Below, piece by piece: positions 1 to 27,915 of a stretch of DNA of 27,915 bases (the first letter of the stretch is position 1; each line of letters starts with the position of its first letter). The DNA comes from a virus. The notes below the pieces were generated by a model, which ran no database searches, was not told where the DNA came from, and saw only the letters and a list, made by a program, of their open reading frames with translations. The stretch is from positions 1 to 27,915 of the IMG/VR virus record IMGVR_UViG_3300025264_000083; one strand, given 5' to 3'. The position numbers and the translations under genes were made by a program.

Positions 1-59
1 GAGAAGTCTTTACACACTTTATTAAAATTTATAAACAAAAACGGGAAGGAATAATATGA
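1..59 (+). CDS. possible 3' end of a preceding gene (partial)
   Basis: Two frames are open from the left edge. One ends at TAA 52-54. The other ends at TGA 57-59, which would overlap the next ATG as ATGA, the junction used throughout this genome. About 17-18 residues are visible, too few to identify a product or to choose between the frames. Confidence 0.3.
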   Translation, partial: EVFTHFIKIYKQKREGII

Positions 60-319
60 GTTTGTTATCCGGACTTTTAAGTAAAAGTAAAACATTGGAG
101 AATATTACCGGCTTATTTGTTGGTGAAAATTCAAAGAAGCGCAATATTGGCTTTGCCGGTTTTGCTATTACAGCTTTTTTGTTTCAGATGGATTATATTG
201 ATGAGACAATGTTTGATACGCTGATTTTAGCTTGTGCTGGTTGGACAGGAATAGCCTTTTCAAATAAACTAACCAAATTGGGCGAGACATTAAAAGACAC
301 CAAGAAAAAGAAAAAGTAA
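56..319 (+). CDS. small two-helix membrane protein
   Basis: This 87-aa protein has two hydrophobic stretches (about residues 31-44 and 52-69) separated by an acidic turn, and a C-terminal poly-lysine tail. The pattern is that of a small phage membrane protein with both ends cytoplasmic. A GGAAGGAAT Shine-Dalgarno sequence lies just before the ATG, and the stop codon is directly followed by the next gene's ATG (TAAATG). It sits among virion genes. It could be a holin, since no other clear lysis gene was found, or a membrane protein with another role. The topology is seen; the holin idea is inference from size and shape only. Confidence 0.6.
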   Translation: MSLLSGLLSKSKTLENITGLFVGENSKKRNIGFAGFAITAFLFQMDYIDETMFDTLILACAGWTGIAFSNKLTKLGETLKDTKKKKK

Positions 320-1030
320 ATGGCTTTAACCGATAACGCATTATCTTCATGGTATAAAGATTTATTTCAAATTGACAATGCCAATAAAGGCTTTGATGCT
401 ACGCTGCGTCAGGTTAAGTCTGGCGACGGAAAAGGATCGGCATTATACACATCTAAAGACCATTTTAAAGTGCAGCCAAGTAAGAAAGGCACGGCAACTG
501 TTGACTTCCAGAATGTAGCAGGAACAACATTGCTTGGCGTGGACACGACCAATTCAAAATTAACAGGTGATGGCTTATCGACGATTCCAGGTGCAATAAT
601 AGGCATGACGGTACTTGATCCTGTAACAGATGCAAGCTACACATTGACAACCGCATACGCTGAAATAAGCACATCACTACAAACATCCTATACTGCACCA
701 CCGTCCGGAAATGTGGAAATTGAGTTTTCCATTTTCAGAGATGCGTCCACCTCTAACCGTATCGCCTACTTTGCCCTGTACGATTACAACGGTTCTGCTT
801 ATATCACCTCTAATCCGTCCGGGAATACAAAAACAAAATCTGATTATGCGGATGAGACGGATGACAGTTATTTAACGCAGAAGTGGTATTTGACGGGATT
901 AACAGCGTTGTCCACCAATTACGTAACCATTTACGCCAAGACATCAGCGACGACAAGCTATTTGCGCTGGGGTGGAAGCGCCGATGGCGAATATCCACCC
1001 GCTATTTTAAAGATTACAGGATGTCCATAA
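320..1030 (+). CDS. putative virion surface/decoration or fibre protein
   Basis: This 236-aa, Ser/Thr/Gly/Tyr-rich protein looks like a beta-structured virion protein. Residues 1-80 contain a polar segment followed by a short 'TTLLGVD' element resembling the attachment regions of phage fibre proteins. The rest (about 100-236) has the alternating hydrophobic/Thr-Ser pattern of a beta-sandwich, possibly a receptor- or carbohydrate-binding domain. No signal peptide or membrane segment is present. The ATG directly follows the stop codon of the upstream gene, so the genes are probably co-translated. It lies between the head and connector genes, which favours a head decoration or head-fibre role. 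The family was not recognised; the role is inferred from position and composition. Confidence 0.6.
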   Translation: MALTDNALSSWYKDLFQIDNANKGFDATLRQVKSGDGKGSALYTSKDHFKVQPSKKGTATVDFQNVAGTTLLGVDTTNSKLTGDGLSTIPGAIIGMTVLDPVTDASYTLTTAYAEISTSLQTSYTAPPSGNVEIEFSIFRDASTSNRIAYFALYDYNGSAYITSNPSGNTKTKSDYADETDDSYLTQKWYLTGLTALSTNYVTIYAKTSATTSYLRWGGSADGEYPPAILKITGCP

Positions 1031-1040
1031 AAGGAGAATT

Positions 1041-2552
1041 ATGCCGAATATAACTGCAAATTTAACGCTGACAGCTGACCAGAAATACAATTATACAAAA
1101 TCATATACGTATAAAGACGGATTCATTGTTCGCCAGGAAGTAGATTCCACCGATACATTTACAAAGCTGATGGTCTTTGATGTTACAAAGGGCGCACAGA
1201 CAATTCAGGGTTTTAAGACATTGGTTATTACCAACGCCGGACAGACAGCGGCAGAAATCCAGATCGGAAACTATTCATGGACAGCAGGCTCACCGGATAC
1301 AGACGGTACAACATTATCATATCATACATTTTTATTAACACCGGGTGAGTTCTTTTTTATTCCGAATCCTCGATTTATTGATTATTCTGCAGCATCATCC
1401 GCAGGTGGTGGTTCAACGCTTGATAACCAAGCACCAGCATTGGGAAATACTTATGTGGCGGTCGATTCTCAGTTATTAGCAGAAGCATTAGACGCAACCG
1501 AGACGGATGTGGATGTGGATGACGGTGATTATTTTGAAGTCGGAGATTACATCCGCATTGAAGATGAGACGATGGAAGTGACGGCGATAGCAACCAATAC
1601 ATTAACCGTTATTCGTGGATCACAGGGCAGTACAGCGGCTACTCATGCTGATAATACGGCTCTGCGGTTTCCATTTTCAAACATTGACCATGATTACGAT
1701 GATACGTCCAAGAATGGCAACGGTGACGGTACAACATTGATGGTAAAAACTAACGGAAATGGTGATTATCATGCTATGAATCTACTTGGTTACGGCAGAA
1801 CAGCGACGAAGAAGGCGTCTGGTTTTGTTCCGGGAAGTATTTCATTTAAGTATTACACAGAGGGCGGTTATCAGAATTTTGGAATGAAAAACCAGTCATT
1901 AGCGTCTGAAACCGGTTTGGCAAAGTCAACCGCTTATACCTTGTCAGTTAATTTAGATGGTGCAGGTGCAACAGATTATTCATTCACAACAGATTCGAGT
2001 GATGTAACATGGGGCAATACCTCAAACGGTGTATTGTATAAGATACAAACGGCTTTTGATGATGCACGGGCAGATATGACTATTACGATTGTAAACGGTG
2101 ATATTCAGGTGAAATCAAATACGAACAATTCAAGCACAGCGATTGCATTGGCAGATGGCGGTGCAGGAACAACGCCTTTTGGTGTCGGTGCATTGCCAAC
2201 AGCTGCAAATCTAACCTCCGCTGTGGTATCAAGTCTGCCGGATGATACTATGACAGATAAGAAAACAGGCATTACATCACCGAACCGTGCTGATATGCTT
2301 TATGATAACGGTGACGGCACATTATCCCGTCCTACCGGTGGTAGTGGAACGATTAATTACAAGACAGGCGAGATTACAATGAAATCCTGTCCGAAAAATG
2401 CGCAGTTTGTTGTTTCTGCCGCCTATGATTCGGCTCATGCCGGAGGATTAAAATCAGATTCAACAGCAGGATATAACATGATTAAATTCATCACCGGGCG
2501 GTCTGTCTCAAATAAACTTGACACCATCGTTGAAATACGAGGCTATAATTAA
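1041..2552 (+). CDS. large virion structural protein (head fibre/decoration, capsid not excluded)
   Basis: This 503-aa protein starts at an ATG with a strong AAAGGAG site. Residues about 150-208 contain a module common in phage structural proteins: a Val/Asp-rich strand, then 'FEVGDYIRIEDE', 'LTVIRG' and 'THAD'. The N-terminal 115 residues read as a beta-rich domain, and the C-terminal half is Thr/Ser/Gly/Asp-rich. The gene directly precedes the head-tail connector (TAATG overlap), which is where a major capsid gene often sits. The sequence does not look like an HK97-fold capsid protein, so a head fibre or decoration protein is preferred. Confidence 0.6.
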   Translation: MPNITANLTLTADQKYNYTKSYTYKDGFIVRQEVDSTDTFTKLMVFDVTKGAQTIQGFKTLVITNAGQTAAEIQIGNYSWTAGSPDTDGTTLSYHTFLLTPGEFFFIPNPRFIDYSAASSAGGGSTLDNQAPALGNTYVAVDSQLLAEALDATETDVDVDDGDYFEVGDYIRIEDETMEVTAIATNTLTVIRGSQGSTAATHADNTALRFPFSNIDHDYDDTSKNGNGDGTTLMVKTNGNGDYHAMNLLGYGRTATKKASGFVPGSISFKYYTEGGYQNFGMKNQSLASETGLAKSTAYTLSVNLDGAGATDYSFTTDSSDVTWGNTSNGVLYKIQTAFDDARADMTITIVNGDIQVKSNTNNSSTAIALADGGAGTTPFGVGALPTAANLTSAVVSSLPDDTMTDKKTGITSPNRADMLYDNGDGTLSRPTGGSGTINYKTGEITMKSCPKNAQFVVSAAYDSAHAGGLKSDSTAGYNMIKFITGRSVSNKLDTIVEIRGYN

Positions 2553-3511
2553 TGGCAACAATTCCGACATATATTTCTGAATCTGATCTGCGGGATGTAT
2601 ATCCAATGGTGGACAGATTCGATATGAAAAGCTCAATTTATAATTGGGTGGTGGATAGTGGTTCGTTATATGCCTCACATAATAGCGGATTGGTGAATCT
2701 TTTATTTGCAGACGGCAAAGATTTGGGTGCTGCGCAAGTAAATAAGGCGGCAGTCGATGCGGAAGGAGAATGGTTTTACGATTCAACAGAGGATGTGGTT
2801 TATTATTATTCAACAGCAACACCGACAGACAAATTGATGGAGTCCGGTGAAGATTGGGCAACGCATAAAACAGATATTATGGCAAAGGCATCACGTTTTT
2901 TTGATTCATTGGTGGACCGTACACAGCCGAGATCACAATGGAAGGACATTGAAGGCAATTACGATTATACAATAATCCGCACAGTTGCCTTATATACGGC
3001 GTTTTTTTTGATTTCCGCACATGACCCGGACAATCCGGTTTCAGAAGCGTTTAAGGCAGAGGCAGACAATTACATTGAACGCATAAACAATGGTGAGATT
3101 AAACTTGGATTCCAGGTAACGCAGGACTCATCACAAGGCGTATTAAGAGAGGTGACAGTTAATGGGAACACAGAACTGCGACCGGTGGATATGGAAGGTG
3201 TATGGTACGGAGGCTATGACAAGATTAAGCTGAAAGTTATTACTGGCGGTGCTATTGGAGCGGGTACATATTCCGTTTGGGTTGCAGGAAATGATAAGCT
3301 CGGCATTGATGAAGGTTCACAGGTGGTTACAGCTCAAAAGATCACCGGGCAGTATCAAACATTAGCAGGCGGATTACGGGTTCGCTTTGGTTCAAAAGAC
3401 CAGGCGGACATCTGCACAACGGACGACGAATATGAAGTTGAAGTATTTCCACATGGGCAGGACATACAGGATTCCGGCGGGATGCGGTCAATAGATGTGT
3501 ATCATAGCTGA
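2552..3511 (+). CDS. head-tail connector/adaptor protein
   Basis: This 319-aa protein has an N-terminal acidic, helix-rich region beginning 'YISESDLRDVYP', as in gp6-like head completion/adaptor proteins. Residues about 105-180 form the helical part with 'MAKASRFFDSLVDRT' and a long hydrophobic helix. The C-terminal third (about 195-319) is beta-rich and looks like an added domain. The usual adaptor is 100-180 aa, so this one is extended. It sits between virion proteins and the tail terminator-like gene, the expected position for a connector. Its start overlaps the previous stop (TAATG) and its stop overlaps the next start (TGATG). Confidence 0.6.
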   Translation: MATIPTYISESDLRDVYPMVDRFDMKSSIYNWVVDSGSLYASHNSGLVNLLFADGKDLGAAQVNKAAVDAEGEWFYDSTEDVVYYYSTATPTDKLMESGEDWATHKTDIMAKASRFFDSLVDRTQPRSQWKDIEGNYDYTIIRTVALYTAFFLISAHDPDNPVSEAFKAEADNYIERINNGEIKLGFQVTQDSSQGVLREVTVNGNTELRPVDMEGVWYGGYDKIKLKVITGGAIGAGTYSVWVAGNDKLGIDEGSQVVTAQKITGQYQTLAGGLRVRFGSKDQADICTTDDEYEVEVFPHGQDIQDSGGMRSIDVYHS

Positions 3512-3939
3512 TGGCGGTTACATACGACAAGGTGGCAACCGTATCCATCGAGGAAGGATTACGAAAGCATTTAGACGATGAATTTCAGAATGTTTATATC
3601 GGGCATTATAGAGAATCAGGAAATGAATCTGTCAGGATCATCCTGGATGGTTCAAGCCTTATCCAGAAAACAAACCTCTTTGAAGAGCGGGAGTTCACCG
3701 TTCGGATCCGCTATTATTTTAAAACGCCGAACACAACACGAAACGAGGACAAGGGCATAAAAGATAAAATGGATAAAATGCGCAAACATATTTTGGACAA
3801 ACAGGTCAATGGGACATTGTGGACGGATTTGAGTGTGGATGAGATTATTTATAATGCCGGAATTGATGACGAGGATGAATTGACAGGCGTAACCATTGGT
3901 GAATTTGGATTAACCTTTATCAACTACAATCAATTCTGA
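3511..3939 (+). CDS. tail terminator / tail completion-like protein
   Basis: This 142-aa protein has no signal peptide or membrane segment. An N-terminal helix ('IEEGLRKHLDDEF') is followed by beta strands with 'REFTVRIRYYFK' and a C-terminal strand ending 'GEFGLTFINYNQF'. This is the order seen in small tail-terminator (gpU/gp17-like) proteins, which cap the tail tube and join it to the connector. Its place between the connector gene and the tail tube gene supports that reading. Start and stop overlap the neighbours by a few bases. The family assignment rests on length, fold pattern and position. Confidence 0.6.
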   Translation: MAVTYDKVATVSIEEGLRKHLDDEFQNVYIGHYRESGNESVRIILDGSSLIQKTNLFEEREFTVRIRYYFKTPNTTRNEDKGIKDKMDKMRKHILDKQVNGTLWTDLSVDEIIYNAGIDDEDELTGVTIGEFGLTFINYNQF

Positions 3940-4109
3940 TGCAGTATAAAGCGAAAAGTACATACAAAAAGGCAGTGGTTACATTATTGACTTTAGGCAG
4001 TCCGGCAAAACACCAGGCGTTACTTGACGGCAAGGCGGTTGAATTGACTGATCCACCAATAGAATTACGTAAGAATTTAAAAAAATATATTCCGAAGAAA
4101 GGAAAATAA
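3939..4109 (+). CDS. small basic protein between tail terminator and tail tube genes
   Basis: This is a 56-aa ORF. Its ATG overlaps the upstream TGA (TGATG) and its TAA directly abuts the ATG of the tail tube gene. It fills the whole gap exactly, which supports its being real. The protein is Lys-rich at both ends, with a central 'KHQALLDGKAVELTDPP' segment. No family was recognised. It may be a small tail assembly or accessory virion factor. Confidence 0.55.
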   Translation: MQYKAKSTYKKAVVTLLTLGSPAKHQALLDGKAVELTDPPIELRKNLKKYIPKKGK

Positions 4110-5138
4110 ATGGCACAGGAAACTAATTATCAAGCCACATCGGATATTCGTGTCTTAATAGGCACGGAGGCGACATTCGGCACGGTTGCATTAAGCGACG
4201 GCGCAGGCGTATGGAAGGAACTGCCGGTAACGGCATATACAATTCCGGAAATATCTGCTCCGATTGATGTTGCAGCACAGCGGTCAGGCAAATTTGTCAA
4301 TTACGCCTCACAGGTAAAACATCGTCCAGATCAGAAGGTATATACTTTTGATTTAACGCTGAAAGGCACACCAACATCCGTATTACAGGCGTGTCAATGG
4401 TTGTTTGAGGATGGTACGAGTGAAGCGGATTTTACCGGTGATTATGCCTTTCCGAAGAATACTTATAAAGACGCTATTGCATCAACGACACAGGTGACGG
4501 TTGTATTTGAAAATGCCGGTGCAGATGCTTCATTAAACGATATACAATGTAAATCCTGCATTGCGACCGGACTTACATTAAATCAGGATATAACCGCAGA
4601 ATCCGGTCAGCTTGCATGTACTGTAAATATGATGACAGGTTATCAGCCGGAACACGTGACGTTTGCTGATGTGGAGAATGTCAGTTACACATCCGGCAGT
4701 TACACAAAAGACACCGCAACGCCTAAAAATTTACGGGATATTACGACCGCCTACATCAACGGTGGTGCGCAGGAGGATTTGGTGCTGTATTCGTGGGAAT
4801 TATCAATAAACCGTTCGGTGGAGCGTATCCATTACAGCGAAACATCCACTTTTAAACCGTTTGGATTGGTGATGACAGGCGCAATGGAAGCTACTGGCAG
4901 TTTAACGGCAAAGCGTGATGATGCGGTTCATGATTTATTGGCGAAATTCAAGGATTCAAATACCGTTGCAATTAACTTGGCGGAAGCATCAGGATTTACG
5001 ATTGACATACCAAAAGCCGTTTTAAATGAGCCGGGTGTAGAATCGGGCGGTAACGTACTGACACAGACATTGCCGTTTACAGCCTTTGGAACGGACGCTG
5101 CATCATCGGGTTCGATTGTAGGAATTACGATCGCCTAA
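4110..5138 (+). CDS. major tail protein (tail tube)
   Basis: This 342-aa beta-rich protein has the length and position of a siphophage tail tube subunit: directly before the two frameshifted chaperone ORFs and the tape measure gene. The N-terminus ('DIRVLIGTEATFGT') resembles tail tube proteins that begin with a strand and a flexible loop. There is a long central insertion and a C-terminal strand region ('QTLPFTAFGTDA'). Its RBS (GAAAGGAAAATAA) lies within the end of the preceding small gene. The next gene begins immediately after its stop. Many copies would polymerise around the tape measure protein. Confidence 0.75.
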   Translation: MAQETNYQATSDIRVLIGTEATFGTVALSDGAGVWKELPVTAYTIPEISAPIDVAAQRSGKFVNYASQVKHRPDQKVYTFDLTLKGTPTSVLQACQWLFEDGTSEADFTGDYAFPKNTYKDAIASTTQVTVVFENAGADASLNDIQCKSCIATGLTLNQDITAESGQLACTVNMMTGYQPEHVTFADVENVSYTSGSYTKDTATPKNLRDITTAYINGGAQEDLVLYSWELSINRSVERIHYSETSTFKPFGLVMTGAMEATGSLTAKRDDAVHDLLAKFKDSNTVAINLAEASGFTIDIPKAVLNEPGVESGGNVLTQTLPFTAFGTDAASSGSIVGITIA

Positions 5139-5432
5139 ATGGACGACACCATCAAAGTAACGCTGGATCGTGACGGCAAAGTAATATCTGACCGGGAAGT
5201 TAAGTTGAAGGTGTTTGATTTGGACACAGAAGCCGATTTAAAAGATTTGTATATGAATCATTTTCAGGACATTGAGGACAAGAAGGTGACAAAAGGGATG
5301 CACCGTAAGAGCCTGGATGTTGTGCGATTGGTGACGAATTACTCGGATGAGGAGATAAAAGGCTTGTCCGATGAAGAGCGGTTCCAGATATTTTCAATTA
5401 TCGGAACTCGTATATTTGAAAAAAAAAATTAG
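5139..5432 (+). CDS. tail assembly chaperone, short form (gpG-like)
   Basis: This 97-aa acidic/basic helical protein lies between the tail tube and tape measure genes. That is the invariant position of the tail assembly chaperone, which coats the tape measure protein during tube polymerisation. The ORF ends '...FEKKN' at a TAG just after a run of ten A residues (5419-5428). The frame that continues downstream is -1 relative to this one, so this protein is the unshifted product of a G/GT pair. No recognisable enzyme motif is present, as expected for the family. Confidence 0.75.
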   Translation: MDDTIKVTLDRDGKVISDREVKLKVFDLDTEADLKDLYMNHFQDIEDKKVTKGMHRKSLDVVRLVTNYSDEEIKGLSDEERFQIFSIIGTRIFEKKN

Positions 5433-5845
5433 ATGAAATACTATTTAGACTGAATGTGTGGTATCATTTTAAAGGATTGCAGACAGATAAGCAGAAATTC
5501 CCGTACATGGCAAAAAGTCTGTCTAAAAAGAAAAACGTCCAATTTGACGGCATTGAGGACGTATATGCCGAACTTATAGCCTTATATGATGAAGCGATAG
5601 AAGCACAGGCACCCATTGGTCATTCATTATACATCCAGCATTTTTATTTTACCTCCGATACCTCACAGTATCACCTCCGAACGCAGTCCACAATAAAAGG
5701 GATGCGTTTCTGCGACCAGACAGGAACGCCCCCTTTTCCTTCACTTAAAGATACACCGGCAGATTACATTTATAAGCACGGCTGGTACACCGATGAGCTG
5801 CACCATATCACAGAAATAGAAAGGAAAAAGCATGGCAACCGTTGA
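5139..5845 (+). CDS. tail assembly chaperone, -1 frameshift product (gpGT-like)
   Basis: A -1 slip in the A10 run joins the 97-aa ORF to the downstream frame, which is open from 5420 to 5845. The fused product would be about 235 aa and reads through the junction as '...FEKKKLDEILFRLNVWYHF', a smooth helix. The T-frame alone could only start at GTG 5456, which has no Shine-Dalgarno sequence. The T part has 'YAELIALYDEAIEAQAP' and a Trp/Tyr/His-rich C-terminus. It overlaps the tape measure start by 14 bases. G/GT frameshifting between tail tube and tape measure genes is conserved in long-tailed phages; the site and direction here are read from the sequence. Confidence 0.72.
5419..5428 (+). other. 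-1 frameshift slippery site (A10 run)
   Basis: Ten consecutive A residues lie just upstream of the TAG of the short chaperone ORF. In the zero frame the tract is read GAA-AAA-AAA-AAT. A -1 shift gives AAA-AAA-TTA-GAT and enters the 139-codon T frame. Ribosomal slippage or polymerase slippage on the A tract could both produce the fusion. Confidence 0.7.
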
Positions 5846-7493
5846 CGAATATATCATATCGGTACGAACGAAAGGCGATAAAAAGGCGAAAGCGAGTCTG
5901 AAAGGCGTTGGTAAGGCTGGCAAGGATATGGGATTAAGCCTTGATAAAGCGCTTGGCTCTGTGGCTGGTCTTGCTGGTGGGTTCTTTGCAGCACAAGGCT
6001 TAATAAACGCCCTTAAAAAATCCATAGAACTTGCAGGGCGATTTCAGGGCGTATCTGCTGGATTTGAAAATTTAACAGCACAGGCAGGGTTCTCAACGGA
6101 TACATTCAAGAAGTTAAACGATGCTCTGGATGGAACGGCAAATTCTATTGATATAATGAGGCAGGCGAATAATGCCATGCTGTTGGGTATTTTTGATTCA
6201 GAAGATCAAATGGCGGAGATGTTTGACATTGCCCAAAGGTTGGCTCAAGCCTTGGGAAAAGACACTACATTTGGTATTGAATCGTTGGTTACAGGATTAG
6301 GACGACAGTCAAAATTAATGTTGGATAATCTTGGAATCATGATCGATACGAATAAAGCGTATGAGGATTTTGCTATATCAATGGGAAAAACAGTTAAACA
6401 GCTGACAGACCAGGAGAGAAAGCAGGCATTTGTCAACGCTACGATGAAATCAGCACGAGAATTGTCCGCTGGACTTGGCGAAGAAACAGCAACGCTGAAT
6501 ACTGAAATGGCAAAACTTAATACCATTTTAGATGAAATGGCGATAGGTGTAGGAGAAGCATTAACGCCTAACCTTGAAGAAACTTCGATAGTAATAGATA
6601 ATCTACAAAGATTATTTACTGCTGAAAACGCAGAGGCATTTACAACACAATTATTAAATGTGGCAGGAGGATTAGCAGGAATGATTCCGGGTGTTGATCT
6701 GGCAGTTAAGTTTCATGAAGCATTTGGATTGTTAAAAGACAGAACGGGCGAAGTAGCTGATGGTATGGAAAACATAAAATCACCGTTTGATTTAGAAGAT
6801 TTAGAAAATTTAGAAAATATACAAATATCATATGCTGGAGTTGAATCTACGGTAGAAAACGCCAAAACAGCTTATGACGCATGGCTTGGCAGTACAATGG
6901 ACTTAAACAATGCTAAACAAATGGAGCTGGAATTTATAGAGAGGTTAAAGGTAGAATATCCTGAATTAGCAGAAGCGATGGGTATGGTGGAGGCTAAAAC
7001 AAAGGCGTCCAGCACAGCTATTGCACGGTCAACAGGAATGATGTTTAATGCGTTAAGTGCCGGGATGGAGCAGTTCAAGGGCGGAGCAAAGGCAGCGGCT
7101 CGATTACAGCAAGTATCAGCGCTGGTAAATGCTTATGCTACTATAAATAAAATTATGGCTGATCCTAAATTGATTTATCCAACCAACGTCATTCAGGCTG
7201 TTGCTGTTGGCGCACAGGCATTTGCCAATGTCATGCAGATCAGCAAGGCAATGGGCGAATTTAAGACTGCCGCAACCGGTATGGATGAAATGGTAACAAA
7301 GCCGACGCTGATATTAGCCGGTGAGGCTGGTCCGGAACACGTCAATATCACACCAACCGGAGGAGGCACAACAGGTGGCGGCAATACTTTTGTATTCAAT
7401 AATCCAATTACCAGTGAGCAATGGGTTGAGAGTGAATTTATAGATATGCTCGAAACAGCCGCCAGAAGGCGTGGAGGAATCGCCGTTTCATGA
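5832..7493 (+). CDS. tail tape measure protein
   Basis: This 553-aa protein is largely helical. A Lys/Ala-rich N-terminus is followed by hydrophobic, Gly-rich helices around residues 40-65 and 270-290, long amphipathic helices through the middle, and the C-terminal 'KPTLILAGEAGPEHVNITP' segment typical of phage tail tape measure proteins. At the usual rule of about 0.15 nm per residue the tail would be near 80 nm, a short siphovirus tail. The ATG has an AGAAAGGAAAAAG site. The gene overlaps the chaperone gene upstream and the tail-tip gene downstream (ATGA). Confidence 0.88.
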   Translation: MATVDEYIISVRTKGDKKAKASLKGVGKAGKDMGLSLDKALGSVAGLAGGFFAAQGLINALKKSIELAGRFQGVSAGFENLTAQAGFSTDTFKKLNDALDGTANSIDIMRQANNAMLLGIFDSEDQMAEMFDIAQRLAQALGKDTTFGIESLVTGLGRQSKLMLDNLGIMIDTNKAYEDFAISMGKTVKQLTDQERKQAFVNATMKSARELSAGLGEETATLNTEMAKLNTILDEMAIGVGEALTPNLEETSIVIDNLQRLFTAENAEAFTTQLLNVAGGLAGMIPGVDLAVKFHEAFGLLKDRTGEVADGMENIKSPFDLEDLENLENIQISYAGVESTVENAKTAYDAWLGSTMDLNNAKQMELEFIERLKVEYPELAEAMGMVEAKTKASSTAIARSTGMMFNALSAGMEQFKGGAKAAARLQQVSALVNAYATINKIMADPKLIYPTNVIQAVAVGAQAFANVMQISKAMGEFKTAATGMDEMVTKPTLILAGEAGPEHVNITPTGGGTTGGGNTFVFNNPITSEQWVESEFIDMLETAARRRGGIAVS

Positions 7494-10400
7494 CCTTTCA
7501 GCAGGACATAGCAACAAAGCATTTAAACGTATTTCCGGCGGTGCATATTGTTTATGAAGATGACAGTATCGCCTATCTGTCCACACGTAAAGTATCGTTT
7601 GACGGCAATTATTATCAGCCGATATTATTAAATATTCCGTCCATATCTGAATCTATTGACGTTGAAACCAAGAAATACAGAATATCGTCAGTAACATTGA
7701 ATGTATCGGATTACGAGGATGACGGCAGGCGTTTTTCTGATTCATTAATTGATACACAAGGCAATTCGATTACCAATGCACAAGTGTATATTTACTTTGT
7801 TTCGCAATCAGCACAGGGTGAGACAGACTTTCAGCTTGTCGGTCATTTTATTATCCGCAAATTCACACAATCCGAATCACAGGTTAATTTGATATGCGAG
7901 GATCGGTCGCAGGCTGAACTGCATAAGGATTTGCCGGGAAACGATCTGCCGACAAACGACACAGTATTGGAGAGATACAAAGGTAAACCTTATCCATTGG
8001 TTTACGGACGGGTTGACCGTTCACCTCTTGTTTTGCAAAATATAACCTATGAAGGAGAGGAATTATCGTCCATTTCTGCATTTGCCGATTATCAGCAAGC
8101 AGTAGTCTTTAATGAAGATACCAAAGAAGTAGGTACGGCAACTATTAAACTATCACCGTTGTTTGTTCATGAGCAGGATGAATATTGGAATATAAAGCAG
8201 GACGCACAGGATTTTTTAAATGGTCAAGGCGCAGACAATTTTACGTTTGCGGAAACAGAAAACAACAGTGAAATAATATTTAATGTAAACGGGGTTGTGA
8301 GTGATGGCACGGGCGCAATATTAGAAAATGATTTTTCACAGAACAAAATTAGGATATTGTTTAAACGCTTACCTGTATCACAGCAGGACATTATAGGTGA
8401 AAGCGCGGACAACACAGGATCGCTGACATGGGACAATCCGGAACAGATATTAAATGAAAGCCTGACAGACGGCGCATTTCTGCATGGCACGATTGACCAC
8501 TGGGACACATCCACGCCACCATCAGATTTCGGGACAAATTTTGCATATATAGAATTGAATTTAAAAAGTGTACCGTCCTTTGACTTTACAAGCGGAAAAA
8601 CGTGGATATTTACAAAGGTAGACGTTGATGTTGATGGAGTGACCAATGCGGATAGTTTTTGGGCAATATGGGTAGCAAGCGGTAATTCTGCGGACATTGA
8701 CCATGTAACCGCCGGCAACGCTGATTCTATCTATACAGGCTTTTTCATCCGTCAGGAGGATTATAATTCAATTGAAACGGACGGTGAGGACGCAGGGCAT
8801 GAAATTTCCGGGTGGTCAAATCCAGGACAATATAATTCCTTAAAAGTTGGTGCGCCCGTTCATATTAATAATTCAAATACAACGGGTATAATTTCAAATA
8901 AATATTATTATCTGATTGTTGTTCATCAGGGATTTGTTTCAGGCATAACCGATAAAAAATATTTCGCAGACGTAACCGGCAGAATATCCGGCTCGCCTAC
9001 CGCACCGGAGATAATTACCAATATATTAGGCGAAGAATTAGATTTTGCCATGACAGCGGAGGACATTGAATATTTTGGAACGGGTGATTGGGCGTTGTCG
9101 TTTACGGTGGACAAGAAAATAAACTCTAAAAAGCTGATTGAGGAGATTCTTCAATCCACACCGTATTACGGTTACTTCAAAGACAACAGATTTAAGCTGT
9201 TTCCGACGTTGCGCCTGCCGTTATATCCATATCCGGTGAGAACAATCAAGGCAAGTGATGTTATTAGTTATAAATATGACCGCACGCCGATTGAAAAAGT
9301 GGCAACCCGTGTAAATGTCAAATACCACTATGATTACGGATTAAAAGATTTTACAAAGGAAACGGGATGGCTTGTAGCGGAGAATATTGTGAATGTATCC
9401 GGCAATGTATATACAAATAGATATTATGGTATTGAATCGGGCAAACATCAAGACCTGGAATTTGAATCGAAGTACATCCGCACAGAGGATTCAGCCTTTA
9501 GATTAGCATCATATCTTCTTCGTCAATTCTGCAATCAGCACAATATATTTACGGTTAAACTGCCATTGTCATATTTAGATTACAGCCTGTCTGACATTGT
9601 ACGTTTTGACCATTTAATTCAAGGCAGGAAAGCCTTTGGTGAGGATTATACGTTTGGCGCAACCATTCGTAATGGTCAGGTCGTGTTTTATTCCTTTCAG
9701 GTGATTGGCATTAAAAAGACGTTGGAATATGTGGAATTGAAGCTGTTCCAACTCCATGATATGCTGTATCCGTCAGACGGTGAAGATCAAACGGTGATTC
9801 CTGGTTGCACAGATTCTAATGCGACTAATTACAATCCGGATGCAACTATCAATGACGGTTCATGCGTATTTCCACCGGCAACCGGTTGGTGTGCTTTGCC
9901 ATCCGGCATTACAGAAACAGACGATAATGGTGATGAATGGACAGCTCAATCCTGCAGTTTAGCAGGCGGTCATTTCAGCGAGGAATACAACGATTTAACC
10001 GGATATTATGGCTGTATGGACGAGACGGCTTTAAATTATGATGAGACAGCACAATGGGATGATGGCTCATGTGCCTTTACGCCTTTTCTCGGCACTTTTA
10101 TTTTTACGTCTGCTGTATGGCAGTATGAGTTTTTACAGATTACACAACTGCCGGGTGCTACGGTTACGCTTCAATGGTCACATCCGGAGAATTATCTGGA
10201 AGGTTTAACGCAGGCACAATATCATCTATCAATTTACAATAGTCCTGAATTTATATCTGAAAATCTTGTATATATAAATCACAATATTAACACAAATTCA
10301 GTGACTATTCCGGTGGAAGTATTAGGATTGGATGGTACGGTGGGTGTGGCAAATGAATTTTATGCTTCTGTTACCTGCACGAATCCATATACAGCGCCGA

Positions 10401-11503
10401 CATCCATGACTTGTGATGGTCAATACGGTGCTTACTTTCTTTTTTCTGTGACGATTCTGTTTGAGGAGGAAGAATTGCCGGATTATCCACCGTTTGAATT
10501 GACAGACCCGTTAAATCTTGTAGATGCTGAATTAATTCCTTATGAAATTCTTAATCAGGAATATCCACCACCTGACGTATTCCCATTTGAGCAATTTGCA
10601 TTTACTTTGACGATGGAAGCTAATTCACCAGAAGTGAATTTGGATGAAGATAGGTCATTTATAGTTTTAGATATGAAATTTGGAGGCAGTAATGTTCCGT
10701 CAGAGGGATATGAATTTAATTCGCCAAATAACTATTGGGGTTTTTCAGTAGCCGTTAAGGTGAAATTTTTGGAAGCAATAGAGCAGGAAAATGGAAATTT
10801 TCATATTAAATTTATAAGCGACAAAGTTTTCTGCTTATTAAGACGGGTTGAAGTTTATGGCGGAACACCATTTTATTCAGCATCTACAAGTGTATGGTCA
10901 ATTAATGGTTATGATGAATTATTATTTGGAGATCAACCAGTTTCTTCCCATCCCCAAATATTCCTTCCGGACGATCCAATATATACGAATATAAATTATT
11001 ATGATGATGAGCAGTTGCCGGATGTTGCACAAGGGGGGAATAAATATGTTTACACAAACAGAATCGCAATAGTATCATACAAGTTTGTATTTAACAACAA
11101 TCAGGGTTATGATATATACTCATCGACTTTAATGGATGGCGGTGGCAATTATAATTCAGGGTGGGGCAATACTCAGCAAAACAGCATTTTGTATGGTTGG
11201 GATAGTGGCAATATTCCTGCAAATATTATTACCCACGATTTAAATGCTGATACACTTATTAATACGCCAGATTTGGCAATAATGTCATCTATCAGCACAC
11301 AGATATACAGCCTGTATCCGACACACGTATTATTAGACCCGATCAGCATTGTTGATCCATTACTTGAATCTGTTAGTCAGGCAGATGTTAATTTACAAAA
11401 TGTGTGGGCATTGCTTGATTTGAACGGACAAGTACCGGCAGGACAGTTCTGCAAACAGGATATTGCTGATGTTATTCAGGCGATTGCGGACAATATTGGA
11501 TGA
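7490..11503 (+). CDS. giant tail-tip / receptor-binding fibre protein with marine-type Ca-binding repeats
   Basis: This 1337-aa protein follows the tape measure gene, where hub and tip proteins lie. Residues about 1-200 look like a distal tail/hub N-terminal domain. Residues about 280-480 are a beta-rich insertion, perhaps sugar binding. Residues about 510-765 resemble the hub core of tail proteins that form the tip. Two GCTD/GCMD...NY...DGSC repeats follow (about 772-794 and 841-863), Cys-containing and probably Ca-binding. The C-terminal 450 residues are beta-rich and likely carry receptor binding. Near the end, around 1250, is a dockerin-like 'DLNADTLINTPDL' segment. It seems to fuse jobs that are split among several genes in lambda (L, I, J). 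No peptidase motif was seen. Confidence 0.75.
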   Translation: MTFQQDIATKHLNVFPAVHIVYEDDSIAYLSTRKVSFDGNYYQPILLNIPSISESIDVETKKYRISSVTLNVSDYEDDGRRFSDSLIDTQGNSITNAQVYIYFVSQSAQGETDFQLVGHFIIRKFTQSESQVNLICEDRSQAELHKDLPGNDLPTNDTVLERYKGKPYPLVYGRVDRSPLVLQNITYEGEELSSISAFADYQQAVVFNEDTKEVGTATIKLSPLFVHEQDEYWNIKQDAQDFLNGQGADNFTFAETENNSEIIFNVNGVVSDGTGAILENDFSQNKIRILFKRLPVSQQDIIGESADNTGSLTWDNPEQILNESLTDGAFLHGTIDHWDTSTPPSDFGTNFAYIELNLKSVPSFDFTSGKTWIFTKVDVDVDGVTNADSFWAIWVASGNSADIDHVTAGNADSIYTGFFIRQEDYNSIETDGEDAGHEISGWSNPGQYNSLKVGAPVHINNSNTTGIISNKYYYLIVVHQGFVSGITDKKYFADVTGRISGSPTAPEIITNILGEELDFAMTAEDIEYFGTGDWALSFTVDKKINSKKLIEEILQSTPYYGYFKDNRFKLFPTLRLPLYPYPVRTIKASDVISYKYDRTPIEKVATRVNVKYHYDYGLKDFTKETGWLVAENIVNVSGNVYTNRYYGIESGKHQDLEFESKYIRTEDSAFRLASYLLRQFCNQHNIFTVKLPLSYLDYSLSDIVRFDHLIQGRKAFGEDYTFGATIRNGQVVFYSFQVIGIKKTLEYVELKLFQLHDMLYPSDGEDQTVIPGCTDSNATNYNPDATINDGSCVFPPATGWCALPSGITETDDNGDEWTAQSCSLAGGHFSEEYNDLTGYYGCMDETALNYDETAQWDDGSCAFTPFLGTFIFTSAVWQYEFLQITQLPGATVTLQWSHPENYLEGLTQAQYHLSIYNSPEFISENLVYINHNINTNSVTIPVEVLGLDGTVGVANEFYASVTCTNPYTAPTSMTCDGQYGAYFLFSVTILFEEEELPDYPPFELTDPLNLVDAELIPYEILNQEYPPPDVFPFEQFAFTLTMEANSPEVNLDEDRSFIVLDMKFGGSNVPSEGYEFNSPNNYWGFSVAVKVKFLEAIEQENGNFHIKFISDKVFCLLRRVEVYGGTPFYSASTSVWSINGYDELLFGDQPVSSHPQIFLPDDPIYTNINYYDDEQLPDVAQGGNKYVYTNRIAIVSYKFVFNNNQGYDIYSSTLMDGGGNYNSGWGNTQQNSILYGWDSGNIPANIITHDLNADTLINTPDLAIMSSISTQIYSLYPTHVLLDPISIVDPLLESVSQADVNLQNVWALLDLNGQVPAGQFCKQDIADVIQAIADNIG

Positions 11504-11898
11504 TACTTCGATACGGCAGAGGAAAGGTGATTTTTGATTCACAGCAGGACGTATTATCTCTTACGCTGAATTTCAGAGGCAATCCATTCATCATGCACCA
11601 GTATAATACGCCTAAACGGACGCATGATATGTCTAAGGGGTATTTCGTTAAAGGACGCAATATCCTGTCGTTTTCAGGCAATATTGGGCGTGATTTGTGC
11701 AAGTATTACGGTTACTTTAAAATAACCAAATGCCGTGTCGTATTAAGCAACGGTGAATCGGTGAATGTGCAGGTTAAGACAATGGGAATTAATCTGCCGG
11801 AATTAATGGATGAAAAGCCGGAAGACATTTCTGAATCGCCTGAACAATTAAGGCATACCTACACAGTTATTAAAAAATATAAAGGAAAACAGCGATGA
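11500..11898 (+). CDS. small tail-associated protein
   Basis: This is a 132-aa basic protein linked to its neighbours by ATGA overlaps on both sides, so it is part of the tail-tip transcription unit. It is beta-rich in the first 100 residues ('ILSFSGNIGRDLCKYYGYFKITKCRVVLSNG') with an acidic loop and a basic C-terminus. It has no signal peptide or membrane segment. The family was not recognised. By position it is probably a minor tail or tip component. Confidence 0.6.
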   Translation: MILRYGRGKVIFDSQQDVLSLTLNFRGNPFIMHQYNTPKRTHDMSKGYFVKGRNILSFSGNIGRDLCKYYGYFKITKCRVVLSNGESVNVQVKTMGINLPELMDEKPEDISESPEQLRHTYTVIKKYKGKQR

Positions 11899-12914
11899 GT
11901 TATCAGCGTGTTAGAACACCAAGATTTTACATTGATATAGGACTGTTTGCCAGACATCATGGCATTGCCGTATTTCCTAATACTGCATACGAGCCGTTTT
12001 TTAAATTAAATCCGTCAAATACAAAACTGATGACACCGCTTTACAGTGCCGGTGAATATGATTATATCTCGACAGTCCTGGAAGTTCCGGCAGGATGGAC
12101 AAATACACTTCAATATATGGCAGTATTGGGTCATGACTTTTACAATGATGATATTGATTTCAGGATATATACAAGAAATGCTGACGATTCAAATACTAAT
12201 GAGATAGGTTCAATATCTACGGTTAACTGCAATCCGGTGGTTGCCGGTGATTATGCGGAATCTATTGTAAATGGTTATTCTTTGATTCGATTTAACAAAC
12301 CATTAGAGCAGAATAATCAAATTGTAATAACCATGAGAACACCGACGGGCGTTACGTTTAATATGGGTGATGTAACGGCAGGATGGATGTATGATATGCC
12401 ACATTCTCCTGACTTATCATTAAAATTGTCCTATCAAAACGAATCTGTTAAATCACAATCGACAAAAGGCGGACATACATTGACTAATTCAGGCTGGTCA
12501 GAACCACCATACTGGGGTAATCTGCCACAATGGATGACAAATGATAATACAGAAGGCGTTGGCAAATACAGAGGATTAACATCATCATCCCGCAGGACGT
12601 ATGATTTGTCATTTTCATTTTTAGATGATACAGACCTTTTAAATCGGGATACACCGGGTGACAGTCGAACATATTTTGGCGTAATGCAGGGCAGACAAGT
12701 TCCGGATTCTGCATTTGCCTTTACCGGATTAATTGATTCTTTTTATTCAAAGGTGGTACATGGAACAGCTAATTTTAAATTGCCGTTCATATTCCAGCCG
12801 GATAAGGAAGTCGATGAGTTTGCTATTGTGAAAATAGACTCCTCAAGTTATGACCTTACCCAGACAGCACCAAACGTATATAATACCTCGATGAAATTGG
12901 TGGAGGTCTGGTGA
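11895..12914 (+). CDS. distal tail / fibre protein
   Basis: This 339-aa protein is rich in Tyr, Asn, Thr and Ser with an alternating beta pattern. There are no low-complexity or coiled-coil segments. The C-terminal part ('NFKLPFIFQPDKEVDEFAIVKIDS') resembles the closing domain of tail-adsorption proteins. It starts at an ATG with an AAAGGAAAACAGCG site that overlaps the previous stop as ATGA. It is likely a virion protein of the tail tip or a receptor-binding accessory. The family is unknown and the role rests on location. Confidence 0.55.
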   Translation: MSYQRVRTPRFYIDIGLFARHHGIAVFPNTAYEPFFKLNPSNTKLMTPLYSAGEYDYISTVLEVPAGWTNTLQYMAVLGHDFYNDDIDFRIYTRNADDSNTNEIGSISTVNCNPVVAGDYAESIVNGYSLIRFNKPLEQNNQIVITMRTPTGVTFNMGDVTAGWMYDMPHSPDLSLKLSYQNESVKSQSTKGGHTLTNSGWSEPPYWGNLPQWMTNDNTEGVGKYRGLTSSSRRTYDLSFSFLDDTDLLNRDTPGDSRTYFGVMQGRQVPDSAFAFTGLIDSFYSKVVHGTANFKLPFIFQPDKEVDEFAIVKIDSSSYDLTQTAPNVYNTSMKLVEVW

Positions 12915-12915
12915 T

Positions 12916-13389
12916 GTGGCGGAAGGTGTTGAAAAGGCATTATCAGAGGGCATAAGTTTTGGAAATCGGAGAAAAAAGAAGCAGCCGGATTCCAAGCCAG
13001 AATTATCTCAAAAGCCTGAAACAGAAAATGAACAATTACTCCGGCAGCAGAGACTCCAAGATAAAATTGAAACAGCAAAGGCAATTAACTATTCAGGAAT
13101 GGCTGTTAATGGCGGCTCTGCTTGGTTTGTGTTATTTGGCGTTTATGGCTTTATCTCTGACCCTAATTCGGCAGTATTTTTAGATATTATCAATGATTTG
13201 TTTTTTATCGAAATTACGCATGAGCAGATACTGACATTCATTGAAGCCTGGAAAACACACCTTTTATCATTGATGGCATCATCCCAGGCTTTTTTAGCCT
13301 GGTATCAGCAAATGAGAAATAAAATGAAGCAAGCGGACAATGAATCGTTTTTTAAGGTGGTAAATGATGAAATAGGAAAGCTGCTGTAA
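12916..13389 (+). CDS. membrane-associated protein at the end of the tail operon (possible lysis protein)
   Basis: This 157-aa protein starts at a GTG after a GGAGG site. Residues 17-55 are highly charged and Lys/Gln-rich. Residues about 62-80 are hydrophobic and Gly-rich, with further hydrophobic stretches at 86-100 and 114-130. The C-terminus is charged. It is the last gene before the attP-like region, where lysis genes often sit, and no endolysin was found next to it. A holin-like or spanin-like role is possible but unproven; a tail-associated membrane-contact protein is the alternative. Confidence 0.55.
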   Translation: MAEGVEKALSEGISFGNRRKKKQPDSKPELSQKPETENEQLLRQQRLQDKIETAKAINYSGMAVNGGSAWFVLFGVYGFISDPNSAVFLDIINDLFFIEITHEQILTFIEAWKTHLLSLMASSQAFLAWYQQMRNKMKQADNESFFKVVNDEIGKLL

Positions 13390-13392
13390 AAA

Positions 13393-13411
13393 TTATGCCA
13401 TATTTATGCCA
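13393..13411 (+). repeat. left pair of TTATGCCA arm-type repeats
   Basis: TTATGCCA occurs at 13393-13400 and 13404-13411, 11 bases apart (about one helical turn). The partner pair with identical spacing is at 13583-13601. Confidence 0.6.
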
Positions 13412-13416
13412 ATTAT

Positions 13417-13443
13417 ATGTCCCGTAATGTCCCATAATGTCCC
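13417..13443 (+). repeat. three ATGTCCC repeats at 10-base spacing
   Basis: ATGTCCC occurs at 13417-13423, 13427-13433 and 13437-13443. The second and third copies share the longer AATGTCCCA/G form. The phasing places all three on one face of the helix, as for sites bound by an excisionase or an Int arm domain. Confidence 0.55.
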
Positions 13444-13582
13444 ACTTATGGAAATTTGATATGTTAATAATATAGCCTGTTTGTCGTCGGTAGATGGAGG
13501 GTGATTGTCGGTGAATATAGAAATATGAGAAACTATGCTCAAGGGAGGCATCATCCTTTCTAATACGACGGTAAAAAATAAT

Positions 13583-13601
13583 TTGTGCCAATATTATGCC
13601 A
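13583..13601 (+). repeat. right pair of TTATGCCA-type arm repeats
   Basis: TTGTGCCA at 13583-13590 and TTATGCCA at 13594-13601 have the same 11-base spacing and orientation as the left pair. They lie just outside the integrase stop codon. Confidence 0.6.
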
Positions 13602-13603
13602 TT

Positions 13604-14602
13604 TCAGGCGAAAATCTGCTGTAAATATTCTAATGGAAACGACCTTAAATAGCCTTGTGTTGTTTCTAACTTTGAGTGTCCAAGCAGTTCTGACACCTTC
13701 CAGATGCTGCCGTCATATTTAGCTAACATTTCGCAGGCAAAGGTATGGCGGAGCGAATGAACCGTGTATTCATAGCCTATTGCGCCGCAGACTAAACTAA
13801 AGCGATTACTGATATATGTCGGATCAATTCCGGAGAGATTTGGAATCACTCTTTCATATAACGGTTTAATATCTGTCTGCATTGGGACGGTCCTTAATTT
13901 ATCATATTTGCCTAATATATTTAAAAACCTGCCGTCAATCTTTAATGTAAACACCTCGGACAGCCTCATACCGGTTTCTTTATATAGGTCCCAGAGATTG
14001 ACAAACAGATCATTGGAATATATGGAATCATTGTCATTAACACACAGCGTCGCCTCTTTGATTTCTATAAACTCGTCCGGATGTATGAATTTATTCTTTG
14101 TTTCGCGGTCGGTAAACTCTCGAAGGTTGAACGGCAGCCTGTCTAAGTGGTCTGTATTGGTGATAATCCAATTTAGGAAAGCCTTTACCGAGCGAATACG
14201 GATATTGCAGGTAGTCGTATCAAATCTATTTTTCAGCCACAAGCGGAATTTCTGTCCGTCATTACGTGACATTGACGATAAATTGACATCGCCCATCACT
14301 TCAATCAGATTGTCCATCGCCAGAATATAGGATTTCATCGTATTCTGTTTTATCTCGACTTTTTTGCCTTTGATAAATAACTGCTTGGCTTCTGTAAGCG
14401 TTAAAGACGAAAGCTCCGGCGTTTTTAACAGACCGTGTTTAATAAGGACAATCTCTGCTTTTTTTGCCTCTAAAACATTTTCGGCAATATCTATTGTGCA
14501 ATACAAATATTCTCTACTGCGCTTGCCGGTTACAGGATGCGTCCAGTCTAATAGATAGCAAGGCTGTGTTTTGGCGTGCGGGTAAGCTCGGACAGTTGCC
14601 AT
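13604..14602 (-). CDS. int: tyrosine-type site-specific integrase
   Basis: This 332-aa protein has the full catalytic set of a tyrosine recombinase: Arg213 in 'ETGMRLSEVFTL', Lys235 in 'KYDKLRTVP', His282/Arg285 in 'HSLRHTFA', His309 in 'LLGHS' and the nucleophile Tyr318 in 'TTQGYL'. Residues about 1-60 look like an arm-binding domain with a beta-sheet ('YLLDWTHPVTGKRSREYLYC'). Residues about 68-165 are the SAM-like core-binding domain. It cuts and rejoins attP with the host attB to form the prophage. It is read leftwards, convergent with the tail operon, with the repeat-rich attP-like region right behind its stop. It probably belongs to the same leftward unit as the repressor. Confidence 0.95.
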   Translation of the reverse strand: MATVRAYPHAKTQPCYLLDWTHPVTGKRSREYLYCTIDIAENVLEAKKAEIVLIKHGLLKTPELSSLTLTEAKQLFIKGKKVEIKQNTMKSYILAMDNLIEVMGDVNLSSMSRNDGQKFRLWLKNRFDTTTCNIRIRSVKAFLNWIITNTDHLDRLPFNLREFTDRETKNKFIHPDEFIEIKEATLCVNDNDSIYSNDLFVNLWDLYKETGMRLSEVFTLKIDGRFLNILGKYDKLRTVPMQTDIKPLYERVIPNLSGIDPTYISNRFSLVCGAIGYEYTVHSLRHTFACEMLAKYDGSIWKVSELLGHSKLETTQGYLRSFPLEYLQQIFA

Positions 14603-14674
14603 TAAAATATTACCCGGACTTCTCCCTTAATTCCGCCCGGGTGCCGCACAACGAGCCGTCCTCTCGCTGTGAGG
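14603..14674 (-). promoter_or_regulatory. hairpin leader upstream of integrase
   Basis: ACCCGG (14612-14617) and CCGGGT (14637-14642) form an inverted repeat. On the minus strand the arms flank a loop that carries an AAGGGAG Shine-Dalgarno-like motif, and the right arm is followed by AATATTTTA and the integrase ATG. It could be a weak terminator after the dockerin gene, or a structure limiting integrase translation. This is inferred from sequence only. Confidence 0.35.
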
Positions 14675-15199
14675 TTAATTATCTGTGCCGATGATGTAGT
14701 TAACCAGAATCACAATGTCGGTGATATTCGTTTCACCGTCCACATTCACGTCACCTAAAAACGTGGAATTGACCTCAATCGGAAAATCTACCGATATATG
14801 CAATGTGCCGCCGAAAACCGCACCGTTCCCGCCTGCAATCATAACAGATATTGAGACGTTGCCGTCAGGTGAAACATTTTCCTCTAATCCTGTCTCTGAT
14901 GTGTACCCTGGAGGGCTTGTATAATTGCCGAATACAACAGGTGAATGAATATCATATATATCGCCAGAATACATCATAACCTGAAGCCACTCCGGTCCAT
15001 AATGGCTCTCATATTTCACAGGTGAGTATTTAAACCAGTCAGCCTCAACACCAAGAATTTCAGCAAGGTTAATAGACCTCCTGTATGAACCCGAAAACGT
15101 TGTGTTTTCATCGTTTATCTCCACCTGTACCACTCTCGACAATACACCCGTTTCAGCCCATATACAAACCGTCAAACATAATAGTATTAACTTTTTCAT
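14675..15199 (-). CDS. secreted dockerin-like protein in the lysogeny operon (possible conversion gene)
   Basis: This 174-aa protein has an N-terminal signal peptide (MKKLILLCLTVCIWA, cleavage likely near residue 15). It lacks a lipobox Cys at the right place. The middle (20-145) is beta-rich. The C-terminus (149-172) carries one dockerin-type Ca-binding repeat with Asp150, Asn152, Asp154, Gly155 and Asp161, followed by the hydrophobic helix 'IVILVNYII'. A GGAGAGC site precedes the ATG. Only 13 bases separate it from the repressor gene upstream, so it should be expressed in lysogens. It is not a normal phage replication or virion gene. It may be a surface or secreted protein that alters the host cell. 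True dockerins have two repeats, so cohesin binding is uncertain. Confidence 0.7.
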   Translation of the reverse strand: MKKLILLCLTVCIWAETGVLSRVVQVEINDENTTFSGSYRRSINLAEILGVEADWFKYSPVKYESHYGPEWLQVMMYSGDIYDIHSPVVFGNYTSPPGYTSETGLEENVSPDGNVSISVMIAGGNGAVFGGTLHISVDFPIEVNSTFLGDVNVDGETNITDIVILVNYIIGTDN

Positions 15200-15212
15200 T
15201 ATTGCTCTCCAT

Positions 15213-15884
15213 TTACAATTTTATCCAGACAATTTTATGACAGTATTCCAAATCCTTGAATTTAATCCGGCGGTTTTTATATTCCGTATTATGTTTGATA
15301 CATTCCACATAGGCATTATACGCCTTATATTCGCCGATTAAAACATCGCCGGAGGTTGCCTTGAATACGGCATAATCGCCGTTTTTAACCTCTGAATTAG
15401 GCGAAACAAGTATGATCTGGCGTGGTTTTAAGGTTGGACGCATGGAATCACCTTCAACCAGTGTGCCGTATGCGTTCTGGTCGTGCATACCGTGAGGACG
15501 TTTAATGTAGGTGTCCGCCTGTCCAACCGGATAAGCGTCAAAGTTATTAATGCCATCCTCACCAGCTTCCGCCATGCCGACTATCGGAATATAGCCTTTC
15601 TCCGCAGGCATTTCAAAATTATCACCGGTTTCAACGATTGCTTTATAGTCGGAAATTTCACATTCCGTCTGAATCGCATTTAACCAATTTACGTGCATAC
15701 CAACCGTTTCAGCGATTTTCTCAACAGAGGAAGGACGGATGTTGGTTGTGTCGCCCGTAATCCACCTTGTAATCTGCTGCCTTGAGAAACTTGTTTCCTT
15801 CGCCCATGTTGCCACTGTCCACCCATGGCTTTCAATATGATCTTGAACTAATTCTTTTACAGCATCAATACTTTTCATGTACAT
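15213..15884 (-). CDS. CI-like repressor, HTH plus S24 self-cleaving peptidase
   Basis: This 223-aa protein has an N-terminal helix-turn-helix (about 22-60: 'TVATWAKETSFSRQQITRWI') for operator binding and a C-terminal LexA/CI S24 domain. The cleavage site is Ala107-Gly108 in 'VGMAEAGEDG', the catalytic serine is Ser147 in 'EGDSMRP', and the lysine is Lys175 in 'GDYAVFK'. All key residues are present, so RecA-assisted self-cleavage and SOS induction of the prophage are likely. It is transcribed away from the Cro-like gene across a shared control region and heads the repressor-dockerin-integrase unit. The start could be Met1 or Met3; neither has a good RBS. Confidence 0.93.
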   Translation of the reverse strand: MYMKSIDAVKELVQDHIESHGWTVATWAKETSFSRQQITRWITGDTTNIRPSSVEKIAETVGMHVNWLNAIQTECEISDYKAIVETGDNFEMPAEKGYIPIVGMAEAGEDGINNFDAYPVGQADTYIKRPHGMHDQNAYGTLVEGDSMRPTLKPRQIILVSPNSEVKNGDYAVFKATSGDVLIGEYKAYNAYVECIKHNTEYKNRRIKFKDLEYCHKIVWIKL

Positions 15885-15984
15885 AAGTTATTAACAAGTA
15901 GTGGAACATATAAATAGACCTAATAATTAAAAAGTATAACAATATGTTGACACATAATTAACTTTCAATGTAACTTACGACAAC
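15885..15984. promoter_or_regulatory. divergent lysogeny/lysis control region with operator-like half-sites
   Basis: These 100 bases separate the repressor (leftwards) and Cro-like (rightwards) genes. AAGTTA at 15885-15890 and its complement TAACTT at 15959-15964 and 15971-15976 are candidate operator half-sites. GTTATTAAC (15887-15895) is a short dyad overlapping the first. A rightward promoter is described separately. A leftward promoter must lie here, but no strong pair of boxes is evident. Confidence 0.55.
15947..15976 (+). promoter_or_regulatory. rightward early promoter
   Basis: TTGACA (15947-15952) is followed after 18 bases by TAACTT (15971-15976), which keeps T1, A2 and T6 of a -10 box and has TG just before it. 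Transcription would start within a few bases of the ATG at 15985. The -10 box coincides with an operator-like half-site, so a bound repressor would block it. Confidence 0.5.
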
Positions 15985-16200
15985 ATGCAAAACGAAAATA
16001 TGATACAGAACATAAAAACAGCACTTAAACATCAGGAGCGCAACGGTGCATGGCTTTCACGAAGGCTTGGAGTGGACAGGACGACGGTTCATTGCTGGCT
16101 TCAATATAAAAAAAATATGCCTACTAAGTACTGTAAACCGATAGCAGACGCATTAGGTATTCCAAAAGGCATCCTATTTCCAAACGGTGAGATAAAATGA
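15985..16200 (+). CDS. Cro-like helix-turn-helix regulator
   Basis: This 71-aa protein consists of one HTH domain: 'GAWLSRRLGVDRTTVHCWLQ' (about 21-40) followed by the 'MPTKYCKPIADALGIP' helix pair. Size, fold and divergent placement next to the S24 repressor match Cro. It would shut down the repressor gene and start lytic growth. There is no Shine-Dalgarno sequence before the ATG at 15985, and the predicted promoter is very close, so the mRNA may be leaderless. An internal Met6 is a second possible start. The stop overlaps the next start (ATGA). Confidence 0.85.
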   Translation: MQNENMIQNIKTALKHQERNGAWLSRRLGVDRTTVHCWLQYKKNMPTKYCKPIADALGIPKGILFPNGEIK

Positions 16201-16388
16201 ACCGCTGGTTGTCAAAGAAGTCTGCCGGTGAGTATTTAGATGTAAGCACCAAGACGATAGACCGGATGGTGAAGGAAAGCCGTTTGCAGGCGTTTTATCT
16301 GCCGAATGGACGCAGACGCTTCCGACAGGCTAATCTGGATGAGGTTATCCGCAAAAACAATTATGACAGGCTTAAAAAAGCGTCATGA
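16197..16388 (+). CDS. excisionase-like DNA-binding protein (MerR-type winged helix)
   Basis: This 63-aa protein has the helix-turn-helix-wing of the excisionase family (HTH_17). 'WLSKKSAGEYLDVSTKTIDRMVKESRLQAF' forms the helices and 'LPNGRRRFRQANLDEVI' the wing and last helix. Such proteins bend the attachment site and direct the integrase to excise, or act as small early regulators. It is the second gene of the early operon, coupled to Cro by an ATGA overlap. Its likely target is the ATGTCCC or TTATGCCA array in the attP-like region. Confidence 0.8.
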   Translation: MNRWLSKKSAGEYLDVSTKTIDRMVKESRLQAFYLPNGRRRFRQANLDEVIRKNNYDRLKKAS

Positions 16389-16615
16389 GCTTACATCCGC
16401 ATCATACAAAGTGCATTGAACTTCTGGAAGGCTTGGAGAATGATTACGCCTGGTATATTGAGGAGAGAGGCGACAGTCCGGATTCAGACACATCTTACAA
16501 AGAATTGAAACGAGTATTAAAAGAGAAGCCTGTCCTTGCAGGTCAAACGAGAACAGGCTTAAAAACCATAAATAACAATAACAACCAACAGAAAGGAGTT
16601 ATTACTGATGGTTAA
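16385..16615 (+). CDS. small acidic early protein, unknown function
   Basis: This 76-aa protein is coupled to the excisionase gene by an ATGA overlap. Residues 1-50 are an acidic helix-rich segment ('IELLEGLENDYAWYIEERGD'). The C-terminus is low-complexity and Asn-rich ('TINNNNNQQ'). The gene's last third overlaps an 8-bp inverted repeat, and its end overlaps the start of a 20-codon ORF. No family was recognised. Confidence 0.6.
   Translation: MSLHPHHTKCIELLEGLENDYAWYIEERGDSPDSDTSYKELKRVLKEKPVLAGQTRTGLKTINNNNNQQKGVITDG
16526..16560 (+). promoter_or_regulatory. intragenic hairpin with alternative pairing
   Basis: AAGCCTGT (16526-16533) and ACAGGCTT (16553-16560) are perfect inverted repeats; with one mismatch the arms extend to 11 bp. 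The left arm can instead pair CCTG with CAGG just after it. AAAAACC follows the right arm rather than a T-run, so a classic intrinsic terminator is unlikely on this strand. Confidence 0.4.
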
Positions 16616-16670
16616 AAATAAACAGAAAACGGTGGAGAAAACAAGAAAGGAGTTTAGCAATGCCGGTTGA
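16608..16670 (+). CDS. 20-residue basic micro-ORF with strong RBS
   Basis: An ATG at 16608 is preceded by AGAAAGGAG at a workable spacing. It encodes 20 residues rich in Lys, Glu and Gln and ends at a TGA overlapping the start of the next gene. It could be a real micro-peptide or a leader whose translation opens the next gene's RBS (AAGAAAGGAG, within this ORF). There is no homology to judge by. Confidence 0.35.
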   Translation: MVKNKQKTVEKTRKEFSNAG

Positions 16671-17232
16671 AATACATGGTAAGCAGTATGCGACGGTTGC
16701 TGAACGCCTTGATAAGCTCGCAGATGCCACAAACGGTGAATACAGCCTTGAATCCGAGATCATCAAGTTTGACGGTGACATAGTGGTTGTAAAGGCTACG
16801 CTGGCGGTGAATGGCTTCACTTATAATGGTCATGCTTATGAAAAGGTTGGTTCGTCGCAGATAAATCAAACATCTGCTTTAGAAAACGCAGAAACCTCTG
16901 CCTGGGGTCGTGCATTATCGGCGTATGGTCTTGCCGGAACAGAGATCGCATCCGCAGACGAGGTCGCAAATGCAATTCATCAGCAGAACGGTGGAATCAG
17001 CACAAGCGGCAATGGTTTTGACGATTCGGTTGTCTGGTTTGGCAAGCATAAAGGCAAAAAGTGGTCTGATGTGCCGGGTGATTATCTGACATGGTTATCC
17101 AGGCAGGAAGGTGAAAAGGCTGCCAAGGCAAAGTCGATGGCAGACGATGAATTAACATTGAGGTATAATAAAGCGTTGGCAGATGAAGCGGGTACACGTC
17201 CGCAGGAAGCCACGGAGGACATACCATTTTGA
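16660..17232 (+). CDS. early ssDNA/recombination protein with ExoX-like C-terminal domain and SSB-type tip
   Basis: This is a 190-aa protein. Residues 1-105 form an alpha/beta domain with 'IVVVKATLAVNGFTYNGHAY' and 'ALENAETSAWGRALSAYGL'. The latter resembles the K-x-A-x(T/S)-x-A-x-x-R-A-L signature shared by phage single-strand annealing and related recombination proteins, so a distant Rad52/Sak-like relationship is possible. Residues about 121-150 ('VVWFGKHKGKKWSDVPGDYLTWLSRQ') match the small domain found at the end of exodeoxyribonuclease X-type proteins. The last residues are 'EATEDIPF', nearly the DDDIPF tip by which SSB recruits repair and replication proteins. It has a strong RBS and precedes a Gp157-like gene, a typical recombination cluster. 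Confidence 0.65.
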   Translation: MPVEIHGKQYATVAERLDKLADATNGEYSLESEIIKFDGDIVVVKATLAVNGFTYNGHAYEKVGSSQINQTSALENAETSAWGRALSAYGLAGTEIASADEVANAIHQQNGGISTSGNGFDDSVVWFGKHKGKKWSDVPGDYLTWLSRQEGEKAAKAKSMADDELTLRYNKALADEAGTRPQEATEDIPF

Positions 17233-17426
17233 GAAATGAAACACCAGCACAGACGGCAGACAGGATCGTGGACAAGGCAGCAGCGACTGTATTATTAGAC
17301 TTGTATTCAACGCAAGCCGGAAAAGTGATGTGGGTTGTATCTGCAATTAAAGCAGGCTTGATAACAGACGTAAATGAAGTGGTATCAGTCTTTGAACCGG
17401 AGGACAGCGATGAATCTAAAAGCTGA
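17229..17426 (+). CDS. small early protein, unknown function
   Basis: This 65-aa protein overlaps the previous stop by four bases (TTGA junction, non-ATG start). It is helical, with 'TADRIVDKAAATVLLDL' and 'GKVMWVVSAIKAGLITDVNEVVSVFE' and an acidic C-terminus. Its end overlaps the start of the Gp157-like gene and supplies that gene's GGAGG site. The family was not recognised. Confidence 0.55.
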   Translation: MRNETPAQTADRIVDKAAATVLLDLYSTQAGKVMWVVSAIKAGLITDVNEVVSVFEPEDSDESKS

Positions 17427-17952
17427 TATGCTCTCGGATATTAATCAGGAGATTGTTGAGTCTGTTGAATTTCTGGAAGAGGCTGAAAAAGAGTCGGCAG
17501 CGTTGTCGTTTGTTAATGATGATAATAAGGCGGACAGCGTGCTGTACTGGCATGGTTCGGTAGAGGCGGAAATTGAGGCTATATTAACCTTTAAACGCCG
17601 TGAAATTGAACGGGTGACACATTATGCCAATACAAAGATAAAAGCCTTAGAAAAGCGTTTAGAGTTCATGTCGGCGGCATTAAAGTCATATAACGCTGTG
17701 AGCAATGGCAAGTCAGTATCGCTGACCAATGGAAAATTCGGGACCAGAAAAACGCCGGACAAGGTAGATATTTTGGACGGGGACGAGTTTTTAGGCTGGC
17801 ACAAGGACAATGCCAATGGTGAAATGGTTAAAATTATCCATCAGCCGGTCAAAAAAGGCATTAAGGAACATATACAGACAACCGGTGAATGTCCGCCGGG
17901 CGTGGAATATATTGAAGGCGAAAGGAAGTTTTATGTTAAAACACACCGATAA
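17410..17952 (+). CDS. Gp157-like phage protein
   Basis: The ATG at 17410 is chosen because CCGGAGGACAGCG precedes it; an upstream ATG at 17374 has no RBS. The product is 180 aa. The N-terminal half is a long, charged coiled-coil (about 10-90) with 'KRREIERVTHYANTKIKALEKRLEFMSAALKSY'. A beta element follows with 'KSVSLTNGKFGTRKTPDKVDI' and a Lys/Pro-rich C-terminal module. This is the layout of the siphovirus Gp157 family, often found beside phage recombination genes and sometimes linked to nuclease inhibition or phage resistance. Its biochemical role is not settled. Confidence 0.7.
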   Translation: MNLKADMLSDINQEIVESVEFLEEAEKESAALSFVNDDNKADSVLYWHGSVEAEIEAILTFKRREIERVTHYANTKIKALEKRLEFMSAALKSYNAVSNGKSVSLTNGKFGTRKTPDKVDILDGDEFLGWHKDNANGEMVKIIHQPVKKGIKEHIQTTGECPPGVEYIEGERKFYVKTHR

Positions 17953-18112
17953 AGATATATTCTGGTCTGACATATTGCTGGTATTAATCTGGCTGTGCGG
18001 TTTTGTTTCTTTTATATCACATCTGTTTATGGGATATAATGTGCTGTTCCAGATCTTTTTGCTCCTTTGTGTATCATATTTGATTCGCCTGTCATGGAAG
18101 GGCGCTTGTTGA
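17933..18112 (+). CDS. 59-residue membrane protein
   Basis: The ATG at 17933 is preceded by AAAGGAAG. It encodes a 59-aa protein with two hydrophobic helices ('ILLVLIWLCGFVSFI' and 'VLFQIFLLLCVSYLI') and short charged ends. The RBS lies inside the end of the Gp157-like gene, so translation is coupled. Small early phage membrane proteins can block superinfection or modify the host membrane. No family was recognised. Confidence 0.5.
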   Translation: MLKHTDKDIFWSDILLVLIWLCGFVSFISHLFMGYNVLFQIFLLLCVSYLIRLSWKGAC

Positions 18113-18423
18113 CAAAGACATCGCTGAAATCTGCTGTATTGGCTATTATCAAAAGTAGGACGATAAATAATCCGATACGGTCGGGAGAGATTAAGCGAAA
18201 GCTCGGTTGTGCCGGGGCGAATATACGTGAAGCGGTAAATGAACTTCGGGCAGTTGACCATTTACCTGTATGCTCCGGCTCATCCGGTTATTATTATCCA
18301 TTAGATAAGACAGAAGCCGTCCATACGATTAACCACCTGCGCAGCAGAGCCAGAGCAGAATTTAAGGCAGCAGAAGGCATATTGAAGCATTATGAGTCTG
18401 CCGGTCAGATGGAGTTGGTGTAA
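18094..18423 (+). CDS. winged-helix-like small DNA-binding protein
   Basis: The ATG at 18094 (109 aa) is a better start than 18067, which lies deep in the previous gene; TTG at 18106 or 18109 after GGAAGG is also possible. Residues about 8-75 read as a winged helix: 'LKSAVLAIIKSRTINNPIRSGEIKRKLGCAGANIREAVNELRAV', then a beta wing ('VCSGSSGYYYPLD'). A C-terminal helix is rich in Arg, Ala and Glu. The gene sits directly before the O-like replication gene (TAATG overlap). It may be a replication accessory or early transcription regulator. Confidence 0.65.
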   Translation: MEGRLLTKTSLKSAVLAIIKSRTINNPIRSGEIKRKLGCAGANIREAVNELRAVDHLPVCSGSSGYYYPLDKTEAVHTINHLRSRARAEFKAAEGILKHYESAGQMELV

Positions 18424-19124
18424 TGGCACGGCGGAGAATGATTGATCCGGGTATATGGACAAGCGAACACAATTTAAATTTAATTTTCAGACAAAGACTA
18501 TTATTCATTGGTTTAATTTCCAATGCGGACGATGCAGGCAGGATTAAGGGCAATCCAAACTTCGTCCGTGCGGTTGTTTTCCCTTATGATGATATTCCAA
18601 AACTGGCTACGGAGAATGACCTTCAGGTTTTGGAAAAAGAGGGATTAATACAACGATATAACTGCGAGGATGTAGATTATATTCAGCTTAAAAAGTGGGA
18701 TAAATACCAAAGAATAGACAAACCACAACCGTCTAAAATACCAATACATTCCAGGAATGGTTCTATGAATGGTTCTTGGAATGATTCTAAGAATGATTCT
18801 CGCCTAAAAGAAAGGAAGTTAAAGGAAAAGAAAAGAAAAGAAACATACACATCGGCGTTTTTGAAATTTTGGGAAATATATCCAAGAAAGGTGGGCAAAT
18901 CAGATGCTTACCGTAAATTCAAGAACATCCAGGTTGATGTTTCCGTCTTAATTGCTGCTCTTGAACAACAGAAAAAGAGTGATCAATGGGACAGAGGTTA
19001 TGTACCTAATCCTGCGACATGGCTTAACCAGGGAAGGTGGGACGATGATGTCTGTGCCTTGAACAGCCAAAAGGAAGAATCCTGGGATGATTGGATGTCA
19101 AAAAACACGAAGGAAAAGACGTGA
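18423..19124 (+). CDS. replication initiator, O/DnaD-type
   Basis: This is a 233-aa protein. Residues 1-100 form a winged-helix DNA-binding domain beginning 'RRRMIDPGIWTSE' and containing 'LFIGLISNADDAGRIKGNP', a signature of phage replication initiators. A charged linker (about 108-140) includes a four-fold [N-G/D-S-x] repeat and a Lys-rich stretch. Residues about 143-215 form the C-terminal domain with 'FWEIYPRKVGKSDAYRKF' and 'GYVPNPATWLNQGRWDD', which in such proteins contacts the helicase loader or helicase. The protein would bind the phage origin and start assembly of the replisome. The repeats in the linker DNA may themselves be the origin, as in lambda O. No phage helicase was seen, so a host helicase is probably used. 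Confidence 0.85.
   Translation: MARRRMIDPGIWTSEHNLNLIFRQRLLFIGLISNADDAGRIKGNPNFVRAVVFPYDDIPKLATENDLQVLEKEGLIQRYNCEDVDYIQLKKWDKYQRIDKPQPSKIPIHSRNGSMNGSWNDSKNDSRLKERKLKEKKRKETYTSAFLKFWEIYPRKVGKSDAYRKFKNIQVDVSVLIAALEQQKKSDQWDRGYVPNPATWLNQGRWDDDVCALNSQKEESWDDWMSKNTKEKT
18755..18802 (+). repeat. four tandem 12-bp iterons inside the replication gene
   Basis: The units are GAATGGTTCTAT, GAATGGTTCTTG, GAATGATTCTAA and GAATGATTCTCG, with no gap between them. All share GAATGRTTCT. They encode NGSM-NGSW-NDSK-NDS and are followed at once by an A/G-rich tract. Confidence 0.75.
18755..18843 (+). other. candidate phage origin of replication
   Basis: Four 12-bp iterons (18755-18802) are followed by an A-rich, almost all-purine stretch (18806-18843, broken only by TT at 18819-18820). 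Lambda ori has the same design: four iterons followed by an A/T-rich tract with strand asymmetry, inside the initiator gene between the DNA-binding and loader-contact domains. Here too the tract encodes the linker of the initiator. Confidence 0.6.
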
Positions 19125-19639
19125 TATTCAGGACGGATATTGCGAAGGTTGTAACCGACCTATTCCTGGCGTATAACCGTGATCCGGCAAGGAATAAACC
19201 GCTTGTCGAAAACTACTGTGAGAAGTTCGACGACATGGAAATTACCATTCTGGAGAGGGTGGTGGATGAATTGAAATCAGCCAGCAGTACGCTTCCACGG
19301 TATCCGGAGGTGATTTACGCTTATCAGCGTACAGCCTCGAGGGAGCGTCCGGAAGAATACATCGAGTGTGATTCCTGTAATGGATCAGGAATGATAATCG
19401 GCATCACTTGCGGCGGTGAAAAGATAATTTCGGTCAATTATCCGGCGAAAGGCAGGGCGTACGCCACGGCGGTTATTGGTCGCTGTGATTGCAAAAATGG
19501 TGTGAAATACCAGCGGTCATTGTTTTTGGTTGATGTTCCTGGATTCATCCGCCAATATGCGGCAAGAAAGGACTTCGATTGTGCGCATGCTGCCGGAGAT
19601 TTGTGCAAAAGGCTGAACCGGGGGGAGCTTGAGCATTGA
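19121..19639 (+). CDS. helicase loader-like protein with zinc-binding region
   Basis: GTG 19121, overlapping the previous TGA and preceded by AAGGAAAAGAC, is the preferred start (172 aa); the ATG at 19091 lies further inside the upstream gene. Residues about 3-80 form a helical domain ('TDIAKVVTDLFLAYN', 'ILERVVDELKSA', 'LPRYPEVIYAY') resembling the N-terminal part of phage loader proteins such as G39P. Next come 'CDSCNGSG' (about 89-96) and a second Cys pair, 'RCDCKNG', a DnaJ-type zinc-finger pattern. Its place right after the O-like initiator matches lambda P. There is no Walker A motif, so it would not be an ATP-dependent DnaC-type loader. Confidence 0.6.
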   Translation: MIFRTDIAKVVTDLFLAYNRDPARNKPLVENYCEKFDDMEITILERVVDELKSASSTLPRYPEVIYAYQRTASRERPEEYIECDSCNGSGMIIGITCGGEKIISVNYPAKGRAYATAVIGRCDCKNGVKYQRSLFLVDVPGFIRQYAARKDFDCAHAAGDLCKRLNRGELEH

Positions 19640-19839
19640 GTACTGCCTGGATATTTGAATACGGGAATGAAATAGTTGGCGCAAGGGAGAAGAATCTTAC
19701 CAGGCAGAAGGTATTTTACTGCGGAGGTTGTGACCGAGTATGGGAAAGGACAAATTTGCATGGCAGGGTGGAATATTTTACGAGGAAAGATTTGGCGTTT
19801 TATGGCTTTCCAAAACGTGTCTGCCTGGGGTGTAAATAA
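19636..19839 (+). CDS. small zinc-ribbon protein
   Basis: TTG 19636 overlaps the end of the previous gene and has GGGGGAG before it. The product is 67 aa. Two Cys pairs, 'CGGC' near residue 30 and 'CLGC' at the C-terminus, are separated by about 33 residues and could hold one zinc ion. The region between them is basic with 'RVEYFTRKDL'. The function is unknown; it may be a transcription or replication accessory. Confidence 0.6.
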   Translation: MSTAWIFEYGNEIVGAREKNLTRQKVFYCGGCDRVWERTNLHGRVEYFTRKDLAFYGFPKRVCLGCK

Positions 19840-19880
19840 TGACATCGCTGAATATTTATAATTTGGGGCGGGAAACCTAA
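19839..19880 (+). CDS. 13-residue micro-ORF in a start-stop chain
   Basis: The ATG overlaps the upstream TAA (TAATG), and its own TAA overlaps the next ATG (TAATG). There is no clear RBS, so translation would depend on re-initiation. It crosses the 5' arm of the structured element at 19865-19922 and may exist only as a regulatory step. Confidence 0.22.
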   Translation: MTSLNIYNLGRET

Positions 19881-19922
19881 TGCTCTCCTGGTTGAATGTG
19901 ACCTCACACTTACACCCGCCCC
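19865..19922 (+). ncRNA. predicted three-way-junction RNA element (cis-regulatory or small RNA)
   Basis: GGGGCGGG (19865-19872) pairs perfectly with CCCGCCCC (19915-19922). Inside are two smaller hairpins: AACC pairs with GGTT around TAATGCTCTCCT, and TGTG pairs with CACA around ACCT. The element is far more GC-rich than its surroundings and lies just before the AAAGGAG and ATG of a 50-aa Cys-rich gene. No known riboswitch class was recognised. Confidence 0.45.
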
Positions 19923-19945
19923 GGAGAATTAAAGGAGCAATATGA
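19880..19945 (+). CDS. 21-residue micro-ORF in a start-stop chain
   Basis: The ATG overlaps the previous stop (TAATG) and the TGA overlaps the ATG of the next gene (ATGA). The peptide has a Trp and a Pro-rich C-terminus. It crosses most of the GC-rich stem, so ribosomes passing here would disrupt that structure. There is no RBS and no family to judge by. Confidence 0.25.
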   Translation: MLSWLNVTSHLHPPRRIKGAI

Positions 19946-20094
19946 CTATTACCACTCACTGCAATATCTGTAATGAATATATGAGTAATTACGAATATTT
20001 AAATGAATCTACCGGTGAATACGACCGTGAATTATGGGAAGAAGAGTGCTGCTCAAAAGAATGTCTGGAGAAGCAAAAGGAAAAGAATGAGTGA
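19942..20094 (+). CDS. 50-residue zinc-finger-like protein
   Basis: An AAAGGAGCAAT site precedes the ATG at 19942. The 50-aa product has 'CNIC' (residues 7-10) and a second cluster, 'CCSKEC' (residues 36-41), with a very acidic stretch between them. This is the pattern of a tiny zinc-binding protein. Its stop overlaps the start of the next small gene. The function is unknown. Confidence 0.6.
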   Translation: MTITTHCNICNEYMSNYEYLNESTGEYDRELWEEECCSKECLEKQKEKNE

Positions 20095-20200
20095 CTGGTT
20101 GATCTGGTTGGCTATCTTTGTTTTTGGTTTTTACTGCGGATTTTTAGCCGCTGCTATTTTCAGCCTTTCAAACACAAAAGAAGATGAAATTCACAGTTAA
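20087..20200 (+). CDS. 37-residue single-span membrane protein
   Basis: The ATG at 20087 follows AAAAGGAAAAGA and gives a 37-aa protein with one long hydrophobic, Phe/Trp-rich helix ('WLIWLAIFVFGFYCGFLAAA') and an acidic C-terminus. An upstream ATG in frame (20003) would give a poorly composed extension that runs inside the zinc-finger gene. The function is unknown. Confidence 0.5.
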   Translation: MSDWLIWLAIFVFGFYCGFLAAAIFSLSNTKEDEIHS

Positions 20201-20600
20201 CGGCATACCACGACCGCTAAAACGCCACCGTCATACACGAAATGGACGTACATACGACCCGTCCGTAAAAGATAAACAGTCATTCGCTACACAGGCAGCG
20301 TTAAAACGACCCGGAGAGCCATTAAACGGAGCCTTGCGCCTGAAATTGATATTCTATATGCCAAGACCAAAAAACCATTACAGAACCGGCAAATACGCCC
20401 ATCTGTTAAAAGAAGCATCACCGCATTACCACACATCTGCACCGGACACAAGTAATCTTATCAAATTAGTGGAGGACGCATTGAACGGAATGTATTGGAC
20501 AGACGACCGCCAGATCGCACAGGTGGAGGCGGAGAAACGCTATTGCAAGCCGGACAGCCATCCAAAAACAGACGTGCAGATTGAAATATTGCCCGTGTGA
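20184..20600 (+). CDS. rusA: RusA-like Holliday junction resolvase
   Basis: This 138-aa protein fits the RusA family. The N-terminal strand is 'FTVNGIPRPLKRHRH', the central active-site region is 'APDTSNLIKLVEDALNGMYWTDDRQIAQ', and the C-terminus is basic. RusA cuts four-way DNA junctions to resolve recombination or branched phage DNA before packaging. Asp88 and Asp107/108 match expected acidic ligands. The residue two after Asp88 is Ser90, where E. coli RusA has a second essential Asp (D72), so catalysis may depend on a different acid. Asp98 in 'VEDALNG' is conserved. It lies in the late part of the early operon and overlaps both neighbours. Confidence 0.88.
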   Translation: MKFTVNGIPRPLKRHRHTRNGRTYDPSVKDKQSFATQAALKRPGEPLNGALRLKLIFYMPRPKNHYRTGKYAHLLKEASPHYHTSAPDTSNLIKLVEDALNGMYWTDDRQIAQVEAEKRYCKPDSHPKTDVQIEILPV

Positions 20601-20778
20601 ATTATGTGGTGGCTGGAATAAGGAAGAATGGTGTTGTCGTCATGATGTTTGCGGTAAATATATGTGTCTTGATTGCTTATTTGCTCACATGGAGAAATGC
20701 GATTTAAGGATGTATAAATACTGGCAGGAATTACGTAAAACATGGAAACATAAAAAGGTTGATAAAAAAAGAAAATAA
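20581..20778 (+). CDS. small cysteine-rich protein
   Basis: This 65-aa ORF starts at TTG 20581 inside the end of rusA. Eight Cys residues lie in the first 40 positions ('CPCELCGGW', 'CCRHDVCGKYMCLDCLF'), compatible with two zinc ions in a RING- or zinc-ribbon-like layout. The C-terminus is Lys-rich. The start is uncertain because the RBS is weak. The function is unknown. Confidence 0.55.
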   Translation: MKYCPCELCGGWNKEEWCCRHDVCGKYMCLDCLFAHMEKCDLRMYKYWQELRKTWKHKKVDKKRK

Positions 20779-21323
20779 TGATTAAGAGATGTAAATATTG
20801 CAAAAAATATTCTGATAATTTTTCCCCAAAAGGAACTGGTTGTAGACCTTGTAAAGCAGAAATTAACAGGAAGTATAGAAGTAAAAATAGGGAAAAAATA
20901 CTTAAAATGAAGAAAAGATATTATTATGAAGGAGGTGGAAAAGAAAAAGGCAGAGAATGGGTTTTAAAAAATAAAGATAAATTAAATGCTCAATGGAGAG
21001 AGAAATATAAAGCAAATCCTAAAAAATATTTAGATAAACATAAAGAATATCTAAAAAATAATCCTGAAAAATTAAAAGAGTATAAAAAAAGAGAATATTG
21101 GAAATATAGAGATATGCATATAAAGCATAGTAGTCAGTACTCAAAAAAGAATAGAGAAAAAATTAATAAACTTAATAAAAAATACAGAGAAGCTCCTTCT
21201 GATACGTATATAAAAAAATTATTAACAAGTGGAAACAGTTTGAAGCATAAAGATATACCTCAAGAGTTAGTAGAGGCAAAAAGACAGTATGTGAAAATTA
21301 TAAGAATAACAAAGGAGAAGTAA
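20778..21323 (+). CDS. lysine-rich zinc-finger protein of phage mobile type
   Basis: This 181-aa protein has an N-terminal 'CKYCKKY...CRPCKAE' zinc finger (residues 5-25) followed by many charged repeats with Y-K/R-x-x-N-R/P-E-K-I/L ('KYRSKNREKI', 'EYLKNNPEKLKEY', 'QYSKKNREKINKL'). The C-terminal segment is 'SDTYIKKLLTS...KDIPQELVEAKRQYVKI'. This layout is frequent in phage proteins loosely grouped with HNH/endonuclease VII-type genes, but no HNH triad is visible here, so a nuclease is not claimed. Its DNA is markedly more A-rich than neighbouring genes, a sign of recent acquisition. A TAATG overlap joins it to the upstream gene. Confidence 0.6.
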   Translation: MIKRCKYCKKYSDNFSPKGTGCRPCKAEINRKYRSKNREKILKMKKRYYYEGGGKEKGREWVLKNKDKLNAQWREKYKANPKKYLDKHKEYLKNNPEKLKEYKKREYWKYRDMHIKHSSQYSKKNREKINKLNKKYREAPSDTYIKKLLTSGNSLKHKDIPQELVEAKRQYVKIIRITKEK

Positions 21324-21324
21324 A

Positions 21325-21588
21325 ATGAAAATAGGTAAAAAGCAAATAAACGACTTTAGTGATTTTGACGACATGGTTACTGCTCACAGAGGAGTTTTAA
21401 AATCATTAATTGACAAAGATGGTTTTTATAAAAGTGGTGAGGCTGTTGAAATAAACAATGGGTTTGGCAAACAATTAAACGTCATGAAGTTAAAACTTGA
21501 GGCGTATAAAATGTTAAAGGAAATTCCCGACAGGGAAGAACTGTTTTTGCCGGAAAAGAAAAAGGTGAAACACCTAAAAAATAAATGA
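21325..21588 (+). CDS. small phage protein, unknown function
   Basis: This 87-aa protein has a strong AAAGGAGAAG site before the ATG at 21325. It is charged and mostly helical ('FGKQLNVMKLKLEAYKMLKEIPDREELF') with a Lys-rich tail. It shares the A-rich base use of the preceding gene, so the two may have arrived together. The family was not recognised. Confidence 0.6.
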   Translation: MKIGKKQINDFSDFDDMVTAHRGVLKSLIDKDGFYKSGEAVEINNGFGKQLNVMKLKLEAYKMLKEIPDREELFLPEKKKVKHLKNK

Positions 21589-21611
21589 TAGCCAGTTTTA
21601 AAGGGGGGAGG

Positions 21612-21662
21612 GTGACGTTGGACGAACAGCTCACCCATTCCCTAAATATGGATAAAAAATGA
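21612..21662 (+). CDS. 16-residue micro-ORF upstream of the 67-aa gene
   Basis: GTG 21612 (or TTG 21618) follows the AAAGGGGGGAGG purine run and is read to a TGA that overlaps the next ATG (AATGA). The encoded 'EQLTHSL' echoes 'VQLTYSPYSL' at the start of the next protein, so the stretch looks like a partial duplication of that gene's start. Confidence 0.3.
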   Translation: MTLDEQLTHSLNMDKK

Positions 21663-21690
21663 CCGATGTACAGCTCACCTATTCACCCTA
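21626..21690 (+). repeat. imperfect direct repeat around a gene start
   Basis: ACAGCTCACC-CATTC-CCTA (21626-21644) and ACAGCTCACC-TATTCA-CCCTA (21670-21690) are nearly the same and 44 bases apart. One lies before and one inside the start of the 67-aa gene. Confidence 0.45.
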
Positions 21691-21862
21691 CAGTCTCATA
21701 AACCACACCGCTGTCCGCAACCTCCAGGTACAGGCGTTCTGGCATGGATTGTCCTACACGACTAAGTCACGGCAGGAAAAGATCGGAATTATAGAGAGAG
21801 AATTTCACCTCGGACAGAAATCAATCGAACTCATCATATATGGAAAACCTAAAAATAATTAG
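21659..21862 (+). CDS. small helical protein of a type seen in Bacteroidota phages
   Basis: This is a 67-aa protein. Residues about 12-60 have a pattern of two helices with aromatic residues ('AVRNLQVQAFWHGLSYTTKSRQEKIGIIEREFHLGQKSIELII') that recalls a short, common family in mobile DNA of Bacteroidota, where a similar 'R-x-x-x-L-x-x-E-F-x-I-x-x-x-x-I' pattern ends the protein. The match is from memory of the pattern only. The function is unknown. It is the last gene before the methyltransferase. Confidence 0.5.
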   Translation: MTDVQLTYSPYSLINHTAVRNLQVQAFWHGLSYTTKSRQEKIGIIEREFHLGQKSIELIIYGKPKNN

Positions 21863-21900
21863 GTAACATCCTCAAAGTCCATTTTGGTAGGTTAAACCAA
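21847..21900 (+). promoter_or_regulatory. two small hairpins before the methyltransferase gene
   Basis: ACCTAA (21847-21852) pairs with TTAGGT (21859-21864) around a 6-base loop at the end of the preceding gene. A second hairpin, TTGGT...ACCAA, sits directly before the methyltransferase ATG, which lacks a good Shine-Dalgarno sequence. These may limit methyltransferase translation. No T-run follows either, so they are not standard terminators. Confidence 0.35.
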
Positions 21901-21901
21901 G

Positions 21902-23110
21902 ATGGAGATAATCCAAAGAAATGTCGGGGATCTAATCTTTGCAGAATACAATCCTCGACAACTCACCAAAGACCAGCAAAAACACCTAAAAGATTCAATC
22001 ACACGGTTCGGATTGGTTGACCCGATTGTGGTTAACAATCATAAAGACCGCAAGAATATCATTGTGGGCGGTCACCAGAGGGTACGTGTCGCTACTGATA
22101 TGGGTATTAATAAAGTGCCTACCGTTGAAGTGAAATTGACATACGATAAGGAACGGGAATTAAATGTTCGTCTAAACAAGAATACAGGTGGATGGGATTT
22201 CGATGTTTTGGCAAATTTGTTTGAAATAGATGAATTGACTGAATGGGGCTTTAATGAAGATGAATTAGTCGGATTTGTTTCAGATGAAGAAGTTGAAGGC
22301 TTAATTGACGATGACGAAATACCCGAAGTAGAAGAAGCCATAACCAAGACAGGTGATTTATGGCTATTAGGTGAACATAGAGTTTTATGCGGTGATGCGA
22401 CAAAGAAGGAAGATGTTGAACGGCTGATGGATGGGAATAAGGCTGATATGGTGCTAACCAGTCCTCCATATTGGAATCAGCGAGAATATTCACATTGGGA
22501 TACTTTTGATTCATATATGAATGATATGATATTAGTTGTTAAATCAATAATCATAAATGACAATTCGATTGTATTTTGGAATATTGGGGATGATTCGGCA
22601 AATAATCAACACATAAGCGCCAAACATTCCATAATGTTAGAACAATCAGGATTGATTTATATTGATGCAATAATATGGAAAAAACAAGGAGTTACAGGTA
22701 TTAGGCTATCACACCAGAAAACAAAAAATTTATATTATCCTGGATTTAGTTTTGAAAATTGTCTTGTATTCCAAAAGGACAATGATTCATTCCCTGTGTT
22801 TGAGGATAAACATAAGAATGACATACCAATAAGCAATGTGTGGGAAATATCAACAGACAGTAATCGAGGTAAGAAACATTCAGCACCATTTCCAGTAAAA
22901 TTGCCATATACTGCAATAATTTGTTATTCAAACAATAATAAAAATAAAATATATGACCCTTTTATGGGTTCAGGAACAACACTAATAGCCTGTGAAAAGA
23001 CAGGAAGAAAGTGTTATGGTATGGAAATAGACCCGCATTACTGTGATGTTATTGTTAAGCGATACGAACAGTTTACAGGAAAGAAAGCGGAACGTATTGG
23101 GAAGACCTAA
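21902..23110 (+). CDS. ParB-domain DNA methyltransferase fusion
   Basis: This is a 402-aa protein. Residues about 1-95 are a ParB/sulfiredoxin-type domain ('NPRQL', 'GLVDPIVVNN', 'GGHQRV' at 56-61). Residues about 150-395 are an N4-cytosine/N6-adenine methyltransferase of the permuted (beta) type: the catalytic 'TSPPYW' (186-191) comes before the SAM-binding 'DPFMGSGTT' (352-360). The SPPY form is usual for, but not proof of, N4-cytosine methylation. The enzyme probably modifies phage DNA against host restriction. There is no matching restriction gene, so it is an orphan. The part between the two motifs (22490-22960) is far more A+T-rich than the ends, suggesting exchange of the target-recognition region. 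It sits right before terminase, and its end overlaps that gene. Confidence 0.9.
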   Translation: MEIIQRNVGDLIFAEYNPRQLTKDQQKHLKDSITRFGLVDPIVVNNHKDRKNIIVGGHQRVRVATDMGINKVPTVEVKLTYDKERELNVRLNKNTGGWDFDVLANLFEIDELTEWGFNEDELVGFVSDEEVEGLIDDDEIPEVEEAITKTGDLWLLGEHRVLCGDATKKEDVERLMDGNKADMVLTSPPYWNQREYSHWDTFDSYMNDMILVVKSIIINDNSIVFWNIGDDSANNQHISAKHSIMLEQSGLIYIDAIIWKKQGVTGIRLSHQKTKNLYYPGFSFENCLVFQKDNDSFPVFEDKHKNDIPISNVWEISTDSNRGKKHSAPFPVKLPYTAIICYSNNNKNKIYDPFMGSGTTLIACEKTGRKCYGMEIDPHYCDVIVKRYEQFTGKKAERIGKT

Positions 23111-23408
23111 AAAATATAATATAGACACAGATCAGGTTGAAAAGTTGGCAGGGCTTGGATGTACTAATGTCGAAATAGCATCATTCTTTGATGTTGGTGA
23201 ACACGTTATCAGAAAAACTTATGCCGGAAGTATTGCAAAAGGCAAAGAAAATGGTAAAATCAGATTAAGACAATGGCAGATGAAAGCAGCGCAGAAAGGC
23301 AATGTGGCTATGCTTATATGGTTGGGCAAGCAGATACTTGGACAGGCTGAAAAGCAAGAGGTAATGACAGGAGAATTACCAAGTGGATTCAACACAGAAG
23401 TCATATAA
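23097..23408 (+). CDS. terS: terminase small subunit
   Basis: TTG 23097 begins the conserved part 'LGRPKKYNIDTDQVEKLAGLGCTNVEIASFF' and gives 103 aa; the ATG at 23043 lies deep in the methyltransferase gene. The N-terminal helix-turn-helix ('CTNVEIASFFDVGEHVIRKTY') binds the packaging site. The following 'KGKENGKIRLRQWQMKAAQKGNVAMLIWLGKQILGQ' is the oligomerisation segment shared by many phage small terminases. It overlaps the methyltransferase gene by 14 bases and the large terminase gene by 26 bases. Confidence 0.85.
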   Translation: MGRPKKYNIDTDQVEKLAGLGCTNVEIASFFDVGEHVIRKTYAGSIAKGKENGKIRLRQWQMKAAQKGNVAMLIWLGKQILGQAEKQEVMTGELPSGFNTEVI

Positions 23409-24627
23409 ACTGTTTCAGCACCAATCGGACTTTGTCCATCAGACAAACAAGTATTCCGCTTTGGTTGCCGGATACGGTTCAGGCAAAACAACAGCCTTTT
23501 GTTTACGTGCATTAAAGGAATGTGGCAAGAATCCAGGTAAACGTATCCTGATTGCAGAGCCGACTTATCCAATGGTGCGTGATGTCCTGCGACCATGCCT
23601 GGAGAACGCCCTGCATGAGATCGGATTTGCTTATGAATATTCAGCAACAGAAATGCGTTACCGTGTTAAATGGAAAGGTGGATGGGCGGATGTGCTTTTA
23701 CGATCAGCAGAAAATTATCAAAGATGGGCGGGATTGAACCTTGCCTCTTTCGGCATTGATGAAGCCGACCAGTTAAAGGACGATATGCCATGGAAGATGG
23801 GTCTGTCTCGCTTACGTGATGGTAATACTTTGACAGGATTTGTATCTACCACACCGGAAGGATTCAAATGGGTATGGTCGTATTGGGTGGATGAGCCGAA
23901 ACCAGGATACGACATTGTAAAAGGCAAAACGAGTGATAACACTAAACTGCCGCCAGCCTTTATTGAATCGCTTATGCAGAACTATGATGAGAGATTGCAG
24001 AAGGCATACCTGGACGGTGAATTTGTTAACCTGCAATTCGGACAAACCTACTATGTATTCGACCGAGACAAAAACGTCAAAGACGTACAATATAATCCTG
24101 CCTTACCAATATCCGTGGGTATGGACTTCAATGTTGATCCCATCACAGCGGTATTATGCCAAACCTATCATGACAAGCCGAAAGTCCGTGTATTCGATGA
24201 AGTTGAAATACACCATAACAGCGGACACGAATTGATGACAGAACGCATTGCAAGAGAGATTAAACGCCGCTATAATAACCGGCAGATCACCGTTTATCCT
24301 GATCCGTCCGGCAGAGCCAGGAAAACATCCAGCCTGTTTACAGATCATGACATCCTGCGCAATGAAGGATTTAAGGTCATAGCAAAGAGAACGGCACCGG
24401 CAGTCATTGACCGGGTTAACAGCACAAATAAGATTATGGATTCCTGTATTATCTCGCCAAAGTGCAGAGGCTTTATCCGGGATTTGGAGCAGACAGTAAA
24501 CAAGGAAGGCACACGTGAGATTGATAAAAGCAACAAGGACTTAACCCACTTCTCTGACGGATTCGGCTATTTCATTGACTTTGAATATCCGGTGCGCAGA
24601 CCAACGACAAGGACATATATGGCATGA
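23383..24627 (+). CDS. terL: terminase large subunit (packaging ATPase/nuclease)
   Basis: This 414-aa protein has the complete two-domain layout. The Walker A motif is 'GYGSGKT' (30-36). The Walker B is 'FGIDEAD' (123-129) with Asp126/Glu127. The ATPase coupling region is 'GFVSTTPEG' (about 152-160). The C-terminal RNase H-like nuclease has Asp248 in 'GMDFNVDP', Asp307 in 'YPDPSG' and a late 'HFSDGFGY' (389-396). It cuts concatemers and pumps DNA into the prohead through the portal. It starts at GTG 23383. Its stop overlaps the portal start (ATGA). Confidence 0.95.
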   Translation: MDSTQKSYKLFQHQSDFVHQTNKYSALVAGYGSGKTTAFCLRALKECGKNPGKRILIAEPTYPMVRDVLRPCLENALHEIGFAYEYSATEMRYRVKWKGGWADVLLRSAENYQRWAGLNLASFGIDEADQLKDDMPWKMGLSRLRDGNTLTGFVSTTPEGFKWVWSYWVDEPKPGYDIVKGKTSDNTKLPPAFIESLMQNYDERLQKAYLDGEFVNLQFGQTYYVFDRDKNVKDVQYNPALPISVGMDFNVDPITAVLCQTYHDKPKVRVFDEVEIHHNSGHELMTERIAREIKRRYNNRQITVYPDPSGRARKTSSLFTDHDILRNEGFKVIAKRTAPAVIDRVNSTNKIMDSCIISPKCRGFIRDLEQTVNKEGTREIDKSNKDLTHFSDGFGYFIDFEYPVRRPTTRTYMA

Positions 24628-25961
24628 TATACTTCTCCAATGCACAACAGGTTATCGCCGAGAGTATTGAACGACTGAAATCTATCAATCAGAATAAAAT
24701 GTTTGAACACAGGGACAAGCTGATTGATTATTATCAGTACTCCAATACACAGAAATATATTACCAATTATTTTACCGGTACATTACAAAAAGAGTTTCCG
24801 CTTTATACGACCAATTTCACCAAACGATTGATCAACAGAATCAGTATGGTTTACAAGAATCCGCCTGTGCGTCAGGTAGGCATTGATGATAACGCCGATT
24901 ACGCTGTATTCTTAAAAAATAAAGACTATCAGATGAAAGTCTTTGAGCGGATCCATAATCTGCTCGGCACGATGTTAATTCATACTCACTGGGATGGTCA
25001 ACAGATACACTACCGTCCTATTCTGCGGTATCAAGTGGCGTTAAATCCTGATAATCCGCTGGAAGTGGAAGCTATTATATATCCAAAAGACAAGCCGGTG
25101 GATGACACGAGGCAGAGTCAGGAGGATGTATTTGTATATTGGTCGAAGGACGAACATTTCTTAATTAACGCCGGAGGGCGCATTATCTCGGTCAATGAAG
25201 GCAATCTAAATCCGTACATGATGCTTCCGTTCGTGACGATTCAGCCAAATACGATTGTGGATGAGTATTTCAATGAGGGTGAAGGAGCGGACATTGCTCT
25301 TGCTAATCAGCAAATAGACATTTCCGCCACTATGCTGCAAAGGCATATCCGTGCAGCAGGCGGACAGTTATACGTCAATGGCAGGGTGGACGCAAGTAAG
25401 ATTGAGCTGGGTTTAAATAAAATCCTCGAAATTGAGGACGGCACATTAAACAGCGTTGGCAATCAGGTGGACGTAAATTCCATCATTGCCGGCATAGAGC
25501 ATCAAATTAAACATATCTGTTCCAATCATCATATTGCTTTTGATTTCGGCTTGACATCGAACCGATCGGGTGTAAGTATAAAACTGGAAAACCTTGAATT
25601 GATGGAAGCACGTGAAGATGACGCTGACAAATTCAGGATGATTGAGCGTGAGTTGTACCAGGTGGAACGCCAGATCATAGGTGTTATGACAGGTCGTGTA
25701 TTGCCGGAGGATTTCAGTGTGGACTTTGCCGAAATGGAGTTTCCTGATCCGGATAATGAAATGAAGCAATGGGACTGGTGGATGAAGCACGGGATTAAGG
25801 ACAAGGTGGATTACATTATGGAAAAAGATCCGGACAGGTTTGAAGATCGGGATGATGCAATAAAACATCTGGAAGAGAGACAGACACAGCGGACATCCAG
25901 GACTAATATATTCAGTTTGAGGACAAATGGCGAAGCAGATACTCAAAGATTACCTGTCTGA
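24624..25961 (+). CDS. portal protein
   Basis: This 445-aa protein lies directly after the large terminase, as expected. The N-terminal region has 'MFEHRDKLIDYYQYSNTQKYITNYF', and 'TNFTKRLINRISMVYKNPPVR' is typical of the portal wing and stem. A long central helix region around 'GADIALANQQIDISATMLQRHIRAAGGQLYV' forms the stem/clip. The acidic C-terminus ends after '...DRDDAIKHLEERQTQ'. Twelve copies would form the DNA channel at one vertex. The next gene starts inside its end (25927). Confidence 0.9.
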   Translation: MIYFSNAQQVIAESIERLKSINQNKMFEHRDKLIDYYQYSNTQKYITNYFTGTLQKEFPLYTTNFTKRLINRISMVYKNPPVRQVGIDDNADYAVFLKNKDYQMKVFERIHNLLGTMLIHTHWDGQQIHYRPILRYQVALNPDNPLEVEAIIYPKDKPVDDTRQSQEDVFVYWSKDEHFLINAGGRIISVNEGNLNPYMMLPFVTIQPNTIVDEYFNEGEGADIALANQQIDISATMLQRHIRAAGGQLYVNGRVDASKIELGLNKILEIEDGTLNSVGNQVDVNSIIAGIEHQIKHICSNHHIAFDFGLTSNRSGVSIKLENLELMEAREDDADKFRMIERELYQVERQIIGVMTGRVLPEDFSVDFAEMEFPDPDNEMKQWDWWMKHGIKDKVDYIMEKDPDRFEDRDDAIKHLEERQTQRTSRTNIFSLRTNGEADTQRLPV

Positions 25962-26175
25962 TATTGACAGGTTGAAGGATGGAATCACGGAAGAGAGTGA
26001 AAAGATTTTACAGGCGGTCGATTTGAAAGACCTTTTATCGATGGATACGATTCAGAAAAAAGAATATCTGACATCAGTCTTAATGGACTTTTGGGAAGCG
26101 CAGGAGAATGTCATCAATGATGCGATCCTGTTGGGCGAGAAAAAAGCGGAAATGCTGATTAATGCCTCAAAATAA
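25927..26175 (+). CDS. small helical protein between portal and gpG-like genes
   Basis: This 82-aa protein is fully helical and charged ('DRLKDGITEESEKILQAVDLKDLLSMDTIQKKEYLTSVLMDFWEAQENVINDAI'). It overlaps the portal gene by 35 bases and the following gene by 14. No family was recognised; a head accessory or chaperone for the proteins around the portal is possible. Confidence 0.6.
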   Translation: MAKQILKDYLSDIDRLKDGITEESEKILQAVDLKDLLSMDTIQKKEYLTSVLMDFWEAQENVINDAILLGEKKAEMLINASK

Positions 26176-26620
26176 GGTTACACATATCAAGCGTATTGAC
26201 TGGAATAAGCTGAACCTATCACCGGAAGTGAACATCGCAGCGCAGGTGATAACTAAAGATATTATTGACGGCATTGGATCGGGCAAAGATATTGACGGCA
26301 GAGCCTTCCATCCACTGGCAGAATCCACCAAACGCCAGAAAAAGAGGAGAGGCTATCCATTAACACCTTTGTGGGCAAAAGGCATGATGAAGGGCGTATA
26401 TGTCAAACCACACGCTACAAAAGCCAGACCAGAGGCAAAGGTGCAGGTTCCGAAAGGGCGTGATGGTGTAAACAGAATTGTTGTCGGTGTGGTGCATAAT
26501 ACCGGTGATGGTCTGCCTAAACGCGAATGGTATGGCGTGGGTAAGCGAGTGCAGAAGAAATTACGCAAGGAAATGAAATTGCGATTGAACAAGAAATTGA
26601 AAATAGGCAAGGCGATATAA
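26162..26620 (+). CDS. Mu gpG-like virion morphogenesis protein
   Basis: This is a 152-aa basic protein. 'GKDIDGRAFHPLAESTKRQKKRRGYPLTPLWAKGMMKGVYV' followed by 'NRIVVGVVHNTGDGLPKREWYGVGKRVQKKLRKEM' follows the plan of Mu gpG/virion-morphogenesis proteins: a 'D-G-x-x-W/F-x-P-L' start, a K-rich turn, then an 'HNTG...P-R-x-W/F' end. These proteins help complete the head-tail joint. Here it sits between the portal region and the gpF-like gene, close to the Mu order. Confidence 0.72.
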   Translation: MPQNKVTHIKRIDWNKLNLSPEVNIAAQVITKDIIDGIGSGKDIDGRAFHPLAESTKRQKKRRGYPLTPLWAKGMMKGVYVKPHATKARPEAKVQVPKGRDGVNRIVVGVVHNTGDGLPKREWYGVGKRVQKKLRKEMKLRLNKKLKIGKAI

Positions 26621-27096
26621 TGCCTCTAACCTACGAAGAAGTCCGGGAATCGGTACGCATATCTATCTCTGCAACGGTGGATCATTTCATTGTCGATTTA
26701 GAGGAAGCTGTTGACCAGATGGTAATAACCGGCATGACACCAGAACGCATTGCAGCGGTCTTACAATCTGATTTGGATAATAAAGGACGCATATTCGGTG
26801 CATTTCGTAATGGTGCGGCATCGTCTGTCAGGAATGGCGTGGAGAATGTATCCAACGCAGCGACAAACGGTGTATTCCAGGATGAAGGCTTAGACCACAG
26901 GCTTTGGAAAACAGCCGGTGTGAATGTATGTCCGGATTGTGAAGTGCGGGCAGGCATCACCGGGACAATGGAATATTTTGAAACTATCGGTCTGCCGAAG
27001 TCCGGTTTTTCTGTCTGTCGTGCGAATTGTCAATGTCAATTAGTGCCAATTTCATACGACAAAGAGGACAATATCATATTCAAGGAAAGAAATTAA
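26620..27096 (+). CDS. Mu gpF / SPP1 gp7-like minor head protein
   Basis: This is a 158-aa protein. The first 90 residues are helical. Residues about 96-145 hold the Mu F-type module 'LWKTAGVNVCPDCEVRAGITGTMEYFETIGLPKSGFSVCRANCQCQLVPI', with the characteristic Cys pairs (C-x2-C and C-x3-C-x-C) where most relatives have 'HPNCRC'. Relatives are attached to the portal and are ejected or needed for infection. It starts at a TAATG overlap with the gpG-like gene. It is shorter than Mu gpF, keeping mainly the C-terminal module. Confidence 0.82.
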   Translation: MPLTYEEVRESVRISISATVDHFIVDLEEAVDQMVITGMTPERIAAVLQSDLDNKGRIFGAFRNGAASSVRNGVENVSNAATNGVFQDEGLDHRLWKTAGVNVCPDCEVRAGITGTMEYFETIGLPKSGFSVCRANCQCQLVPISYDKEDNIIFKERN

Positions 27097-27126
27097 TTGT
27101 ATTTAATTAAAGGAGTACTTTAAGTT

Positions 27127-27735
27127 ATGGCAGTCAATCCTACTGACTCAAAACAGGTTACCGACAATCCAAATGTCGTTAATCAGGAAAACGCTGGACA
27201 GGACAGCGACATCAATCCTGCCACCTCATCAGAGGGTAAAAACTCTGATTCTAACTCGATTCCGTATGGAGTCTATAAGAAGCTGAAGGACGATTTTTCC
27301 GATTTCAAGTCCAAGTTTTCTGCGCTGGAAGAAAAGCAAACGAAGGCACGGGAATCAAAGATGAAGGAAGAGGGACAGTTAAAAGAGCTTTTGGCGGAAA
27401 AGGAAGCAGCTTTGGAAAAGGCGGCGACCAAAGTCCAGGAATGGGACGATTATAAGACATCCAGGCGTGAATCTTTATTAACTGAAATACCGGAAGATGA
27501 CAGGGATATATATGCAGGCTTATCGCTTGATAATCTTGAAAAGCACGTACAGAAAGAGCAGACCGTGAAGGGAAGTCCTTTCAAGGTTGACGGATCACCG
27601 GCAAAGCGTAAGATCGACGGGAAAGCTGAATTTGGCGGATATGCCTCTTATGAAGAATGGGCGGCAAAAGACCCGAAGGGTTATGTCAAGGCTAATAATT
27701 CATTAGAATCTCAAGGAATTAAGGTTGGGTATTGA
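27127..27735 (+). CDS. scaffolding-type protein
   Basis: This 202-aa protein has an AAAGGAG site well placed before its ATG. Residues 1-45 are Asn/Ser/Asp-rich and disordered. A coiled-coil follows (about 48-110: 'VYKKLKDDFSDFKSKFSALEEKQTKARESKMKEEGQLKELLAEKEAALEKA'), then a polar C-terminus with 'KAEFGGYASYEEWAAKDPKGYVKANN'. That design fits a prohead scaffold, which shapes the shell before leaving. No protease gene was seen nearby. Confidence 0.75.
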   Translation: MAVNPTDSKQVTDNPNVVNQENAGQDSDINPATSSEGKNSDSNSIPYGVYKKLKDDFSDFKSKFSALEEKQTKARESKMKEEGQLKELLAEKEAALEKAATKVQEWDDYKTSRRESLLTEIPEDDRDIYAGLSLDNLEKHVQKEQTVKGSPFKVDGSPAKRKIDGKAEFGGYASYEEWAAKDPKGYVKANNSLESQGIKVGY

Positions 27736-27915
27736 AACAAAGTTTTTAGGTACAGATTATGACCCAAACAATGATTTGACACATGAAGTATTGCCGGATG
27801 GTGACGTGAAAACGACTTGCAAGGGCGAAAAAATTCGTTATATGGAATATATTGACGAGTTGGAAGAACGCACAACCAGAAGGCTCGAAGGTAAACCTGT
27901 TATTAAATCTTCTGT
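27725..27915 (+). CDS. partial head-region gene cut by the window end
   Basis: A TTG at 27725 overlaps the scaffold stop and follows AAGGAATTAAGG. From there a frame stays open to the right edge (63 complete codons), reading 'LGIETKFLGTDYDPNNDL...YMEYIDELEERTTRRLEGKPVIK'. An ATG at 27841 in the same frame would be a second start. The protein is acidic and helical. It is not recognisable as a capsid protein in the part seen, though the gene after a scaffold is often the capsid or a decoration gene. Confidence 0.5.
   Translation, partial: MGIETKFLGTDYDPNNDLTHEVLPDGDVKTTCKGEKIRYMEYIDELEERTTRRLEGKPVIKSS

Follow-up and report, generated by a model that had tools for sequence, protein, structure and literature searches.

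A probable replication origin within a phage initiator gene

The initiator gene and its surroundings

The window, by which we mean the whole stretch of 27,915 bases analyzed here, is a virus record whose genes for integrase, repressor, terminase, and RusA mark it as a temperate phage. Its terminase gene lies at 23383, apparent head genes follow up to the end, and apparent structural genes appear again from position 320. This gene order suggests that positions 1–27915 represent a circularly permuted, near-complete genome. Elsewhere in the window, positions 21902–23110 (+) encode a protein in which a ParB N-terminal domain (Pfam PF02195) is joined to an N6/N4 DNA methylase (PF01555), and positions 14675–15199 (−) encode a secreted-looking protein of 174 amino acids without a Pfam match, the C-terminal end of which, GDVNVDGETNITDIVILVNYIIG, resembles a dockerin-type repeat.

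The features of the initiator locus are collected in Table 1. Profile searches matched the encoded protein to PHROG_1408 (E = 2.7e-23), PHROG_270 (E = 2.4e-22), and PHROG_2149 (E = 4.4e-21), all "replication initiation protein" families whose descriptions contain no origin, iterons, or specificity residue; Pfam and NCBIfam returned no match at the usual thresholds, and no credible solved relative was found by sequence. An AlphaFold2 model of the N-terminal domain reached a pLDDT of 92 and a pTM of 0.84. In Foldseek searches, its nearest solved folds included the winged-helix repressors BlaI, MecI, and Fur (E about 0.005–0.02), and its nearest viral model was a "replisome organizer" (E = 4e-11). 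The sequence-only reading had placed the repeats described below in a linker behind the DNA-binding domain, which agrees with the predicted disorder of the residues that they encode. It had also called the protein "O/DnaD-like": hhalign detected no relation to lambda O, a DnaD Pfam domain is missing, and the DnaD half of the label now leans on weak matches to DnaD-like helicase loader PHROGs (E about 2e-4 to 5e-4). The protein thus resembles the replisome-organizer/DnaD-like initiators of Firmicutes phages in its predicted fold, which matches "replisome organizer" viral models, and in these weak profile matches, but differs in lacking a Pfam domain at the usual thresholds. According to an alignment, the C-terminal region is common to some relatives and exchanged in others.

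Directly 3′ of the initiator gene lies an open reading frame (19091–19639, +) of no recognised family, Pfam and NCBIfam included; by its position it is a candidate helicase loader. It carries the cysteine pattern CDSCNGSG...CDCKNG. Profile searches of the window recognised no helicase or loader adjoining the initiator, which we count against an origin at this locus. In relatives, the next gene after the initiator encodes a DnaC-like loader (F10, Louie, and Mock2) or a DnaB-like helicase (1.131.O, Hum25, and JBD44).

Table 1. Features of the initiator locus, in window coordinates
Feature	Position	Strand	Remarks
Initiator gene	18423..19124	+	233 aa; phage "replication initiation protein" by PHROG profiles
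N-terminal domain, residues 1–107, predicted winged helix, presumed DNA-binding	18423..18743	+	Residue 99 is Asp
Four iterons, family register: TTCCAGGAATGG, TTCTATGAATGG, TTCTTGGAATGA, TTCTAAGAATGA	18749..18796	+	Core TTC-NNN-GAA; starts at 18749, 18761, 18773, 18785
Predicted disordered linker RNGSMNGSWNDSKNDS, codons 111–126	18753..18800	+	AlphaFold2 residues 113–124, pLDDT below 50
C-terminal region	18789..19076	+	PHROG_9474 match to residues 123–218, E = 1.3e-17
Terminal half-site TTCTCG, leading into the junction	18797..18802	+	TTC half-site
Junction motif TTCTCGCCTAAAAG	18797..18810	+	Matches NT[CA]NN[TG]C[CT][CT]A[AG][AT]A[GT]
Purine-biased A-rich tract, candidate DNA unwinding element	18806..18843	+	36/38 purine, 24% G+C

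Iterons and purine tract in the window

Four 12-bp copies, GAATGGTTCTAT, GAATGGTTCTTG, GAATGATTCTAA, and GAATGATTCTCG, occupy positions 18755–18802, as had been noted from the sequence. The count of four gapless iterons stands; the register was six bases out of step, as the repeat begins further upstream, at 18749, and the phase that fits the relatives is four units of TTCNNNGAATGR, followed by the half-site. Apart from these four iterons, nothing in the window matches TTCNNNGAATGR exactly. When the whole window was scored for tandem repeats with periods of 8–30 (+1 per match, −1 per mismatch), 18749–18802 was the strongest, with a score of 26; none of 200 dinucleotide-shuffled versions of the window exceeded 17. 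The rest of the window yielded no second array.

The 12-bp period stays in frame and yields four N-(G/D)-S-x peptide units, as would be expected if the repeat were a feature of the protein, that is, a flexible N-x-S linker that arose by slippage and has no role as DNA. However, when the peptide was held fixed and its codons were redrawn according to the usage in 14 window ORFs, the array score had a P of 1e-5 (200,000 draws). The serine codon is TCT in all four repeats, as opposed to 14% elsewhere.

The sequence-only reading had also described a 38-base, nearly all-purine, A-rich tract behind the iterons. This tract is indeed present, with three bases between it and the end of the array at 18802, and it surpasses every other window 38-mer in strand bias (200 window shuffles reached at most 35/38 purine). 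Its purine content was not significant upon synonymous recoding (P = 0.29); Lys, Glu, and Arg codons largely explain the bias, so that the window tract by itself is no evidence beyond the peptide, a point that favors the protein-linker explanation. In stability, the tract belongs to the lowest 4.5% of window 40-mers without being the minimum; we count this, and the explanation of its purines by codon composition, against the origin reading.

Linker DNA and residue 99 among relatives

Relatives were identified by tblastn on phage records and by scans of viral and genome contigs. They come from Clostridia, Actinobacteria, and Proteobacteria, and give a family of 95 members including the window, with the large enterobacterial groups represented by a hand-picked sample; dereplication at 95% identity across residues 1–100 left 79. 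For each linker, the best repeat at a period of 10–13 was compared with that in 300 synonymous recodings. The linker DNA was more repetitive than its recodings (P < 0.05) in 58 of the 75 testable cases, as compared to 0/79, 12/79, and 5/71 for control segments of the same genes, figures to be read knowing that the test region and period range were chosen after inspection of the linkers and that the null is imperfectly calibrated, the 12/79 coming from the control segment nearest the linker. Among the 40 strongest arrays, 32 have a period of 11. Such a period rotates the copies through the reading frames, so that what is conserved must be the DNA and cannot be the peptide; a peptide repeat is impossible in most relatives. 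The tandem repeats inside the initiator gene are selected as DNA.

The repeat sequences themselves vary widely (CTCACTGAGGA, TTCGACGA, GTACCGGACGAA, TTACGGGAACG, TGTCAGACAAG, and others). The nearest relative of the window, L020 (N-domain identity of 69%), likewise carries 12-bp repeats at this location, though with a different sequence, and a purine-rich tract after them; its repeat score alone fell short in the synonymous test (P = 0.096). With this exception noted, the expectation that iterons persist in related phages while the encoded linker drifts is borne out by the family. Some arrays are irregular: L018 (1839–1999) has 14 or more dyads, spaced 11 bp apart and continuing up to the contig end, either a real expansion or an assembly artefact, and in L031 (2501–2869) and L023 (1501–1941) a stop lies within the iteron array in the initiator frame, reflecting a split gene, a frameshift, or a sequencing error.

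The junction between array and tract also recurs. The motif given in Table 1 is present in 20 of the 79 linkers versus 0.0042 times per 200 nt in the remainder of these loci, and a shorter form in 26/79 versus 0.020 per 200 nt outside, enrichments that are partly circular because both patterns were derived from the linkers in which they were then counted. The use of several reading frames is free of this circularity and points to selection on DNA: the shorter form falls in frame 0 at 8 loci, in frame 1 at 17, and in frame 2 at 1. A 36-mer with at least 85% purine occurs in 37/75 linkers, as compared to 0/79, 0/79, and 2/71 in other segments of the same genes. That repeats, tract, and junction recur throughout this large initiator family, whichever reading frame they fall in, supports an embedded origin.

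From the arrays we derived two iteron classes, TCA-N-[TG]GA and TCG-N-[CG]GA, and scanned all N-domain positions for association with them. The column of window residue 99 had a mutual information of 0.68, as compared to a 95% maximum of 0.38 in shuffles, which ignore the relatedness of the loci. Under a slightly relaxed class rule and with extra loci added, residue 99 was Asn at 23 of 24 TCA-core loci (Ser at the other) and Asp or Glu at all 17 TCG-core loci. Of the loci fetched after the rule had been noted, several of which were classed by eye, L256, Austintatious, PSonyx, and pMLP1 combine Asn with TCA, and L299 and PFR1 combine Glu or Asp with TCG. Five phages belong to neither class: Vibrio 1.131.O (Asn, CACGCGTG), Hum25, Mock2, BigBern1, and WilliamBoone.

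On the best tree, each trait changes seven times, with only one independent pair on well-supported branches, which suggests that the association may be phylogenetically independent. Class and residue switch together even between N-domains that are 76–84% identical. The close pairs L017/L027 and L025/L039 (both 84% N-domain identity) differ in both traits; L017 has Asn and CTCACTGAG cores, and L027 has Asp and TTCGGGGAA-type cores. We consider it an even chance that position 99, located just after the wing, sets part of the iteron sequence across the initiator family, with Asn reading the A of TCA-N-TGA cores and Asp or Glu going with TCG-N-CGA cores. Since site and reader would lie in one gene, origin and initiator specificity could switch together.

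The window itself does not follow this rule: its Asp99 together with TTC[CT] cores fits neither class, which we count against the origin reading, and L020 has Asn99 with TCA cores.

These data also bear on whether the repeats are bound by a different protein, such as a repressor or a host factor, instead of the product of their own gene. Each dyad would make a plausible operator and the prophage encodes further DNA-binding proteins, but the iteron class changes with residue 99 of the initiator, also between the closely similar N-domains mentioned above, and we give this alternative very little credence. The same tracking of a residue in another domain speaks against a mere protein linker, as do the 11-bp periods, the junction read in three frames, and the recoding result in the window; that explanation is exceedingly improbable.

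The proposed embedded origin and its known counterparts

In phage lambda, the origin lies within gene O, with iterons that are bound by O dimers and an adjoining A+T-rich region of 40 bp that has almost all of its purines on one strand (PMC5043065); the order is iterons in mid-O, then the purine-biased tract (PMC5043065, PMC7466680). In SPP1, gp38 binds the direct repeats of oriL within gene 38 (PMC6316719). The window element shares with lambda ori and its variants in Stx phages the placement of the iterons midway along the initiator gene, their number (four in lambda), and a neighboring A+T-rich tract whose purines lie mostly on one strand; by the same count, the lambda tract is 73% purine and 22% G+C, as compared to 36/38 and 24% in the window. 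It differs in that lambda iterons are 18 bp long at a spacing of 20–24 bp, whereas the window units are 12 bp long, abut one another, and have a 9-bp TTCNNNGAA core, and its relatives mostly have 11-bp units. The earlier proposal of a lambda-like architecture with a different iteron sequence therefore holds for the arrangement of iterons and then tract inside an initiator gene, with iteron length and spacing set apart. With SPP1 oriL, the element has in common the direct repeats within the initiator gene and an A+T-rich unwinding element there, a candidate one in the window. The SPP1 repeats are bound by the product of their own gene (PMC6316719), and the window array would be bound likewise. 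SPP1 has, however, a second origin, oriR, and no second array was found in the window.

Homology to lambda O was rejected (hhalign probability of 0.1% for the N-domain family). The best PHROGs of the two proteins differ, with one weak family, phrog_2514, shared, and one of the Foldseek matches, a "putative replication protein O" (Min27), had an E of 5.8e-4 but an rmsd of 10.8. As this homology was not detected, our claim concerns function instead of membership of the O family: the analogy supports an element that may work like the lambda origin. The embedded-origin design is already known; in the open-licence literature, we found neither such an iteron class nor a specificity residue, family-wide rules, or the association of iteron class with residue 99.

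We consider it very likely that positions 18749–18843 are the replication origin of the phage, inside its own initiator gene. The winged-helix N-domain of the 233-residue protein would bind the four TTCNNNGAATGR iterons, as suggested by the residue-99 association in relatives, the window itself being in neither class. By analogy with lambda, the bound array would strain and open the adjoining purine tract, and early transcripts running rightward out of the repressor region would pass over the origin. Through its C-terminal part, held by the iteron-encoded linker, the protein may bring in a helicase or loader, judging from the gene order in relatives. The predicted DNA-binding domain, the modelled disordered linker, and the helicase or loader genes downstream in relatives fit this origin reading. 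The cumulative GC skew, proposed earlier as a check, rises through 18.8 kb with no switch there; it lends the origin no support and is counted against it.

The residue-99 association concerns a match between N-domain and repeat only and maps no initiation, and it would also suit an array serving as an N-domain binding site for regulation, be it an autoregulatory operator in its own gene or a partition/incompatibility site, with replication starting elsewhere. We regard this as improbable, because the array adjoins a purine tract with a recurrent junction, the family is annotated as replication initiation and has helicase or loader genes adjacent in relatives, and the known phage examples of repeats in an initiator gene are origins (PMC5043065, PMC6316719, PMC7466680).

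If the origin reading is true, the initiator gene would itself reveal where the origin lies throughout a broad phage family, by a winged-helix domain followed by an iteron array at 11 or 12 bp, the junction, and the purine tract, and the residue-99 association would offer a simple bench test of how initiator and origin change partners.

In the region of residue 99, six family members (L005, L008, L305, L307, L309, and L313; Pseudomonas psageB2, HK639, F10, Louie, Bordetella IFTN4, and JBD44) carry HQNPH or HQTPH. Several of them have TGCAC-type repeats of 11 bp, together with a repeat tract of the CTGATTCC type whose purines lie on the opposite strand.
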